NCBI RefSeq assembly: GCF_036227325.1
Contig: NZ_CP109467.1
Location: 930,001 to 994,000 of the forward strand
Direction: 5' to 3'
Origin: Streptomyces sp. NBC_01465
GTDB taxonomy: Bacteria; Actinomycetota; Actinomycetes; Streptomycetales; Streptomycetaceae
DNA: 64,000 bases
Position 1 is the stretch's first letter, and each line of letters opens with the position of its first letter. A model generated the notes under the pieces. It was given only the letters and a program-made list of their open reading frames with translations, was not told the DNA's origin and did no database searches. The position numbers and the translations under genes are program-made. This document shows, piece by piece, positions 1-64,000 of this stretch.

Positions 1-61
1 ACTTCGCGGAACTCGGCGGGAGCAGGTCGTACGTGCCCTTGGGGGCCTGGAAAGTACTCAC
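1..61 (-). CDS. hisS: Histidyl-tRNA synthetase, 5' end only (runs off the left edge)
   Basis: Read leftwards from a GTG at 61-59, the first 20 codons give VSTFQAPKGTYDLLPPSSAK. This matches the N-terminus of actinobacterial HisRS, including the KGTYDL(L/I)P segment just before class II motif 1. The enzyme charges tRNA-His in the cytoplasm. The start lies 10 bases after the stop of the MBL hydrolase, so the two are probably co-transcribed. No strong ribosome binding site is visible. Only the N-terminal fragment is in the window, so the rest of the enzyme cannot be checked. Confidence 0.85.
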   Translation of the reverse strand, partial: MSTFQAPKGTYDLLPPSSAK

Positions 62-71
62 GGAAGAAACG

Positions 72-758
72 TCACATTCCTCGTCGGGGAGCGGCCATGC
101 CCCGCAGATACGGGTTCGAGGCGCGCTCACGGCCGATGGTCGTCTGGGAGCCGTGGCCGGACAGCACCACGGTCGAGTCGTCGAGCGGCAGGCACACCCG
201 CGCCAGCGACTCGAGCATCTCGGCGTGGTCGCCGCCGGGCAGGTCGGTGCGTCCGACGGAGCCGGCGAACAGCAGGTCGCCCGAGAAGAGAACCGGCGGA
301 ATGTCCGCCATCTCCGGCATCCTGAAGGTCACCGACCCCTTCGTATGGCCGGGCGCATGCGAGACGGCGAACTCCATGCCGGCCAGCTTCAGCTCGGCGC
401 CGTCGCTCAGCTCCCGTACGTCGTCCGGCTCCCCGACAGTCAGCTCGCCCATCAGCGGCATGCCGATGGTGCGGCCGATGCCCTTCTCCGGGTCGCTCAT
501 CATGTACCGGTCGGAAGGGTGGATCCACGCCGGTACGTCGTGCGCTCCGCACACCGGGACGACAGAGGCCACATGGTCGATGTGGCCATGGGTGAGGACG
601 ACCGCCACGGGCTTGAGCCGATGCTTCCTGAGCGCGTCCTCGACTCCCTGGGCGGCCTGGTGGCCCGGGTCGATGATCACGCACTCCTCGCCTGCGGCGG
701 GGGCGACCAGATAACAATTGGTGCCCCAGGCCCCGGCGGGGAACCCGGCAATGAGCAC
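72..758 (-). CDS. MBL-fold metallo-hydrolase (glyoxalase II-like)
   Basis: 228 residues with the metallo-beta-lactamase fold. The metal-binding THGHIDH motif is at about residues 56-62, followed by His138 in SHAPGHT, Asp161 in FSGDLLF and a late GHG His near 202. This residue set is typical of the glyoxalase II/hydroxyacylglutathione hydrolase branch, which has two metal ions and cleaves thioesters. Streptomyces lack glutathione, so the natural substrate is unknown. It starts at GTG 758-756 with an AAGGA-like site just upstream, is divergent from the cyclophilin gene and lies 10 bases before hisS. No signal peptide is seen, so it is probably cytoplasmic. Fold certain; substrate not. Confidence 0.85.
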   Translation of the reverse strand: MLIAGFPAGAWGTNCYLVAPAAGEECVIIDPGHQAAQGVEDALRKHRLKPVAVVLTHGHIDHVASVVPVCGAHDVPAWIHPSDRYMMSDPEKGIGRTIGMPLMGELTVGEPDDVRELSDGAELKLAGMEFAVSHAPGHTKGSVTFRMPEMADIPPVLFSGDLLFAGSVGRTDLPGGDHAEMLESLARVCLPLDDSTVVLSGHGSQTTIGRERASNPYLRGMAAPRRGM

Positions 759-897
759 GATCGTCCTTAAATGTCGGTGCGGTGGGAGATTGCAGCAGAT
801 CAGAGCCTACCGGCGCTGCTCATCACACAGCGAACCCATATACGGTACGGGCTAACTCAGCCAGGACCGGTTCACGAGACGCACGAGGAGAACACCG

Positions 898-1674
898 GTG
901 GTCAGCAGCGATCAGCGGCGGCGCCAGCTCGCCCGAGAGAAGTTCGAGCGGCAGCAGCAGCGCCGCGCCGCGGCCCAGCGCAAGACCCGTCAGCGCACCG
1001 CGGTGATCGGCGCGGTCGTCGCCGTGGTCGTCGCCGCCGGTGCCACGGCGTTCGCGACGGGCGCGTTCGACAGCGACGGCAAGAAGAAGACCGCGGACGC
1101 GGCACCTTCTCCTTCGGCGAGCAAGTCCGAGGCGCCCGAGCCCGCGATGTCGATCGACAAGGCGGCGAAGTACACCTTCACGCTCAAGACGAACCAGGGC
1201 GACATCGCGCTGGCCATGGACGCGAAGAAGACGCCGCACACCGTCAACTCCTTCAAGTCGCTGGCGGACAAGGGGTTCTTCAACAACACGAAGTGCCACC
1301 GTCTGACCACGAGCGGCATCTACGTACTGCAGTGCGGTGACCCAAAGGGCGACGGCACCGGCGGTCCCGGCTACACGATCCCGGACGAGAACCTGACCGC
1401 GTACGGCAAGGCGGGCGCCGACGGCACGGTCACGTACCCCGCAGGGACCGTGGCGATGGCCAACACGGGTGCGGCGCACACCGGCGGCAGCCAGTTCTTC
1501 CTGGTCTACAAGGACAGCAAGCTGCCCCCGACGTACACCCCGTTCGGGACGATCGACGCCGCAGGCCTCAAGACCGTCAAGGACGTCGGCAAGGCCGGAG
1601 TCACCGGCGGGGCGGCCGACGGGGCGCCGAAGAAGGCCGTCACCATCTCGAAGGCCACCGTGACCAAGTCCTGA
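898..1674 (+). CDS. Membrane-anchored cyclophilin-type peptidyl-prolyl isomerase
   Basis: 258 residues. A basic N-terminus (about 1-33, many Arg and Gln) precedes a single membrane helix at about 35-56, a short Ser/Pro/Ala linker, and a cyclophilin domain from about 88 to the end. Visible cyclophilin marks are CHR (His134-Arg135), QCGDPKGDGTGGPG, MANTG (187-191) and GSQFF (197-201). The domain would face outside and catalyse proline isomerization in secreted proteins. The usual FHRVI..F.IQGGD core is altered here to CHRLTTSGIYVLQCGD with two Cys. The GTG start at 898 has GAGGAG eight bases upstream. It is divergent from the MBL gene. Confidence 0.88.
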   Translation: MVSSDQRRRQLAREKFERQQQRRAAAQRKTRQRTAVIGAVVAVVVAAGATAFATGAFDSDGKKKTADAAPSPSASKSEAPEPAMSIDKAAKYTFTLKTNQGDIALAMDAKKTPHTVNSFKSLADKGFFNNTKCHRLTTSGIYVLQCGDPKGDGTGGPGYTIPDENLTAYGKAGADGTVTYPAGTVAMANTGAAHTGGSQFFLVYKDSKLPPTYTPFGTIDAAGLKTVKDVGKAGVTGGAADGAPKKAVTISKATVTKS

Positions 1675-1826
1675 TCGGCGATATCCGGATGGGCGGGATG
1701 CGGACAGCCACCCCGCCGTTCGCCTATGTTGGCGGAGTGCAGGGCGCATGTGGCCCGGCCGAAGAAACTGTGGACGATGCCCGGGGGCCGCACAGCCCTC
1801 GCAGGCATCATGTGGATGGAGGCGCT

Positions 1827-3056
1827 GTGAGCAGCGACCCGTGGGGCCGTGTCGACGAGACAGGCACCGTGTACGTGCGTACTGCCGATGGCGAGAAGGT
1901 CGTCGGCTCGTGGCAGGCAGGCTCTCCCGAGGAGGCTCTGGCCTACTTCGAGCGCAAGTACGAGGGCCTGGTGGTCGAGATCGGCCTCCTCGAACGTCGG
2001 GTGAAGACCACCGACCTGTCGGCCAAGGACGCCCAGACCGCCATCGATCATCTGCGTGGGCAGGTCGAGGAGCATCACGCCGTCGGCGACCTCGACGCCC
2101 TGCGCAAGAGGCTCGACGGTCTGATCTCGACGGTCGAGGCGCGCCGCGAGGAGCGCAAGGTCGAGAAGGCCAAGCAGACCGACGAGGCGAAGCTCGCCAA
2201 GGAGGCGCTGGTCGTCGAGGCCGAGGAGCTGGCGCAGAGCGACCAGTGGCGGTCGGCCGGCGAGCGGCTGCGCGCGCTGGTGGACACCTGGAAGGGCCTC
2301 CCGAGGCTCGACCGGAAGTCCGACGACGAGCTGTGGCACCGCTTCTCGCACGCCCGCTCGGCGTTCTCCAAGCGCCGCAAGGCGCACTTCGCATCGCTGG
2401 ACGCCCAGCGCGAGGACGCCCGCAAGGCGAAGGAGAAGTTGGTCGCCGAGGCCGAGTCGCTGTCCGGCTCGACCGACTGGGGTGCGACGGCTGCCCGCTA
2501 CCGCGACCTGATGACGGAGTGGAAGGCCGCGGGCCGCGCACAGCGCGAGTCCGAGGACGACCTGTGGAACCGCTTCCGCGGCGCCCAGGACGTCTTCTTC
2601 GCCGCCCGCAGCGAGGTCTTCGCGGAGCGCGACGCCGAGCAGGGCGAGAACCTGAAGCTGAAGGAGGAGCTCGCGGTCGAGGCCGAGAAGCTGCTCCCGG
2701 TGAAGGATCTCAAGGCTTCCCGGGCCGCGTTCCGTGCGCTCAACGAGCGCTGGGAGGCCATCGGCCACGTACCGCGTGACGCCCGCCCGAAGGTCGAGGG
2801 GCGGATGCACACGGTGGAGCGTGCGCTGCAGGAGGCCGAGGAGTCCGAGTGGCGCCGTACGAACCCGGAGGCACGTGCGCGTGCCGCGGGTCTGACGGGT
2901 CAGCTGCAGGACGCGGTCGACAAGCTGCGGACGCAGATCGACACGGCGCGCACGGCGGGCAACAACGCCAAGGCCGACAAGCTCGCGCGCGAGCTCGAGG
3001 GCCGGCAGGCGCTGCTCGACCAGGCGCTGAAGGGCCTGGAGGAGTTCGGCGGCTGA
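1827..3056 (+). CDS. DUF349 domain protein (coiled-coil, three repeats)
   Basis: 409 residues, highly charged and largely helical. After an N-terminal segment (SSDPWGRVDETGTVYVRT) come three copies of the DUF349 unit, recognisable by D-LW-RF phrases: DELWHRFSHARSAF, DDLWNRFRGAQDVF, and a third diverged copy ending near RALNERWEAIG. The C-terminus is a Lys/Asp/Arg-rich coiled coil. Molecular function is unknown in actinobacteria; some DUF349 proteins elsewhere bind RNA or ribosomes. I chose GTG at 1827 because GGATGGAGG lies just upstream and the preceding in-frame stretch (from 1689) is not protein-like. It faces relA across a perfect palindromic terminator. Confidence 0.85.
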   Translation: MSSDPWGRVDETGTVYVRTADGEKVVGSWQAGSPEEALAYFERKYEGLVVEIGLLERRVKTTDLSAKDAQTAIDHLRGQVEEHHAVGDLDALRKRLDGLISTVEARREERKVEKAKQTDEAKLAKEALVVEAEELAQSDQWRSAGERLRALVDTWKGLPRLDRKSDDELWHRFSHARSAFSKRRKAHFASLDAQREDARKAKEKLVAEAESLSGSTDWGATAARYRDLMTEWKAAGRAQRESEDDLWNRFRGAQDVFFAARSEVFAERDAEQGENLKLKEELAVEAEKLLPVKDLKASRAAFRALNERWEAIGHVPRDARPKVEGRMHTVERALQEAEESEWRRTNPEARARAAGLTGQLQDAVDKLRTQIDTARTAGNNAKADKLARELEGRQALLDQALKGLEEFGG

Positions 3057-3069
3057 GCAGCCGGACCAG

Positions 3070-3125
3070 AACGACAGAGGGCGGCCCCGGTACGGAATTC
3101 CGTACCGGGGCCGCCCTCTGTCGTT
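3070..3125. terminator. Perfect 56-bp palindrome, bidirectional terminator
   Basis: A perfect inverted repeat with arms of 28 bases, centred on GAATTC (3095-3100). It sits between the stop of the DUF349 gene (3056) and the stop of relA (3127). The arms contain GACAGAGGGCGGCCCCGG. It can fold in transcripts from both converging genes. No long T-tract follows on either side, as is common in Streptomyces. Confidence 0.8.
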
Positions 3126-3126
3126 G

Positions 3127-5607
<2,481 letters not shown>

Positions 5608-5711
5608 GAGCGCTCCTCGTGCGGGTCCGGGTCCCCCGGTCAGGTCCGGAAGACCCATGGTATCGACCCCTGGCTGTGCGCTCGCCCTGGACCGGTCCGT
5701 GGACGTGCGGA

Positions 5712-5746
5712 GGGCGGGCTCCCGGGGTCGTCCCGGGTGCCCGCCC
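5712..5746 (-). terminator. Hairpin after apt
   Basis: Arms GGGCGGGCTCCCGGG (5712-5726) and CCCGGGTGCCCGCCC (5732-5746) pair with one mismatch around a five-base loop. The hairpin lies 21 bases past the apt stop (5767) and would end the secDF-apt transcript before relA. Confidence 0.7.
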
Positions 5747-5766
5747 TTCGTGTGTTCGCGTACGGA

Positions 5767-6306
5767 TCAGACCGTGATCAGGGCCTCCAGCGGGGCGCCC
5801 TGCAGAGCCTGCTCCAGACGGGCACGCCCGTCGAGGAAGCTGAGCTCCATGAGGACGGCCACGCCCGCGACCTGGGCGCCGGCCCGCCGGATGAGCTCCA
5901 GCGAGGCCTCGGCGGTGCCGCCGGTGGCGAGGACGTCGTCGATGACCATGACACGGTCACCGGCGCTGAGGTCCTCGGCGTGCACCTCGATCTCGGCGCT
6001 GCCGTACTCGAGGTCGTACGCCTGCGAGAGCGTCGCTCCGGGGAGCTTGCCCGCCTTGCGTACGGGGATGAACCCGATGCCCGCGCGGACCGAGACCGGT
6101 GCGGCCAGGATGAACCCGCGCGCCTCGAGCCCGACGATCTTCGTCGCCCCGTGCTTGACGCACAGGTCGGCGAGGGCGTCGGTGAGGGCCGTGAAGGCCT
6201 CCGGGTCCGCGAGCAGCGGCGTGATGTCCTTGAAGACGACGCCGGGCTTCGGATAGTCCTGCACATCCCGGATACGGCTGAGCAGGAGCTCCTGGGTGCT
6301 GGTCAT
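5767..6306 (-). CDS. apt: Adenine phosphoribosyltransferase
   Basis: 179 residues, the usual length for Apt. The PRPP-binding motif VMVIDDVLATGGT is at 119-131, and the N-terminal YPKPGVVFKDITPLL and central VGLEARGFI phrases are family signatures. It salvages adenine to AMP with PRPP in the cytoplasm. Its ATG overlaps the secF stop as ATGA, so the two are translationally coupled; relA follows downstream. In Streptomyces the apt-relA adjacency is conserved, and some relA transcription may read through from here. Confidence 0.95.
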   Translation of the reverse strand: MTSTQELLLSRIRDVQDYPKPGVVFKDITPLLADPEAFTALTDALADLCVKHGATKIVGLEARGFILAAPVSVRAGIGFIPVRKAGKLPGATLSQAYDLEYGSAEIEVHAEDLSAGDRVMVIDDVLATGGTAEASLELIRRAGAQVAGVAVLMELSFLDGRARLEQALQGAPLEALITV

Positions 6307-7409
6307 CGGCGCTTTCCACGTCCTCGTACGGGCTGCTGGCGCTGGCCGACGACGGCGCCCGCGGGGGCGGCGTCCACCGGCTCGTCACCGTGGTCCTGCA
6401 CGGAGTCGTCCTCCACGGTCTCGCCCTTGGCGGCAGCGGCGGCCCGCTTGGCGAGCACCCGCTTCTTGAGGGCCTTCATCGCCGGCTCCTGCTCCTTGAG
6501 GTCTGCGACCAGAGGCGTGGCGATGAAGATCGAGGAGTACGCACCGGCCGCGAGGCCGACGAAGAGCGACAGCGAGATGTCGTTGATCATACCGGCGCCG
6601 AGGACGCCGCCACCGATGAAGAGCAGGCCCGCCACCGGGAGCAGCGCGACGACCGTGGTGTTGATGGAACGCACCAGGGTGCCGTTGAGCGAGCGGTTGG
6701 CCATCTCGCTGTAGGTCCAGCGGGTCTGCTTGGTGAGGTCCTTGCCGCCCTCCTTGAGACTGTCGAAGACGACGACAGTGTCGTAGAGGGAGTATCCGAG
6801 AATGGTCAAGAGACCGATCACGGTGCCCGGGGTGACCTCGAATCCGACGAGTGCGTAGACACCGACGGTGATAGTGAGGTCGTGGATCAGGGCGATCAAA
6901 GCGGCGACGGCCATGCGCCATTCGAAGGCAATCGCCAGATAGATCACTACGAGGACCATGAAGATGGCGAGGCCGGTCCATGCCTTGTTGGCGACCGTCT
7001 CACCCCAACTGGGCCCGACGAGGTCGGCGTTGATCTTGTTGACCGGGATGTTCAGGTCCTTGGCCAGTTCGGCCTGGATCTTGTCCGACTGCTTGGTGTC
7101 GATACCGGCGATCTGGATCCGGACCGAACCGTTTCCGAGCTTCTGGACCGTCGCGTCGTGGCCGGAGGCCGTCTCCGCGTCTTCCTTGATCTGCTCGACG
7201 GAGGCGGACACGTGGGTGGTCTTGTCCGTGGTGAAGACCGCCCCGCCCTCGAACTCGATGCCCATCGTGAGACCACGCACCGCAAGGCCGACGATGGCCG
7301 TGATGGTGATCAGGATGGAGATGCCGTACCAGAGCTTCCGCTTGCCGACGAAGTCGTAGCCGATCTCGCCGCGGTACAGCTTGGCGCCGATGGTGCCGAG
7401 TCGCGACAT
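6303..7409 (-). CDS. secF: Protein translocase accessory subunit SecF
   Basis: 368 residues from ATG 7409 (MSRLGTIGAKLYRGE). The upstream in-frame extension to 7478 overlaps secD and is rejected. One membrane helix near residues 30-48 is followed by a large external domain and then five helices in the second half, the RND-like SecF topology; GLTMGIEFEGGAVF is the family FxGG signature. With SecD it uses the proton motive force to help protein export through SecYEG. The C-terminus is a charged, Lys/Ala-rich cytoplasmic tail. It begins one base after the secD stop and overlaps apt. Confidence 0.95.
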   Translation of the reverse strand: MSRLGTIGAKLYRGEIGYDFVGKRKLWYGISILITITAIVGLAVRGLTMGIEFEGGAVFTTDKTTHVSASVEQIKEDAETASGHDATVQKLGNGSVRIQIAGIDTKQSDKIQAELAKDLNIPVNKINADLVGPSWGETVANKAWTGLAIFMVLVVIYLAIAFEWRMAVAALIALIHDLTITVGVYALVGFEVTPGTVIGLLTILGYSLYDTVVVFDSLKEGGKDLTKQTRWTYSEMANRSLNGTLVRSINTTVVALLPVAGLLFIGGGVLGAGMINDISLSLFVGLAAGAYSSIFIATPLVADLKEQEPAMKALKKRVLAKRAAAAAKGETVEDDSVQDHGDEPVDAAPAGAVVGQRQQPVRGRGKRR

Positions 7410-7410
7410 C

Positions 7411-9129
7411 TCACGCCTCCTTCGGGTCGGTGTGAGCGGAGGCGGCGGTGCGGGAACGACGCAGCGGGGGCTTGGCACCGAGGCGCTTGGGGTCGAGACC
7501 GGACCACGGGTGACCGTCCGCGAAGAACTGCCTGCGCGCGATCAGCGTCATGACCGGCTTGGTGAAGAGGAAGACGACCACAACGTCGAGCAGGGTGGTG
7601 AGGCCCAGCGTGAACGCGAAGCCCTGCACCTTGCCGACCGTCACGATGTAGAGCACGGCGGCGGCCAGGAACGACACGAAGTCGGAGACGAGGATGGTGC
7701 GCCGGGCACGCGGCCAGGCACGCTCGACGGCCGGACGGAGTGTACGGCCGTGCCGGATCTCGTCACGCACTCGTTCGAAGTAGACGATGAACGAGTCCGC
7801 GGTAATACCGATCGCGACGATCGCACCGCAGACAGCGGGCAGGTTCAGCGCGAAGCCGATGCCCGGGCCGAGCAGCGTCATGATCTCGTACGTGAGGATG
7901 CCCGAGACCGCGAGGCTGAGGATCGCGATGGCGGCCAGGCCGCGGTAGTACGCCACCAGGTAGATGATGACCAGCGCGAGGCCGATCGCACCGGCGATGA
8001 GACCGGCGTCCAGCTGCTGGCCACCAAGGGCGGCCGACACGGTGGTGGCGGTCTCCTCGTGGAAGGTCAGCGGAAGGGCGCCGTAGGACAGGACGTTGGC
8101 GAGGCTCTGGGCCGACTTCTGGTCGAAGCTGCCGGAGATCTCGGCGCTGCCGCTGAGCGTCGTGGAGACGCGAGGGGCGGACTGGACCAGGCCGTCGAGG
8201 ACGATCGCGAACTGGTTCTGCGGCTCCGTCGCCTTGGCGAGCTTGGTGGTGGTCGTCTGGAACTTCTTCGAGCCCTTGCCCGTGAAGTCCATGTTGACGA
8301 CCCATGCGCCGTTCTGCTGCGAGATCGCGGCCTTGGCGCTGTCGACGTCGGTACCGGAGAGCTCGGCCGGGCCGAGGATGTACTTCGTGGAACCGTCCTC
8401 GCTGCACGACACGACCGGGTCGGTGGGCAGGGCGCCCTTGCTCGCGTTGGCGCGGCCGGCCTTGGTGGAACAGTCGAGCGCCGTGAACTCCTTCTGCAGC
8501 TTCGCAGCCGTGGCGGCATCGGCCGCCGAGGCGCTGGAGCTCGCCGAAGGGGTCGGCGTGGGAGAAGGCGTGGAGTCCGCCTTCAGACCGTCGGTGACCG
8601 CACGGCCCTGAGAGGTCGCGGAGGCGGTCGGGGTGGGCGTTGCCGACGAGGTGGCCTTCGCCTTGCCGGTGGACGAGGCGGTCGGCGTGGGCGAAGCGGT
8701 GGACGTCGGCGTCGGCGTGCCCGCGGCCTCGGTCAGGACCTGCCGGAAGTACAGCTGGGCGGTGGTACCGACCTGCGCGCGAGCTTCCTTCGAGTTCGTC
8801 CCCTTGGGGATGTTCACGATGATGTTGTCCGAGCCCTGGGTCTGGACCTCGGCCTCGGAAACGCCCATGCCGTTGACGCGCCGGTCGATGATGCTGACCG
8901 CGGTGTCCATGTTCGTCTTGTTGATCGCGTTCGGCTTGCCCGGCGTCGGCTCGGCCTTGAGCGTGATGCTCGTACCGCCGGCGAGGTCGATGCCCAGGCG
9001 GGGCGTGGTGTGCCCGCCGAGGAACATTCCTCCGGCCATCGCGACCATGGCGATCAGGATCAGGAGCAGGGAACGTCCCGGCTTGCCCTGGGCCCCCGCC
9101 GGCCTTCGGCCCTTGTTCGGTGCTGCCAC
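7411..9129 (-). CDS. secD: Protein translocase accessory subunit SecD
   Basis: 572 residues from GTG 9129 (AAPNKGRRPAG), which has AGGGAG upstream; the in-frame ATG at 9186 lacks comparable support. Helix 1 near residues 20-38 is followed by RLGIDLAGGTSITL, the SecD DLxGG signature, then a long external domain and five C-terminal helices (LIAGAIGLALVIIYLVAYY onward). Within the external domain is a Thr/Pro/Ser/Ala-rich low-complexity insertion of about 100 residues that standard SecD lacks. It partners SecF, encoded immediately downstream, with YajC upstream. Confidence 0.95.
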   Translation of the reverse strand: MAAPNKGRRPAGAQGKPGRSLLLILIAMVAMAGGMFLGGHTTPRLGIDLAGGTSITLKAEPTPGKPNAINKTNMDTAVSIIDRRVNGMGVSEAEVQTQGSDNIIVNIPKGTNSKEARAQVGTTAQLYFRQVLTEAAGTPTPTSTASPTPTASSTGKAKATSSATPTPTASATSQGRAVTDGLKADSTPSPTPTPSASSSASAADAATAAKLQKEFTALDCSTKAGRANASKGALPTDPVVSCSEDGSTKYILGPAELSGTDVDSAKAAISQQNGAWVVNMDFTGKGSKKFQTTTTKLAKATEPQNQFAIVLDGLVQSAPRVSTTLSGSAEISGSFDQKSAQSLANVLSYGALPLTFHEETATTVSAALGGQQLDAGLIAGAIGLALVIIYLVAYYRGLAAIAILSLAVSGILTYEIMTLLGPGIGFALNLPAVCGAIVAIGITADSFIVYFERVRDEIRHGRTLRPAVERAWPRARRTILVSDFVSFLAAAVLYIVTVGKVQGFAFTLGLTTLLDVVVVFLFTKPVMTLIARRQFFADGHPWSGLDPKRLGAKPPLRRSRTAASAHTDPKEA

Positions 9130-9273
9130 CTTGTCGTTTCTCCCTGTCCTACCGCCCTGCGCCGGGTGTGCGCTGTGGGCGGCCACGAAGTATTAAGGGG
9201 TCCTGCCCCCGCAGAAGTCGTACGAGCCGGGGACCGGGTGCGCGGATGAGCGCGATCCGGTCCCCGTACGTGA

Positions 9274-9720
9274 CTACTTCGCGTCGCCCTCGCCGTCGGC
9301 CTTGTCGTCCTTGGGCGCGGTCTCGTCCACGGTGTCCTCCGCGGCGTCCTTCTTGCCCAGGTCGATCTTGGCGTCATCCGCCGTCTCGTCGGCCTCGGTG
9401 AGCGAGGAGGCGTCGTCCGGCACGATGGCGCTGTCGTCCTCGCCGTGGACGATGCGGTTGTACTCCTCGTCCACGAGGACGGCGCCGATGGCGTTCTTGG
9501 CGTAGATGGCGTGGACGCCGGGAGCGACCTCGAGGGTCACCGTCTCGTCGTGGATCTCCTTGACGGTGGCGTACATGCCCCCGATCGTGCGGACGCCGGT
9601 ACCGGGCTGCATCTCATTGCGCATGGACGCGGCCGCCTGCTGCTTCTTCTTGGCGGAGCGGGTCATCAGGAACATGGCCCCGATAAGCACAATGAAGGGG
9701 AGGAGAGTGATCGGACTCAC
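9274..9720 (-). CDS. yajC: Preprotein translocase subunit YajC
   Basis: 148 residues from GTG 9720 (SPITLLPFIVLIGAMFLMT), with GGAAG upstream. One N-terminal membrane helix is followed by a basic RSAKKKQQ segment, the conserved GTGVRTIGGMYATVKEI core and an acidic Asp/Ala-rich tail. YajC associates with SecDF and YidC at the translocon. The longer reading to 9780 adds a non-conserved Arg-rich stretch and is not used. It lies 144 bases upstream of secD on the same strand and is probably co-transcribed with it. Confidence 0.93.
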   Translation of the reverse strand: MSPITLLPFIVLIGAMFLMTRSAKKKQQAAASMRNEMQPGTGVRTIGGMYATVKEIHDETVTLEVAPGVHAIYAKNAIGAVLVDEEYNRIVHGEDDSAIVPDDASSLTEADETADDAKIDLGKKDAAEDTVDETAPKDDKADGEGDAK

Positions 9721-9884
9721 GGGACGGACTTCCTTCGCACGACCGCGCTGGTGAGCGGCCTGATCTACGGGGGTGGGCACGCCGGCCTGGAAGGGCGACG
9801 TCGGCGGAGTCTAAGCGAGTCCGCATCATTGGAACAACGCCCAGCATGGCACTGCCGTTCCTGACCGGGCGACCCTCCGCGCCG

Positions 9885-10964
9885 CTATGCCCGAAACAGC
9901 CCGCCTTGTCCGTTATCTGCCCCAGTCTGCTGCGGCGGTACGAGTCCGAGATGGGCCCAGGCGGCAGGCGTCGCCACCCGGCCTCGCGGGGTGCGGGCGA
10001 GGAGTCCTTCCCGTACCAAAAAGGGCTCGGCGACCTCTTCCACCGTCTCGCGCTCCTCTCCTACGGCCACTGCCAGCGTGGACAGGCCCACGGGTCCGCC
10101 GCCGAAGAGCTTGAGCAAAGCTTGAAGGACGGCCCGGTCCAGGCGGTCGAGACCGCGGGCGTCGACCTCGTAGACGGCGAGGGCCGTGCCGGCGACCTCG
10201 CGCGTGATGGTGCCGTCGCCCTTCACCTGGGCGTAGTCGCGGACGCGGCGCAGGAGGCGGTTGGCGATACGGGGGGTGCCGCGGGAGCGTCCTGCGATCT
10301 CCGCCGCGCCCTCGCCGTCGATCTCCACGTCGAGCAGGCGGGCGGAGCGGTGGATGACGCGCTCCAGCTCGGCGGGCTCGTAGAACTCCATGTGACCGGT
10401 GAAGCCGAAGCGGTCGCGCAGCGGGGGCGGCAGGAGTCCGGCCCTGGTGGTGGCGCCGACCAGGGTGAAGGGCGGGAGCTCCAGCGGGATGGCGGTGGCG
10501 CCGGGGCCCTTGCCGACGATGACGTCGACCCTGAAGTCCTCCATCGCCATGTAGAGCATCTCCTCCGCGGGACGCGACATGCGGTGGATCTCGTCCAGGA
10601 AGAGGACCTCTCCCTCCTGGAGGGAGGAGAGGATCGCGGCGAGGTCGCCCGCGTGCTGGATGGCGGGGCCCGAGGTGATGCGGATCGGGGCGCCCATCTC
10701 GGCGGCGATGATCATCGAGAGGGTTGTCTTGCCGAGGCCGGGGGCTCCGGAGAGCAGGACGTGGTCGGCGGTGGCACCGCGCTGGCGGGCCGCGCGCAGC
10801 ACCAGGTCGAGCTGTTGCCTGACCTTCTCCTGTCCGACGAACTCGTCGAGGTCCTTGGGGCGCAGGGCGGCCTCGACCGCCTGGTCCTCCCCGTCGGCGA
10901 CGGAGTCCACCAGGCGGTCGTCGATGTCGCGGGCCGCGGGGCCGCTCGTCTCGTCCCAGTTCAC
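9885..10964 (-). CDS. ruvB: Holliday junction branch migration helicase RuvB
   Basis: 359 residues from GTG 10964 (NWDETSG), with GAGGAGG upstream. This AAA+ ATPase shows Walker A GAPGLGKT (73-80), Walker B LFLDEIH (121-127) and the sensor GATTRAG (170-176). The C-terminal winged helix contains [19 protein letters not shown]. It forms a hexameric ring that drives branch migration with RuvA. It is last in ruvC-ruvA-ruvB and about 110 bases downstream of ruvA. Confidence 0.97.
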
Positions 10965-11073
10965 TGAGAACCTCCTCGCGCGTGCGGTCCCGGTGCCTGG
11001 CGTGACCTGCTTGTCCGGCCGGGGGTCCGGGGGTTGTCCCCGGGAAAATGCAGCATGGCGGTGGATCTCTCGG

Positions 11074-11691
11074 TCAGCGGGCGCGGTTGAGGGTCTGCAG
11101 GGCGGCCTTGAGGAGCGCGCCCACGTTCGGCTCGGCGGATGCCTCTGCCTGCGGTGTAACGGCAATGACCGCGTCCTCGGCGTCGCGCGGGGCGTACCCG
11201 AGGCCGACCAGTGCGGAGTGCAGCTGCTCGCTCCAGGGGGCGGGCCCGGAGGCCGTGCGCTGGGCGGCGAGGTGCGCGCCGGTGCCGAGGGGGGCGCCGA
11301 GGCGGTCCTTGAGCTCCAGGAGGAGCTTCTGGGCGCCCTTCTTGCCGATGCCGGGGACCGCGGTCAGCGCCTTCTCGTCGGCGGTGGAGATCGCGAGGCG
11401 CAGGGCGTCCGGGGAGTGCACGGCGAGCATCGCCTGGGCGAGGCGCGGGCCGACGCCGCTGGCGGTCTGGAGGAGCTCGAAGACCTGGCGCTCGTCGTCG
11501 TCCACGAAGCCGTAGAGAGTGAGCGAGTCCTCCCGTACGACCAGAGAGGTCGCGAGCTTGGCCTCCTGGCCGATCCGGAGGGTGGAGAGCGTGTTCGGGG
11601 TGCACTGGACGGCCATCCCGACCCCGCCCACCTCCAGGACGGCGGTCGTCGGGGCCAGGGCGGCCACCGGTCCTGTGACGAAGGCGATCAT
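11074..11691 (-). CDS. ruvA: Holliday junction DNA-binding protein RuvA
   Basis: 205 residues. An N-terminal OB-fold ([20 protein letters not shown]) precedes two helix-hairpin-helix motifs ([17 protein letters not shown] and [19 protein letters not shown]). A C-terminal domain of about 50 residues ([13 protein letters not shown]) contacts RuvB. It binds the four-way junction as a tetramer and loads RuvB. The ATG at 11691 overlaps the ruvC stop by four bases (ATGA), which indicates translational coupling. Confidence 0.96.
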
Positions 11692-12230
11692 GCGGTACGG
11701 CCTTTCGTTGCCTGTGCCGTGCGGTGGGCGGCGACGGCCTGCTGGAGTCGGTTCTGGGCGGGGGCGCGCCAGATGTGGCAGATCGCGAGGGCGAGCGCGT
11801 CGGCGGCGTCGGCCGGTTTGGGCGGTGCGTCGAGGCGCAGGAGCCGGGTCACCATGGCGCCCACCTGGGCCTTGTCGGCGCGGCCGCTGCCGGAGACTGC
11901 GGCCTTGACCTCGCTGGGGGTGTGCAGGGCGACGGGGATGCCGCGGCGGGAGGCGCAGAGCATGGCGACGGCGCTCGCCTGGGCGGTTCCCATCACCGTA
12001 CTGACGTTGTGCTGGCTGAACACCCGCTCCACGGCGACGACTTCGGGCCGGTGCGTGTCCAGCCACTCCTCGATGCCGCGCTCGATGGCGACGAGGCGCG
12101 AGCCCAACTCGGCGTCCGCCGGGGTGCGTACGACACCGACGCCGAGCATGGTCAGGGGCCGGCCCGCGACACCTTCGACCACTCCGACACCGCACCGGGT
12201 CAACCCGGGGTCCACACCCAGCACCCGCAT
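11688..12230 (-). CDS. ruvC: Crossover junction endodeoxyribonuclease RuvC
   Basis: 180 residues, standard length. The four acidic catalytic residues are all present in the RNase H-like fold: Asp7 (GVDPG), Glu68 (AVERV), Asp141 and Asp144 ([11 protein letters not shown]). It resolves Holliday junctions by symmetrical Mg2+-dependent cleavage after RuvAB branch migration. The ATG at 12230 has GGGGCGGCGG upstream. It is first gene of the ruvCAB operon, and a degenerate LexA-like box lies 23-36 bases before the start. Confidence 0.96.
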
Positions 12231-12252
12231 CCGCCGCCCCTTGTCGCCTAGT

Positions 12253-12266
12253 CGATCGTCTGTTTG
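12253..12266 (-). promoter_or_regulatory. Putative LexA (SOS) box upstream of ruvC
   Basis: On the minus strand the sequence is CAAACAGACGATCG. It matches 12 of 14 positions of the actinobacterial LexA box CGAACRNRYGTTYG; the two mismatches are at symmetric positions. Its location just upstream of ruvC fits DNA-damage control of ruvCAB. It is degenerate, so this is an inference only. Confidence 0.35.
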
Positions 12267-12301
12267 TGCAGCGTATCGGGGACCTCTGACAAAAAGACAA
12301 A

Positions 12302-12339
12302 GCTGCGGGCCGACAGGGTGTGTCCCGTCGGCCCGCAGC
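12302..12339 (-). terminator. Hairpin between yebC and ruvC
   Basis: GCTGCGGGCCGAC (12302-12314) pairs perfectly with GTCGGCCCGCAGC (12327-12339) around a 12-base loop whose GGG and CCC can pair too. It lies 20 bases past the yebC stop (12359) and would end the leftward yebC transcript before ruvC. Confidence 0.7.
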
Positions 12340-12358
12340 GAGTGTGCGTGAGCGCCCG

Positions 12359-13111
12359 TCAGGCGTCGACCTTCTCCATGACCTCGTCGGAGACGTCGAA
12401 GTTGGCGAAGACGTTCTGCACGTCGTCGCTGTCCTCGAGCGCGTCGATCAGCTTGAAGATCTTGCGCGCGCCCTCTTCGTCCAGCTCGACCTGCATGGTC
12501 GGAACGAAGTTGGCGTCGGCCGAGTCGTAGTCGATGCCGGCGTCCTGGAGCGCGGTGCGCACCGCCACCATGTCCGTGGCCTCGCTGATGACCTCGAAGC
12601 TCTCGCCCAGGTCGTTGACTTCCTCGGCACCCGCGTCCAGGACCGCGCCGAGCACGTCGTCCTCGGTGAGCTCGCCCTTGGGGACGATGACGACGCCCTT
12701 GCGGTTGAAGAGGTAGGAGACGGAGCCGGGGTCCGCCATCGAGCCGCCGTTGCGGGTCATCGCGACCCGCACGTCCGAGGCGGCGCGGTTGCGGTTGTCG
12801 GTGAGGCACTCGATGAGCACCGCGACGCCGTTCGGTCCGTAGCCCTCGTACATGATCGTCTCGTAGTCGGCGCCGCCGGCCTCGAGGCCGCCGCCGCGCT
12901 TGACCGCGGAGTCGATGTTCTTGTTGGGTACCGAGCTCTTCTTCGCCTTCTGGATGGCGTCGACGAGGGTCGGGTTGCCATCGAGATCGACGCCGCCCGA
13001 GCGTGCCGCAACTTCGATGTTCTTGATCAGCTTCGCGAAGAGCTTGCCGCGCTTGGCGTCAACCACGGCCTTCTTGTGCTTCGTCGTAGCCCATTTAGAG
13101 TGGCCGGACAT
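12359..13111 (-). CDS. YebC/PmpR family protein (TACO1-like)
   Basis: 250 residues, full length for the family. It begins [23 protein letters not shown], the diagnostic YebC N-terminus, with [14 protein letters not shown] core ([19 protein letters not shown]) and an acidic C-terminal domain. Family members were first called DNA-binding regulators; more recent work on YebC/TACO1 relatives supports a ribosome-associated role at proline-rich stretches. Which applies here cannot be told from sequence. It lies between pdxT and ruvC, a placement conserved in many actinobacteria. Confidence 0.93.
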
Positions 13112-13173
13112 CTGCCTGTCTCCTTCGCGTAACCATCTTCTGTACGAACGCCAGAGATCCTACCGGGACTCCG

Positions 13174-13767
13174 TCACAGGGCGGCGCGCACCATGTCCGC
13201 GAAATACTCGTGCAGCCGGTGGTCGCCGGTCAGTTCCGGGTGGAACGACGTCGCGAGGGCGTTCTTCTGCCGTACTGCCACGATATGGCCGCCGTGCTCG
13301 GCGAGCACCGATACTTCCGCGCCGACCGACTCGACCCACGGGGCGCGGATGAAGACGCCCTCCACGGGGCCGCCCTCGATCGCCTCGATGGCCACGGCCG
13401 CCTCGAACGACTCGTTCTGCCTGCCGAAGGCGTTGCGGCGGACGATCATGTCGATGCCGCCGATCGTCTCCTGGCCCGAACGCGGGTCGAGGATCTTGTC
13501 GGCGAGCATGATCAGGCCGGCGCAGGTGCCGTAGACCGGCATTCCGGCACGGACCCGCTCGCGGAGCGGCTCCAGCATGCCGAAGAGAACGGCCAGTTTG
13601 GACATCGTGGTGGACTCGCCGCCGGGGAGGACCAGTCCGTCGACCTCGGCGAGCTCCTCGGGGCGCCGGACCGGCCTGGCCACGGCGTCCGCCGCGGCCA
13701 GAGCCGTCAGGTGCTCCCGTACGTCGCCCTGGAGAGCCAGGACGCCGATGACGGGGGTGGTGCTCAT
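13174..13767 (-). CDS. pdxT: Pyridoxal 5'-phosphate synthase glutaminase subunit
   Basis: 197 residues of the class I glutamine amidotransferase fold. The nucleophile is Cys82 in YGTCAGLI, with the partner pair His176/Glu178 in SFHPE and the substrate loop LPGGEST (47-53). It releases ammonia from glutamine and channels it to PdxS for ribose-5-phosphate-dependent PLP synthesis. It starts seven bases after the pdxS stop on the same strand, so it is in the same transcript. Confidence 0.96.
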
Positions 13768-13773
13768 CGCTGC

Positions 13774-14685
13774 TTACCAGCCCCGGTTCGCGTAGCGCTC
13801 GGCCTCGGGGAGGGTGTCGCAGTTGATGCCGACCATGGCCTCGCCCAGGTTGCGCGACGCGTCCGCGATGATCTTGGGGTCGTCGTAGAAGGTGGTGGCC
13901 TTCACGATGGCGGCGGCGCGCTTGGCCGGGTCGCCCGACTTGAAGATGCCGGAGCCGACGAAGACGCCCTCGGCACCGAGCTGGCGCATCAGCGCGGCGT
14001 CGGCGGGGGTGGCGACGCCGCCCGCGGAGAAGAGGACGACCGGGAGCTTTCCGAGCTCGGCGACCTCCTTGACCAGCTCGTAGGGGGCGCGCAGGTCCTT
14101 GGCGGCCGCGTACAGCTCGTTGTTGTCGTAGCCGCGCAGGCGGGCGATCTCGTTCTTGATCTGGCGCAGGTGACGGACGGCCTCGACGACGTTGCCGGTG
14201 CCGGCCTCGCCCTTCGAGCGGATCATGGCCGCGCCCTCGGCGATACGGCGCAGGGCCTCGCCCAGGTTGGTGGCACCACAGACGAAGGGGGTCGTGAAGG
14301 CGAACTTGTCGCTGTGGTTGACCTCGTCGGCCGGGGTGAGGACCTCGGACTCGTCGATGTAGTCGACGCCGAGCGACTGCAGGACCTGGGCCTCGACGAA
14401 GTGGCCGATACGGGACTTGGCCATGACGGGGATGGAGACGGCCTCGATGATCTCTTCGATCATGTTCGGGTCGGACATCCGGGCCACTCCGCCGTCCTTG
14501 CGGATGTCGGCGGGAACCCGCTCCAGGGCCATGACGGCGACGGCGCCCGCGTCCTCGGCGATCTTCGCCTGCTCGGCGTTGACCACGTCCATGATCACGC
14601 CGCCCTTGAGCTGCTCGGCCATGCCGCGCTTGACGCGTGCGGTGCCGGTCGCGGGGGTCTGGGGGGTGGTGGGAAGCGTGCTCAC
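13774..14685 (-). CDS. pdxS: Pyridoxal 5'-phosphate synthase subunit PdxS
   Basis: 303 residues from GTG 14685 with GAGG upstream. It is a TIM barrel with [18 protein letters not shown] at the N-terminus; Asp33 and the Schiff-base lysines Lys90 (VMAKSRIGH) and about Lys158 ([11 protein letters not shown]) are in place. With PdxT it makes PLP from ribose 5-phosphate, glyceraldehyde 3-phosphate and ammonia. An upstream in-frame ATG at 14763 would add a non-conserved extension and is rejected. It ends with TAA and precedes pdxT. Confidence 0.97.
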
Positions 14686-14803
14686 GGAATTGACCTCACT
14701 CGGTGAAGAGGGTTCTTGCTTCCCCGAGCAAACGCCCTGCGACCAGTCCACAGCAAGGGCCAATGGACAGCCGGTGGATCGTTTTGGCCCCCGCGGTGAG
14801 CGG

Positions 14804-15358
14804 TTACGTTCCCGGGCGGTCGGCCAGCGCCACCGGCGGCTCGTCGTCCATCTCGAAGGCCAGGGGGAACGGCGCGTGCCCGGCCAGCCGGAACCAGCGG
14901 ACCTTGCGGTGGCCGCGCAGGGCGCGCGCGGCCCGTACCGCGTCGTTGTGGAAGCGGCGGGCCATCGGCACCCGGCGTACGGCGGCGGCCAGTTCGTCGG
15001 CGGCCTCCTCGCCGCCCGGCGCCTCGCGTACGACGTCGACCTGCGCCTGCTCGCCGAAGACGGCCCGCAGCGCCTGGCTGAGCTCGCTCTCGGTGACCTC
15101 CCGGTGATCCTCCTCGGCCTGCCGGGCGGCGTGCGCGGCCTGGTAGAGCACGATCGAGGCGGCCGGGTCGAGGACGCCGGAGGTGGCCAGCTCCTGGGTG
15201 ACCGAGGCGCGGCGCAGGAGTTGGGCGTCGAGGGCGGCGCGGGCGGCGTCGATCCGGGTGTGCAGCCGGTCGAGGCGCCCCGCGGTCCAGCTCAGGTACA
15301 GGCCGATCGCGACGAGGGCGACGACGATCCAGATGAGGGTTACGGTCACGGGCGGCAA
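14804..15358 (-). CDS. LemA-like membrane-anchored protein of unknown function
   Basis: 184 residues. One N-terminal membrane helix ([19 protein letters not shown]) is followed by [26 protein letters not shown], which resembles the LemA helical core, and the later [16 protein letters not shown] matches the LemA ARRxYNDAV region. LemA proteins have an outward N-terminus and a helical cytoplasmic domain, with unclear function. The annotated start is a TTG at 15358; a GTG three codons later (15349) is equally possible, and neither has a clear ribosome site. It lies between pdxS and pimA, where mycobacteria carry a NUDIX gene. Confidence 0.7.
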
Positions 15359-15382
15359 GGCTACCCGTGACCGCGGGGTGAC

Positions 15383-16543
15383 TCAGTCCCTGGCGAGGCC
15401 GAACCGGGCCCGGAGGCTGATGCGCTCGTCGGTGGCCACCGAAGCGGCGCCGTCCGTCACCGTCTCGTAGACCGCGAGGATGTCCGCTCCGACCGTCGAC
15501 CAGTCGAAGCGCCGTACGTGCGCGCTGCCGCGCTCGCTCAGCTCCCTGCGCCGCTCCTCGTCGCCGAGCAGCGCGACCGCGGCGGTCGCCAGCGCGTCCG
15601 CGTCCTCGTTCGCGAAGAGCTCGCCCGCGGCCCCCTGGTCCAGGACCTGGGCGAAGGCGTCCAGGTCGCTGGCGAGCACGGGGGCGCCCGCGGACATCGC
15701 CTCGACCAGGATGATCCCGAAGCTCTCGCCGCCGGTGTTGGGGGCGACGTACACATCGACACTGCGCAGCAGCCGCGCCTTGTCCTCGTCGCTCACCATG
15801 CCGAGGAACTCGACGCGTTCGCGCATCTCCTTCGGCAGCGAGGCGACCGCCTCCTCCTCGTCGCCGCGGCCCGCGACGAGCAGCCGGGTGTCCGGGCACT
15901 CGGCGAGGATCTTCGGGAGGGCGCGCATCAGGACGGGAAGTCCCTTGCGGGGCTCGTCGATCCGGCCGATGAAACCGATCGTGCCGCCCTGCCACTCTGC
16001 CTTCGGCTCGGCCTTGTCGAAGAAGCCGACGTCGACGCCGTTGGGGATGACGACCGCGTCGCCGCCCAGGTGCTCGACGAGCGTGCGCCGCGCGTACTCG
16101 CTGACCGCGATGCGCGCGCTGATCTTCTCCAGTGCGGGCTGCAGGATCGGGTACGCGGCGATCATCGCGCGGGAGCGCGGGTTGGACGTGTGGAAGGTGG
16201 CGACGATCGGCCCCTGCGCGGCCCAGCACGTCAGCAGTCCCAGCGAGGGCGAGGCCGGCTCGTGGATGTGGATCACGTCGAAGGTGCCGTCGTGCAGCCA
16301 GCGACGCACCCTCGCGGCCGACAGGAAGCCGAAGTTGAGGCGGGCGACCGAGCCGTTGTACGGCACCGGGACGGCCCGGCCGGCCGAGACGACGTACGGC
16401 GGAAGCGGCGTCTCGTCGTCCGCGGGGGCCAGCACAGAGACCTGGTGGCCGAGCCGGATCAGATGCTCGGCGAGGTCGCGGATGTGGAACTGGACTCCCC
16501 CGGGGACGTCCCAGGAGTACGGGCAGACGATGCCGATCTTCAC
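15383..16543 (-). CDS. pimA: GT4 glycosyltransferase, phosphatidylinositol mannosyltransferase PimA-type
   Basis: 386 residues from GTG 16543 with AGGAG upstream. N-terminal KIGIVCPYSWDVPGGVQFHI is the PimA/GT-B start. The C-terminal nucleotide-sugar domain has FIGRIDEPRKGLPVL and the E-x7-E motif GESFGIILVEAMSAGAPV. It would transfer mannose from GDP-mannose to phosphatidylinositol on the inner membrane face, the first step of PIM synthesis. Its start overlaps the acyltransferase stop as GTGA. The order pgsA-acyltransferase-pimA is as in mycobacteria, which supports the assignment. Confidence 0.88.
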   Translation of the reverse strand: MKIGIVCPYSWDVPGGVQFHIRDLAEHLIRLGHQVSVLAPADDETPLPPYVVSAGRAVPVPYNGSVARLNFGFLSAARVRRWLHDGTFDVIHIHEPASPSLGLLTCWAAQGPIVATFHTSNPRSRAMIAAYPILQPALEKISARIAVSEYARRTLVEHLGGDAVVIPNGVDVGFFDKAEPKAEWQGGTIGFIGRIDEPRKGLPVLMRALPKILAECPDTRLLVAGRGDEEEAVASLPKEMRERVEFLGMVSDEDKARLLRSVDVYVAPNTGGESFGIILVEAMSAGAPVLASDLDAFAQVLDQGAAGELFANEDADALATAAVALLGDEERRRELSERGSAHVRRFDWSTVGADILAVYETVTDGAASVATDERISLRARFGLARD

Positions 16544-17442
16544 TCTGACTCCTGGCGGGGCTCTAGATCGGCGAGCCACAGACGCTGCAGCATGTGCCAG
16601 TCCTCCGGGTGCTCGGCGATTCCGGTGGCGAAGGCATCGGCCAGCGCCTGCGTCATCGAAGACGTCTTCTCGGCCCGCGTACCTGTCTCCGGCACCTCGA
16701 TGGGCGGATGGATCCGGCCCTGCATTATGGCGGAGTCGTCGTACCAGAGCGTTACGGGAAGAAGCAGCGCCCCCGTCTGCTGCGCCAGCATCGCGGGCCC
16801 CGCGGGCATCCGCGCCGCGTCGCCGAAGAACTTCACCTCGACACCGGAGGCGGACAGATCACGGTCGGCCACCAGGCAGACCAGACCGCCCGCACGCAGC
16901 CGCCGCGCCAGGGTCCCGAACGCCGAGCCGCCGGTGTGCGGCAGGACCTCCATGCCCAGGCCCTCGCGGTACGCGACGAAGCGGTCGTACAGCGTCTCGG
17001 GCTTGAGGCGCTCGGCGACCGTGGTGAAGGGGACCTCCAGCTTGGTGGTGACCCAGGCGCCCGCGAGGTCGTAATTGCCCATGTGGGGCAGGGCGAGGAC
17101 CACACCGCGACCGGCGGCGAGGCCGTCGGTCAGATGGTGGACTCCCTTGACGGCGAACCCGTTCTTCACGCGCTCGGCGCTCCACGCGGGCAGCCGGAAG
17201 GACTCCATCCAGTACCGCATGTACGAGCGCATGCCGGCCTTCGACAGCTCGGCCAGCCGGGCCTCAGTGGCGTCGGGCACCACGCGCGCCAGGTTCGCCT
17301 CCAGCCGCAGCACGCTCTTGCCGCGCCGCTTCCAGACCGTGTCGGCGATGCGCCGGCCGAGTCCGGTGGCGACCGGTTCGGGCAGCTTCTTGACGGCCGC
17401 CCAGCCCAGTCCGTACAGCGCGTCGGTCAGCTTCTCCTTCAC
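16540..17442 (-). CDS. Phosphatidylinositol mannoside acyltransferase (LPLAT/HtrB-like)
   Basis: 300 residues from GTG 17442, with GGAGAG/GAGGCGG upstream. The acyltransferase motif HX4D is His120-MGNY-Asp125 in ALPHMGNYD; downstream blocks VPFTTVAERLKPE and GRIHPPIEVP are typical of the lysophospholipid acyltransferase family. By context between pgsA and pimA it is the counterpart of mycobacterial PatA, which acylates the mannose of PIM. It has coupled overlaps at both ends (with pgsA upstream and pimA downstream). Confidence 0.85.
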   Translation of the reverse strand: MKEKLTDALYGLGWAAVKKLPEPVATGLGRRIADTVWKRRGKSVLRLEANLARVVPDATEARLAELSKAGMRSYMRYWMESFRLPAWSAERVKNGFAVKGVHHLTDGLAAGRGVVLALPHMGNYDLAGAWVTTKLEVPFTTVAERLKPETLYDRFVAYREGLGMEVLPHTGGSAFGTLARRLRAGGLVCLVADRDLSASGVEVKFFGDAARMPAGPAMLAQQTGALLLPVTLWYDDSAIMQGRIHPPIEVPETGTRAEKTSSMTQALADAFATGIAEHPEDWHMLQRLWLADLEPRQESE

Positions 17443-18110
17443 GCCGCCTCGCTCTCCTGCGCCGAAGCGGCTGCTGCTGCGGCGTCGGCCTCGGCGGACT
17501 CCCGGCGTACGGTCACCACCCGCTGCGCCAGGGTGATCGCGCTGCCGACGGCAACGATCCACAGGGCGATCGGCAGCAGGATCTGGATGCCGGGGACGCC
17601 GAAGGCGTGCAGCCCGGCGAGACCGGCGGCGACCAGGGTGATGACGAGCCGCTCGGCCCGCTCGACCAGTCCGTTGACGGCGACGGGAAGCCCGATCGCC
17701 TCACCGCGCGCCTTCGTGTACGAGACGACCTGGCCGCTCGCGAGGCAGAAGATCGCGACCGCGCACAGCATGTTGTTGTCGCCGCTGCCCGCGTACCAGA
17801 GCGCGAATCCGCCGAAGATCGCCCCGTCGGCGACCCGGTCGAGGGTCGAGTCGAGGAACGCGCCCCAGCGGCTGGAGATCCCGGCCTGGCGCGCCATGTT
17901 GCCGTCGACGAGGTCGGAGAAGACGAAGAGGGTGATGACGATCGTGCCCCAGAAGAACTCTCCGCGGGGGAAGAAGACCAGTGCACCTGCCATCACTCCG
18001 GCCGTGCCGATGAGTGTGACCGCGTCGGGGCTGACCCCACGGCGGAGCAGAAATGCGGCGAACGGCGTGAGGACACGCGTGAAGAATGCACGCGCGTACT
18101 TGTTCAGCAT
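17439..18110 (-). CDS. pgsA: CDP-alcohol phosphatidyltransferase, phosphatidylinositol phosphate synthase type
   Basis: 223 residues with several membrane helices. The CDP-alcohol phosphotransferase motif DGxxAR(x)8Gx3Dx3D is complete: Asp69-Gly70, Ala73-Arg74, Gly83, Asp87, Asp91, with an extra Asp66. In actinobacteria the copy next to the acyltransferase and pimA makes phosphatidylinositol phosphate from CDP-diacylglycerol and inositol phosphate. The ATG at 18110 has GGGAAGG upstream. The long in-frame extension to 18806 runs over the EF-G-like gene and is not real. The C-terminus is Ala/Glu rich. Confidence 0.88.
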   Translation of the reverse strand: MLNKYARAFFTRVLTPFAAFLLRRGVSPDAVTLIGTAGVMAGALVFFPRGEFFWGTIVITLFVFSDLVDGNMARQAGISSRWGAFLDSTLDRVADGAIFGGFALWYAGSGDNNMLCAVAIFCLASGQVVSYTKARGEAIGLPVAVNGLVERAERLVITLVAAGLAGLHAFGVPGIQILLPIALWIVAVGSAITLAQRVVTVRRESAEADAAAAAASAQESEAA

Positions 18111-18347
18111 GGCCTTCCCGAGGGGTCGGATGGCCGCGCGGCCCTTCTGGCCACCGGCTGGCCCATCGTAGCCAGGCCCGCCCCCGTCCACCGCCGGGCA
18201 CCCCGGCTCGGTACGACGTATGGACGCAGCGTGACCGGAGTGGAAAGCTCGAAACACCGCGGGCGTCACCGGTGCCGCCACGCACTGCGGCCCCCTTGTG
18301 TCCGCGCCCTCTCTCCTCACCGTGCAACAACCCGGGAGGCAAGAATC

Positions 18348-20558
18348 ATGGGCGACAAGGCAAACGCACACCCCGGAGCCGCCGGCAGGGCAGCGACGGC
18401 CGACCGGCCCGCTTCCGTACGGAATGTGGTGCTGGTCGGCCACAGCGGTTCGGGCAAGACCACACTGGTCGAGGCCCTCGCGCTGACCGCGGGTGCGGTC
18501 AACCGGGCGGGCCGGGTCGAGGACGGGCAGACCGTCTCCGACTACGACGAGATCGAGCACCGTCAGCAGCGCTCGGTCCAGCTCTCCCTCGTCCCCGTCG
18601 AATGGGGCGGGATCAAGATCAATCTCCTGGACACACCCGGCTACGCCGACTTCGTCGGTGAGCTGAGGGCCGGTCTGCGGGCGGCGGACGCGGCCCTCTT
18701 CGTCGTATCGGCCGCCCAGGACGCGGGCAGCGTGGCCGCGACGACCCGCATGGTGTGGGACGAGTGCGCGGCCGTCGGGATGCCGCGCGCGATCGTGGTC
18801 ACCCACCTCGACACGGCGCGCACCGGCTACGACGAGATGACCCGGGTCTGCGGCCGGATCTTCGGCGGCGACGACCCCGATGCCGTACTCCCGCTCTACT
18901 TACCGCTGTACGGACCGCAGGCCCCCGACGGGCACGCCCCCGTGACGGGGCTCATCGGGCTGCTGACCCAGCGGCTCTTCGACTACGCGTCGGGGGTACG
19001 CAAGGACGGTGCGCCCGGGGACGAGCACCTGCCGCTGATCGAGGAGGCCCGCAACCGGCTCATCGAGGGCATCATCGCCGAGAGCGAGGACGAGTCCCTC
19101 ATGGACCGCTATCTCGACGGCGACGAGATCGACGTGAAGACCCTGGTGGAGGACCTGGAGCGGGCCGTCGCACGCGGCACCTTCCACCCCGTCCTCGCGG
19201 CGGCCCCGGCCGCCGAGGGCGCCACACAGGGGCTGGGCACGGTCGAGCTCCTCGAACTGATCACCGGCGGCTTCCCGACTCCCCCCGAGCGCGAGACCCC
19301 CCGGGTCACCACCCCCCAGGGCGGCTCCCGCCCCGCGGTGGTCTGCGATCCGCGCGGGCCGCTGGTCGCCGAGGTCATCAAGACCGCATCGGATCCCTAC
19401 GTGGGACGGGTCTCGCTGGTACGGGTCTTCTCCGGCACCCTGCGCCCCGACGAGACCGTCCACGTCTCCGGACACGGGCTGCAGGACCGGGGCCAGGACA
19501 ACCACCACGACATCGACGAGCGCATCGGCGCCCTCTCCTCCCCCTTCGGCAAACAGCAGCGCACGATGACGCAGGTCATCGCGGGAGACATCGCCTGCGT
19601 CGCCAAACTGACCCGCGCCGAGACCGGCGACACCCTCTCCGGCCGGGACGATCCCCTCCTCATGGAGCCCTGGGTCATGCCGGACCCGCTCCTCCCGCTC
19701 GCCATCGAGGCGCACAGCAAGGCGGACGAGGACAAGCTCTCGCAGGGTCTTTCTCGGCTGGTCGCCGAGGACCCGACGATGCGACTCGAACAGAATCCGG
19801 ACACCCGGCAGCTGGTCCTCTGGTGCCTCGGCGAGGCACACAAGGACGTGGCGCTGGAGCGGCTGCGCAGCCGCTACGGGGTGCAGGTCGACGCCGTGCC
19901 GTACAAGGTGTCGCTGCGGGAGACCTTCGGGGCGAAGTCCGCGGGGCGCGGCCGTCACGTCAAACAGTCGGGCGGCCACGGCCAGTTCGCGATCTGCGAG
20001 ATCGAGGTGTCTCCCCTGCCCCCGGGCACCGGGATCGAGTTCGTCGACAAGGTGGTGGGCGGCTCGGTGCCCCGGCAGTTCATCCCGTCGGTCGAGAAGG
20101 GGGTACGCGCCCAGGCGGCGCGCGGCGTGGCGGCGGGCCATCCGCTCGTGGACGTACGGATCACCCTCCTCGACGGGAAGGCGCACTCGGTGGACTCCTC
20201 CGACGCGGCCTTCCAGACGGCGGGGGCGCTCGCCTTGCGTGAGGCGGCGCTCGACGCGCGGATCGATCTCCTGGAGCCGGTGGCCGAGCTGCAGGTGCTC
20301 GTCTCCGACGACTACGTGGGCCCGGTGATGAGCGATCTCTCCGGGCGGCGGGGGCGGGTGGTCGGCACCGAACAGGCCGGGCCGGGACGGACGCTGGTGC
20401 GGGCGGAGGTCCCGGAGATCGAGATCGGGCGGTACGCGGTCGATCTGAGGTCGATCTCGCACGGCACGGGCCGCTTCAGCCGTACGTACGCCCGACATGA
20501 GCCGATGCCTCCCCAGCTGGCCGACAAAATCCGCGAACAGGCGGAAACCGGCACGTAG
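18348..20558 (+). CDS. EF-G-like GTPase (EF-G2 family)
   Basis: 736 residues from ATG 18348 with GGGAGG upstream. G1 is GHSGSGKT (31-38) and G3 is DTPGY (95-99). The G4 position reads THLD (152-155) instead of NKxD. EF-G domains II to V follow, including RETFGAKSAGRGRHVKQSGGHGQF (domain IV) and GPVMSDLSGRRGRV (domain V). This paralogue of EF-G is common in actinobacteria; its role in translation is unclear. Codon 185 (18900-18902) is TTA, a very rare codon in Streptomyces that needs the bldA tRNA. The gene is divergent from pgsA and followed by an unknown membrane protein. Confidence 0.85.
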   Translation: MGDKANAHPGAAGRAATADRPASVRNVVLVGHSGSGKTTLVEALALTAGAVNRAGRVEDGQTVSDYDEIEHRQQRSVQLSLVPVEWGGIKINLLDTPGYADFVGELRAGLRAADAALFVVSAAQDAGSVAATTRMVWDECAAVGMPRAIVVTHLDTARTGYDEMTRVCGRIFGGDDPDAVLPLYLPLYGPQAPDGHAPVTGLIGLLTQRLFDYASGVRKDGAPGDEHLPLIEEARNRLIEGIIAESEDESLMDRYLDGDEIDVKTLVEDLERAVARGTFHPVLAAAPAAEGATQGLGTVELLELITGGFPTPPERETPRVTTPQGGSRPAVVCDPRGPLVAEVIKTASDPYVGRVSLVRVFSGTLRPDETVHVSGHGLQDRGQDNHHDIDERIGALSSPFGKQQRTMTQVIAGDIACVAKLTRAETGDTLSGRDDPLLMEPWVMPDPLLPLAIEAHSKADEDKLSQGLSRLVAEDPTMRLEQNPDTRQLVLWCLGEAHKDVALERLRSRYGVQVDAVPYKVSLRETFGAKSAGRGRHVKQSGGHGQFAICEIEVSPLPPGTGIEFVDKVVGGSVPRQFIPSVEKGVRAQAARGVAAGHPLVDVRITLLDGKAHSVDSSDAAFQTAGALALREAALDARIDLLEPVAELQVLVSDDYVGPVMSDLSGRRGRVVGTEQAGPGRTLVRAEVPEIEIGRYAVDLRSISHGTGRFSRTYARHEPMPPQLADKIREQAETGT

Positions 20559-20735
20559 TTGAGTGTGAGTCCAGGATGCCGTCCGCCCAATTCGCTTGCG
20601 GCGGGCGGCATTCCGCTGTCCCCTGACGGAGAGAGGATCGCGCCGTTACGCTGTGGTCCCAGCTCAGAAGGTGTGCAGGGTGCGGGAGTTGGGAACAGGC
20701 CGCAGCAGCGGTTGTACGCGGCGATGGGGGAAGCG

Positions 20736-22397
20736 ATGCCGGACAGGGACAACGTTTTCGACTTCATTCCCGGGGCCCAGATCCCGCTCCAGGGATCGGC
20801 GGGCCAGACCGCGGCGACGCATGCCCTCGCCTCGGCCGCGTACCGCGACAGCGACGTCCACGAGATCCTCAAGGCCAACAGCGAGTGGCACGAGTCCAAG
20901 GTGAAGGAAGGGAAGTTCAAGCTCTTCGAGCCGGATCTCGGCGAGGCCTTCTCGCGGGCCGTCCAGGTGCGGATGCTCGGCGGCGCCCGCAAGGCGCTCA
21001 TCCAGTCCTTCGGCACCGAACCGCAGACCGTGGTCGAGCACTGCCTGGCCGCGACCCGTATCCGCAAGGAACGCGACACCCGGCTCACGGTCGTGATGGT
21101 CGTCTTCGGGCTGGTCTTCCTCCCCGGACTGCTGCTCTGGCTGGGCGTGTTCCAGCTGCGCCGCATACTGAAGGACTCCAAGGACAAGCGCACGGGCGTC
21201 CTCGGCACCGCGCTGCTGATAGCCGCCGGCGGACTGGCCGTGCTCTTCCTGGTCAAGCTGCCTTTCACCGGATTCCTGGGTCTCTACCTCCGCGCGATGA
21301 TCGTCGCGCCGGTCATCGGCTGGCTCTGGGCCAAGCAGATCTGCGAGAAGACCGCCAAGGACCTCCGCGCCCGCTGGACGAACCTGCTCTCCGGCGGCGG
21401 CGTGGGCGCCAAGATCCCCGAGGCCGTACCGCGGAATCCGACCGAGACCGCGGCCGAACAACTGCGCCAGAACCTCGCCAAGCTCACCGCCGAGCAGCAG
21501 TCCAACTCGGTCTTCTACGCGGGCCCCAAGGGGATACTCGGCATGGGCACCCGCTGGGGCAGCTGGCAGCTCGCCGAGGAGCTGATCCCGCGCGACGAGG
21601 GCACCGAGATCCACGGCTTCCGCAGCTGGGACGTGATCCGCGCGATCCACGACCGTCTCAAGCTCCTCGAGCGCAGCCCCCTGCACACCAACGGCTTCCC
21701 GACCCCCGACGTCAAGCACTGGATCGTCTCCCCGGTCGGTGAGAACGCCAAGGAGGTCAGCCGTCCGAGCGGCACCGAGGTGGACGCGTTCCAGATCAAG
21801 GGCCACGAGATACAGCGCATCTGCAACGAGCAGCAGTTCGGCAGCGGCAACCGCCACTACCTGGGCTGCCAGTTCACCCTCTGGGACGGCCAGCTGGTCA
21901 TCACCATGCTGATCACCGTCACCGTGCTCCACGAGACGCTGCGCATCGAGGTCACGGGCCATGCGCTGGGCCCGGTCCACTCCCTGTTCACCAGCAAGCC
22001 CAAGGCCAAGACCGTGGAGGTCAGCGGGACGGTCAAGTTCTGGGAGACGCACGAGCGGCAGCTGCCGCTGATGGGGACCGACGACGTCGTACGCATCGCC
22101 GTGCGCGCCCCGCTGACCTGGTTCCCCAACCTCCTCGGCTGGGCGGGCGGCGGGCTCGTCCTGCCCGAACCGTTCGGGGTGCGGCACGCCTGGGCCGAGA
22201 AGCCCTGGCGCCACCGCTTCATGGCCGACGACGCGATGCGGGCGGCCACTCCCGTCCTGCGCGCGGTCCACGCGGCCGCCATGAAGGTGCTCGACGAGCA
22301 CAACGTGGACACCGAGCGCTTCGGAAACCGCTCGGTGATACTGAGCGGCCTCGTCCAGGACCCGGCGCCCCGGAAGGCGGACGTCTACGACGCGTGA
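20736..22397 (+). CDS. Unknown membrane protein
   Basis: 553 residues from ATG 20736 (MPDRDNVFDFIPGAQIPL), chosen for the GGGGGA site just upstream; an alternative ATG is at 20724. Two or three hydrophobic stretches occur at about 115-135 (LTVVMVVFGLVFLPGLLLWLG), 150-165 and 170-190. The rest is soluble, with an acidic/basic N-terminus and a long C-terminal part containing FYAGPKGILGMGTRWGSW. I recognise no named family; similar proteins are known from Streptomyces as hypotheticals. It follows the EF-G-like gene on the same strand and converges on the HIT gene. Confidence 0.75.
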   Translation: MPDRDNVFDFIPGAQIPLQGSAGQTAATHALASAAYRDSDVHEILKANSEWHESKVKEGKFKLFEPDLGEAFSRAVQVRMLGGARKALIQSFGTEPQTVVEHCLAATRIRKERDTRLTVVMVVFGLVFLPGLLLWLGVFQLRRILKDSKDKRTGVLGTALLIAAGGLAVLFLVKLPFTGFLGLYLRAMIVAPVIGWLWAKQICEKTAKDLRARWTNLLSGGGVGAKIPEAVPRNPTETAAEQLRQNLAKLTAEQQSNSVFYAGPKGILGMGTRWGSWQLAEELIPRDEGTEIHGFRSWDVIRAIHDRLKLLERSPLHTNGFPTPDVKHWIVSPVGENAKEVSRPSGTEVDAFQIKGHEIQRICNEQQFGSGNRHYLGCQFTLWDGQLVITMLITVTVLHETLRIEVTGHALGPVHSLFTSKPKAKTVEVSGTVKFWETHERQLPLMGTDDVVRIAVRAPLTWFPNLLGWAGGGLVLPEPFGVRHAWAEKPWRHRFMADDAMRAATPVLRAVHAAAMKVLDEHNVDTERFGNRSVILSGLVQDPAPRKADVYDA

Positions 22398-22400
22398 GGG

Positions 22401-22961
22401 CTACGCGGCCGGCCAGGCGTCCGCGAGCATCTTCCGCGTGTCGGCGAGGAGTTGGGGCAGCACCTTGGTGTGGCCGACGACCGGCATGAAGTTGGTGTCG
22501 CCGCCCCAGCGCGGCACGATGTGCTGGTGCAGATGGGCGGCGATGCCCGCCCCTGCGACCGTGCCCTGGTTCATGCCGATGTTGAAGCCGTGCGCGCCGG
22601 ACGCCGTACGCAGCGCGGTCATCGCGCGCTTCGTCAGCTCGGCCAGCTCCGCGGTCTCGGCGGCGTCCAGTTCCGTGTAGTCGGCGACGTGCCGGAAGGG
22701 CACCACCATCAGATGACCGCCGTTGTACGGGTAGAGATTGAGCACCGCGTACACGTGCTCACCCCGTGCGACGACCAGGCCGTCCTCGTCGGATTTCGCC
22801 GGGATCGAGCAGAAGGGACAGCCGTCGCCGGCCTCCGGGCTGCTCGGCTTGTTCTCGCCCTGGATGTACGCCATCCGGTGAGGCGTCCACAGGCGCTGGA
22901 ACGCGTCCTGCGTCCCCACTCCGATCTGCTGCTCCGGCTCAATCGTCATGCTGTGCAGCAT
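22401..22961 (-). CDS. HIT-family hydrolase (AP4A phosphorylase/FHIT-like)
   Basis: 186 residues. The histidine triad HLHQHIVPRW is at 143-152, with N-terminal CPFC (48-51) and NLYPYNGGHLMVVP. HIT proteins cleave nucleoside phosphate bonds such as AppppA or AMP-lysine. The ATG at 22961 has GGGGGAAG six bases upstream, unlike the internal ATG at 22949. In mycobacteria the HIT gene sits next to thrS and pgsA. Here an EF-G-like gene and an unknown gene separate it from pgsA, but thrS is close. Confidence 0.9.
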   Translation of the reverse strand: MLHSMTIEPEQQIGVGTQDAFQRLWTPHRMAYIQGENKPSSPEAGDGCPFCSIPAKSDEDGLVVARGEHVYAVLNLYPYNGGHLMVVPFRHVADYTELDAAETAELAELTKRAMTALRTASGAHGFNIGMNQGTVAGAGIAAHLHQHIVPRWGGDTNFMPVVGHTKVLPQLLADTRKMLADAWPAA

Positions 22962-23027
22962 ATGACTTCCCCCGTGTCCGACGTGTCGCCGGGGCGTTCC
23001 CGCCGCCCCTGCGGCGATGCTGATCCG

Positions 23028-23711
23028 ATGGACGCCCCCGTACCCGGCCACCCGAACCGACTGCGCCGCTGGGAGCAGCGGATGGAGGCACCGCTCTTCG
23101 CGGCCTCGCTCCTCTTCCTCCTCTGTTACGCGGTCCATGTGCTGGCCCGGGGCATCGATCCGCTGTGGCGGGACATCGCGCTCATCCTGACCCTGGTCAC
23201 CTGGCTGGCGTTCGCGGTGGACTACGCGGTACGGCTCGTACTGAGCGGGCAGCGGCTGCGTTTTGTCACGTCGCACTGGCTGGACACCGTGGTCCTCGCG
23301 CTGCCCCTGCTGCGGCCGCTGCGGATGGTGAAGGTGTACAGCGCCGTACAGGAGAGGCGCGACGAGCCGCGGCTGAGCCTGCACGCGCGGGTGATGACGT
23401 ACGCGGGCCTCACCTCCGCTCTGCTCGGCTTCGCGGGGGCACTCACGGTCTACAAGTTCGAGCGCACCGCTCCCGGCGCCACCATCCGCACCTTCGGGGA
23501 CGCCGCGTGGTGGACCTGCGAGACCCTCACGACGGTCGGCTACGGCGACGTCGCACCGGTGACGTTCTGGGGGCGCGCGATCGCGGCCGGTCTGATGGGG
23601 TGCGGGCTCGCGCTGCTCGGCGCGGTGACGGGGTCCTTCTCGTCCTGGCTGCTGCAGGTCTTCACCCGCGAGGACGAGGAAGAGGAAACGGGAAGGCCCC
23701 CGAAGAGCTGA
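23028..23711 (+). CDS. Potassium channel family protein
   Basis: 227 residues. Helices at about 20-40, 50-72 and 84-97 precede a pore module with helices near 123-143 and 180-200 around the selectivity filter TTVGYGD (168-174). An Arg-containing segment LPLLRPLRMVKVY resembles a degenerate voltage-sensor S4. The C-terminus is acidic with no visible RCK domain. ATG 23028 is used. An in-frame ATG at 22962 would place the start back-to-back with the HIT start; neither has a clear ribosome site. Confidence 0.85.
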   Translation: MDAPVPGHPNRLRRWEQRMEAPLFAASLLFLLCYAVHVLARGIDPLWRDIALILTLVTWLAFAVDYAVRLVLSGQRLRFVTSHWLDTVVLALPLLRPLRMVKVYSAVQERRDEPRLSLHARVMTYAGLTSALLGFAGALTVYKFERTAPGATIRTFGDAAWWTCETLTTVGYGDVAPVTFWGRAIAAGLMGCGLALLGAVTGSFSSWLLQVFTREDEEEETGRPPKS

Positions 23712-23727
23712 TCGCTCCCCGGGGGCC
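23695..23727. terminator. Hairpin between channel gene and thrS
   Basis: GGCCCCCG (23695-23702) pairs with CGGGGGCC (23720-23727). The left arm is inside the last codons of the channel gene; the hairpin lies 18 bases beyond the thrS stop, so it can serve both convergent transcripts. Confidence 0.55.
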
Positions 23728-23744
23728 CGTGCCGCTTTTGCGTA

Positions 23745-25724
23745 TCAGACCTGGACGCGGTCCTCGACGACCTTCACCAGCTTGGCGATGGCGTCCTCGA
23801 CCGGGATGCCGTTCTCCTGCGAACCGTCGCGGTAGCGGAAGGAGACGGCGCCGGCCTCCATGTCCTCGTCACCCGCGATGATCATGAATGGAACCTTGGC
23901 CTTCTGGTGGTTCCTGATCTTCTTCTGCATCCGGTCGGACGAGGAGTCGACCTCCACCCGCAGCCCCTTGGCCTTCGCCTGGTCGGCGAACTCCTGGAGG
24001 TAGGGGATGTGGGCGTCGCCGATCGGGATGCCGACCGCCTGGACGGGGGCGAGCCACGCAGGGAAGGCGCCCGCGTAGTGCTCCAGGAGCACGCCGAAGA
24101 ACCGCTCGATGGAGCCGAACAGCGCACGGTGCAGCATGACGGGCTGCTGGCGCGAGCCGTCCGCCGAGGTGTACTCGAGACCGAACCGCTTGGGCTGGTT
24201 GAAGTCGACCTGGAGGGTCGACATCTGCCAGGAGCGGCCGATCGCGTCACGCACCTGCACGGAGATCTTCGGGCCGTAGTACGCGGCGCCGCCCGGGTCG
24301 GCGACCAGCGGGAGACCCTGCTTCTCGGCGGCCTGGCGGAGCGCCTCGGTGGCCTCGGCCCAGTCCTCGTCGGTGCCGATGAACTTGTCGGAGTCGTCTC
24401 GGGTGGACAGCTCCAGCTCGAACTGGTCCAGGCCGTAGTCGCGCAGCAGGTCGAGCACGAAGGTCAGGAGCGTGTCGAGCTCGTCCGCCATCTGCTCCTT
24501 GGTGCAGTAGATGTGCGCGTCGTCCTGGGTGAAGCCGCGCGAGCGGGTCAGGCCGTGCACGACGCCGGACTTCTCGTAGCGGTACACCGTGCCGAACTCG
24601 AAGAGCCGCAGCGGCAGTTCACGGTAGGAACGCCCGCGGGACTTGAAGATCAGGTTGTGCATCGGGCAGTTCATCGCCTTGAGGCGGTAGTTCTGTCCGT
24701 CGAACTCGATCGGCGGGAACATGCCCTCCGCGTAGTGCGGAAGGTGCCCCGAGGTCTCGAAGAGGTGCTCCTTCGAGATGTGCGGGGTGTTCACGAACTC
24801 GTAGCCGGAGTCCTCGTGGCGGCGCCGCGAGTAGTTCTCCATCTCCTTGCGGATGATCCCGCCCTTGGGGTGGAACACCGCCAGGCCGGGGCCCAGCTCG
24901 TCGGGGAAGGAGAACAGGTCGAGCTCGGCGCCGAGCTTGCGGTGGTCGCGCTTCTCGGCCTCGACGAGGAAGTCGAGGTACGCCTTCAGCTCGTCCTTGG
25001 TCGGCCACGCGGTGCCGTAGATCCGCTGGAGCTGCGGGTTCTTCTCGCTGCCCCGCCAGTACGCGGCGGCCGAGCGCATCAGCTTGAACGCCGGGATGTT
25101 GCGGGTGGTGGGCAGGTGGGGACCGCGGCAGAGGTCCTTCCAGCACAGGTCGCCGGTCTTGGCGTCGAGGTTGTCGTAGATGGTCAGCTCGCCGCCGCCC
25201 ACCTCCGCGTCCGCGCCGTCGGCGGCCTGGGCCGCGTTGCCCTTGAGACCGATGAGCTCCAGCTTGTACGGCTCGCCCGCCAGTTCCTCGCGCGCGGCCT
25301 CGTCGGTGGTGACGCGGCGAGAGAAGCGCTGTCCGCGCTTCTGGATCTCCTGCATCTTCTTCTCGACGGCCTTGATGTCCTCGGGGGTGAACGGCTTCTC
25401 GACGTCGAAGTCGTAGTAGAAGCCGTCCTTGATGGGCGGACCGATGCCCAGCTTCGCCTCGGGGAAGAGCTCCTGCACGGCCTGTGCCATGACATGCGCG
25501 GTGGAGTGGCGCAGGATCGCGAGGCCGTCGTCGGAGGTGATCTCGACGGGCTCGACCTCGTCGCCGTCGGCCAGGGCGTAGCTGAGGTCCTTCAGCTCGC
25601 CGGCCACGCGGGCGGCCACGATGGTGCGCTCGCCGGGGAAGAGCTCCGCTGCCGTAGTGCCCGTCGTCACCACGCGCTCTTCCCGCTCGGAATCGCGTTG
25701 GATGATCACACGGACGTCTGACAC
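23745..25724 (-). CDS. thrS: Threonyl-tRNA synthetase
   Basis: 659 residues. N-terminal TGS domain (1-63), editing domain with [16 protein letters not shown], a class II catalytic core with the zinc-ligand NCPMH and the motif 2 region [13 protein letters not shown], and the C-terminal anticodon-binding domain. It charges tRNA-Thr. The start is GTG 25724 with AGGAGA upstream. The leader has a GC hairpin but no T-box specifier or antiterminator sequence. It is transcribed convergently with the channel gene. Confidence 0.97.
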
Positions 25725-25741
25725 CGGTCTCTCCTGACTGA

Positions 25742-25772
25742 GGGGGTCGCGCAGTGTTCACTGCGTACCCCC
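25742..25772 (-). promoter_or_regulatory. Hairpin in the thrS leader
   Basis: GGGGG...GCAGTG pairs with CACTGC...CCCCC (25742-25772) immediately upstream of the thrS ribosome site. It could be the terminator of the upstream gene (stop at 25831) or a leader structure of thrS. No T-box motif is visible. Confidence 0.45.
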
Positions 25773-25830
25773 GCAGCTTACCGAGCCCCCCGGGCGGGAT
25801 GCGAAACGGTTTGGCTCACCGGCCGACGGC

Positions 25831-27054
25831 TCAGTCCTCGCCGCTGCACGCCTCCTCGAAGAAGTCGAGATTCTCGTGCAGCGACTTCATCAGCCGGTCC
25901 CGCTCCGCCTCGTCCACCTGCACGGGGACGACACCGTCCGCGCCGGTCAGTCTGCGGAATCCGCCGCGGCTCTCCAGCCGCCCGTGCACCCGGATCGGCA
26001 GTCCCACCAGATGGGCATGGCCCGCGATCCGGTACGCCTCCTCGTCGAGCACCATCCGTACGTGCGGGATCTCCGCCCCGGCCAGCACCCGCAGCCGTAC
26101 CGTCCCGGGCCCGCGCGGATCCGAGCGCCGCATCCGGACCACGGCGCCCGTGATCCGTACCGGCAGCGAGGGCTCGTCCTGCATGTAGCGGGCGCCCGCC
26201 TCGCGCAGCGCGGGCAGGTCGCCGGGCGAGAACTCCACCGGCTCGGGCCGGGCCGCGCAGTGTGCGGGGACTCCGGCCGCCGGCGCCCAGGCCAGCGAGA
26301 CGGCGACGCCCTCCGATCCCCGTACGAGCGCGACGACAGCCTCGGTCAGCTCCCGGCTCACGCCGGCTTCGACCGCCGCGTCGAAGGCTTCCATGCCGCC
26401 GGTCGCCCGCTGGTAGTCGGCCGCCTCGCGGGCGGCGTGCAGGGCGTGGTGCAGCCGTACGACAGCGGTACGCCCCCGCTCGACCGGCACGAAGGCCGTC
26501 AGCCCGCGGCCCCCCGGGTCCGTGCCGACCAGCACGCCCTCCAGCGCGGCCTGCGCCTGACGGCGGTGGCGCGCCCCGTAGTAGCCGGCCTGTCCGCGGG
26601 CGGCGAGCGCGCCCGCGAGGAGCATCTGCCGTGCGGCGCCCCGCAGTTGCTCCTGCGCGGTCCACGAGGACGCCCCCGAGGGGCCCTCGGGGACATCGCG
26701 CCACCAGCGGATCTCGTCGCTCGGCACGGACAGTGAGACGAGCACCTCGCGCGCCGACGGCGCGGCGCATCGCTGCAGCGCGGTCAGCGCCTCGCCGAGC
26801 AGTTCGTCGCTGTCGGGGAAGGCCCGGCTCTCCGGCACGAGCAGACTCACGGAGCCGTTGCCGGGGCCGGGCGGTGTCCAGCGCGCATAGCGCCCGGCCG
26901 CGCCGCCGCGCCGCCGCCAGCCGTGCCTCTCCAGGAGCGCGCCGAGCACGGCGGGATCGACCCGCGACGGATCGGGGCCCTCGCCGCCGTCCCACACTCC
27001 GGGCAGTTCGCTCGGATGGGCACGTACGGGCTCGTCGATGGGGCGGTGCTGCAT
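25831..27054 (-). CDS. Unknown protein paired with a DUF4365 protein
   Basis: 407 residues from ATG 27054 with GGGAGG upstream. No motif of a known enzyme was recognised. The N-terminal half is Arg/Ala rich and helical (DELLGEALTALQRCAAPSAREVLVSLSV). The C-terminal part, from about residue 290, alternates beta-type segments (LPVRITGAVVRMRRSD, VRLRVLAGAEIP, GLPIRVHGRLE) and looks like an OB-type or other small beta barrel. Its start overlaps the stop of the DUF4365 gene (TGATG), so the two are translationally coupled and probably act together. It lies upstream of thrS on the same strand. Confidence 0.7.
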   Translation of the reverse strand: MQHRPIDEPVRAHPSELPGVWDGGEGPDPSRVDPAVLGALLERHGWRRRGGAAGRYARWTPPGPGNGSVSLLVPESRAFPDSDELLGEALTALQRCAAPSAREVLVSLSVPSDEIRWWRDVPEGPSGASSWTAQEQLRGAARQMLLAGALAARGQAGYYGARHRRQAQAALEGVLVGTDPGGRGLTAFVPVERGRTAVVRLHHALHAAREAADYQRATGGMEAFDAAVEAGVSRELTEAVVALVRGSEGVAVSLAWAPAAGVPAHCAARPEPVEFSPGDLPALREAGARYMQDEPSLPVRITGAVVRMRRSDPRGPGTVRLRVLAGAEIPHVRMVLDEEAYRIAGHAHLVGLPIRVHGRLESRGGFRRLTGADGVVPVQVDEAERDRLMKSLHENLDFFEEACSGED

Positions 27055-27632
27055 CAGGGTCTCCCTCCCACCCCGACACGGGTCATGATCTCGCAGAGCG
27101 CTCGGTCGTCGAATATCCGCGAGGTCGGGATCCGTACGGTCGTCCTGCGCCTCCCCGTCACCGGGTGGCCGGCCAGATTGGTCCAGTAGCAGCAGTGCCG
27201 CAGATCGAGCCGGTCGTGACTGGCACGCAGCCAGTCCTCCTGCGTCCGGGGTACGAGCATCACCACAAGGATCTTGTGCACCGAGACCGGGGTGCGCGCC
27301 AGCTTCTCCAGGTGCGGGTTGTCGAGCGTGAAGGAGAAAGCTCCGCCCGGCGGGTGCGGCGGTATCTGGTACGTGCACTTGAGCTGCACCTTTATCGTCA
27401 CTTCGTCGTCGACGGTGTGCCCGGGAGCCCCGTGGCTCACGTGCCAGTCGATTCCGTTGTCCGGAAAGGGCTGCGACAACGAGCATCCCGCCGCTGCCGC
27501 GACGGCATGGAGGTAGCCCACCTGAAGGGTCTCCATACAGGCGGTGGTGGCCAGTGAGCCGCGCAGCGGTGCGATCCGCTCGGGCAGCACACTGCCGCCC
27601 GGCACGGCCGGTTCGGGCTGCGCAAGCGCCAT
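27054..27632 (-). CDS. DUF4365 domain protein (predicted PD-(D/E)XK nuclease fold)
   Basis: 192 residues. The DUF4365 pattern YLHAVAAAAGCSLSQPFPDN-GIDWHV is clear. It is followed by IKVQLKCT, consistent with a PD-(D/E)XK core in which Asp of GIDW and the QxK of VQLKCT form the metal site. DUF4365 proteins are found alone and in defence-like settings, and no biochemical role is known to me. It ends in the start codon of the 407-residue partner. It is divergent from a DEDDh exonuclease gene about 170 bases away. Confidence 0.75.
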   Translation of the reverse strand: MALAQPEPAVPGGSVLPERIAPLRGSLATTACMETLQVGYLHAVAAAAGCSLSQPFPDNGIDWHVSHGAPGHTVDDEVTIKVQLKCTYQIPPHPPGGAFSFTLDNPHLEKLARTPVSVHKILVVMLVPRTQEDWLRASHDRLDLRHCCYWTNLAGHPVTGRRRTTVRIPTSRIFDDRALCEIMTRVGVGGRP

Positions 27633-27805
27633 GGCTGTTGTGCGCCTTCCGGACTGTGCTGATCAGTATCCCCGCGACGGACGCCGAAATTCCAAGCCCG
27701 TCACCTGTGTTGTCTCCTTCCGGCGTATGTCGCAAACAGCCCGGGTATCACCGAATCGGGCAGGGGACGCACACCATCTGCCAAGTGAGCGCGAGGAGTT
27801 GGAAC

Positions 27806-28537
27806 ATGCCGTGCTGGTACGAAGGCCCCCTGGCCGCATTTGATACGGAGACAACAGGCGTCGACGTCGAGGAGGACCGCATCGTGTCGGCCGCCCTCGT
27901 CGTCCAGGACGGCTCGGGAATGCGGCCGCGGGCGACACGCTGGCTGGTCAATCCGGGCATCCCGGTGCCGCCCGGCGCCACCGAGATCCACGGTCTCACC
28001 GACCTGCATCTGCAGCGCAACGGGCGCTGGCCGGCGCCCGTGGTGGAGGAGATAGCGAAGGCGCTGGCCGAGCAGTGCGCGGCGGGCCGGCCGCTCGTCG
28101 TCATGAACGCGCCGTTCGATCTGACGCTGCTGGACCGGGAGTTGCAGCGCCACCGCGCCTCGTCCCTGGAGAGGTACCTGGGCGACACCTCACTGCGCGT
28201 CCTGGACCCCCGGGTCCTGGACAAGCACCTGGACCGCTACCGCAAGGGGCGCCGTACGCTCACCGACCTCTGTTCGCAGTACGAGGTCGTACTGGACGGC
28301 GCCCATGACGCGGCGGCGGACGCGGCGGCCTCGCTGGAGGTCGTACGGGCGATCGGCCGCCGGTTCTCCGCCCGCCTCGAGCGCCTCACGGCGTCCGAGC
28401 TGCACTCGCTGCAGACCGGGTGGCACGCGGCCCAGGCGCGCGGCCTGCAGGCGTGGTTCGCGCGGCAGGGCACCCCGGAGGCGGTGGACCAGTCGTGGCC
28501 GCTGCGGCCGCGTCCGGCGCTGAGCGCGGCGGCGTAG
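27806..28537 (+). CDS. DEDDh-family 3'-5' exonuclease (DnaQ-like)
   Basis: 243 residues. Exo I is FDTETTG (Asp13, Glu15), Exo II is VMNAPFD (Asp105), and Exo III is HDAAADA (His167, Asp172), which completes the DEDDh set. The C-terminal 60 residues are not part of the exonuclease fold. It is similar to the DNA polymerase III epsilon proofreading subunit but is a stand-alone exonuclease. ATG 27806 has GCGAGGAG eight bases upstream. It is followed by the tRNA-Val terminator on the other strand. Confidence 0.9.
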   Translation: MPCWYEGPLAAFDTETTGVDVEEDRIVSAALVVQDGSGMRPRATRWLVNPGIPVPPGATEIHGLTDLHLQRNGRWPAPVVEEIAKALAEQCAAGRPLVVMNAPFDLTLLDRELQRHRASSLERYLGDTSLRVLDPRVLDKHLDRYRKGRRTLTDLCSQYEVVLDGAHDAAADAAASLEVVRAIGRRFSARLERLTASELHSLQTGWHAAQARGLQAWFARQGTPEAVDQSWPLRPRPALSAAA

Positions 28538-28566
28538 GGGCGCAGGGGCGTCGAGGCAGAAAAATA

Positions 28567-28591
28567 GCCGGTCCGTCAGTGACGGACCGGC
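28567..28591 (-). terminator. Rho-independent terminator of tRNA-Val(CAC) copy 1
   Basis: A perfect stem CCGGTCCGTC/GACGGACCGG with a three-base loop (28568-28590, closing G-C pair outside) lies 10 bases past the tRNA 3' end. In the leftward direction it is followed by TATTTTT, a true U-tract, unusual for this genome. Confidence 0.85.
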
Positions 28592-28600
28592 CTTTCCCGG

Positions 28601-28672
28601 TGGGCGATACTGGGTTCGAACCAGTGACCTCTTCGGTGTGAACGAAGCGCTCTCCCACTGAGCTAATCGCCC
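28601..28672 (-). tRNA. tRNA-Val(CAC), copy 1
   Basis: 72 bases on the minus strand. The acceptor GGGCGAT pairs with ATCGCCC, the anticodon stem is CTTCG/CGAAG with loop TTCACAC, so the anticodon is CAC, and the T-loop is TTCGAAC. CCA is not encoded. An identical copy is at 38525-38596, in the same orientation. Confidence 0.97.
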
Positions 28673-28685
28673 GGGAACGGACTGA

Positions 28686-28715
28686 ACCATACAGGTCTTC
28701 GCGGGGTGCTTTCAA
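28686..28715 (-). promoter_or_regulatory. Promoter of tRNA-Val copy 1
   Basis: On the minus strand TTGAAA (28715-28710) and TATGGT (28691-28686) are 18 bases apart, a housekeeping sigma-type arrangement. The tRNA begins about 14 bases beyond the -10 box. Confidence 0.55.
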
Positions 28716-29158
28716 ACTCTTTGCAGCAGGTCAGTCAGTCCGCGCCGCCCGCCGCGCATCATCAGCGCGTGATTGGCGAGGAAGACGGGGCGGCCGGGGA
28801 CGGAGAGACGCCGCATCAGCGGCTTGCGCACCTCCACCTCCTGCTCGTAGACGGCGCGCGTGCGCCCGCCGCGGCCCTCGACCGTCCAGCGCGCCCAGCC
28901 CTCCAGATCGCCCGTCATCTCCACTTCGAGCACCCGCGCCACGGGGTCGCGCAGCTTCTCGCGGGCGGTCACGACGAGTTCGTACGGGAGGAGGGAGCGG
29001 AAGCGGGCGGTGCCGGTGATGTCGTCGAGCGGGGTGACGGACCTGACCTGCGGCCACCACCTGGGGTATTCGTCGGCCTTCTCGAGTACGGCGTAGACGG
29101 CCTCGGGGGCGGCGGGCAGTTCCCAGACGCTGCGGAAGCGGTAGTGGCTCCAGTCCAT
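28712..29158 (-). CDS. SRPBCC-family (polyketide cyclase/START-like) protein
   Basis: 148 residues from ATG 29158 (MDWSHYRFRSVWELPAAPEAVYAVLEK). The phrases PEAVYAVLEKADEYPRWWPQV and LEGWARWTVEGR are typical of the SRPBCC helix-grip fold, which binds hydrophobic ligands. The ligand is unknown. An in-frame upstream start near 29206 (MRADTQFP...) is possible. It is divergent from the large membrane protein gene. Its 3' end overlaps the promoter of tRNA-Val copy 1. Confidence 0.8.
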   Translation of the reverse strand: MDWSHYRFRSVWELPAAPEAVYAVLEKADEYPRWWPQVRSVTPLDDITGTARFRSLLPYELVVTAREKLRDPVARVLEVEMTGDLEGWARWTVEGRGGRTRAVYEQEVEVRKPLMRRLSVPGRPVFLANHALMMRGGRRGLTDLLQRV

Positions 29159-29240
29159 GGGCCAAGTCTGCGCGTACTCAAGCGGGAACTGAGTATCCGC
29201 GCGCATCCCTGCCGGCGTGTCCACCGCCACACTCCTGCTC

Positions 29241-31772
29241 ATGGACAACGTTCCGCCGCCCTCGGAAGAGCTGATGCTCATCGATCGCGAGCTCGCTCAA
29301 CTCGACGCACGCAGGCACCAGTTGCTCGGCCGCAGGGCCTGGCTGCTGTCCGTGCTGCAGCCGCCTCCGCCGCACCCCTGGGGTGCTCCGCAGCCCCGGT
29401 CGCACCCGGAGACCTCGCCGCCGAACGCGCAGAACGTGCTGCTCACGCTGGGCGCCGTCCTGCTGACGGTCGCCGCGCTCGCCTTCACGCTGGTCAGCTG
29501 GGGCCATCTGGGCATCGGCGGGCGGGCGGCGGTGCTCGCCGCGGTGACGCTCGCGGCGCTGGCCGCACCGGTCGTACTGCTGCGCCGCTCCCTGTTGTCG
29601 ACGGCGGAGTCGGTGGCCGGGCTCGGCCTTGTCCTGACGGTGCTCGACGCGTACGCACTGCACGAGGTGGCCGCCGCGGACACGGATCCGCTGGCGTACG
29701 CGGCGGGGGCCACTGCCGCCCTCGCACTGCTCTGGGCCGCGTACGGAACGGCCGTGAACCGGCTGCGGCTGCCGCTGCCCGTCGCTGTCGTGACCGCCCA
29801 ACTCCCGCTGCTCCTCTGGGCCTTGGCCACGGATGCGGGCGCACTCACGACGGGCTGGGCGCTGCTGGTGACCGCCGCGCTCGATGTCGCGCTCGCCCTG
29901 TGGGGCCCTGGCCGCGCCGTGCGCGTGGTCGCCTGGGCCGGTGCCTGCGCCACGGGCGCCCCGGCGCTGCTGACGGCCGCGCGGCTGTCGGCGACCGCTG
30001 GTTCGTCGGTCGATGCGGCCGCCCCTGGCGCGCTGCTCCTCGCGGGGGCCGTGCTCGCGCTGTTCATCGCCTGGCGCACGCTCGCGCCCGTCGCGGCGGC
30101 GATCGCCGGGCTCGCGGCCCTGGCGGCGGTCGCCGGCGCGCTCCGCCCCGCGCTGCCCGGCGCCTGGACCGTCCCTGCCGTACTGGCGTGCTCCATCGCC
30201 CTGTTGGCCGTCGTACGCACCGAACTGCCGCGCCCGGTCCGGCACGGCCTGGCCGTGGCATCGGGTGCGGTGCACGCGGCGGCGGCGCTCTGGGCACTCC
30301 CTGCGGCGGCGCTCGCCCTGGTGACTCCGGCCGCCTGGGTGTTCAAGCCCTGGTCGGGGGCTCCCGGATCCACGGAGGTGCCGTGGCCCGGCCTGCCCGC
30401 GGCAACGGTGACACTGGCCCTGCTGGCGGGCACGCTGGTGGCGGCGTACCGCTTCTCCGCCACGGAGAGGCCCTGGCGCGCGGCAACCGCGTCCGGCGCA
30501 CTCGCCCTGACCTGGGCAACCCTGCTCCTGACCCCCGCCGCACTCGAACTCCCTTACGCGGCGGCGCTCTCCACTCAGGTCGCGCTGACAGTGGCGGCAC
30601 TGGCCACGGCGGTGGCCTTTGAGCGGAAGGGGGCAACGGAGGCTCCGGCAGTCCCCGCGCCCGCGTCCCCGCAGGCCCCCGCGCAGACGGCGCCCGACCC
30701 GACCGAGCCCAGCGCTCCGACCGTCCCGGCCGCCCGGCCCAACGCCCCGCACAGGCCCGCGCAGCCAGTACCGGGGGCGGCTCCTCACGGACCCGCCGTC
30801 CGGCTGGAACCGCACCGGGCCCTCGCCGTCACCGCCCTGGCCTGCGCCCTCCTCGGCGCGGTCGGTGTGTCCCTCTTCGCGCTCGCTACGCAAGCCGCCA
30901 CGTTCGCCGTCTTCGGTGTCCTGTTCGCGCTCTGCGCCGCGGCCTGCGCCACCACCCCGCTGGTCCGCAGCACCACAGCCGGGCCCGCGGTCCTGTACGC
31001 CACCGCCCTCGCCTGCGCGACCGGCGCCGCCCTCGAACTCCCCGTCCACCGCACCGCGTTGATCGTGCTGGCCGTCCCCGCCGCCGTCGCCCTGCTGGGC
31101 GCCCGGCTGCGCCGTCACCCGCTCGCGCTCCCCCTGGAGATCGTCGCCTCCTCCGCGGCCCTCCTCTCCGTCGTGCTGGCCGCGACCGACGCCACCACCC
31201 TCGCCCTGGTCCTCGCCCTCTGCGGTGCCCTGGCCGCGGGCACTGCCGTACGGCCCGAGCGGCGCGCCGTCGGCTATGCCGCCCCTGTGCTGTTCGTGCT
31301 GGCCACCTGGGTGCGGCTGGCTGCCTGGGACGTCGCCGTCCCCGAGGCGTACACCCTCCCCGTGACCGTCCCCGCGCTGGCCATCGGCGTCCTGCGGCGG
31401 CGCCGCGACCCGGAGGCCTCGTCCTGGACGGCGTACGGGCCGGGGCTGGCCGCGACGATGCTGCCGAGCCTCGTCGCGGCCTGGGGCGACACCGACTGGC
31501 TGCGGCCGCTGCTGCTCGGCGCGGCTGCGCTCGCCGTCACCCTCGTCGGGGCCCGCTCCCGGCTGCAGGCCCTGCTGATGATCGGCGGAGGCGTCCTCGC
31601 CCTGGACGCGCTGCACGAGCTCGCGCCGTACATCGTGCAGGTCGTGGACGCACTCCCCCGCTGGGTGGTGCCCGCACTCGCCGGCCTTCTGCTGCTGGCC
31701 GTCGGGGCGACGTACGAGCACCGGCTGCGTGATGCGCGCCGGCTGCGGGAGCGGCTGGCGCGCATGCACTGA
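29241..31772 (+). CDS. Large Ala/Leu-rich polytopic membrane protein (SCO7613-domain type)
   Basis: 843 residues from ATG 29241 (an in-frame GTG exists at 29217). A short N-terminal coiled coil (EELMLIDRELAQLDARRHQLLGRRAWLL) and a Pro-rich linker precede about 20 hydrophobic helices. A Pro/Ala/Thr-rich cytoplasmic or external loop lies near residues 470-530. The arrangement resembles Streptomyces proteins named for the SCO7613 C-terminal domain. No transport or catalytic motif was found. Its function is unknown. Confidence 0.75.
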   Translation: MDNVPPPSEELMLIDRELAQLDARRHQLLGRRAWLLSVLQPPPPHPWGAPQPRSHPETSPPNAQNVLLTLGAVLLTVAALAFTLVSWGHLGIGGRAAVLAAVTLAALAAPVVLLRRSLLSTAESVAGLGLVLTVLDAYALHEVAAADTDPLAYAAGATAALALLWAAYGTAVNRLRLPLPVAVVTAQLPLLLWALATDAGALTTGWALLVTAALDVALALWGPGRAVRVVAWAGACATGAPALLTAARLSATAGSSVDAAAPGALLLAGAVLALFIAWRTLAPVAAAIAGLAALAAVAGALRPALPGAWTVPAVLACSIALLAVVRTELPRPVRHGLAVASGAVHAAAALWALPAAALALVTPAAWVFKPWSGAPGSTEVPWPGLPAATVTLALLAGTLVAAYRFSATERPWRAATASGALALTWATLLLTPAALELPYAAALSTQVALTVAALATAVAFERKGATEAPAVPAPASPQAPAQTAPDPTEPSAPTVPAARPNAPHRPAQPVPGAAPHGPAVRLEPHRALAVTALACALLGAVGVSLFALATQAATFAVFGVLFALCAAACATTPLVRSTTAGPAVLYATALACATGAALELPVHRTALIVLAVPAAVALLGARLRRHPLALPLEIVASSAALLSVVLAATDATTLALVLALCGALAAGTAVRPERRAVGYAAPVLFVLATWVRLAAWDVAVPEAYTLPVTVPALAIGVLRRRRDPEASSWTAYGPGLAATMLPSLVAAWGDTDWLRPLLLGAAALAVTLVGARSRLQALLMIGGGVLALDALHELAPYIVQVVDALPRWVVPALAGLLLLAVGATYEHRLRDARRLRERLARMH

Positions 31773-31793
31773 CAGCAGACCCGCGAACAACGA

Positions 31794-34538
31794 TCAGCTG
31801 GGCATCTTGTCCCCGAGCAGGGCGAGGTTCTCGATGGCGGCGAGACCGTAGAGCGAAGTGTCGTTCGTGTAGACCCAGTTGGCCTCGCTGCCCGGCACCA
31901 GGGTGACGGGGCCGCTGAGCTTCTCGGTGGTCCACGGCGAGGACTCGAAGTAGCCGTCGCTCTTGTAGAACTTCGTCCAGGCGCGCGCCGCGAGCGCCGC
32001 GTCCCCGGTCTGCACAGCGGCGTACGCGTCCAGGCGCGAGTGGCCCTGGAAGAGCAGCAGCGTCCCGAAGTTGGATCCGTAGCGGGCCGCCTGCTCGGCC
32101 TTGGTGGCGTTGAAGTAGCGGCAGTAGTCGAGGTAGGCGTCCTTGAACTTCGGCACGTCGGTGATGTGGATCAGCTCCGCACACAGCTCGTTGAGCCCGA
32201 AGACCGCCGAGAGGTGCGAGACGCCGACCACCGGGGTGTCCGCGATCGCGAACTTGCCGGTGTCGAGGTCGTAGAGCCCGCTGCCCTGGACGAATCCGTT
32301 GGGCTGGGCGGCGATCGTCTCCATGGTGGACAGGACGCGGGCCTTGGCCTTCTCCGCCTTGGGGCCGTTGCGCTCCCACTCTGTCAGCCAGGCCGATACG
32401 AGTCCGCTCCAGTCGGTGCCGAAGCCGATGGACAGGGCGTGGCGGTCGGGGGTGTAGGGCTCGGTGCGGATCTTGCGGAGGGGGTCGAGTGCCAGGAAGG
32501 TCTCGTCGGAGTCGACGTTGGCGGCCATCAGATCGCCGACGCGCTCGTCCGCGGTGAGGAAGTAGTAGAAGCGCCGGTAGGTGGTGTTGGCGATCCGCTG
32601 CTGCTTGGCGCTGTCCGCGTAGTGCTGTACGCCGTGCCGCGTGCCGAGCCCGGCCCACTGGCCGAGGTGGTAGACGTCGACCTCGCCGGTGTGGCGGGTC
32701 ATGGCCTCGGCGAAGCGGAAGATGTCGGCGCGGCCGGAGCGCAGATAGGCGTACCAGAGCCAGAGGTCGGGCGAGAGTTCGGAGTTGTCCCAGGCATAGC
32801 CGCCTACGTCGTAGCGCCACTGATGGCGGGCCGGGTCGTAGGAGTGCATCACATCGCCGTAGTCCCAGAAGCCGTACCAACGGCGCATTTCCACCTGGTC
32901 CTTGTAGTACGTGAAGAGGAAGTCCAGGTGGTCCTCGATCTTCGCCTTGGCCGGGGTGGAGCGGTCGGGCTCGGAGAAGAGGCCGGGGCCGAAGACCTTC
33001 GCCTTGATGAGCTGCTTCGGCGGGGCGACGAGCTGGGGCAGGGTACGGACCGCCTCGACCTGCTGGGCGAGGGCCTCCGGGGTGGGCGTGGACTCGTTGG
33101 CCCAGAAGACGAGTTCACTGGTGCGGGCGATGCCGTACGGGGTGCCGAAGCCCGGCTCGTAGTCCTCGTAGGTGATCTGGATGCCCTCGGCCTGCTCGGG
33201 ATACGTGTCCTGGCCCATGCCGTCGTGGTAGAAGCGCAGGTCCATCGGCTGGGCCTCGGGCGACCAGAGCCAGAGGGTGACTTCGGCCTCGTCGGTGTGG
33301 GCGTCGCGGATGTCGAGCTGGGCGGGGTGCTTCTCCCAGAAGTCGCGCAGCCCGAAGGAGAGTCCGCCGCTCGCACCGCCGACGTATCCGAAGCCCGAGG
33401 CGCGCCGGCCTCCGCCGGCCGCGATCCAGCCGTACCCCTTCTTGGTCCGCTTGCGCAGGGTGAAGCCGTCGGCGGAGAGCTGGCTGAGGGTGTAGTCGCC
33501 CCATTCGGGGATGTACTGGAGGCGGGTGGTGACGCGCTGGTCCCAGGTGGCGGGGTCGGCGAGCTTCTCGCCGGCGAACTGCGCGGCCTGGACGGACGCG
33601 CCCGGGTCGCGGCGCAGCCCGGTGATGCCCTTGACGGCTTCGCGCAGCAGTCCGGTCCCGTCGCCGCCGATGCGGATGTGGCGGTCGTACGACGCGTCGC
33701 GCATCGGCACGGTGAAGCGCACCCCGAGCCCGCGGATGAAGTCGCCGCTCGCCTTGCCCGGCTCCTGGGTGCCGTCGAAGGTGATGGTGTGCACCATGCG
33801 GAAGGACTCGCCGCCCGCGTAGAAGTAGAGCCGGACGGAGAACGGAAGCCAACTCCGGTTCCCGCTGCGGTGCTTGCCGTCGATGCGGACCACCGCACGG
33901 ACGGGCCCGTCCTGTTCGACCTTCACCTCGTCGATGGCGCTCTCGAAGCGGTCGTACTTCTCCGCGCCCTGGTCGCCGTCCTCCAGCTCGCCCTGGCGGA
34001 TCAGAACGAGCTTGCCGTTCTTGGCGATCTCGGTGGTGCCTCTGGTGACGGACTTGACGAGGGTGGAGCCGCTCTTGCCGATCTTCGCGGTGATGACCCC
34101 GGTCGAGACGGTGACGGCTCCCCCCGCGGAGGAGACGGTGACCTTCTTCTCGGGAGCGGCGGGCGCCCCCGCGCCGAGCGTGTACTTCTCCGCGCCGCCG
34201 CCCTGCGGGCCGACCGCATGGGCGGTCCACTTCAGTGAGCCGTCGGGCCAGAAACCGGTCGCCCAGCTCTGCACCGGAACGTCCGTGCCGTCGGCGGCGG
34301 CCAGGCTGAAGGTCTGGTCCTTCTGGTACTGCCCCATGGGCCACGGCACACCGACGGTGGACCCGGGCGCGGCACCGAGCGCACCGTCCTCCAGCCAGCT
34401 GATCTCGACCGCTCCATCGGCGGCCTGTTCATCGGCGGACGCCTGCTGGGCGTTCTTGCCGAGCGCCCAGGAGAACTGGGAGGCGACACCGGCCATGGCG
34501 GCGGCCTTGAGGAGGTTGCGACGGGGAATCGGGGACAT
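31794..34538 (-). CDS. Secreted exo-rhamnogalacturonan lyase (PcRGLX/PL26-like)
   Basis: 914 residues. The N-terminus MSPIPRRNLLKAAAMAGVAS is a twin-arginine signal. The mature part begins with a beta domain (VEISWLEDGALGAAPGSTVG, PMGQYQKDQTFSLAA, SLKWTAHAVG) followed by a helical (alpha/alpha) region rich in Trp and Tyr. This matches the rhamnogalacturonan exolyase family first described in Penicillium. It would release unsaturated galacturonosyl-rhamnose from pectin. ATG 34538 with GGAG upstream is preferred to GTG 34544. It is the last gene of the ABC operon, 83 bases past the small membrane gene. Confidence 0.85.
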   Translation of the reverse strand: MSPIPRRNLLKAAAMAGVASQFSWALGKNAQQASADEQAADGAVEISWLEDGALGAAPGSTVGVPWPMGQYQKDQTFSLAAADGTDVPVQSWATGFWPDGSLKWTAHAVGPQGGGAEKYTLGAGAPAAPEKKVTVSSAGGAVTVSTGVITAKIGKSGSTLVKSVTRGTTEIAKNGKLVLIRQGELEDGDQGAEKYDRFESAIDEVKVEQDGPVRAVVRIDGKHRSGNRSWLPFSVRLYFYAGGESFRMVHTITFDGTQEPGKASGDFIRGLGVRFTVPMRDASYDRHIRIGGDGTGLLREAVKGITGLRRDPGASVQAAQFAGEKLADPATWDQRVTTRLQYIPEWGDYTLSQLSADGFTLRKRTKKGYGWIAAGGGRRASGFGYVGGASGGLSFGLRDFWEKHPAQLDIRDAHTDEAEVTLWLWSPEAQPMDLRFYHDGMGQDTYPEQAEGIQITYEDYEPGFGTPYGIARTSELVFWANESTPTPEALAQQVEAVRTLPQLVAPPKQLIKAKVFGPGLFSEPDRSTPAKAKIEDHLDFLFTYYKDQVEMRRWYGFWDYGDVMHSYDPARHQWRYDVGGYAWDNSELSPDLWLWYAYLRSGRADIFRFAEAMTRHTGEVDVYHLGQWAGLGTRHGVQHYADSAKQQRIANTTYRRFYYFLTADERVGDLMAANVDSDETFLALDPLRKIRTEPYTPDRHALSIGFGTDWSGLVSAWLTEWERNGPKAEKAKARVLSTMETIAAQPNGFVQGSGLYDLDTGKFAIADTPVVGVSHLSAVFGLNELCAELIHITDVPKFKDAYLDYCRYFNATKAEQAARYGSNFGTLLLFQGHSRLDAYAAVQTGDAALAARAWTKFYKSDGYFESSPWTTEKLSGPVTLVPGSEANWVYTNDTSLYGLAAIENLALLGDKMPS

Positions 34539-34621
34539 CTGCACTCCATTTCACAGGGACATGGGCATGACAGAGAGAGGTGTGCGGTCGTACGGAACAA
34601 GGGCGCACCCACGCCCAGGGC

Positions 34622-35203
34622 TCAGCCGTGTGCGGCGCGCCGCTCCAGGGCCACGGCGGCCGCGGCCAGACACCCCACGGCGGGGACGGCGAGCGGCGGA
34701 ATCTGCCAGGCGGTGGCCGCGACCGCGACGAACCCGCCGACGAGCAGCAGAGATCCGCCGACATCAGCCGTACGGACAAGAGCCCACCTGCCACCGGGCC
34801 GCCAGGCCGCAGCCGTACGCAGCCCGGCGACAGCCAGCGCGAGCAGCCCGACGACGCTGACGGCGATGAGCAGCGGCCCGCCCGGCAGCAGCCCGCTGCC
34901 GGCCACCCGCCAGTCGAAGACGAGCACGGCGATCCCCGCCCACCACAGCAGCGAGAACCGCAGCCCGCTGCGCGTCGCCTCGCGCACATCGGCCACGAAC
35001 TCGCCCCATCCGGAGGGCTCGCTGTCCAGATGGCGACGCAGGTGCGCGCATCCGGCGGCGAAAGCGGGCAGCAGGGTGAGCAGCGGCAGCGCGGCGAGGG
35101 TCAGCCAGACCCCGGTGAGCAGCGATTCGGCAAGGATCGCGAAGCGCGAATGCAGCACGGAATCGGCGGTGTTGGCGCGGCCACGGGCCTTGCGCGTCTT
35201 CAT
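34622..35203 (-). CDS. Small polytopic membrane protein of the ABC operon (YesL/DUF624-like)
   Basis: 193 residues with about four or five hydrophobic helices (LAESLLTGVWLTLAALPLLTLLPAF, LLWWAGIAVLVFDW and more). Similar small proteins (YesL/DUF624) often accompany rhamnogalacturonan oligosaccharide ABC systems, e.g. in Bacillus yesLOPQ, but the match here is by position and topology rather than a clear motif. It begins five bases past the inner permease stop, so it is in the operon. Role unknown. Confidence 0.6.
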   Translation of the reverse strand: MKTRKARGRANTADSVLHSRFAILAESLLTGVWLTLAALPLLTLLPAFAAGCAHLRRHLDSEPSGWGEFVADVREATRSGLRFSLLWWAGIAVLVFDWRVAGSGLLPGGPLLIAVSVVGLLALAVAGLRTAAAWRPGGRWALVRTADVGGSLLLVGGFVAVAATAWQIPPLAVPAVGCLAAAAVALERRAAHG

Positions 35204-35208
35204 GGGGC

Positions 35209-36066
35209 TCAGCCCTTCAGCCCTGAGGTGGCCATTCCATCGACGAGATAGCGCTGGAAGGCCATGAAGAAGGCGAGCACCGGAAGCAGCGCGACGAGCG
35301 ACATGGCGATCATCCCGCCGTAGTCGGCGACCGCGTCCTGGTCGACGAACATCTTCAGCCCCAGCGCGACGGTGTACTTGCTCGGTTCGTTGAGGTAGAT
35401 CAGCGGTCCGAGGAAGTCGTTCCAGGAGTTGATGAAGGTGAAGATCGCGCTGGTGATCAGGGCAGGCCGGCAGAGCGGCAGCACGATCAGCCAGTACGTC
35501 CGCAGGTGCCCGCAGCCGTCGAGGCGCGCCGCCTCGTCCAGCTCCTTCGGCAGATTCCGCATGAACTGCATCATCAGGAAGACGAAGAAGGCGTCGGTGG
35601 CGAGGTATTTGCCCAGCAGCAGCGGGGTGTAGGTGTTGATCAGGTCCAGCTTCTGGAACAGCACGTACTGCGGGATCAGCAGCACGTGGTACGGCAGCAG
35701 CAGGGTTCCGATCATCACGGCGAACAGCGCGTTGCGCCCGGCGAATTTGATCTTCGCGAAGGCGTAGGCGGCCAGCGAGCAGGAGATGAGCACGCCCACC
35801 ACCGAACCGACCGCCAGAACAAGCGAGTTGACGAAGAAGGTGGAGATCGGGATGTCCGCTATGCCTTCGGTCAGCCTGCTGTAGTTCTTGGTGATCGGAC
35901 TGGTGGGGATGAGGTCCAGGCTTCCGATGATCTGGCTGCTCGGCTTGAGCGAGCCGCCGATCACCCACAGCACGGGATACAGAACGACCGCCAGGACGAC
36001 GAACGCACCGATGTGCCAGGCCAGCGAACCGGCACTCTTCCTCCGGTAGCCGGTGAGCGCGCTCAT
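35209..36066 (-). CDS. Carbohydrate ABC transporter permease (MalG-type)
   Basis: 285 residues with six predicted helices. The EAA loop that contacts the ATPase is LPKELDEAARLDGCGHLRTYWLIVLPL. It is an inner-membrane permease partner of the MalF-type gene immediately upstream, with an ATGA overlap. No ATPase gene is in the operon; streptomycetes commonly use the shared ATPase MsiK encoded elsewhere. Confidence 0.93.
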   Translation of the reverse strand: MSALTGYRRKSAGSLAWHIGAFVVLAVVLYPVLWVIGGSLKPSSQIIGSLDLIPTSPITKNYSRLTEGIADIPISTFFVNSLVLAVGSVVGVLISCSLAAYAFAKIKFAGRNALFAVMIGTLLLPYHVLLIPQYVLFQKLDLINTYTPLLLGKYLATDAFFVFLMMQFMRNLPKELDEAARLDGCGHLRTYWLIVLPLCRPALITSAIFTFINSWNDFLGPLIYLNEPSKYTVALGLKMFVDQDAVADYGGMIAMSLVALLPVLAFFMAFQRYLVDGMATSGLKG

Positions 36067-37052
36067 CGGGTGGCCTCCTCGTAGTGCACCCAGCGTTTCT
36101 GGGACCAGAACAGGACGGCCGTGACCAGGCCGACGGTGATCAACAGGAGCCAGGCCATGGCCGACGCGAAGCCCATGCGGCCGCCGGCGAAGCCCTGGTC
36201 GTAGAGGTAGCAGGTGTAGACGAGGACGGAGTCCGCAGGACCACAGCTGGAGCCCTGGCTGCCCAGGACATACGCGGAACCGAAGACCTGGAAGGAGTGG
36301 ATCGTCTCCAGGAGCAGATTGAAGAAGAGGACCGGAGAGATCATCGGCAGGGTGATGTTCCAGAACCGCCGCCAGGTGCCCGCGCCGTCGACCTCGGCGG
36401 CTTCGTAGAGCTCGCCCGGCACCTGCTTGAGACCGGCGAGGAAGATGACCATCGGCGCCCCGAACTGCCAGACGGTCAGCAGCACCAAGGAGTAGATCTT
36501 CATGTCCGGATTGCTGATCCAGCCGCCCGCCTGCATGCCGAACAGCTGCTGCGTACGGTCGACGATGGCATCGTCCGCGAAGAGCGCCCGCCACACGATG
36601 GCGATGGACACGCTCGCCCCGACCAGCGAGGGTGCGTAGAACGCCGCCCGGTAGAAGGCCTGTCCGCGCCGGTTCTGGTTGAGCAGCAGGGCGACGCCGA
36701 GTGCGAGCAGCAGCTTCAGGGGCGTGCCGATCGCCACGTACTGCAGCGTGACGCGCACCGACTTCTGCCAGCGGGGATCGCCGAACATGTCGGTGAAGTT
36801 CTGCAGCCCGATCCACTTCGGCGAATCGAAGAGGTTGTAGTCCGTGAAGGCCAGGTAGAGCGAGACGAGCATCGGCCCGGCCGTGAGCACCACCAGCCCC
36901 ACGACCCACGGAGAAAGAAAGAGAAAACCGGCCAGGTTCTCCTGCCGTCCCCGCCGCTTGAGCGCGGCAGGGACGGCAGGCGCTCCCGGACCGTCCTGCG
37001 CCCCGGAGCTTTTGCCGAGCCTCTCGGGCGCAGCGTCCTGGATGTGTGTCAC
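36063..37052 (-). CDS. Carbohydrate ABC transporter permease (MalF-type)
   Basis: 329 residues from GTG 37052 with GAGGGG upstream. A basic N-terminus precedes six helices (GFLFLSPWVVGLVVLTAGPMLVSLYLAF first). The EAA loop is VPGELYEAAEVDGAGTWRRFWNITLP. The region near 265-285 (GSQGSSCGPADSVLVYTCYLY) has Cys residues that could form a disulfide outside. It pairs with the MalG-type permease. It begins 11 bases past the solute-binding protein stop. Confidence 0.93.
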   Translation of the reverse strand: MTHIQDAAPERLGKSSGAQDGPGAPAVPAALKRRGRQENLAGFLFLSPWVVGLVVLTAGPMLVSLYLAFTDYNLFDSPKWIGLQNFTDMFGDPRWQKSVRVTLQYVAIGTPLKLLLALGVALLLNQNRRGQAFYRAAFYAPSLVGASVSIAIVWRALFADDAIVDRTQQLFGMQAGGWISNPDMKIYSLVLLTVWQFGAPMVIFLAGLKQVPGELYEAAEVDGAGTWRRFWNITLPMISPVLFFNLLLETIHSFQVFGSAYVLGSQGSSCGPADSVLVYTCYLYDQGFAGGRMGFASAMAWLLLITVGLVTAVLFWSQKRWVHYEEATR

Positions 37053-37063
37053 AGCTGATCCCC

Positions 37064-38347
37064 TCAAGAACCGAGTGCGGTCTTCGCCTCGGAGAAGAAC
37101 TGCTTGACGCCCTTGTCGACCGAGAGCGAGCCGAGCGCAACGTCGGTGGCGATGCGCAGCAAGGCGGACTCACAGACGTCGGCACCCGCCGGGTGCGGAG
37201 TGATGGGCTGCAGGATCCGGGCGTTGGCGATCTCGGTCTCGTACGCCTGGATGCCCAGCGCGACGGCGTCGGTCGGCTTGAAGGCGTCGAACTGCGCGGT
37301 GGTCGGGGGAACCCCCCGGTCGAATCCCATGATCTTGGCGACCTCGGGATCGTGCACCATGAAGTTGATGAACTGGGCAACTTCCTTGGGGTGCTTGGTG
37401 CGCGCCGAGCCGCTGAGCATCAGGGAGCCGAGGTACTGCCCCGTGGTCTTCCCGTCGGTGGAGGGAATCGGCGCGAGGCCGTAGTTGCCCTTGCCCTCGG
37501 CGGTGTAGCGGACCGAGAAGTTGTCCCAGGTGAACTCGCCGGCCGAAAGCCCGTCCGAGAGCCCCGCCTTGGGCTTGATCTGGTCGACCTTCTTCGCGTC
37601 GGCGAAGAGCCCGGACTTGGTCCTGGCCAGTCCTTGGTTCCACCAGTCGGTGAGGTCGGCCTCGGTGAAGCCGAGCCCCTTCTCGTCGAAGAACGCCTTG
37701 CCGTTCTGCCGGAGCACCAGGTCGTAGAGGTACATGATGCCCATCGGCCCCGTGTCGCCGGCGATGTGCTGCTCCGCGTGGATCTTCTCCAGCCCCGCGT
37801 AGTACTCCTCCCAGGTCCAGCCGATCCTCGGCTTGATCCCGGCCTTCGCGTACGCGTCCTTGTCGATGACCAGCGCCATCGAGTTGGAACCGACGGGTAT
37901 GCCGAGCAGCTTCCCGTCGACCACGCCGAACTTCTCCAGCCCGGCGCGGAAGCCGTCGAGGCTCAGATTCCCGGCCTTCACCTGGGAGTTGAGGTCCAGC
38001 AGGACGTGCTTGTCGTTGTACTTGCGCAGGAAGCCGATCGCGTTCTGGAAGACGTCCGGGGGATTGCCGCCGGAGGCCTGGGTCTGGAACTTGGTCCAGA
38101 AGTCCGCGTACGGCTGGAAGTCCGTCTTGATCTTGATCTTGGGGAACTTCTTCTCGAAGAGCGCGATCGTCTGGTTGATCTTCTTCGCCCGGTCGTCGGC
38201 GCCCCACCACGCGTACCTGATGGTGACCGGCCCGTCCCCCGAACCGCTTCCGCTCCCGCAGCCCGCGGCCGCCAGACCGAGCGTGGCCACCGAGGCCCCC
38301 GCCACCTTGAGCAGGCTGCGCCGGTCAACACCTTCAGTGGTACCCAC
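37064..38347 (-). CDS. Extracellular sugar-binding lipoprotein of the ABC transporter
   Basis: 427 residues from GTG 38347, with GGAGG upstream. The signal has RRSLLKVAG and lipobox LAAAGC (Cys30), consistent with twin-arginine export and lipid attachment. The mature protein begins with a Gly/Ser linker and the family 1 fold (VTIRYAWWGADDRAKKINQTI, NPPDVFQ). It should capture rhamnogalacturonan fragments released by the lyase at the operon end. It is the first gene of the operon, with a strong promoter and LacI-type operators upstream. Confidence 0.92.
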   Translation of the reverse strand: MGTTEGVDRRSLLKVAGASVATLGLAAAGCGSGSGSGDGPVTIRYAWWGADDRAKKINQTIALFEKKFPKIKIKTDFQPYADFWTKFQTQASGGNPPDVFQNAIGFLRKYNDKHVLLDLNSQVKAGNLSLDGFRAGLEKFGVVDGKLLGIPVGSNSMALVIDKDAYAKAGIKPRIGWTWEEYYAGLEKIHAEQHIAGDTGPMGIMYLYDLVLRQNGKAFFDEKGLGFTEADLTDWWNQGLARTKSGLFADAKKVDQIKPKAGLSDGLSAGEFTWDNFSVRYTAEGKGNYGLAPIPSTDGKTTGQYLGSLMLSGSARTKHPKEVAQFINFMVHDPEVAKIMGFDRGVPPTTAQFDAFKPTDAVALGIQAYETEIANARILQPITPHPAGADVCESALLRIATDVALGSLSVDKGVKQFFSEAKTALGS

Positions 38348-38369
38348 AGTCCGACCTCCACGTGCACAT

Positions 38370-38381
38370 TGAATCGTTTTA
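38370..38381 (-). promoter_or_regulatory. LacI-type operator at the ABC/lyase operon
   Basis: On the minus strand TAAAACGATTCA, 19 bases after the -10 box of the operon promoter. It matches the rhaI operator TGAATCGATTCA at 10 of 12 and the consensus TGAAACGATTCA at 11 of 12. A second palindromic element AAGCGCTT lies between it and the -10 box. Confidence 0.55.
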
Positions 38382-38400
38382 GGAAAGCGCTTGCCGGGAA

Positions 38401-38429
38401 AAGCTAGAGAGCGTCGGCTGGCACGTCAA
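38401..38429 (-). promoter_or_regulatory. Promoter of the ABC/rhamnogalacturonan lyase operon
   Basis: On the minus strand TTGACG (38429-38424) and TAGCTT (38406-38401) with a 17-base spacer. The same two hexamers and spacing occur upstream of rhaI and rhaM. The start codon lies about 47 bases downstream of the predicted start of transcription. Confidence 0.7.
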
Positions 38430-38446
38430 TGGCTGGAACGGATCTC

Positions 38447-38462
38447 ATCGAAACGTTTCGAT
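38447..38462. promoter_or_regulatory. Perfect LacI-family-type palindrome
   Basis: ATCGAAACGTTTCGAT is a perfect 16-base palindrome with the central CG typical of LacI-family operators. It sits about 18 bases upstream of the -35 box of the ABC operon promoter. It differs from the rhamnose operators, so it may serve another regulator. Confidence 0.5.
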
Positions 38463-38476
38463 AACGGAGCGGAAAC

Positions 38477-38516
38477 ACCGACGGCCCGGAGGCTTGGAAG
38501 CCTCCGGGCCGTCGGT
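38477..38516 (-). terminator. Terminator of tRNA-Val(CAC) copy 2
   Basis: A 40-base perfect inverted repeat, core ACGGCCCGGAGGCTT/AAGCCTCCGGGCCGT with a GG centre, begins nine bases past the tRNA 3' end. No strong U-tract follows leftwards. Confidence 0.8.
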
Positions 38517-38524
38517 CCGGGTGG

Positions 38525-38596
38525 TGGGCGATACTGGGTTCGAACCAGTGACCTCTTCGGTGTGAACGAAGCGCTCTCCCACTGAGCTAATCGCCC
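38525..38596 (-). tRNA. tRNA-Val(CAC), copy 2
   Basis: Identical in all 72 bases to the copy at 28601-28672 (77 bases identical with flanks), same orientation. Anticodon CAC; CCA not encoded. TAATGT on the minus strand lies just upstream as a possible -10 box, without a clear -35. Confidence 0.97.
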
Positions 38597-38650
38597 GGGC
38601 ACACCGCAAACATTACCGCATGCCCACGGGTCCCCCGGACCACTCCCCGG

Positions 38651-39106
38651 TCACTCGTTGATCTTCCACGGCATCACGATGCCGAACTTCCAGACATAGA
38701 TCCCGACCAGCACCGCGACGATCACCAGACCGATCACGGTCAGGGTGATGTTCCGCCTGCGCACCTTGGGATCGAGGGCCTTCTGGGCTGCCTCGGTGAC
38801 CTTCCGCTTCGTCCACCGCAGCACCAGCTGCGCCCAGACGAACTCGGTCGCCCAGATCGCCATCCCGCCGAAGATCACCAGCCATCCCGGGCCCGGCAAC
38901 GGCAGCATGATGATGCCCGCGACCACGACCGCGAGGCCCACGACGAAAACGCCCACCTGCCAGCTCAGGTGCAGGGCCCTGGACGCCTTGATGAACTGGG
39001 GCGCCTTGGAGCCGAGCTCCGGCGCCGCCTCGGTCACGTCCCCCGTGGCGGGGTCTCGGGGCGCCGGTACGGCGGCCGATTTCCGCTCGTCACTCTCCGC
39101 ATTCAT
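38651..39106 (-). CDS. TIGR02611-type PGPGW membrane protein
   Basis: 151 residues. Helices at about 48-65 and 125-142 flank the PGPGW motif (IMLPLPGPGWLVIFGGMAIWATEF), which defines the family. The N-terminus is charged and Ala/Pro rich. No function is known for this conserved actinobacterial protein. It is divergent from ssgB and upstream of tRNA-Val copy 2 on the same strand. Confidence 0.88.
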   Translation of the reverse strand: MNAESDERKSAAVPAPRDPATGDVTEAAPELGSKAPQFIKASRALHLSWQVGVFVVGLAVVVAGIIMLPLPGPGWLVIFGGMAIWATEFVWAQLVLRWTKRKVTEAAQKALDPKVRRRNITLTVIGLVIVAVLVGIYVWKFGIVMPWKINE

Positions 39107-39211
39107 GTGGCCCAACCTACCGGACCCGCGCGTGTCACTGGAATGGACGCATTGCACAAAGTGATACTCCGCCGTACGAGTGGCCCGAAGACACACAAAC
39201 CGGTCAGAGGG

Positions 39212-39238
39212 GTTTACAACGGCACTGTAGGTGGCATG
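39212..39238 (+). promoter_or_regulatory. Possible stress-sigma promoter of ssgB
   Basis: GTTTAC (39212-39217) followed after about 12 bases by GGTGGCAT resembles a sigma-B/sigma-H-type promoter. In S. coelicolor ssgB is reported to be sigma-H dependent. The -10 match to GGGTAT is poor, so this is tentative. Confidence 0.3.
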
Positions 39239-39296
39239 TCGATTTCGCCGACGTGCGAATCCCCGAGCGCACACTGAGCGAAAGGCCCTGGCGCTT

Positions 39297-39710
39297 ATGA
39301 ACACCACGGTCAGCTGCGAGCTGCACCTGCGCCTCGTTGTGTCGAGCGAGTCATCACTGCCTGTACCCGCGGGCCTGCGGTATGACACGGCCGATCCGTA
39401 TGCCGTGCACGCCACCTTCCACACCGGAGCCGAGGAGACTGTCGAGTGGGTTTTCGCCCGCGATCTCCTCGCCGAGGGCCTGCACCGGCCCACCGGCACC
39501 GGAGACGTCCGAGTCTGGCCGTCCCGTAGCCACGGTCAGGGCGTTGTCTGCATCGCCCTGAGCTCCCCGGAGGGAGAAGCCCTTCTCGAAGCCCCGGCAC
39601 GGGCTCTGGAGTCGTTCCTGAAGCGGACCGACGCCGCCGTGCCACCGGGCACCGAACACCGTCACTTCGATCTCGACACGGAGCTCTCGCACATCCTGGC
39701 CGAGAACTGA
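39297..39710 (+). CDS. ssgB: Sporulation-specific cell division protein SsgB
   Basis: 137 residues from ATG 39297. The sequence (MNTTVSCELHLRLVVSSESS, LRYDTADPYAVHATFHTG, VEWVFARDLLAEGLHRPTG) is nearly identical to the SsgB I recall from S. coelicolor. It is a SALP-family protein that, with SsgA, positions FtsZ for septation in aerial hyphae. Its presence shows a morphologically complex actinomycete. It stands alone, between divergent and downstream unrelated genes, with strong hairpins after it. Confidence 0.97.
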   Translation: MNTTVSCELHLRLVVSSESSLPVPAGLRYDTADPYAVHATFHTGAEETVEWVFARDLLAEGLHRPTGTGDVRVWPSRSHGQGVVCIALSSPEGEALLEAPARALESFLKRTDAAVPPGTEHRHFDLDTELSHILAEN

Positions 39711-39728
39711 GCCAGAGCGCGAGATGTT

Positions 39729-39759
39729 CGGTGCCGTCCGACTCGGGGCGACGGCACCG
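39729..39759 (+). terminator. Hairpin downstream of ssgB
   Basis: CGGTGCCGTC (39729-39738) pairs perfectly with GACGGCACCG (39750-39759). It starts 19 bases past the ssgB stop. Confidence 0.7.
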
Positions 39760-39782
39760 CGCAGACAACCACATACGGCAGA

Positions 39783-39827
39783 CACCGGCGCCGTCCCACG
39801 GAACCCACCGTGCGGACGGCGCCGGTG
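39783..39827 (+). terminator. Second, longer hairpin downstream of ssgB
   Basis: CACCGGCGCCGTCC pairs with GGACGGCGCCGGTG (39814-39827), extended inwards by CACGG/CCGTG. The two hairpins together isolate ssgB from the next gene. Confidence 0.6.
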
Positions 39828-39902
39828 CGCTGTCGGGGCGAGCCGCTAGAGTCGGCCAGCATCCGGGCGGGTAGACGCCCGTTGCAGCCCAGGGAGCGAA
39901 TC

Positions 39903-40460
39903 GTGCTGATCCCCCACGACACCCGCATTGCCCTCGACGCAGTGGTCGGTCTGGTGAACACCGCACCGCTGAGCGACGAGCCGGACAGCCTCTTGGACCT
40001 CGAATCGCTGTACGGCTTCGCGGAGCGCCACGACCTCAGCGGTGTCGGCGACCTCGGGGAGCAGGACCTGAAGGCCGTGCGCGAGGTACGGGAGCAGTTC
40101 GCGGGGGTGTTCGCGGCCGACCGGCCGCAGGAGGCCGCCGAGCTGGTCAACCGGCTGGTCGCGGCCGCCGGCACGACCCCCCAGCTCACCGACCACGACG
40201 GCTACGACTGGCATGTGCACTACTTCGCACCCGGCGCCTCGATGGCGGACCACCTGGCCGCCGACGGCGGGATGGCGCTGGCCTACTTCGTCGTGGCGGG
40301 CGAGCAGGAGCGGCTGCGGCGGTGCGAGGCGCCGGACTGCGGGCACGCCTTCGTCGACCTCTCGCGCAATCGTTCGCGCCGGTACTGCTCCAGCCGTACC
40401 TGCGGCAACCGCCTCCACGTGGCGGCGTACCGGGCCCGTCGCAAGGCCGCGACCGACTGA
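39903..40460 (+). CDS. CGNR zinc-finger (ABATE-type) regulator
   Basis: 185 residues from GTG 39903 with GGGAG upstream. The N-terminal helical ABATE region starts LIPHDTRIALDAVVGLVNTAP. The C-terminal zinc finger is CEAPDCGHAFVDLSRNRSRRYC with the defining CGNR in SSRTCGNRLHVAAYRARRK. Such proteins are predicted stress-linked transcription regulators; the target is unknown. It follows ssgB on the same strand but beyond two hairpins, so it is probably independent. Confidence 0.88.
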   Translation: MLIPHDTRIALDAVVGLVNTAPLSDEPDSLLDLESLYGFAERHDLSGVGDLGEQDLKAVREVREQFAGVFAADRPQEAAELVNRLVAAAGTTPQLTDHDGYDWHVHYFAPGASMADHLAADGGMALAYFVVAGEQERLRRCEAPDCGHAFVDLSRNRSRRYCSSRTCGNRLHVAAYRARRKAATD

Positions 40461-40463
40461 CGG

Positions 40464-40649
40464 TCACAGCATGAAGAGATCGTGCAGGGCTGCCGTCAGG
40501 ATCAGGCCCCCGACCACCCCGAGGAAGATCATCAGGGGTGGCTGGGAGAGAGCGTAGAGGCAGCCGCGCGGCTCGGGGACCGGATCGTCGGGGGCGGCGG
40601 CCAGGGGTGCGGTGGGGGCGGTGACGTCGTCCCGCGATGTGTCGAGCAT
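40464..40649 (-). CDS. Small single-pass membrane protein
   Basis: 61 residues. A Pro/Ala/Asp-rich N-terminus precedes PRGCLYALSQPPLMIFLGVVGGLILTAALHDLF, a single membrane helix near the C-terminus. It is convergent with the CGNR gene (stops three bases apart). It looks like a real conserved small protein, but no function can be given. Confidence 0.6.
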   Translation of the reverse strand: MLDTSRDDVTAPTAPLAAAPDDPVPEPRGCLYALSQPPLMIFLGVVGGLILTAALHDLFML

Positions 40650-40751
40650 CTCGGGGTGATGATGACGCAGGCTGCGGGGTTCGCGCTGCCAACACGCCTG
40701 GAAATCGCGGGAGTTCGCCGGATCCCGTGGGTGTCCGGACGTGCGTGCGGG

Positions 40752-41765
40752 TCAGCGGGGCAGAACGCTCGATGCGCGTACGACGAGTTCGGGCTGGAGC
40801 AGCACGTTGCGGTGCAGGTGCTCGCCGTCGCCGATGTGGCCCGACTCCTCGAGCAGGAGTTCCGCGGCCATGCGCCCCATGAGCGCGGCGGGCTGGCGCA
40901 CCGAGGTCAGCGGCACGGCGGCCGCGGCGGCGAATTCGATGTCGTCGTAACCGACGATGGCCATGTCCTCGGGGACCTTCACGCCGGCCGCGTAGAGCGA
41001 CTGCAGGACGCCGAGCGCCAGCAGGTCGTTGGCGCAGAACACGGCGGTCGGGCGGGGCACCAGGCCGACGAGGCGCGCGCCCGCGTCCCGGCCCGCCGCG
41101 ACGTCGAGGCGGTGGGTGACGATCTCGACCAGCGCGTCGGCCGGCAGCCCCGCCTCGGCGAGGGCCGCGAGGGCGCCCTGGCGGCGGTCCTGGATCTGCC
41201 GCAGCTCGGGCGGGCCGCTGACGTACGCGATCGACTCGTGGCCCGCGGCGACCAGGTGGCGTACGGCCAGGGTGCCGCCCTGGACGTCGTCGACCGAGAC
41301 CGCGCAGGAGGCCGCTCCCGAGGCCACCCGGTCCACCAGGACGAACGGGATGGAGTGCCGCCCGAAGGCCTCCAGGCTGCGGCCTGTGGGGTCGGCGGGG
41401 GTGACGAGGACGCCGGCCACCCGCTGTTCGGCGAAGAGCGCGAGGTAGTCGGCCTCCTCGGCGGGGTTCTGGTCGCTGTTGCAGACCATCACGCCGAGCC
41501 CGGCCTTGCGGGCCGCGCGCTCGGCGCCGCGGGCGACGTCGACGAAGAAGGGGTTGCCCATGTCGAGCACGAGCAGCGCCACGATGCGGCTGCTGCCGGC
41601 CCGCAGCTGGCGGGCCGACTCGCTGCGCACGTAGCCGAGTTCGTCGATCGCGGCCTGGACCTTGCCGCGGGTCTCGGGCGAGACGGAGCCCGGTCTGTTG
41701 ATGACATTCGAGACCGTGCCGACCGAGACGCCCGCCCGGCGGGCCACGTCCTTGATTCCTGCCAC
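40752..41765 (-). CDS. LacI-family regulator, likely of the rhamnose genes
   Basis: 337 residues from GTG 41765. The N-terminal helix-turn-helix GIKDVARRAGVSVGTVSNVINRP is followed by the hinge LGYVRSESARQLRAG and a periplasmic-binding-type effector domain (IVALLVLDMGNPFFVDVARGAE, GYDDIEFAAAAAVPLTSVRQP). It lies 68 bases downstream of rhaM on the same strand. The shared operators at rhaI, rhaM and the ABC operon suggest it represses all three, with rhamnose or a derivative as inducer. This link is inferred. Confidence 0.92.
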   Translation of the reverse strand: MAGIKDVARRAGVSVGTVSNVINRPGSVSPETRGKVQAAIDELGYVRSESARQLRAGSSRIVALLVLDMGNPFFVDVARGAERAARKAGLGVMVCNSDQNPAEEADYLALFAEQRVAGVLVTPADPTGRSLEAFGRHSIPFVLVDRVASGAASCAVSVDDVQGGTLAVRHLVAAGHESIAYVSGPPELRQIQDRRQGALAALAEAGLPADALVEIVTHRLDVAAGRDAGARLVGLVPRPTAVFCANDLLALGVLQSLYAAGVKVPEDMAIVGYDDIEFAAAAAVPLTSVRQPAALMGRMAAELLLEESGHIGDGEHLHRNVLLQPELVVRASSVLPR

Positions 41766-41833
41766 CTTGTCCCACCTGAGTCACGGGTCCGGCGCGGCCG
41801 TCGGACGTCGGCCCATCGTACGGTCGCCGGCGC

Positions 41834-42154
41834 TCAGGCGAGGTGGAAGACCTCACTCAGCGGCTGCATCGCCGCGTCGGGGGCGCTGCCGTCGAGCGCC
41901 TCGAAGAACTCCCCCATCTCCGCCTGCCAGCGGGCGTTGACATCGGTGGCGTCCATCGCCGCGCGGGCGCGATCGAAGTCCTCGGTCTCCAGATATCCGA
42001 CGAGGAGCCCGTCCTCGCGCAGGAACAGTGAGTAGTTGCCCCAGCCGGTGGCCGAGAGGGCTTCGCGCATTTCCGGCCAGACGTCACGGTGGCGCAGCCG
42101 GTACTCGTCGAGCCGGTCGGGGCGGACCCTCAGGACGAAGCAGATGCGTTGCAC
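41834..42154 (-). CDS. rhaM: L-rhamnose mutarotase
   Basis: 106 residues, the length of RhaM/RhaU. The N-terminal RICFVLRVRPDRLDEYRLRH has the family Tyr18 and His22, followed by DVWPEM and WGNYSLFL. It interconverts alpha- and beta-L-rhamnopyranose, supplying the isomerase with its preferred anomer. GTG 42154. It is divergent from rhaI. Its promoter mirrors that of rhaI. Confidence 0.93.
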   Translation of the reverse strand: MQRICFVLRVRPDRLDEYRLRHRDVWPEMREALSATGWGNYSLFLREDGLLVGYLETEDFDRARAAMDATDVNARWQAEMGEFFEALDGSAPDAAMQPLSEVFHLA

Positions 42155-42172
42155 TTCCGGCCTCTCGCTCGG

Positions 42173-42184
42173 TGAACTGTTTCA
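42173..42184 (-). promoter_or_regulatory. LacI-type operator at rhaM
   Basis: On the minus strand TGAAACAGTTCA, nine bases after the rhaM -10 box. It is an imperfect palindrome matching the consensus TGAAACGATTCA at 10 of 12. Bound repressor would cover the start of transcription. Confidence 0.55.
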
Positions 42185-42193
42185 GGCGAGGCG

Positions 42194-42222
42194 AAGCTAG
42201 ATCGTCCCCGGCGGTGCGTCAA
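42194..42222 (-). promoter_or_regulatory. rhaM promoter
   Basis: On the minus strand TTGACG (42222-42217) and TAGCTT (42199-42194) with a 17-base spacer, identical boxes to the rhaI and ABC operon promoters. Confidence 0.7.
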
Positions 42223-42225
42223 GGG

Positions 42226-42254
42226 TTGACGGGGCCCGGCGGCGGGGCTAGCTT
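42226..42254 (+). promoter_or_regulatory. rhaI promoter
   Basis: TTGACG (42226-42231) and TAGCTT (42249-42254) with a 17-base spacer. It is back-to-back with the rhaM promoter, the two -35 boxes being only three bases apart. Confidence 0.7.
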
Positions 42255-42263
42255 CACCGCGGA

Positions 42264-42277
42264 ATGAATCGATTCAT
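42264..42277. promoter_or_regulatory. LacI-type operator at rhaI
   Basis: ATGAATCGATTCAT is a perfect 14-base palindrome starting nine bases after the rhaI -10 box, at the predicted start of transcription. It has the central CG typical of LacI-family sites. Confidence 0.65.
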
Positions 42278-42300
42278 GACTGTTCACCAAGGGGCTGTCC

Positions 42301-43467
42301 ATGTCTGACCTCCGGGCCGTGAAGGCCGCTCTGGCCACGCAGACGATCGAGACGCCGTCCTGGGGCTACGGGAACTCCGGCACCCGCTTCAAGGTGTTCG
42401 CCCAGGCCGGTGTGCCGCGCGACCCCTTCGAGAAGCTCGACGACGCCGCACAGGTGCACGCGTTCACCGGGGTGGCGCCGCGGGTCTCCCTGCACATTCC
42501 GTGGGACCGGGTCGACGACTACGCCGCGCTGGCCGCGTACGCCAAGGAACGCGGGCTGACCCTCGGCTCGATCAACTCCAACGTCTTCCAGGACGACGAC
42601 TACAAGCTGGGTTCGGTGACGCACCCCGATCCCGAGGTGCGCCGCAAGGCGGTGGCCCATCTGCTGGACTGCGTCGACATCATGGATGCCACGGGGTCCG
42701 CCGATCTGAAGCTGTGGTTCTCCGACGGCACCAACTACCCGGGCCAGGACGACGTGGTGGCCCGCCAGGACCGGCTCGCCGAGGCCCTCGCGACGGTGTA
42801 CGCGCGGCTCGGCGACGACCAGCGGATGCTCCTGGAGTACAAGCTGTTCGAGCCCGCCTTCTACACGACCGACGTCCCGGACTGGGGCACCGCCTACGCC
42901 CACTGTCTGACGCTCGGCGAGAAGGCCCAGGTGGTCGTGGACACCGGGCACCACGCCCCGGGCACCAACATCGAGTTCATCGTCGCGCTGCTGCTGCGCG
43001 CGAAGCGGCTCGGCGCCTTCGACTTCAACTCGCGGTTCTACGCCGACGACGACCTGATGGTCGGGGCCGCGGACCCCTTCCAGCTGTTCCGGATCATGCA
43101 CGAGGTGGTGCAGAACGGCGGGCTCGCCCCGGAGTCGGGCGTCAACTTCATGCTCGACCAGTGCCACAACATCGAGGCCAAGGTCCCTGCGGTCATCCGG
43201 TCCGTGATGAACGTCCAGGAGGCGACCGCCAAGGCGCTGCTCGTCGACGCCGCCGCACTCGCCGCGGCCCAGCGCTCCGGCGACGTACTCGCCGCGAACG
43301 CCGTGCTGATGGATGCATACAACACCGATGTGCGGCCGCTGCTCGCCGAGATCCGGGAGGAGGGCGGGCTGCACCCCGACCCGTTCGCCGCCTATCTGGC
43401 CTCCGGGCGGCAGGAGCGCATCGCCGCGGAGCGCGTGGGCGGGACCCAGGCGGGCTGGGGAGCCTGA
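42301..43467 (+). CDS. rhaI: L-rhamnose isomerase (Pseudomonas stutzeri type)
   Basis: 388 residues. It begins MSDLRAVKAALATQTIETPSWGYGNSGTRF, the typical start of the non-enterobacterial L-RhI family. It is a TIM barrel with metal and catalytic regions LEYKLFEPAFY, VVVDTGHHAPGTNIEF and FDFNSRFYADDDLM. It converts L-rhamnose to L-rhamnulose with a divalent metal. AAGGGG lies before the ATG. No kinase or aldolase gene follows, so later steps must be encoded elsewhere. Confidence 0.93.
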   Translation: MSDLRAVKAALATQTIETPSWGYGNSGTRFKVFAQAGVPRDPFEKLDDAAQVHAFTGVAPRVSLHIPWDRVDDYAALAAYAKERGLTLGSINSNVFQDDDYKLGSVTHPDPEVRRKAVAHLLDCVDIMDATGSADLKLWFSDGTNYPGQDDVVARQDRLAEALATVYARLGDDQRMLLEYKLFEPAFYTTDVPDWGTAYAHCLTLGEKAQVVVDTGHHAPGTNIEFIVALLLRAKRLGAFDFNSRFYADDDLMVGAADPFQLFRIMHEVVQNGGLAPESGVNFMLDQCHNIEAKVPAVIRSVMNVQEATAKALLVDAAALAAAQRSGDVLAANAVLMDAYNTDVRPLLAEIREEGGLHPDPFAAYLASGRQERIAAERVGGTQAGWGA

Positions 43468-43489
43468 TCCCCCGGCCCGGTCGCCGCCG

Positions 43490-43933
43490 CTAGATGCCGT
43501 GCTTTTTGAGGATGGCCTCGATGTCGTCGAAGTCGTCGGCCGGTGCGGCCGCCTTCGCCCTGGGCGCGGGCTGCGCCGCCGGCCGCGTGGCGGCACCGAG
43601 CGAGGGTGCGGACGCCGCCGGGGCCACCGCTTGGCGCTGCGCCGCCTCGGCGGCCTTGCGCTCCTTGCGCGTACCGCCGCCCCGGCGCTCGACGGCCCTG
43701 GTCGTCGCGAAGAGCAGCCAGGCGACCCCGAGCACGCCGAAGCCCAGCCAGACCGACGGCTTGAACACGATGTCGGACACCCAGCCGACGACGCCGGTCA
43801 TCACCAGGCCGACGGGGACGAGGGAGTAGGCGGCGATGCGCGTCGCCGACAGGAAGCGCTTGCGGTACGCCGTGATCGCGGCGATGCCCAGCCCTGCCGC
43901 GGACACGGCGGAAGCGACGGTCTCGGCAATCAT
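43490..43933 (-). CDS. Small membrane protein of unknown function
   Basis: 147 residues from ATG 43933, chosen for GGAGGA upstream; longer in-frame starts exist at 43951 and 43975. Two helices (AYSLVPVGLVMTGVVGWV and WLGFGVLGVAWLLFATT) are followed by a basic, Ala/Pro-rich tail that ends in DDFDDIEAILKKHGI. This acidic C-terminal helix looks conserved in Streptomyces relatives. The function is unknown. It converges on rhaI. Confidence 0.7.
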   Translation of the reverse strand: MIAETVASAVSAAGLGIAAITAYRKRFLSATRIAAYSLVPVGLVMTGVVGWVSDIVFKPSVWLGFGVLGVAWLLFATTRAVERRGGGTRKERKAAEAAQRQAVAPAASAPSLGAATRPAAQPAPRAKAAAPADDFDDIEAILKKHGI

Positions 43934-44087
43934 CCGGTCTCCTCCAGCCATGGGGTCTTTCACTCCATCCTGCACCTGACCGCCACGCAGGGGCCACGAT
44001 CCGGCAGGACCTCAGGGTCATCTCCGGGAAACGATCCTCCTCAGGTCCCGGTGGGGCATCGTCCCCCGGTACTGGGAGACTGGCCCC

Positions 44088-44603
44088 ATGAGCGACTCCA
44101 CCCCCGACTCCCCCGCCCGCCCCGTCGTCCTCGACGTCTGGTGCGAGCTGCAGTGCCCCGACTGCCACAGCGCCCTCGACGACGTCCGCGCCCTGCGTGC
44201 CCGCTACGGCGACCGCCTGGAGCTGCGGCTGCGCCACTTCCCCCTGGAGAAGCACAAGCACGCCTACGCGGCCGCACAGGCCGCGGAAGAGGCGTTCGAG
44301 CAGGGGCAGGGCTGGCCGTACGTGGAAGCCGTCCTCGCGCGCACCGAGGAGCTCGGCGCGCAGGGCGAACCGCTGCTGCTGGAGATCGCGGGCGAACTGG
44401 GCCTGGACGCCGAGGAGTTCGACACCGCGCTGATCGACGGCCGGCATCTGCTGATCGTCGACGCCGACCAGGCGGAGGGCAAGGCGATCGGTGTCACCGG
44501 CACTCCGACGTACGTCATCGACGGGGAGCGTCTGGACGGCGGCAAGAGCCAGGACGGTCTGCGGGAGCGGATCGAGGAGATCGCCGATCGGCTGCTCGGC
44601 TAG
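44088..44603 (+). CDS. DsbA-family (thioredoxin-fold) oxidoreductase
   Basis: 171 residues. The thioredoxin fold opens with VVLDVWCELQCPDCHSAL: Cys23-Pro-Asp-Cys26 is the CxxC active site, with an extra Cys19. The cis-proline loop is GVTGTPTYVIDG. There is no signal peptide, so it acts in the cytoplasm, like FrnE/DsbA relatives. Its TAG stop (44601-44603) is formed by the left end of the adjacent MITE-like element. Confidence 0.88.
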   Translation: MSDSTPDSPARPVVLDVWCELQCPDCHSALDDVRALRARYGDRLELRLRHFPLEKHKHAYAAAQAAEEAFEQGQGWPYVEAVLARTEELGAQGEPLLLEIAGELGLDAEEFDTALIDGRHLLIVDADQAEGKAIGVTGTPTYVIDGERLDGGKSQDGLRERIEEIADRLLG

Positions 44604-44841
44604 GGGGTGTCCGGCGGATCAGGTCGCCCTTGCTGGGCGTTGAGCCTTTCACTGCGGGTGAGCGGTGGTCTGGTGCACTGCGCTTCGCTCCGTCTCGGCT
44701 CTTAGATTCATCCTTCGGATGCCGAGCGCAGCTGCAAGGCGGAGGAGGGAAGCAACGCGGAGCGTTGTTGACCGACGACAACGCCGCAGATGTGCGTGCC
44801 AGACCGGCGCGACCGCGGCATGATCCGCCGGACACCCCCTA
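44601..44841. mobile_element. MITE-like element with 21-bp perfect terminal inverted repeats
   Basis: TAGGGGGTGTCCGGCGGATC (44601 on) is repeated in inverted form at 44821-44841, 21 bases with no mismatch. CTAG occurs at both outer edges (44600-44603 and 44839-44842), consistent with a CTAG or TA target duplication. The 199 internal bases have no ORF of transposase length. The end sequence GGGGTGTCCGG is familiar from short repeats scattered in Streptomyces genomes. The two flanking convergent genes take their TAG stops from the duplicated CTAG. Confidence 0.75.
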
Positions 44842-45672
44842 GAGGAGCTGCTTGGTGAGGTGGCGTGAGGCGGTCTCGTAGCCGAGCGACTCGTAGAGAC
44901 GGATCGCCGGGGTGTTGCCCGCGAAGACGTTCAGGCCCAGGCGGTTCGTCCCTGCGGCCAGCGCCTCGTGCTCGGCGATCAGCATCAGCGTGCGGCCGTG
45001 GCCGCGGCCACGGTGCTGCTCGTCGACCACGACGTCGTAGACGAAGTGGCCCGTGCGGTCCGGGGACGCACCCGACCAGACGTGCCCGACCGCCTCGCCT
45101 TCGCTGACCAGCACCTTGATGGAGACCCCGGCGGTGGCCAGGCCGTCCGGCAGGAATCTGCGGTGGTCGGCCTCGGCCTTGGCTCTGGCCTGCGGCTCCG
45201 CCACGCCCCGGTCCATCCAGGTCTGCGCGTAACTGACGAGGTCCTCCACCTTCCAGGCCAGGAACTCGTCCTCGGTCATTCCCCGGACCTCCGTCCCCTC
45301 CGGCAGGGCGGGCGGCTGTTCCGGGAGCTGCTTGAGCATCGCGCGGTTGCGCTCCGTGTAACCGAGGGCGGCAGCCATCCGGAGGGCGGCCTCGGCGCGG
45401 TCGGGCACCGTGATCCGCACCTGCCCGCACCCCCAGCCGCGCAGCACCTCCTCGGCCGCGAGCGCGGCGACCGTGCCGCGACCGCGCCTGCGGTCCGGCT
45501 CGCTGATCCGAAGTCCGCTGATGCGGGCCCAAGTGGGGCCGAAATCCCCGTCGGTGGAGAGTTTCACGGCCCCGACGGGGCGGCTGTTCACGCACACTTC
45601 GTACTGACGCGACTTCGTGCCGTCGGCGCCCTGCTGAAGCGGCCCGGTCGGCCGCAGGGTAGTGGTCATCAT
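44839..45672 (-). CDS. Tandem GNAT N-acetyltransferase
   Basis: 277 residues from ATG 45672 (the next codon is also ATG). Two acetyltransferase halves are visible. The N-terminal one has ARISGLRISEPDRRRGRGTVAALAAEEV. The C-terminal one has FVYDVVVDEQHRGRGHGRTLMLIAEHEA with the acetyl-CoA loop RGRGHG, and NVFAGNTPAIRLYESLGY. The substrate is unknown. Its stop codon lies in the right end of the MITE-like element. Confidence 0.88.
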   Translation of the reverse strand: MMTTTLRPTGPLQQGADGTKSRQYEVCVNSRPVGAVKLSTDGDFGPTWARISGLRISEPDRRRGRGTVAALAAEEVLRGWGCGQVRITVPDRAEAALRMAAALGYTERNRAMLKQLPEQPPALPEGTEVRGMTEDEFLAWKVEDLVSYAQTWMDRGVAEPQARAKAEADHRRFLPDGLATAGVSIKVLVSEGEAVGHVWSGASPDRTGHFVYDVVVDEQHRGRGHGRTLMLIAEHEALAAGTNRLGLNVFAGNTPAIRLYESLGYETASRHLTKQLL

Positions 45673-45720
45673 GGGAGTTGTACCCGGCCGAAAACCAGGC
45701 GGCATCCCGTTTTCCCAGCT

Positions 45721-46542
45721 CTACGGATCCAGGTCGTCCGCGGCGCGCTCGTCCCAGATCCGCATGGCCTTGGCGGTCACCGGGCCCGGCTCCTGCCCCA
45801 GCTGCCGGCCGTCGACGCGTACGACCGCCTGGACGTCGCGCAGGGTCGAGGTCAGGAAGATCTCCTCGGCACGGTCGAGTGCGTCCAGCGGCAGATCGGT
45901 CTCCTGGGCGCCGGCCCATTCGACGGCCAGGGCGCGGGTGATCCCGGCCAGACAGCCGGATGCGAGCGGCGGGGTGTGGAGCACTCCGTCGAGTACGACG
46001 AAGACATTGGAGCCCGTGCCTTCGCAGAGCCGGCCCACCGTGTTCCCGAACAGCGCCTCGGACGCGCCCTGTTCATGTGCCTTGGCGAGCGCGACGACGT
46101 TCTCCGCGTACGACGTCGTCTTCAGCCCCGCCAGAGCGCTGCGCTCGTTGCGCGTCCACGGGACGGTGATCACCGCGGTGGTGTCGGGCCGACGCGAGGT
46201 CTCGCCCACCGCGACGACCAGGGTCGAGCCCGCGTCGCCGCGGTCGGAGCCGAGCGGGGAGAGGCCGCCGGTGTAGGTGATGCGCAGGCGGCCCAGGGGC
46301 ATGGGGTTGGCGTCGAGGACCGCGGTGCAGGCGCGGCGCACCTCGTCCAGGTCCGGGTCGGGCAGACCGAGGCCCCGGGCCGAGCGGGTCAGCCGGTCGA
46401 GGTGGCGGGTGAGGGCGAAGATCCGCCCCTCGGTCGCCTTGACCGTCTCGAAGATGCCGTCGCCGACGGTCATCCCGTGGTCGAGGACGGAGACCGTCGC
46501 ATCGGCCGCGTCGTGCAGCCCGCCATTGACCCAGATCTTCAT
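45721..46542 (-). CDS. pabC: Aminodeoxychorismate lyase (class IV aminotransferase fold)
   Basis: 273 residues with GGAGG before ATG 46542. The PLP lysine is Lys141 in LKTTSYAENV, and the fold-type IV signature EGTGSNVFVVLDG follows at 174. It would release pyruvate from 4-amino-4-deoxychorismate to give p-aminobenzoate for folate. The pairing with pabB (ATGA overlap) supports lyase over branched-chain aminotransferase. Confidence 0.87.
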   Translation of the reverse strand: MKIWVNGGLHDAADATVSVLDHGMTVGDGIFETVKATEGRIFALTRHLDRLTRSARGLGLPDPDLDEVRRACTAVLDANPMPLGRLRITYTGGLSPLGSDRGDAGSTLVVAVGETSRRPDTTAVITVPWTRNERSALAGLKTTSYAENVVALAKAHEQGASEALFGNTVGRLCEGTGSNVFVVLDGVLHTPPLASGCLAGITRALAVEWAGAQETDLPLDALDRAEEIFLTSTLRDVQAVVRVDGRQLGQEPGPVTAKAMRIWDERAADDLDP

Positions 46543-47597
46543 GCCGTGGTCCTCCCACTCGCTTCGTACGCGCCCGACGCTACAGCCAGCAGTCTGGAGG
46601 CCTTCAGCTCGGTCTCCTCCCACTCCCGCACGGGGTCCGAGCCCCAGGTGATGCCCGCGCCCGTACCGAAGCGGAGGACGGGTCCGCGCTCCTCGGTGCG
46701 GTCGATCCAGAAGGTACGGATCCCGACGGCCAGCTCCGCCGTGCCCCGGTCGGCGTCGACCCAGCCGATCGCCCCGCAGTAGGGGCCGCGCGGCGCGGTC
46801 TCCAGCGCTTCGATGATCCGCAGCGCGCTGGACTTGGGCGCTCCGGTCACCGAGCCGGGCGGGAAGGCGGCGGCGAGGATCTCCGGCCAGCCAGCCTTCT
46901 CGGCGAGCTCCCCGCGCACGGTCGAGACGAGGTGGACGAGACCCGGGTGGGGCTCGATCGCGCAGAGTGCCGGGACGGTGACGGATCCGGTGGCGCAGAC
47001 GCGGCCCAGGTCGTTGCGGACGAGGTCCACGATCATCACGTTCTCCGCGTGATCCTTTTCGAGCAGGTCCTCGGCGGTCCGCCCGGTGCCCTTGATCGGT
47101 CCGGACTCGATGGTCCGGCCCTCGCGGCGCAGGAAGAGCTCGGGGGACGCCGTCGCTATCTCCACGCCGTGGGCGGGGAGGCGGATCGTTCCCGCGTACG
47201 GGGCCGGGTTGCCCCTGGCCAGCAGCGCGGTCAGCGCGTCGACGTCGGCGCGGTCCGGGTCGGGGAGCGGCGCGGTCATGACGCGGCAGAGGTTGGCCTG
47301 GTAGACCTCGCCGGCCGCGATGTGGGCGCGGATCGCCCGTACGCCCGCGATGTAGGCGTCCCGGTCCAGGGAGGACGTCCAGTCTCCGGCCGCGGGCCCG
47401 CGCCACTGTCCTTGCACGGGGGCCGGAACGGGTTCCGTACGGACGTCCCCGAAGCGGGCACAGACGAGCCGCCCCTCGAAGTCCGCGGCGACGGTCCAGA
47501 AACCTGAGGAGTCGAGAGCTGTGGGGTCGCTGGTGACATCACGCAGGTCACAGGCGACACGGCCGCCGAAGCGGGCCAAAGGAGCGAGGTCGTGCAC
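46539..47597 (-). CDS. pabB: Aminodeoxychorismate synthase component I
   Basis: 352 residues from GTG 47597. It is the chorismate-binding domain with GPIKGTGRT (166-174), VMIVDLVRNDLGRVC and GSVTGAPK (248-255). PIKGT instead of PIAGT separates PabB from anthranilate synthase TrpE; the Lys forms the covalent intermediate. It adds ammonia to chorismate. It lacks the N-terminal half found in long PabB proteins, so it is a short form. Translationally coupled to pabC. Confidence 0.9.
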   Translation of the reverse strand: MHDLAPLARFGGRVACDLRDVTSDPTALDSSGFWTVAADFEGRLVCARFGDVRTEPVPAPVQGQWRGPAAGDWTSSLDRDAYIAGVRAIRAHIAAGEVYQANLCRVMTAPLPDPDRADVDALTALLARGNPAPYAGTIRLPAHGVEIATASPELFLRREGRTIESGPIKGTGRTAEDLLEKDHAENVMIVDLVRNDLGRVCATGSVTVPALCAIEPHPGLVHLVSTVRGELAEKAGWPEILAAAFPPGSVTGAPKSSALRIIEALETAPRGPYCGAIGWVDADRGTAELAVGIRTFWIDRTEERGPVLRFGTGAGITWGSDPVREWEETELKASRLLAVASGAYEASGRTTA

Positions 47598-47672
47598 AGG
47601 CGAGAGTCTAGGACGGGCGCCGAGCGGCCGCTCCGGAGTGAACGCACCGCAGCACGCTGCACAAACGCGTTT

Positions 47673-47700
47673 TTGTACTGGCCCCGGAATCCGCTAGAGT
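47673..47700 (+). promoter_or_regulatory. Promoter of the tRNA array
   Basis: TTGTAC (47673-47678) and TAGAGT (47695-47700) are 16 bases apart, a good housekeeping-sigma match. The first tRNA starts 43 bases further on. Confidence 0.6.
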
Positions 47701-47743
47701 TCAACACGTCGCCGGGACGCGCAAGCGAAACGGAAACGACAAG

Positions 47744-47816
<73 letters not shown>

Positions 47817-47854
47817 GATGTGGGGGATCTTCCCGAACCCCCGTATTCACTCCT

Positions 47855-47925
47855 GGTGGAGTGGCCGAGAGGCGAGGCAACGGCCTGCAAAGCCGTCTAC
47901 ACGGGTTCAAATCCCGTCTCCACCT
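47855..47925 (+). tRNA. tRNA-Cys(GCA)
   Basis: 71 bases. The acceptor GGTGGAG pairs with CTCCACC; anticodon stem ACGGC/GCCGT with loop CTGCAAA, anticodon GCA; T-loop TTCAAAT; discriminator T, as is usual for tRNA-Cys. Confidence 0.96.
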
Positions 47926-47929
47926 CTTT

Positions 47930-48001
47930 GCGCGATTAGCTCAGCGGGAGAGCGCTTCCCTGACACGGAAGAGGTCACTGGTTCAATCCCAGTATCGCGC
48001 A
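47930..48001 (+). tRNA. tRNA-Val(GAC), copy 1
   Basis: 72 bases. The acceptor GCGCGAT pairs with ATCGCGC; anticodon stem CTTCC/GGAAG with loop CTGACAC, anticodon GAC. Only four bases separate it from tRNA-Cys. Confidence 0.97.
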
Positions 48002-48047
48002 CGCAGTAGGATGCAGTACCGCAGTACCGGTCCGCATGGATCGTCCC

Positions 48048-48119
48048 GCGCGATTAGCTCAGCGGGAGAGCGCTTCCCTGACACGGAAGAGGTCACTGGT
48101 TCAATCCCAGTATCGCGCA
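48048..48119 (+). tRNA. tRNA-Val(GAC), copy 2
   Basis: Identical to copy 1, 46 bases downstream of it. The spacer is not conserved with the next spacer, apart from ACGCAGTA after each copy. Confidence 0.97.
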
Positions 48120-48160
48120 CGCAGTACAACTCAAAGCCTGATAGTTTTCGCAGGTCGCCC

Positions 48161-48232
48161 GCGCGATTAGCTCAGCGGGAGAGCGCTTCCCTGACACGGA
48201 AGAGGTCACTGGTTCAATCCCAGTATCGCGCA
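48161..48232 (+). tRNA. tRNA-Val(GAC), copy 3
   Basis: Identical to copies 1 and 2, 41 bases after copy 2. Last gene of the array before the terminator. Confidence 0.97.
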
Positions 48233-48242
48233 CTTGATCCAC

Positions 48243-48277
48243 CGAAGCCCCGGCCGTCACAGACGGCCGGGGCTTCG
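48243..48277. terminator. Terminator of the tRNA array
   Basis: CGAAGCCCCGGCCGT (48243-48257) pairs perfectly with ACGGCCGGGGCTTCG (48263-48277), five-base loop. It is followed by TCGTTGT. It also lies 16 bases past the zinc-ribbon gene stop on the other strand, so it may serve both. Confidence 0.8.
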
Positions 48278-48292
48278 TCGTTGTCCCTCCGG

Positions 48293-48592
48293 TCAGGAGG
48301 AGAACAGCATGTGGCCGAAGCCCTTGTTGCGGTGGTGGCCGCCGTGGTGACCCCCGTAGTGGCCGCCGCCGTGCTGCGGGGCTCCCCACGCGGGGGCCGG
48401 GGCGGACGGGTAGGCCTGCGGGGCGGGCGGCGGGGGCGGCGCCTGCTGGCCGCCCCACTGCGACTCGAGGCGGGTCAGCGACTCGAGCTCCCCGTAGTCC
48501 AGGAATATCCCCCGGCAGCCACTGCACTGCTCGATCTGGACGCCATTGCGGTTGTACGTGTGCATCGGTGCATGGCACTTGGGACACTGCAT
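48293..48592 (-). CDS. TFIIB-type zinc-ribbon protein with His/Gly-rich tail
   Basis: 99 residues. The zinc ribbon is MQCPKCHAPMHTYNRNG (Cys3, Cys6) and IEQCSGCRGIFLDYGELE (Cys23, Cys26), the zf-TFIIB pattern. A Pro/Ala-rich linker leads to HGGGHYGGHHGGHHRNKGFG, which could bind further metal. Such small proteins are widespread and uncharacterised. It converges on the tRNA array. Confidence 0.82.
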   Translation of the reverse strand: MQCPKCHAPMHTYNRNGVQIEQCSGCRGIFLDYGELESLTRLESQWGGQQAPPPPPAPQAYPSAPAPAWGAPQHGGGHYGGHHGGHHRNKGFGHMLFSS

Positions 48593-48634
48593 GCTCGGCT
48601 CAACTCCTCGCCGTCGGTACGTGACCTGCTCACC

Positions 48635-49606
48635 CTACGATGACGGATCGCTCGCCAACTCGGGCGGGAGGGCGGCAATTCGGGCACAGGAGTCGAGCAT
48701 CGCCCGCTCCGCCTCGTCGAGTTCGCGCCGCTCGGCGGTCGACTTGGCGAGGGCGAGGGCGGCGGTCTGCACGGTGAGGGCGCGGGCGGGGACGTCGAGT
48801 CGGGGCCAGGGGTCGCCGTCGGGGGGAACCGCGGGGCCGTGTGCGGCGCGGTAGGCGGCCAGGAAACGGGTCCAGGTCTCCGGCGGGAGCAGCCCTGCGG
48901 CGTACCAGGCGGCGGGGCGGGCCAGGTCCCAGGCGGGGTCGCCGAGGCCGAGGTCGTCGATGTCGATGAGCAGCCAGGGCCCGGTGGGGGCGGGGTGTCT
49001 GACGAGCTGTCCGAGATGGAGATCGCCGTGGCAGAGGTACGAGGGCCCGGGCGCCGGGGCCTCGTCGCGGGCCCAGGCGGGGAGGGCCCGCCAGGCGCGA
49101 AGGACGGGCTCGGTGGCGGACGGGTCGGGGGCGGCGGCCTGCATACGGGCCAGGGCCCGGGCGGCCTTGGCGGGGCCGCGCATCGGGGGCAGCCGGGGCA
49201 GGGCCGCCTGCTCGACGGTGTGGAGGCGGGCCAGGAGGGCCGCGGCCTCTTCCCAGGGGGCGGCGTCGGGGTCTGCCGGGTCGACGGGGGCGCCGTAGGG
49301 CCAGGTGGTGACGGGGCGGGCCGCGGGGGCGGCGGGGGCCAGCGGGGGCAGCAGGATGCCGGCGAGGAGGGGGTGGGCGGCGACGGCCACGCGGGCTTCG
49401 AGGGCGGCGGGATCGGTGTCCGGGGCGTGCGCCTTGGCGACGGCGTCACCGTGCCGTACGACGGCGCCGTCCGGGCGGTCCGCCAGGACAGACGTCGTGG
49501 TGCCGCACCCGTTGCAGGGGCCGGCGGGATGCGCACCGGACTCGGCGGCGCTGTGCAGCGCGCGCACGACAGCGGATTCGGTCACGGTCTCCCCCGGCTT
49601 CGGCAC
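48635..49606 (-). CDS. Aminoglycoside phosphotransferase-like kinase (APH fold)
   Basis: 323 residues. The catalytic loop is YLCHGDLHLGQLV (HGD with Gln in place of the usual Asn) and the metal-binding block is LLIDIDDLGLGDPAWDLA. The N-lobe is Ala/Pro rich and poorly conserved; PCNGCG adds a Cys pair. The substrate is unknown, and the family includes many non-resistance small-molecule kinases. GTG 49606 is used; GTG 49585, with GGGGGAG upstream, is a good alternative. Confidence 0.8.
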   Translation of the reverse strand: MPKPGETVTESAVVRALHSAAESGAHPAGPCNGCGTTTSVLADRPDGAVVRHGDAVAKAHAPDTDPAALEARVAVAAHPLLAGILLPPLAPAAPAARPVTTWPYGAPVDPADPDAAPWEEAAALLARLHTVEQAALPRLPPMRGPAKAARALARMQAAAPDPSATEPVLRAWRALPAWARDEAPAPGPSYLCHGDLHLGQLVRHPAPTGPWLLIDIDDLGLGDPAWDLARPAAWYAAGLLPPETWTRFLAAYRAAHGPAVPPDGDPWPRLDVPARALTVQTAALALAKSTAERRELDEAERAMLDSCARIAALPPELASDPSS

Positions 49607-49991
49607 GGTCCCCTGCGGGAGCCTACGCGGCAGCCCCGGCCGGGACAGCGGGGGTTGGCCGCGGAGCCCCTCCTACGGAACGAGGAACGACCAGGCGGCG
49701 GGCAGAGCCCGCAGGGCGCGGGCGGATCGGGCCGCCGCCGGACGGAGTCCGGCGCAGCGGGACGAAGCCCGTGAGGCGCCCCAGCGCCGAGCGGTGCGAG
49801 GGCCGCACGAAGAAACAGTGCGGTGCGAGGGCCGCGTCAAGAAGTCGCGCGGGGGCCGCACGAAAAAGCGTTTGTCCGGTCAGCTCCCCAGCTGACCGGA
49901 CAAACGCTGCCGTCCGCCGCACCCCCGTCCCCACGGGGTTGTTGGTCGGATGTCCCTGACCCGGGCCGCTCTCCCGGATCCTGGGCGCCGC
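49607..49991. other. Intergenic region with short GC-rich repeats and a strong hairpin
   Basis: 385 bases without a convincing gene. GCGGTGCGAGGGCCGC occurs at 49791-49806 and again at 49820-49835 (29-base step), with a degenerate third copy ending near 49859. The segment ends in the hairpin at 49868-49907. Several ORFs of 60-190 codons cross it, but their products are Arg/Ala/Gly-rich frame artefacts. Confidence 0.5.
49868..49907. terminator. 40-bp perfect hairpin
   Basis: GCGTTTGTCCGGTCAGCT pairs perfectly with AGCTGACCGGACAAACGC around CCCC. It lies 85 bases past the stop of the small membrane gene (49992) and probably ends its leftward transcript. Confidence 0.7.
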
Positions 49992-50198
49992 TCAGCGCCC
50001 GAGCATCACGCCCACGGACGACGCCTGTGTGGACACTGCTTCCCAGCCGCCGAAGACGAAGAGGAGCAGCACCGCCAGGGGAAGTACCATGACGGCCGCC
50101 ACCAACGGGTGGCGGGTGCCGGCACGGCGGGTGCCGAACGCGGCGTATGCCTTGCGTCCCTGCGTGCGGATCATCGTCCGCGATGCCGTGTCGGCCAT
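49992..50198 (-). CDS. Small single-pass membrane protein
   Basis: 68 residues with ACAGGAGAGG just before ATG 50198. A basic N-terminus (RTQGRKAYAAFGTRRAGTRH) precedes one helix (LVAAVMVLPLAVLLLFVFGG), so it is N-in/C-out or a tail anchor. The good ribosome site supports a real gene. Function unknown. Confidence 0.65.
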   Translation of the reverse strand: MADTASRTMIRTQGRKAYAAFGTRRAGTRHPLVAAVMVLPLAVLLLFVFGGWEAVSTQASSVGVMLGR

Positions 50199-50386
50199 GG
50201 TCCCTCTCCTGTCGAATGGGCAAGCGGCGGGTGTCTGACCTCGGGGGACGAGTGCTGCACCCGCCGCTTGACTTCAAATCTAGGCGCGCCGGGCGGCCCC
50301 GGCGTCATGCCCTCGTACCGATTCCCGGGCCTCCAGGAGGATGAGCCGGGGTCTTGCGACGTACTCCCCAGGGTGGAGAGCAGGCG

Positions 50387-50653
50387 CTAGGACTTGGGGT
50401 CTTCCCTGAGGGGACGTGCCTCCAGCTCGGAGGAGTCCTCCCTGGGGACCGGCTGCTCCACCAGGGCCAGTACCCGGGTGGCCATGAAGCGTGCCGTGCG
50501 CACCACCGAGCCGCTGCGCGTGACTTCGCTCACTTCCACCACCCCTCTGCGGACCGCCGTCTCCACCCGGCGTCCCGCCCTGCTGGCCACCACTTCGTAC
50601 GTCCGTGTCGTGTCTCCCGCGTCCACGACTATCTCCACGCGGTCACCCTTCAT
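50387..50653 (-). CDS. Small basic/acidic beta-rich protein of unknown function
   Basis: 88 residues from ATG 50653 with GAAGGGGG upstream. Short hydrophobic beta-like segments (RVEIVVDA, TYEVVASR, VVEVSEVT) are followed by an acidic/Pro C-terminus. No family recognised. It is divergent from the protein kinase gene, with about 200 bases between. Confidence 0.6.
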   Translation of the reverse strand: MKGDRVEIVVDAGDTTRTYEVVASRAGRRVETAVRRGVVEVSEVTRSGSVVRTARFMATRVLALVEQPVPREDSSELEARPLREDPKS

Positions 50654-50849
50654 CGACCCAATCCCCCTTCTGCGACGGACTTTTGAGTTCTCGCACGGGT
50701 CAAGGGGCCTTGGTTCCCCGGCCTCCTGACCACTCTTCAAGTTTCCCACCCGGCACTGACAATCGGTCGGGCCGCGAGGGCGCGGCCTATGAGCACACCG
50801 GGCCACGGGTACGTAAGCTGTGCCTCGTCAGACGGACCGGGCAGCGGGG

Positions 50850-52058
50850 ATGGACATGGCGATGATGCGGCTCCGGCGCGAGGATCCGCGTGTCGTCGGC
50901 TCGTTCAGGCTTCACCGACGACTGGGCGCGGGCGGTATGGGGGTCGTGTACCTCGGCTCCGATCGGCGCGGGCAGCGGGTGGCTCTGAAGGTGATCCGGC
51001 CCGACCTCGCCGAGGACCAGGAGTTCAGGTCGCGGTTCGCACGGGAGGTTTCGGCCGCCCGGCGGATCCGCGGTGGGTGCACGGCACGGCTGGTGGCGGC
51101 GGATCTCGAGGCCGACCGGCCCTGGTTCGCCACGCAGTACGTGCCCGGGCCCTCGCTGCACGACAAGGTCAACGACGAGGGACCGCTGTCGGCCGCCGAG
51201 GTGGCCTCGATCGGGGCCGCGCTCTCGGAGGGGCTCGTGGCGGTGCACGAGGCGGGTGTCGTCCACCGCGATCTGAAGCCGTCGAACATCCTGCTGTCCC
51301 CCAAGGGTCCGCGGATCATCGACTTCGGCATTGCCTGGGCCACCGGTGCCAGCACGCTCACGCATGTCGGTACGGCCGTGGGCTCGCCCGGATTCCTCGC
51401 TCCCGAGCAGGTGCGCGGCGCCGCCGTCACCCCGGCGACGGACGTCTTCGCGCTGGGCGCGACCCTGGCGTACGCCGCGACCGCCGACTCGCCCTTCGGG
51501 CACGGCAGTTCAGAGGTCATGCTCTACCGCGTGGTGCACGAGGAGCCTCATCTGTACGAGGTCCACGACGCGCTCGCGCCGCTGGTGCGGGCCTGTCTCG
51601 CCAAGGACCCCGAGGACCGGCCCAGCACGCTTCAACTCTCCATGCGGCTCAAGGAGATCGCGGCACGCGAGGCCCAGGGGCTCTCCGAGTCCCGGCCGCC
51701 CATACAGCGCCGCGAGTCACAGCTCGACCGCCCGACGGGGCGGCTCACCGAGCGCTACACGGAGCCGCACCAGCAGGCTCAGCGACGTACCAACGGGAAC
51801 TCCGGGGCCCGCCCGCAGACGCCTCAGACTCAGGCGCCGCGGCCGTCCTCGCCCCGCAACGGGGCCCGGCCGCCGGCCCCGCGCGATACTTCGCGCACCG
51901 GTGCGCGGCCCGCCGGCAGCCGTCCGGGGACGACCCGTCCGACGGCTTCGGGGCGGCGTCCCGGGCCCAGTCCGCGGATGCTGCGGCAGCGCCTGATCGT
52001 CTTCGTCGTGGTGACGCTGATCGTGCTGCTGGGGATCGCCGCCGCGCAGAAGCTGTGA
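50850..52058 (+). CDS. Serine/threonine protein kinase (PknB-like, C-terminal membrane helix)
   Basis: 402 residues from ATG 50850 (50856 is an equally good start, with GGGGA upstream). The glycine loop is LGAGGMGVVYLG, the ATP lysine Lys47 (VALKVI), the catalytic loop VVHRDLKPSN (HRD 139-141), DFG 158-160, and the APE region FLAPEQV. A Pro/Arg/Thr-rich linker of about 110 residues leads to one C-terminal helix (LIVFVVVTLIVLLGIAA) with almost nothing outside. There are no PASTA repeats, so the signal is likely intracellular. Confidence 0.93.
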   Translation: MDMAMMRLRREDPRVVGSFRLHRRLGAGGMGVVYLGSDRRGQRVALKVIRPDLAEDQEFRSRFAREVSAARRIRGGCTARLVAADLEADRPWFATQYVPGPSLHDKVNDEGPLSAAEVASIGAALSEGLVAVHEAGVVHRDLKPSNILLSPKGPRIIDFGIAWATGASTLTHVGTAVGSPGFLAPEQVRGAAVTPATDVFALGATLAYAATADSPFGHGSSEVMLYRVVHEEPHLYEVHDALAPLVRACLAKDPEDRPSTLQLSMRLKEIAAREAQGLSESRPPIQRRESQLDRPTGRLTERYTEPHQQAQRRTNGNSGARPQTPQTQAPRPSSPRNGARPPAPRDTSRTGARPAGSRPGTTRPTASGRRPGPSPRMLRQRLIVFVVVTLIVLLGIAAAQKL

Positions 52059-52068
52059 CGACGCGGGC

Positions 52069-52887
52069 TCAGGAAGTGGGGCGGCCCGTCGCGACCGCGT
52101 AGAACGCCACCGCGGCGGCCGCTCCTACGTTGAGCGAGTCGACGCCGTGCGCCATCGGGATGCGTACCCATTCGTCGGCTGCGACCAGGGCCTGTGTGGA
52201 CAGGCCGTCGCCCTCCGCGCCGAGCATCAGTGCGACGCGGTCCAGGCGGTGCGGGGCGGCGTCGTCGATGTCCGAGGCCTTCTCGTCCGGGGTGAGGGCG
52301 AGGAGCTTGAAGCCCGCCTCCCGTACCGTCTCCAGGCCGCGGGGCCATGACTCCAGGCGTGCGTACGGCACCGAGAAGACCGCGCCCATCGAGACCTTCA
52401 CCGAGCGGCGGTAGAGCGGGTCCGCGCAGTCCGGGGAGAGCAGCACCGCGTCCATGCCGAGGGCTGCCGCACTGCGGAAGATCGCGCCGATGTTGGTGTG
52501 GTCGTTGACCGACTCCATGACGACGATCCGGCGGGCCGTACGGAGCAGCTCGTCCGAGGTGGGGAGCGGCTTGCGCTGCATGGAGGCGAGGGCGCCGCGG
52601 TGCACGTGGTAGCCCGTGACGCGCTCGGCGAGCTCGGGGCTCACGGCGTAGACCGGCGCGGGGAGTTCGTCGATGACGTCGCGCATGACGTCGACCCACT
52701 TGGCGGAGAGCAGCATCGAGCGCATCTCGTAACCGGCGTCCTTGGCGCGTCTGATGACCTTTTCGCCCTCGGCGATGAACAGGCCCTCGGCAGGCTCGCG
52801 CTTGCGCCGGAGTTCTACGTCGGTCAGGCCCGTGTAGTCGCGCAGGCGCGGGTCGTCGGGGTCATCGACAGTGATGAGATCAGCCAC
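52069..52887 (-). CDS. SpoU/TrmH-family RNA 2'-O-methyltransferase
   Basis: 272 residues from GTG 52887. An N-terminal RNA-binding domain (EGLFIAEGEKVIRRA) precedes the SPOUT knot with motif 1 ESVNDHTNIGAIFRSAAALGMDAVLL, motif 2 LMLGAEGDGLS and motif 3 IPMAHGVDSLNVGAAAAVAFY. It would methylate a ribose in rRNA or tRNA with SAM; the target is not known. Resistance-type homologues exist (Tsr-like), but nothing points to that here. It follows cobA on the same strand. Confidence 0.92.
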   Translation of the reverse strand: MADLITVDDPDDPRLRDYTGLTDVELRRKREPAEGLFIAEGEKVIRRAKDAGYEMRSMLLSAKWVDVMRDVIDELPAPVYAVSPELAERVTGYHVHRGALASMQRKPLPTSDELLRTARRIVVMESVNDHTNIGAIFRSAAALGMDAVLLSPDCADPLYRRSVKVSMGAVFSVPYARLESWPRGLETVREAGFKLLALTPDEKASDIDDAAPHRLDRVALMLGAEGDGLSTQALVAADEWVRIPMAHGVDSLNVGAAAAVAFYAVATGRPTS

Positions 52888-52940
52888 AGGGTGATACTGC
52901 CTTGTCCTGGGTGTGGTGCCAATGTGGGGAGCTTGATCGG

Positions 52941-54176
52941 TTACTGCGGGGTACGTGCGGTGGCCGGTGTGCCGACGTTCACGACCGGGCCGATCACGAT
53001 CACGGCCGGGGGGCGTACGTCCTCGGACTTGGCCTTGTCGGCGACCGTCGCCAGGGTCGCGTCCACCCGGCGCTGGGCCGCCGTGGTGCCCTCCTGGACC
53101 AGGGCGACGGGGGTGTCCGGGGACTTTCCGTGGGTGATCAGGGTCTGGGCGATCGCGCCGATCTTGTCCACGCCCATGAGGATGACCAGGGTGCCACGGA
53201 GCTTGGCGAGGGCCTGCCAGTCGACGAGCGAGCGGGCGTCGTCAGGGGCCACATGGCCGCTGACCACCGTGAACTCGTGGGCCACGCCCCGGTGGGTGAC
53301 CGGGATGCCTGCCGCGCCGGGGACGGAGATCGAGCTGGAGATGCCGGGGACCACCGTGCAGGGGATGCCCTCGGCGGCGAGCGCCTCGGCCTCCTCCATG
53401 CCGCGGCCGAAGACGAAGGGGTCGCCGCCCTTGAGGCGGACGACGGCCTTGCCCGCCTTGGCGTGCTCGATGAGGGCGTTGTTGATCGCCTCTTGGGCCA
53501 TGTAGCGGCCGTACGGGATCTTCGCGGCGTCGATCACCTCGACGTGCGGCGGGAGTTCGTCGAGCAGGTCGCGCGGGCCGAGACGGTCGGCGATGACGAC
53601 ATCGGCCTCGGCGAGGAGGCGGCGCCCGCGCACGGTGATCAGGTCGGGGTCGCCGGGGCCGCCGCCGACGAGGGCGACGCCGGGGGTGCGGTTGCGGTGC
53701 TGGGGGGCGGTGAGGGTGCCGTCGCGGAGGCCCTCGACCACCGCGTCCCGTACTGCCGCCGAGCGGCGGGGGTCGCGGCCGGTGAGGACGGCGACCGTGA
53801 CGCCTTCGCTGCGGCCCGTTGCCGGGGTCCAGGCGGTGGCCGCCTCGGCGTTGTCGCTGCGGACGCACCAGGTGCGGGTGCGCTCGGCCTCGGCGGACGC
53901 GGCGTTGTTCGCCTCGGTGTCCGCGGTGGCGATCAGGGCGTACCAGGCGTCGGCGAGGTCGCCTTCGCGGTACGTGCGCTTCTCCCAGCGGATCTCGCCC
54001 GCGTCCGCCATCGCTTCGACGGAGGGGGTCGCGGAGGGGGAGATCAGGACGATGTCCGCGCCGGCCGCGATGAGGGCGGGGAGGCGGCGCTGGGCGACCT
54101 GGCCGCCGCCGATGACGACGGTGCGCCGGCCGGAGAGGCGGAGTCCGACGGGGTAGGCGAAGTGGTCGTCGGACAT
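52941..54176 (-). CDS. cobA: Siroheme synthase / uroporphyrinogen-III C-methyltransferase fusion
   Basis: 411 residues with GAGGAG before ATG 54176. The N-terminal CysG-B-like part (about 1-150) has the Rossmann start RTVVIGGGQVAQRRLPAL (precorrin-2 dehydrogenase). The C-terminal SUMT domain (about 165-405) has VALVGGGPGDPDLITVRG and VVRLKGGDPFVFGRG. It methylates uroporphyrinogen III to precorrin-2, feeding both siroheme and cobalamin. It lies in a cobalamin neighbourhood with bluB-cobT and cbiET. Confidence 0.92.
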   Translation of the reverse strand: MSDDHFAYPVGLRLSGRRTVVIGGGQVAQRRLPALIAAGADIVLISPSATPSVEAMADAGEIRWEKRTYREGDLADAWYALIATADTEANNAASAEAERTRTWCVRSDNAEAATAWTPATGRSEGVTVAVLTGRDPRRSAAVRDAVVEGLRDGTLTAPQHRNRTPGVALVGGGPGDPDLITVRGRRLLAEADVVIADRLGPRDLLDELPPHVEVIDAAKIPYGRYMAQEAINNALIEHAKAGKAVVRLKGGDPFVFGRGMEEAEALAAEGIPCTVVPGISSSISVPGAAGIPVTHRGVAHEFTVVSGHVAPDDARSLVDWQALAKLRGTLVILMGVDKIGAIAQTLITHGKSPDTPVALVQEGTTAAQRRVDATLATVADKAKSEDVRPPAVIVIGPVVNVGTPATARTPQ

Positions 54177-54326
54177 GGCGGCGGCTCCTCGTGCGGGGTG
54201 CGTGTGCGCTGGTGGGAGGGGGTGCGGGCCCACTTTACGGGGGGCGGGGGGCGGGGGTGTTTCGGTGGCCTCCGGGCGGGCGGGCCTGGGGTGTGAGGAC
54301 CTCCCCCAACCCGCCCCTTCCCGAAG

Positions 54327-54392
54327 CCGGGGCGCTGCCCCGGACCCCGCGAAAAGATGTCCTCAAACGCCGGACGGGCTGAAAATCAGCCC
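54327..54392. repeat. Common Streptomyces-type intergenic double-hairpin repeat
   Basis: Two perfect hairpins: CCGGGGC-GCT-GCCCCGG (54327-54343) and GGGCTGA-AAA-TCAGCCC (54376-54392), separated by CGCGAAAAGATGTCCTCAAA-type sequence. I recall very similar GGGGCGCTGCCCC...CTCAAACGCCGG...GGCTGAAAATCAGCC blocks in many Streptomyces intergenic regions. Here it sits directly after the bluB-cobT stop and may act as its terminator. Confidence 0.6.
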
Positions 54393-54400
54393 GATCAGCG

Positions 54401-57400
54401 CTACTTCTCCGTTACGCCTGCCGAGTCGAACGTCGCCACCTCGTGCATCGCCCTTGCCGCGCTCTGGACCACCGGGAGGGCGAGCAGTGCGCCCGTGCCC
54501 TCGCCGAGGCGGAGGTCCAGGTCGACCAGGGGGCGCAGGCCCAGCTTGTTGAGCGCTGCTACGTGGCCGGGCTCCGCGCTGCGGTGGCCCGCGATGCATG
54601 CCGCGAGTGACTCCGGGGCGATCGCGCGGGCGACCAGGGCCGCTGCTCCGGTGCTCACACCGTCCAGGATCACCGGCGTACGCAGGGAGGCCCCGCCGAG
54701 GATGAAGCCGACCAGAGCCGCGTGCTCCAGGCCTCCGACCGCGGAGAGGACGCCGATCGGGTCCGCCGGGTCCGGCTTGTGGAGCTCCAGGGCGCGGCGG
54801 ACCACGTCCACCTTGCGGGCGTGCATCTCGTCGTTGATGCCGGTGCCGCGTCCGGTGACCTCCGTCGGGTCCTGGCCGGTGTAAACACAGATCAGGGCTG
54901 CCGACGCGGTGGTGTTGGCGATGCCCATCTCGCCGGTGAGCAGCGCCTTGTTGCCGGCTGCGACCAGGTCGCGGGCGGTCTCGATGCCGACCTGGATCGC
55001 CGAGAGGACCTCGTCGCGGGTCAGCGCCGGGCCGGTCGTGAAGTCGGCGGTGCCGGGGCGGACCTTGCGGGGCAGCAGGCCCGGGGTGGCCGGGAGTTCG
55101 CCCGCGACGCCCACGTCGATGACGCAGACCTCGGCGCCGACCTGGTTGGCGAAGGCGTTGCAGACCGCTCCCCCGCCGAGGAAGTTGGCGACCATCTGGG
55201 AGGTCACTTCCTGGGGCCAGGCCGTGACGCCCTGGGCGTGCACCCCGTGGTCGCCCGCGAAGATCGCGACGGCCGCGGGCTCCGGGATCGGCGGCGGGCA
55301 CATCCGGGAGAGACCGGAGAGCTGCGCGGAGATGATCTCCAGCATGCCGAGCGCACCGGCCGGCTTGGTCATCCGCTTCTGGCGCTCCCACGCCTCGCCG
55401 AGCGCCTTGGCGTCCAGCGGGCGGATGTTGGAGATCGTCTCCTGTACGAGGTCGTGCGGCTCCTCGCCGGGGAGTGCACGGCGGCCGTACGTCTCCTCGT
55501 GCACGACCCAGGAGAGCGGGCGGCGCTTGGACCAGCCCGCCTGCATCAGCTCCGGCTCCTCGGGGAACTCGTCGACGTACCCGACACACAGGTAGGCGAC
55601 GACCTCGAGGTGCTCGGGGAGGCCGAGGGAGCGGACCATCTCGCGCTCGTCGAAGAAGCTGACCCAGCCGACGCCGAGGCCTTCGGCGCGCGCGGCGAGC
55701 CAGAGGTTCTCGACGGCGAGTGCCGAGGAGTACGGGGCCATCTGCGGCTGGGTGTGCCGGCCGAGGGTGTGGCGGCCGCCGCGGGTGGGGTCGGCGGTGA
55801 CGACGATGTTGACCGGTGTGTCGAGGATGGCCTCGATCTTCAGTTCCTTGAACTGCTTGGCCCGGCCCTTGGGAAGGGACTTGGCGTAGGCGTCGCGCTG
55901 GCGCTGGGCCAGTTCGTGCATGGTGCGCCGGGTCTCGGCGGAGCGGATGACGACGAAGTCCCAGGGCTGGGAGTGGCCGACGCTCGGGGCGGTGTGGGCC
56001 GCTTCGAGGACGCGGAGCAGCACCTCGTGCGGGATGGGGTCGCTGCGGAATCCGTTGCGGATGTCGCGGCGTTCGCGCATCACGCGCAGGACGGCTTCGC
56101 GCTCGGCGTCGTCGTAGCCGGGGGCGGGAGCGGACTCGTTCTCGCTCCCGTTCTCGCTCTCTTCGGCCGTCAGCGGTTCTGCGACCTGGTCGGCCGGTAC
56201 GGACTCGGGCTCGGTCACCGGAAGGGTCTCCGGCTCCTCGGTGGCCGGGAGTTGGGCCGCGGGGCCGCCGTCGCGGGGCGCCGGTACGGTCGCCGCCGAC
56301 TCGGACGCCGGGGCCTGGGCCTGGGCCGGGTCGGGCTCCGGCGCGGGTGCCTCGGCGGGTGCGGCCGCCACGACCGGCTCGGGAGCGGGCTCGGGCTCCG
56401 CCACGGGGGCCTGCGCCACCGGAGCGACCGGCTGCTCGACGGCCGGTTCCGGTACGGGCTCGGGCCCGGGCTCGGGCGCCTGTACGGGCTCGGGCGCTTG
56501 TACAGGCTCGGGCTGCGGCACCGTCATGACGGCCACCGGCGTCGGGGCGAGGTGCGGGGTGGACGGGAGGGAGCCCTCGACCGCCACGAACTGGCCCGAG
56601 GCCTGAACCTGGGGCAGGCCCTGGGGCTGCAACTGCGGCTGCTGCTGCACGGGCTCCATCACGAACGGCGCGGGAGTCTCCGCCGGGGCGGACTCGGCGG
56701 CCACGGGGGCCGCCGGTGTTGCCGGAGCCGGGACCTGAGGAGCAGGTGCCGGAGGCGCGAGAGGCGCGGGCTGCTCGGCGGGGGTCTCCACCTGCTGCAC
56801 GACAGCGACCGGTTCGGGAACGACCGTTTCTGCTGGTGCGGCAGGGGCCACGGCGTCCACGGAGAACTGCGGCGGCGTCTGGACCTGGGCCTGAACCTGG
56901 GCCTGAACCTGCGCCAGGACCGGCTGGGGCTCGGGCGTCCAGGCGGCCTGCGGCGGGATCTCGCCGAGCTGCGGGCCCGGCAGGCCGGGCGCATCGTCGA
57001 CGGGGATGTCGAAGTACTCGGGGCCCGTGGTCGGCGGTCCCGGGTTCCGTACGGGCACCGGATTGGCCGGCGTCGCGGTCGGACCGCGATCGGCCAGCGA
57101 GCGCACCACACCGGCGGACGCGTCGGGCATCGGCGGGCCCATGTGCAGCGGCCTGCGGGCCGGCGGAGGCGTCGGGGCCGAGGTGGTCGCCGGGGCAGGA
57201 GCGTCGAACTGGGCGCGTACGTCGCTCAGGTCCACGGAGCCGGAGTCCCGGCCGCCCGCCTCGTGCGCGGCGTACTCGGGTACCGGTGCCGCGGCGGGGA
57301 CGGGCTGAGGATCGCTCCAGGCGCCCGCCGATGCGGGCATCAGCAGCAGATCGTCGTCTTCGGCGGTGTTCTCGGAGGGGTCGAGGAAGGTGTAAGCACC

Positions 57401-57481
57401 GGGGGCGGGGATGCCCGGCTGCTCCACCATGCCTGCGTTCTCCGGCTGTCCCTCGCCCGGGATCTGGCCGGTGTCAGTCAT
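54401..57481 (-). CDS. cobT: BluB-CobT fusion with a long disordered N-terminus
   Basis: 1026 residues from ATG 57481. Residues 1-450 are low complexity (Pro/Ala/Glu/Gln/Val) with PVQAPE-type repeats. About 455-680 is a BluB-like nitroreductase (REAVLRVMRERRDIRNGFRS, TAPSVGHSQPWDFVVIRS, GLGVGWVSFFDEREMV), which makes 5,6-dimethylbenzimidazole from FMNH2. About 685-1020 is CobT with FAGDHGVHAQGVTAWPQEV and catalytic Glu in DLRLGEGTGAL, which activates DMB to alpha-ribazole phosphate. The fusion would hand DMB straight to the transferase. A double-hairpin repeat follows the stop. Confidence 0.92.
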   Translation of the reverse strand: MTDTGQIPGEGQPENAGMVEQPGIPAPGAYTFLDPSENTAEDDDLLLMPASAGAWSDPQPVPAAAPVPEYAAHEAGGRDSGSVDLSDVRAQFDAPAPATTSAPTPPPARRPLHMGPPMPDASAGVVRSLADRGPTATPANPVPVRNPGPPTTGPEYFDIPVDDAPGLPGPQLGEIPPQAAWTPEPQPVLAQVQAQVQAQVQTPPQFSVDAVAPAAPAETVVPEPVAVVQQVETPAEQPAPLAPPAPAPQVPAPATPAAPVAAESAPAETPAPFVMEPVQQQPQLQPQGLPQVQASGQFVAVEGSLPSTPHLAPTPVAVMTVPQPEPVQAPEPVQAPEPGPEPVPEPAVEQPVAPVAQAPVAEPEPAPEPVVAAAPAEAPAPEPDPAQAQAPASESAATVPAPRDGGPAAQLPATEEPETLPVTEPESVPADQVAEPLTAEESENGSENESAPAPGYDDAEREAVLRVMRERRDIRNGFRSDPIPHEVLLRVLEAAHTAPSVGHSQPWDFVVIRSAETRRTMHELAQRQRDAYAKSLPKGRAKQFKELKIEAILDTPVNIVVTADPTRGGRHTLGRHTQPQMAPYSSALAVENLWLAARAEGLGVGWVSFFDEREMVRSLGLPEHLEVVAYLCVGYVDEFPEEPELMQAGWSKRRPLSWVVHEETYGRRALPGEEPHDLVQETISNIRPLDAKALGEAWERQKRMTKPAGALGMLEIISAQLSGLSRMCPPPIPEPAAVAIFAGDHGVHAQGVTAWPQEVTSQMVANFLGGGAVCNAFANQVGAEVCVIDVGVAGELPATPGLLPRKVRPGTADFTTGPALTRDEVLSAIQVGIETARDLVAAGNKALLTGEMGIANTTASAALICVYTGQDPTEVTGRGTGINDEMHARKVDVVRRALELHKPDPADPIGVLSAVGGLEHAALVGFILGGASLRTPVILDGVSTGAAALVARAIAPESLAACIAGHRSAEPGHVAALNKLGLRPLVDLDLRLGEGTGALLALPVVQSAARAMHEVATFDSAGVTEK

Positions 57482-57640
57482 GCGTACCCCTCGCCCATCG
57501 ACTAGCGCTCTTTCGGTCCCGCCGTACCACACCGGGGCCCCAAGAGGTGGCCCTTTTCAGGACATTGGCCTACGAAATGCCGAACGCCCAGCCGCGGTAC
57601 AACAGTCGGCCAGCCTACCCCGCGCCGTACTGGGGCAGGG

Positions 57641-58819
57641 TCAGGGGGAGGAACCGTCTCGACGCCCGGACACCAGGAAAACAACCGAGCGCTCGCGCTC
57701 CGTCCAGGCGCGTGTGTCCAGGTCGACGGATTGCAACAGGGCGCATTCGACGGTGTATCCCCCCTCCGCGAGGGCCGCTCCGAGGGCCTCTGCCTCGTCG
57801 CGCGTGGCGGCGTGCGTCACGATTCGCTCGGGCCTTCGGTCGGCACAAGCTGTGACAACTGCCACGCCCCCGCCGCCGATCCGGACCACGTCGGGCTCGG
57901 GCAGCCGCTCCAGGACGTGCGGCGCCCGACCCTGAACGGCCTGCAGTTGTACGCCGAAGCGCCGGGCGGCGGCCTCGGTCCGCGCGCAGTTGCCCGAGTC
58001 GGCGTCGACGGCGATGACGGCCGCTCCGAAGCGGGCCGCCTCGACGGCCAGGGCTCCGCTGCCGCAGCCGATGTCCCAGACGAGGTCGCCGGTACGCGGG
58101 CCGAGCCGGGCCAGTTGGGCCGCGCGCAGGCCGGCCGACTCGCCCTCGCCGAGGTTCTCCCCGTACTCCGCCTCGGGCAGCGCCCAGCCGCGTACCGCAG
58201 GGGTGTCGCGCAGCCCCGTACCGCCGATGACGATGACCACGTTGGGGTCGCGCCAGGCGTGGTCGGCGGCCTTGTCGGAGGTGAGGACGGTGACCTGTTC
58301 GCGCTCGGTGCCGAGCTCCTCGCAGATCACGAAGGTGCGGTGGACGCCTTCGAGGAGGAGGGCGAGTTCGGCGGGGCCCGCACCGGGCGAGGTGAGGACG
58401 GCGACCTTGGCGTGGGCGCGGCAGACGTTGACGGCACGGCGCAGGGTGCGCGGGTGCGCGACGACGACTTCCGCGTCGTCCCAGGGCATTCCGGCGCGGG
58501 CGAAGGCGGCGGCGACCGACGAGACCGCGGGGACGACCTCGACCTCCAGGCCGTGTTCGGGGGCGCGCAGGGTGCGTACGACACCGTGGAATCCGGGGTC
58601 GCCGTCGGCGAGGACGACCGCGCTGCCGCGGTGTCCGGCGATCCGGCGGGCGGCGAGGTCCACGCTGCCCAGACGGATCCTTTCGGCACTGGGCGGCACC
58701 TCGGGGAGCGCCAGATGGTGTGCGGCCCCGGCCACCAGGGTGGCGGCGGAGAGGGCGGACCTGGCGGCGTCGGTGAGCGGCGAACCGTCCCAGCCGATCA
58801 CCGTGACGCGGTCGGCCAT
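57641..58819 (-). CDS. cobL: Precorrin-6Y methyltransferase/decarboxylase (CbiE-CbiT fusion, CobL)
   Basis: 392 residues. The N-terminal tetrapyrrole methylase half (about 1-205) has VTVIGWDGSPLTDAARSAL and VVLADGDPGFHGVVRTL. The C-terminal CbiT half has the SAM motif DLVWDIGCGSGALAVEAARFG and VIAVDADSGNC. It methylates C5 and C15 and removes the acetate carboxyl in corrin ring synthesis. It is the first cobalamin gene of the leftward group, about 160 bases before bluB-cobT. No cobalamin riboswitch is visible before it. Confidence 0.93.
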   Translation of the reverse strand: MADRVTVIGWDGSPLTDAARSALSAATLVAGAAHHLALPEVPPSAERIRLGSVDLAARRIAGHRGSAVVLADGDPGFHGVVRTLRAPEHGLEVEVVPAVSSVAAAFARAGMPWDDAEVVVAHPRTLRRAVNVCRAHAKVAVLTSPGAGPAELALLLEGVHRTFVICEELGTEREQVTVLTSDKAADHAWRDPNVVIVIGGTGLRDTPAVRGWALPEAEYGENLGEGESAGLRAAQLARLGPRTGDLVWDIGCGSGALAVEAARFGAAVIAVDADSGNCARTEAAARRFGVQLQAVQGRAPHVLERLPEPDVVRIGGGGVAVVTACADRRPERIVTHAATRDEAEALGAALAEGGYTVECALLQSVDLDTRAWTERERSVVFLVSGRRDGSSP

Positions 58820-58908
58820 CTTCGTCAGTCTCCTGGAGTCGTCGCAGGTGGGGCGGGGGGAAAGAGCACCGTGAGAGTACCTGTTACGGCCGGGGACCGC
58901 TCATGGCA

Positions 58909-59556
58909 TCAGTTCCAGTCGGTGAAGGTCCCGTATCCGTTGGCGTCGGCCATCAGGTCGGGGACGCCTTCGAGGTCCTCGGGGAGCAGGCTCCAGACGA
59001 TGAGGTCGGTGCGGATGTCGGTCCAGCCGCCGTCGGTGCCGTTCTCGGTGCGCGTACGCGCTATCCAGGCGTTCCGGAGCACGCCCTCGCTGATGCAGCC
59101 GATCTTCTGGGCGACCTGCTGGGACGCGGTGTTGTCGGCGGGGGTGCGGAGTTCGATGCGTTCGAACTTCTGGTCGCGGAAGAGCCACTGGGCGACGGCG
59201 AGGACCGATTCGGTCGCGTACCCCTCGCCGCGTGCCCAGGGGGCGGTGACGTAACGGACCTCGGTGGCCAGGGTGCGCCAGTTGGTGGCGCGGAGGTGGA
59301 CGGTGCCGACCAGGCGCTGGGTGAGGAACTCGGTGACGGCCAGGACGATGCCGCGGCCCGCGGTGCGCTCGGCGGGGGCGATGCGGCGGACCCAGCGTTC
59401 GCCGTCGATCTGGCGGTACGGGTGCGGGGCCGAGGTCCAGGCGGTGACCATCTCGTCGTTCATCATGTCGGTCAGCGACGGGATGTCCGCCTCCTCGAAC
59501 GGGCGCAGCACGAGCCGGTCCGTACTGATGGAGATGTCCGGGAAGGTGCTCGTCAT
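58909..59556 (-). CDS. RimJ/RimL-type GNAT N-acetyltransferase
   Basis: 215 residues from ATG 59556 with GGAG upstream; an ATG at 59568 is an alternative. N-terminal ISTDRLVLRPFEEADIPSL is the RimJ/L signature. The acetyl-CoA region is WARGEGYATESVLAVAQWLF, with RIELRTPADNTASQQVAQKIG. It may acetylate a protein N-terminus or a small molecule. It lies between metQ and cbiET, in the same direction, after the metQ terminator. Confidence 0.88.
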   Translation of the reverse strand: MTSTFPDISISTDRLVLRPFEEADIPSLTDMMNDEMVTAWTSAPHPYRQIDGERWVRRIAPAERTAGRGIVLAVTEFLTQRLVGTVHLRATNWRTLATEVRYVTAPWARGEGYATESVLAVAQWLFRDQKFERIELRTPADNTASQQVAQKIGCISEGVLRNAWIARTRTENGTDGGWTDIRTDLIVWSLLPEDLEGVPDLMADANGYGTFTDWN

Positions 59557-59645
59557 GTGCTGCTCCATGGGGCAGGGACCGTCGCGTCGTAAAGGCACAG
59601 CATGCAGCATGGGACCGGTGATGTGCATGGGCGGGTGGGTACGGG

Positions 59646-59686
59646 GAAGGCCCCGCACACCCGTGTTCGGGGTGTACGGGGCCTTC
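59646..59686 (-). terminator. Terminator of the metNIQ operon
   Basis: GAAGGCCCCG pairs with CGGGGCCTTC, extended inward by ACACCC/GGGTGT after one mismatch. It starts 23 bases past the metQ stop. Confidence 0.75.
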
Positions 59687-59708
59687 GTCCTCAAGGGCCT
59701 TGCGGGGG

Positions 59709-60554
59709 TCAGGACTTGACGGCGCCGAAGGAGGGGATGACCGAGCCGTCGGCGTACGTCTTCTCGATGTACTGCTTCACCTCGTCGGAGTTGAGCAGCT
59801 TCTCGAGCTTCTTCACGCGCGGGTCGTCCTCGTTGCCCTTCTTGACGGCGAGGAAGTTGGCGTTGGGGTTGTTGGTGCCCGACTCCAGGACCAGGGCGTC
59901 CTTCGACGGCTTGAACTTCGCTTCCAGAGCGTAGTTGCCGTTGATGACCGCGGCGGTGACGTCGTCCAGGGAGCGGGGGGTCTGCGCCGCCTCGATCTCC
60001 TTGAACTTCAGGCCCTTGGCGTCCTTGATGTCGGACACGGTGGCGGTGGAACCCGCGCCGTCCTTGAGCGTGATGATGTCGTTGGCAGCGAGCAGCTGGA
60101 GTGCGCGGCCCTCGTTGACGGCATCGTTGGGGATGGCGATGGTGTCGCCGCTCTTCAGCTCCGAGGCCTTGGTGTCCTTCTTGGAGTACAGGCCCATCGG
60201 CTCGACGTGGACGTTCTCGACGCCCACGATGTGCGTGCCGTTCTTGGCGTTGAAGTCCTTGAGGTACGCGGCGGTCTGGAAGTAGTTGGCGCCGATGTCA
60301 CCGTCCTCGAGGGCGGTGTTCGGAGTCACGTAGTCCGTGTACTCCTTGATCTCCAGCTTGAGACCGGCCTTGGCAGCCAGGTTGTCCTTGACGAACTTGA
60401 GGATGTCGGCGTGCGGGGTGGGGCTGGCGCCCACGACCAGGGCGTCGTCCGGGGACGAGCCGGCCTTGCCGGAGTCCGAGCCGCAGGCGGTCAGACCGAT
60501 GGAGAGGGCGGCGACGGCCACGGCGGTGGCGGAGAACTTGACAGAAGTACGCAC
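59709..60554 (-). CDS. metQ: Methionine-binding lipoprotein of the MetNIQ transporter
   Basis: 281 residues from GTG 60554. The signal ends with lipobox LTAC (Cys24). The mature part has the NlpA/MetQ pattern: ALVVGASPTPHADILKFV, EIKEYTDYVTPNTALEDGDIGANYFQT, IAIPNDAVNEGRALQLL. It presents methionine to MetI. Third gene of metN-metI-metQ. Confidence 0.94.
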   Translation of the reverse strand: MRTSVKFSATAVAVAALSIGLTACGSDSGKAGSSPDDALVVGASPTPHADILKFVKDNLAAKAGLKLEIKEYTDYVTPNTALEDGDIGANYFQTAAYLKDFNAKNGTHIVGVENVHVEPMGLYSKKDTKASELKSGDTIAIPNDAVNEGRALQLLAANDIITLKDGAGSTATVSDIKDAKGLKFKEIEAAQTPRSLDDVTAAVINGNYALEAKFKPSKDALVLESGTNNPNANFLAVKKGNEDDPRVKKLEKLLNSDEVKQYIEKTYADGSVIPSFGAVKS

Positions 60555-60629
60555 GAAGAGTGCCTTTCTTGCGGATGGTGCGGGATGGATCCGCCCGGCA
60601 AAGGGTCCGGGCTCAGGGGAGAGAAAGTC

Positions 60630-61340
60630 TCAGGCGGTACGGAGCCGCAGACGGCCGAGCAGGCGCGTCTCGGCGCGACCGGTGCCGCGCTTGGCCAGTG
60701 CGCTCACGATCAGGTCGCCGATGAGCTGGACCAGGACCACGAGGACCACCAGGAGGGCGACCGTGACGAGCATGAAGTCCGTCTCGAAGCGCTGGTATCC
60801 GTAGCTGATCGCGAGCGCGCCGAGACCGCCGCCGCCGACCGTGCCCGCCATGGCCGAGTAGCCGATGAGGGCGATGATCGTGGTGGTGATGCCGGAGACG
60901 AGCGACGGCAGGGACTGCGGCAGCAGCGCCTTGCGTACGACGGTCCAGGTGGAGCCGCCCATCGACTGCACGGCTTCGACCAGTCCGTGGTCGACCTCGC
61001 GCACGGCGGTCTCCACGAGGCGGGCGAAGAACGGGATCGCGCCGATGGAGAGCGGCACGATCATCGCTTCCGCGCCCAGGCTGGTGCCGACGACCATGCG
61101 CGTGAAGGGGATCAGCGCCACGAGCAGGATCAGGAAGGGGAAGGAGCGCGCGACGTTGACGACGAAGCCCACGACCTTGTTGACCGGGGTGTTCTGCAGC
61201 AGTCCACCGCGGTCGGTCAGGACGAGGAGCACGCCCAGCGGCGTACCGACAACTACGGCTATGAGTGCCGACCAGCCGACCATGTAGAGGGTGTCCCAAC
61301 ACCCCTGGGACAGCAGCGGCTGCATCTCGGACCAGGTCAC
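60630..61340 (-). CDS. metI: Methionine ABC transporter permease
   Basis: 236 residues from GTG 61340 with five or six helices (VGWSALIAVVVGTPLGVLLVL, VVGFVVNVARSFPFLILLVALIPF). The EAA loop is LVEAVQSMGGSTWTVVRKALLP. It overlaps the metN stop by four bases and is followed by metQ. Confidence 0.94.
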   Translation of the reverse strand: MTWSEMQPLLSQGCWDTLYMVGWSALIAVVVGTPLGVLLVLTDRGGLLQNTPVNKVVGFVVNVARSFPFLILLVALIPFTRMVVGTSLGAEAMIVPLSIGAIPFFARLVETAVREVDHGLVEAVQSMGGSTWTVVRKALLPQSLPSLVSGITTTIIALIGYSAMAGTVGGGGLGALAISYGYQRFETDFMLVTVALLVVLVVLVQLIGDLIVSALAKRGTGRAETRLLGRLRLRTA

Positions 61341-62374
61341 TTGGCACCTTCCTTCACCAGGACGGGCGCGTCTTCGCCCGCCACTTCGACCTGGAGCCCC
61401 TGCTCGCGCAGGAATCCGATCGGTACGACGTTCTCCTCGAAGCGGCCGGGCAGTTCGATCCGCATCCGGCCGATCTGCTTGCCGGCGACGGTGTCCATCG
61501 CGGCGCCCAGGATGGAGATGTCGATGTTGTACGTACGGGAGAGCTGCGAGATCACCGGCTGCGTCGCGGCCTCACCGTGGAAGGTGACGTCGACGACGGT
61601 GCGGTCGGCGCCGGACGGTTCGCCGCCGACCGGGAAGAGCGTGCGGGCGAGCTCGGAGCCGGGCGTCGCGAGGATCTCGCTGACCGTGCCGGACTCGACG
61701 ATCCGGCCGCTCTGCATGAGCGCGGCCGAGTCGCAGACCGTCTTGACGACGTCCATCTCGTGCGTGATGAGCAGAACCGTCAGTCCGAGCTGCTGGTTGA
61801 GGTCGCGCAGCAGCTGGAGGATCGAGCGGGTGGTCTCGGGGTCGAGGGCGCTCGTCGCCTCGTCGGAGAGCAGCACCTTCGGGTCGCCTGCGAGTGCGCG
61901 GGCGATGCCGACGCGCTGCTTCTGACCGCCGGAGAGCTGCGCCGGGTAGGACTTCGCCTTGTCGGCGAGGCCGACCAGGTCGAGGAGTTCGAGTGCCTTG
62001 CGGGTGCGGTCGCGACCCGTGACGCCGAGGATCTCCAGCGGCAGCTCGATGTTGTCCTGCACCGTGCGCGAGGACAGCAGGTTGAAGTGCTGGAAGACCA
62101 TGCCGATACGGGTGCGTGCCGCGCGCAGTTCCTTGCCCGCGCGCGGGCCCCGTCCCGCCAGCGCGGTGAGGTCGACGCCGTCGACGGTCACCGTGCCCGT
62201 GGTGGGGCGCTCGAGGAGGTTGATGCAGCGGATCAGCGAGGACTTGCCGGCGCCGCTCTGGCCGATGACGCCGTACACCTCGCCCTCTCGGACATGAAGG
62301 TCGACGCCGTCCAGGGCGGTGACCTCTCGGCCGCGCGAGGCATAGACCTTCGTCAGGCCGGTGGTGGTGATCAC
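61337..62374 (-). CDS. metN: Methionine ABC transporter ATP-binding protein
   Basis: 345 residues from GTG 62374. Walker A is GQSGAGKS (38-45), the ABC signature is QLSGGQKQRVGIARAL and Walker B is VLLSDEATSALD. The C-terminal NIL domain (about 270-345; DVTFHGEAATQPVISQLSRTYN) binds methionine and inhibits transport when the cell is replete. The in-frame extension to 62428 is not conserved. It is the first gene of the operon, 170 bases downstream of a Cys/Met-rich leader ORF. Confidence 0.95.
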   Translation of the reverse strand: MITTTGLTKVYASRGREVTALDGVDLHVREGEVYGVIGQSGAGKSSLIRCINLLERPTTGTVTVDGVDLTALAGRGPRAGKELRAARTRIGMVFQHFNLLSSRTVQDNIELPLEILGVTGRDRTRKALELLDLVGLADKAKSYPAQLSGGQKQRVGIARALAGDPKVLLSDEATSALDPETTRSILQLLRDLNQQLGLTVLLITHEMDVVKTVCDSAALMQSGRIVESGTVSEILATPGSELARTLFPVGGEPSGADRTVVDVTFHGEAATQPVISQLSRTYNIDISILGAAMDTVAGKQIGRMRIELPGRFEENVVPIGFLREQGLQVEVAGEDAPVLVKEGAK

Positions 62375-62701
62375 AGAAAATCCGTCACTGTCGAGTGCGC
62401 GGCGCGATGTCCGCCGGGCACGGGGCATTCGTCTGGAAGCGCAGCACGGCCACAGCAGTGGCTACCTGAAGTACCTGGAGGCAATTCGTGCGCGGGGCAG
62501 GCTCTTGGTCTCGCTTCGGGGCGCGGGACTCAGGCGGGGACCCTCAGAAGTCGCACATTCGACACATACAACGAGCACCGGGCGTCATCATCGCCTCGGT
62601 CGCAAGGGTGCGGCTGCTCGTCGTGGTCATGCAGGCAAGTAAACCAGACATGAGTACGGGGCCAGGGAGGATGTCCGAATAGCGGACGCCCTCGTCTCAC
62701 G
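62375..62701. other. Leader region of metNIQ
   Basis: 327 bases between metN and the HAD gene. It holds the 15-codon leader ORF (62544-62591), a small hairpin GCCAC/GTGGC (62449-62462) between that ORF and metN, and GTCCG/CGGAC (62673-62687) just beyond the HAD stop side. No SAM riboswitch signature was found. Confidence 0.5.
62544..62591 (-). CDS. Predicted 15-residue Cys/Met-rich leader peptide of metNIQ
   Basis: Read leftwards from ATG 62591 the ORF gives MMTPGARCMCRMCDF and stops with TGA at 62546-62544. Four of 15 residues are Met (two at the start) and three are Cys, a strong excess of sulfur amino acids. GACCGAGG lies just before the two ATG codons, with best spacing to the second. 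The position 170 bases before metN suggests that ribosome stalling at Met/Cys codons controls expression of the methionine transporter. No matching attenuator hairpin is obvious. Translation is not proven. Confidence 0.5.
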   Translation of the reverse strand: MMTPGARCMCRMCDF

Positions 62702-63349
62702 TCAGCCGGCCGTCGTGATCTCCAGTCCACCTGCCACGACCTGCACCGATACCTCGGAGAGATCGGTGAGGACGACGTCGGCGACCAGCTCCGAGCGGTC
62801 GTGCGTTGTGGCCAAGGCCACGGTCTTCATCCCGGCCGCGCGCCCCGCCTGGAGTCCTGCGGGGGCGTCCTCGAAGACCACGCAGCGCGCCGGATCGACG
62901 CCCAGGCGAGCGGCGCCGAGGAGGTACGGCTCGGGGTCGGGCTTGCCGCGGGTGATGTCGTCGGCGGCGATCGTCACCTTGGGGGTGATGCCGACTTCGG
63001 CGAGCCGGGCCTCCGCAAGACGGCGGCCGGCCGAGGTGACGACGGCCCAGCGGTGCGGGGGCAGTGAGGCGAGGAGGGCCGCCGTGCCGGGGAGGAGCTC
63101 GACTCCCCCGCGTACGTCCTCGACCTCCAGCTGTTCGATCCGGGCCAGGGCGCCGGGCACGGTCTCCGCGGGCAGCAGGTCGGCGACGATCTCGGCGGCG
63201 GGGCGGCCGTGCAGTTCGATCGCGGCGAAGTCCGCCGCCGTGACGCCGTACTCCTGCGCCCACCGCGTCCAGCAGCGGTTCACCGACTCCAGGGAGGAGA
63301 CGAGGGTTCCGTCGTTGTCGAACAGGAGGGCATCGGCGTAGATCTTCAT
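62702..63349 (-). CDS. HAD-superfamily sugar-phosphatase-like hydrolase
   Basis: 215 residues from ATG 63349. Motif I is LLFDNDGTLV (nucleophile Asp11, Asp13), motif II VVTSAGR, motif III Lys in RGKPDPEPYL, and motif IV VFEDAPAGLQAG. The helical cap (about 17-85) is that of the beta-phosphoglucomutase-like/GPP subgroup. It likely removes phosphate from a small sugar phosphate; the substrate is unknown. It is divergent from the next gene. Confidence 0.88.
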   Translation of the reverse strand: MKIYADALLFDNDGTLVSSLESVNRCWTRWAQEYGVTAADFAAIELHGRPAAEIVADLLPAETVPGALARIEQLEVEDVRGGVELLPGTAALLASLPPHRWAVVTSAGRRLAEARLAEVGITPKVTIAADDITRGKPDPEPYLLGAARLGVDPARCVVFEDAPAGLQAGRAAGMKTVALATTHDRSELVADVVLTDLSEVSVQVVAGGLEITTAG

Positions 63350-63420
63350 GGTCGTCGACCCTACGTGCGGGGCCGGGGCCGCGCGCATCGGGCCTTTCGC
63401 CGCGTAATACCCTCGACGTC

Positions 63421-63780
63421 ATGCTTGACGCCCTCACGTTCGCGGTCGCAGCCGCCGCGCTCGTACTCGCCGCCTGGTGCGGTCATGCCGCCTACCGGGA
63501 CCAGCCCACCAAGGACTGGCACTTCATCGGCATGGCCGTCGTCTCGGTCCTCGCCCTGGTGCAGATGGTGATCGGCTTCGTGCAGCTGGGGCGCGGGGAG
63601 CGGCCGGAGCAGGGCACGGCGGTCTTCGTCGCGTATCTGATCGGCGCGTTCGCGGCCGTCCCCGCCGCCGGGGTGCTGTCGCTGTCCGAGCGGACCCGGT
63701 GGGGTTCGGTGACGGTCTCGGCCGGGGCCGTGGTGCTTGCAGTGCTCGAAGTACGGCTCTACGACATCTGGGGAGGCTGA
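63421..63780 (+). CDS. Small membrane protein, four helices
   Basis: 119 residues with four hydrophobic segments (LTFAVAAAALVLAAWCGHAAY, FIGMAVVSVLALVQMVIGFV, VFVAYLIGAFAAVPAAGVLSL, VTVSAGAVVLAVLEVRLY). No family recognised. Its stop is two bases before the start of the following gene, so the two form an operon. Confidence 0.75.
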   Translation: MLDALTFAVAAAALVLAAWCGHAAYRDQPTKDWHFIGMAVVSVLALVQMVIGFVQLGRGERPEQGTAVFVAYLIGAFAAVPAAGVLSLSERTRWGSVTVSAGAVVLAVLEVRLYDIWGG

Positions 63781-63782
63781 CG

Positions 63783-64000
63783 ATGACCGCAGCTGAGGAG
63801 AAGCCGGCGTACCAGCTGGGCACCGGGCCCGGACGGGTCCTGGTCTGGTTCTACGGCGTCTTCACCGTCGCCGCCGCGTCCCGCTCGATCGTCCAGATGA
63901 TCATGGACTTCGGCAAGGCGCCGCTCGCCTACACGCTGTCCGCCGTCGCGGCCGTGGTGTACGGATTCATCACGTACTCCCTGGTGCGGGGCGGCGAGAA
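63783..64000 (+). CDS. Small membrane protein, cut by the right edge
   Basis: 72 codons in the window, beginning MTAAEEKPAYQLGTGPGRVL. Two membrane helices are visible (VWFYGVFTVAAASRSIVQMIM and LAYTLSAVAAVVYGFITYSLV). It follows the preceding membrane gene closely and is likely co-transcribed with it. The 3' end lies outside the window. Confidence 0.75.
   Translation, partial: MTAAEEKPAYQLGTGPGRVLVWFYGVFTVAAASRSIVQMIMDFGKAPLAYTLSAVAAVVYGFITYSLVRGGE

Follow-up and report, generated by a model that had tools for sequence, protein, structure and literature searches.

Cys-rich leaderless short open reading frames (ORFs) of mycobacteria were reportedly described by Canestrari in 2020. Published accounts place such leaderless, Cys-containing ORFs ahead of mycobacterial sulfur genes (PMC9094748, PMC13236596, PMC1262725) and, as far as these accounts go, they are the nearest working kind to the leader studied here, with which they share a short ORF carrying several Cys codons near its stop. 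Our leader differs in that its Cys codons are mixed with Met and Arg codons instead of forming a run, and in that it precedes a methionine importer and lies inside a conserved folded RNA. The LEU element of actinobacterial leuA also has its leader codons inside a conserved RNA structure but, as outlined in PMC1262725, it relies on Leu codons, a pseudoknot and base pairing to the Shine-Dalgarno sequence of leuA; a pairing of that sort is not established for our leader. The leader itself has been in print since 2021 as metL (SLIV_29928) of S. lividans TK24, credited to Met and Thr in PMC8079986 (Table 4), and the first-pass annotation of our locus, which had considered a mixed Met/Cys leader of metNIQ to be new, was thus anticipated. 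According to its entry there, S. lividans metL occupies the same place before metNIQ, encodes a near-identical peptide (MSTTSDRTPATEATTTPGARCMCRRMCAF), has a leaderless transcription start and lacks a typical Rho-independent terminator; the entry covers one strain, reads the peptide as Met/Thr-rich and does not deal with conservation, a role of Cys, a covarying RNA or an operator. The literature searched yielded no other publication on this leader. The ORF is therefore already known, and what is new is its RNA (covarying structure and a post-stop hairpin), an NdgR-like operator, its distribution and the reading of Cys as the more enriched signal.

The window, a stretch of 64,000 nt from Streptomyces sp. 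NBC_01465, indeed carries the methionine transporter operon metNIQ, all on the minus strand like every feature described below: metN (61337-62374), recognised by ORF, family and homologue comparison from its conserved GTG start (VITTTGLTK), and metI (60630-61340) and metQ (59709-60554), recognised from the ORF list and NCBIfam. MetI scores above its NCBIfam cut-off, and MetN and MetQ are best hits but fall below theirs. The longest MetN ORF begins at an ATG (62428) without counterpart in relatives, and conservation points to the GTG at 62374 as the start.

Upstream lies an ORF of 28 codons plus TGA (MTTTSSRTLATEAMMTPGARCMCRMCDF, 62630-62544), which homologue comparison identifies as the same gene as S. 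lividans metL. From its stop to the metN GTG we measured 169 nt, in agreement with the roughly 170 bases given earlier. The 15-codon ORF originally proposed as the leader (62591-62544, MMTPGARCMCRMCDF) exists, and its four Met and three Cys had been counted correctly, but it is merely the 3' half of the longer frame, whose conserved start is 13 codons further upstream, at 62630. The Met codons at the shorter start are not conserved (of 84 homologues of 28 codons, 8 have Met14 and 21 have Met15), and the GAGG taken for its ribosome site is part of conserved Glu-Ala codons and of the RNA stem P3. A further in-frame ATG at 62651, which would place MSGLLAC ahead of the leader, was rejected: it lies upstream of the -10-like element and is not general among relatives. 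By composition alone the 15-codon ORF is mildly unusual, as, when the 327-nt intergenic stretch was shuffled 2000 times with dinucleotides preserved, 23 shuffles gave a match (an ATG-initiated ORF, 8-45 codons long, containing three or more Cys and, beyond the start, six or more Cys plus Met), and it is because of its conservation that we judge it real.

For this comparison 110 loci were fetched with MetI, 80 (the best of 108) from named genome contigs and 30 from a 61-genome genus sample; after two (L024, L106) were dropped, 108 usable metN upstream regions remained, mostly from Streptomyces and five from other named genera. A short ORF of 26-40 codons precedes metN in all 108 (107 by pattern, L078 by eye), and 61 of an additional 62 Streptomycetaceae regions (8 of the same genus and 54 of other genera, some repeating genomes of the first set) carried the leader ORF. 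These loci share ancestry, so the counts are not independent. Both the frame and the Met/Cys codons, the features whose conservation the first-pass annotation had suggested comparing, hold across the Streptomycetaceae loci examined. One metN upstream region (L164) keeps the CGAATGTG end, and with it the 3' motif, without the promoter and start, and looks like a decaying copy of the leader.

A covariance model of the element matched 142 of 150 genus genomes, in single copy except for one genome with two, and, in a sample of the order, 128 of 132 same-genus genomes and none of 15 from two other families; both surveys used stricter filters, by which weak matches were lost. Direct peptide search found the leader in 27/28 same-genus and 18/93 other-genus genomes, and where the metN region of other genera was inspected directly, a leader with a diverged N-terminus was present. 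Neither the motif nor the promoter-ATG unit was seen before metN in 19 genomes of other families, a subset of the 25 such genomes with a MetI match (25 regions, six genomes having been fetched twice and one region being only 46 nt long), in which metN shows 44-60% identity and is perhaps not an orthologue in every case. A search of a plasmid collection gave no match. Two genomes (G001, G005) have the leader element and no MetI match at E 1e-70; in both, parts of metNIQ may be missing, or the operon may be divergent or split. Three metL-type leader peptides matched no NCBIfam family, the models of the mycobacterial kind (NF042936, NF042933 and NF042934) included, whereas the putative cysI leader of the window's own genome (L238, MSGTGIALVSRRHVDLGRVSSAICPAR), likewise a short ORF before a cysteine-pathway gene and unrelated in sequence, matches NF042934 above its cut-off. 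Upstream of this cysI leader we noticed a GTCCGCATTCTGGAT stretch by eye.

The N-terminal half of the peptide is very variable between genera, while the 3' end is nearly fixed: CGAATG[TC]G occurs in 167 of 169 leaders, here as CGA-ATG-TGC (Arg-Met-Cys, 62553-62561, including Cys codon 26), the third codon being sometimes Arg. In 163 of 170 regions that were usable for a test employing neither an ORF nor a Cys criterion (136 distinct sequences), the distance from the promoter-linked ATG to CGAATG took 12 different values, all of them multiples of three, in 136 of the 136 distinct sequences, and no in-frame stop intervened. As a non-coding control, the offset from the stop to hairpin P4 was spread over the three frames (80/23/20). 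A frame kept through insertions and deletions is hard to account for without translation; the comparison thus indicates that the frame is under selection, and the leader is almost certainly functional and translated.

The start of this frame is tied to a promoter. A -10-like element, TTTACT (62638-62643), lies 7 nt before the leader ATG and, among the leaders generally, 6-7 nt before it. Among the 108 leaders identified independently of this pattern, 106 have TGNTTWAN no more than 20 nt from the ATG; overall 165 of 169 do, 59 of the 169 having themselves been found with a similar pattern; a simple sigma-70 scan gave no promoter or consensus. Promoter and ATG, as judged from this conservation, form one unit, and since the ORF starts 7 nt past the -10-like element the leader is probably leaderless, consistent with the transcription start that PMC8079986 reports at the leader ATG in S. 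lividans. A leaderless 28-codon ORF probably fits better than a 15-codon ORF initiated from a Shine-Dalgarno sequence.

The ORF also forms a structured RNA. RNAalifold on 108 sequences, with pair counts, predicted a three-way junction within the ORF, made of stem P1 (5' strand 62616-62624, 3' strand 62568-62576, the latter overlapping Cys codon 21) and stem-loops P2 (62601-62612) and P3 (62577-62600), followed by hairpin P4 past the stop (62510-62527). P4, which shows double changes, follows a pattern present in 125 of 169 leaders and absent in 44; here it reads CCCGC-GCCCCGAA-GCGAG, with one mismatch, and its commonest form is CTCGC-GCCCCGAA-GCGAG. One further one-mismatch match to P4 in the same genome, at a histidine-kinase-like locus, was judged to be chance, and a pairing of CCCU in the P2 loop with AGGG past the stop was discarded by eye, as the loop varies (e.g. 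L020, L025), GAGGG is constant and there is no covariation. A further hairpin (P5, 62395-62421), directly before the metN start region, was seen by folding and in an alignment of 113 mainly Streptomyces sequences, where one pair is G-C in 104 and A-U in 6, the remaining pairs being less regular. Directly 5' of P5 there is a second CGAATG (62426-62431, GACGAATGCCCCGTGCCC), recurrent in many of the Streptomyces metN leaders compared.

In an alignment of 35 of 37 representatives, 94.1% of cells were paired and 8 pairs showed double changes (17 cells), with none of 500 shuffles as high; the covariation score of 0.073 exceeds that of every slid structure (0.048 at most), although some slid structures show as many as 7 doubly changed pairs, and pair types are no more numerous than in shuffles (16 vs 17.8). 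The structure was derived from largely the same sequences as those tested, which favours it. Taken singly, the fold of the window's leader is unremarkable against shuffles (z -1.48), and mean folding z-scores are -1.86 in the mainly Streptomyces set (102) vs -0.98 in the other-genus set (44). Kitasatospora-type leaders fold differently, so the junction is not family-wide; comparison shows it, built from the ORF's own sequence, in Streptomyces and in some of the sister genera. Summing entropy across codons 2-28 in 84 genomes gives 9.05, 10.33 and 6.17 at codon positions 1, 2 and 3 for the leader, vs 8.26, 8.41 and 22.39 for metN. With third positions lowest in entropy, the leader is constrained at the nucleotide level in these 84 genomes, which we attribute to the ORF sitting in a covarying three-way-junction RNA.

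These features lead us to propose that metL is a leaderless cis-regulatory leader peptide for metNIQ, a ribosome-mediated attenuator sensing mainly Cys-tRNA, a reading to which we assign a probability of about 0.65. The earlier idea that the leader senses sulfur amino-acid supply survives in that such a leader peptide is the best explanation of the locus, and its 15-codon start with Shine-Dalgarno initiation is not supported. A ribosome would initiate at the very 5' end of the nascent mRNA, on its AUG. While Cys-tRNA is plentiful, it would reach the stop and leave, the RNA would refold into P1-P3 and P4, and metNIQ would stay low; with scarce Cys-tRNA it would pause at the UGY codons 21, 23 and 26, keeping P1 open and shielding the RNA just downstream, and metNIQ would be expressed. 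Methionine would then be imported, possibly as a cysteine source. In the off state, Rho may terminate transcription in the spacer that precedes metN, or translation of metN may be initiated less. No terminator-like site was found in the window, and TTTT occurs in just 6 of 169 leader-metN spacers; the absence of an intrinsic terminator leaves a Rho-dependent or a translational output, and we give the two equal weight, each at slightly under an even chance. A crude stall model, in which a ribosome footprint was masked at the last Cys codon, gave mean openness of the metN start across 161 leaders of 0.415 for the free RNA, 0.436 with the ribosome at the last Cys codon and 0.424 with it at the stop; openness rose by more than 0.1 in 23 leaders and fell in 5, and in the window's leader it went from 0.37 to 0.47. 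The mean shift is 0.02, so we do not claim release of the Shine-Dalgarno sequence, and a model of its sequestration was set aside because folding left the metN start without a clear change. A long-range pairing between TGTCGA in the leader and TCGACA before metN is suggestive (103 of 167 show complementarity of at least 6 nt, as do about 15% of shuffles), yet it was rejected, being lost without compensation in the violaceusniger-type clade.

Which amino acid the leader would sense can be judged from its composition. The Cys codons stand near the stop, interspersed rather than in a run: codon 21 (TGT, 62568-62570) and codon 23 (TGT, 62562-62564) encode Cys in 81 and 76 of the 84 leaders of 28 codons, and codon 26 is divided between Cys (65) and Arg (19). 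Set against four proteins of the window (1,090 residues), the 134 distinct peptides that bear the motif are about 20-fold enriched in Cys (11.4% vs 0.55% of residues) and about 5-fold in Met, start excluded (8.0% vs 1.5%). At least two Cys lie within the last 16 residues of 130 of 136 distinct peptides, fewer than two in 6 of the 134 motif-bearing ones, and at least two Met in 113 of the 136. The same leader could instead report on Met-tRNA, or on Met and Cys jointly, as the name metL implies; the operon encodes a methionine importer, PMC8079986 points in its metL entry to Met and Thr, and Met25, found in 83 of the 84 leaders, exceeds every Cys codon in conservation. With one Met codon, the ATG in CGAATG, as conserved as any residue, some role for Met is conceivable. 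Against Met as the principal signal, besides its lower enrichment, stands the absence of Met22 in 23 of the 84 leaders in which Cys21 and Cys23 are so widely retained; the S. violaceusniger-type leaders (RCRCRMC) have lost Met22 and retained all Cys. Shortage of Met, moreover, affects translation initiation everywhere. We therefore rank Cys first and Met second, regarding Cys as the probable main signal and a leader governed by Met-tRNA, alone or jointly with Cys, as rather unlikely. In S. coelicolor, the oxidative-stress results in PMC4991794 list metN at 5.24-fold alongside sulfate-to-cysteine genes.

Two other explanations would make the peptide secondary. In one, sensing falls to the RNA itself, as a three-way junction acting like a riboswitch; its covariation, its highly conserved third codon positions and its usually single-copy occurrence in genus genomes would suit this, but the frame is maintained across 12 ATG-to-motif distances, and other genera lose the fold and yet keep Arg-Met-Cys, promoter and start. 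Rfam, too, provides no match: nothing in the window reached gathering score, and the absence of a SAM riboswitch had been noted correctly beforehand. Below threshold there were just two hits, an sR1 look-alike, at 20.8 bits against a gathering score of 45, and a weaker one attributable to chance. Searching 15 metN loci from other families likewise returned nothing. We thus consider an RNA sensor improbable. The other explanation, that a transcription factor, perhaps NdgR, regulates at an upstream palindrome and the leader merely tunes, seems to us very improbable, although the site is conspicuous. A 17-bp inverted repeat, CGTCCGCTATTCGGACA (62672-62688), is conserved 5' of the leader as a candidate operator; the palindrome TGTCCG-N5-CGGACA occurs ahead of the promoter with at most one mismatch in 109 of 160 regions (0.15 expected), and an NdgR-like 15-bp core in 122 of 160 (0.2 expected; 120 of 156 distinct). 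In S. coelicolor, the portions of PMC4340878 dealing with targets place NdgR at cysteine and branched-chain amino-acid genes. Nevertheless, the 38 regions without the pattern still keep the leader, 'metN' is absent from the main text of PMC4340878, and our pattern is looser than the ChIP motif printed there. Membership of metNIQ in the NdgR regulon is a prediction only, and the operator was too unspecific as a regulon finder (35 genome sites with at most one mismatch vs 19 for the reversed pattern). NdgR control and attenuation by the leader are compatible and not mutually exclusive.

More speculatively, and in our view with rather low odds, the element might be a dual-purpose attenuator: its conserved three-way-junction RNA would both encode the leader peptide and be read through during its synthesis, and the near-invariant CGA-AUG-UGY would be a programmed slow site, making a cysteine-responsive methionine importer behind an NdgR-controlled promoter. 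The pattern of constraint, with the frame kept and third positions most conserved, offers a clean and testable case of an ORF and an RNA fold selected together. A leader once noted as Met/Thr-rich in one strain is shown to be an old, structured element and, if the attenuator reading is true, a translated RNA sensor would make the import of methionine depend on the supply of cysteine throughout a family of antibiotic producers.
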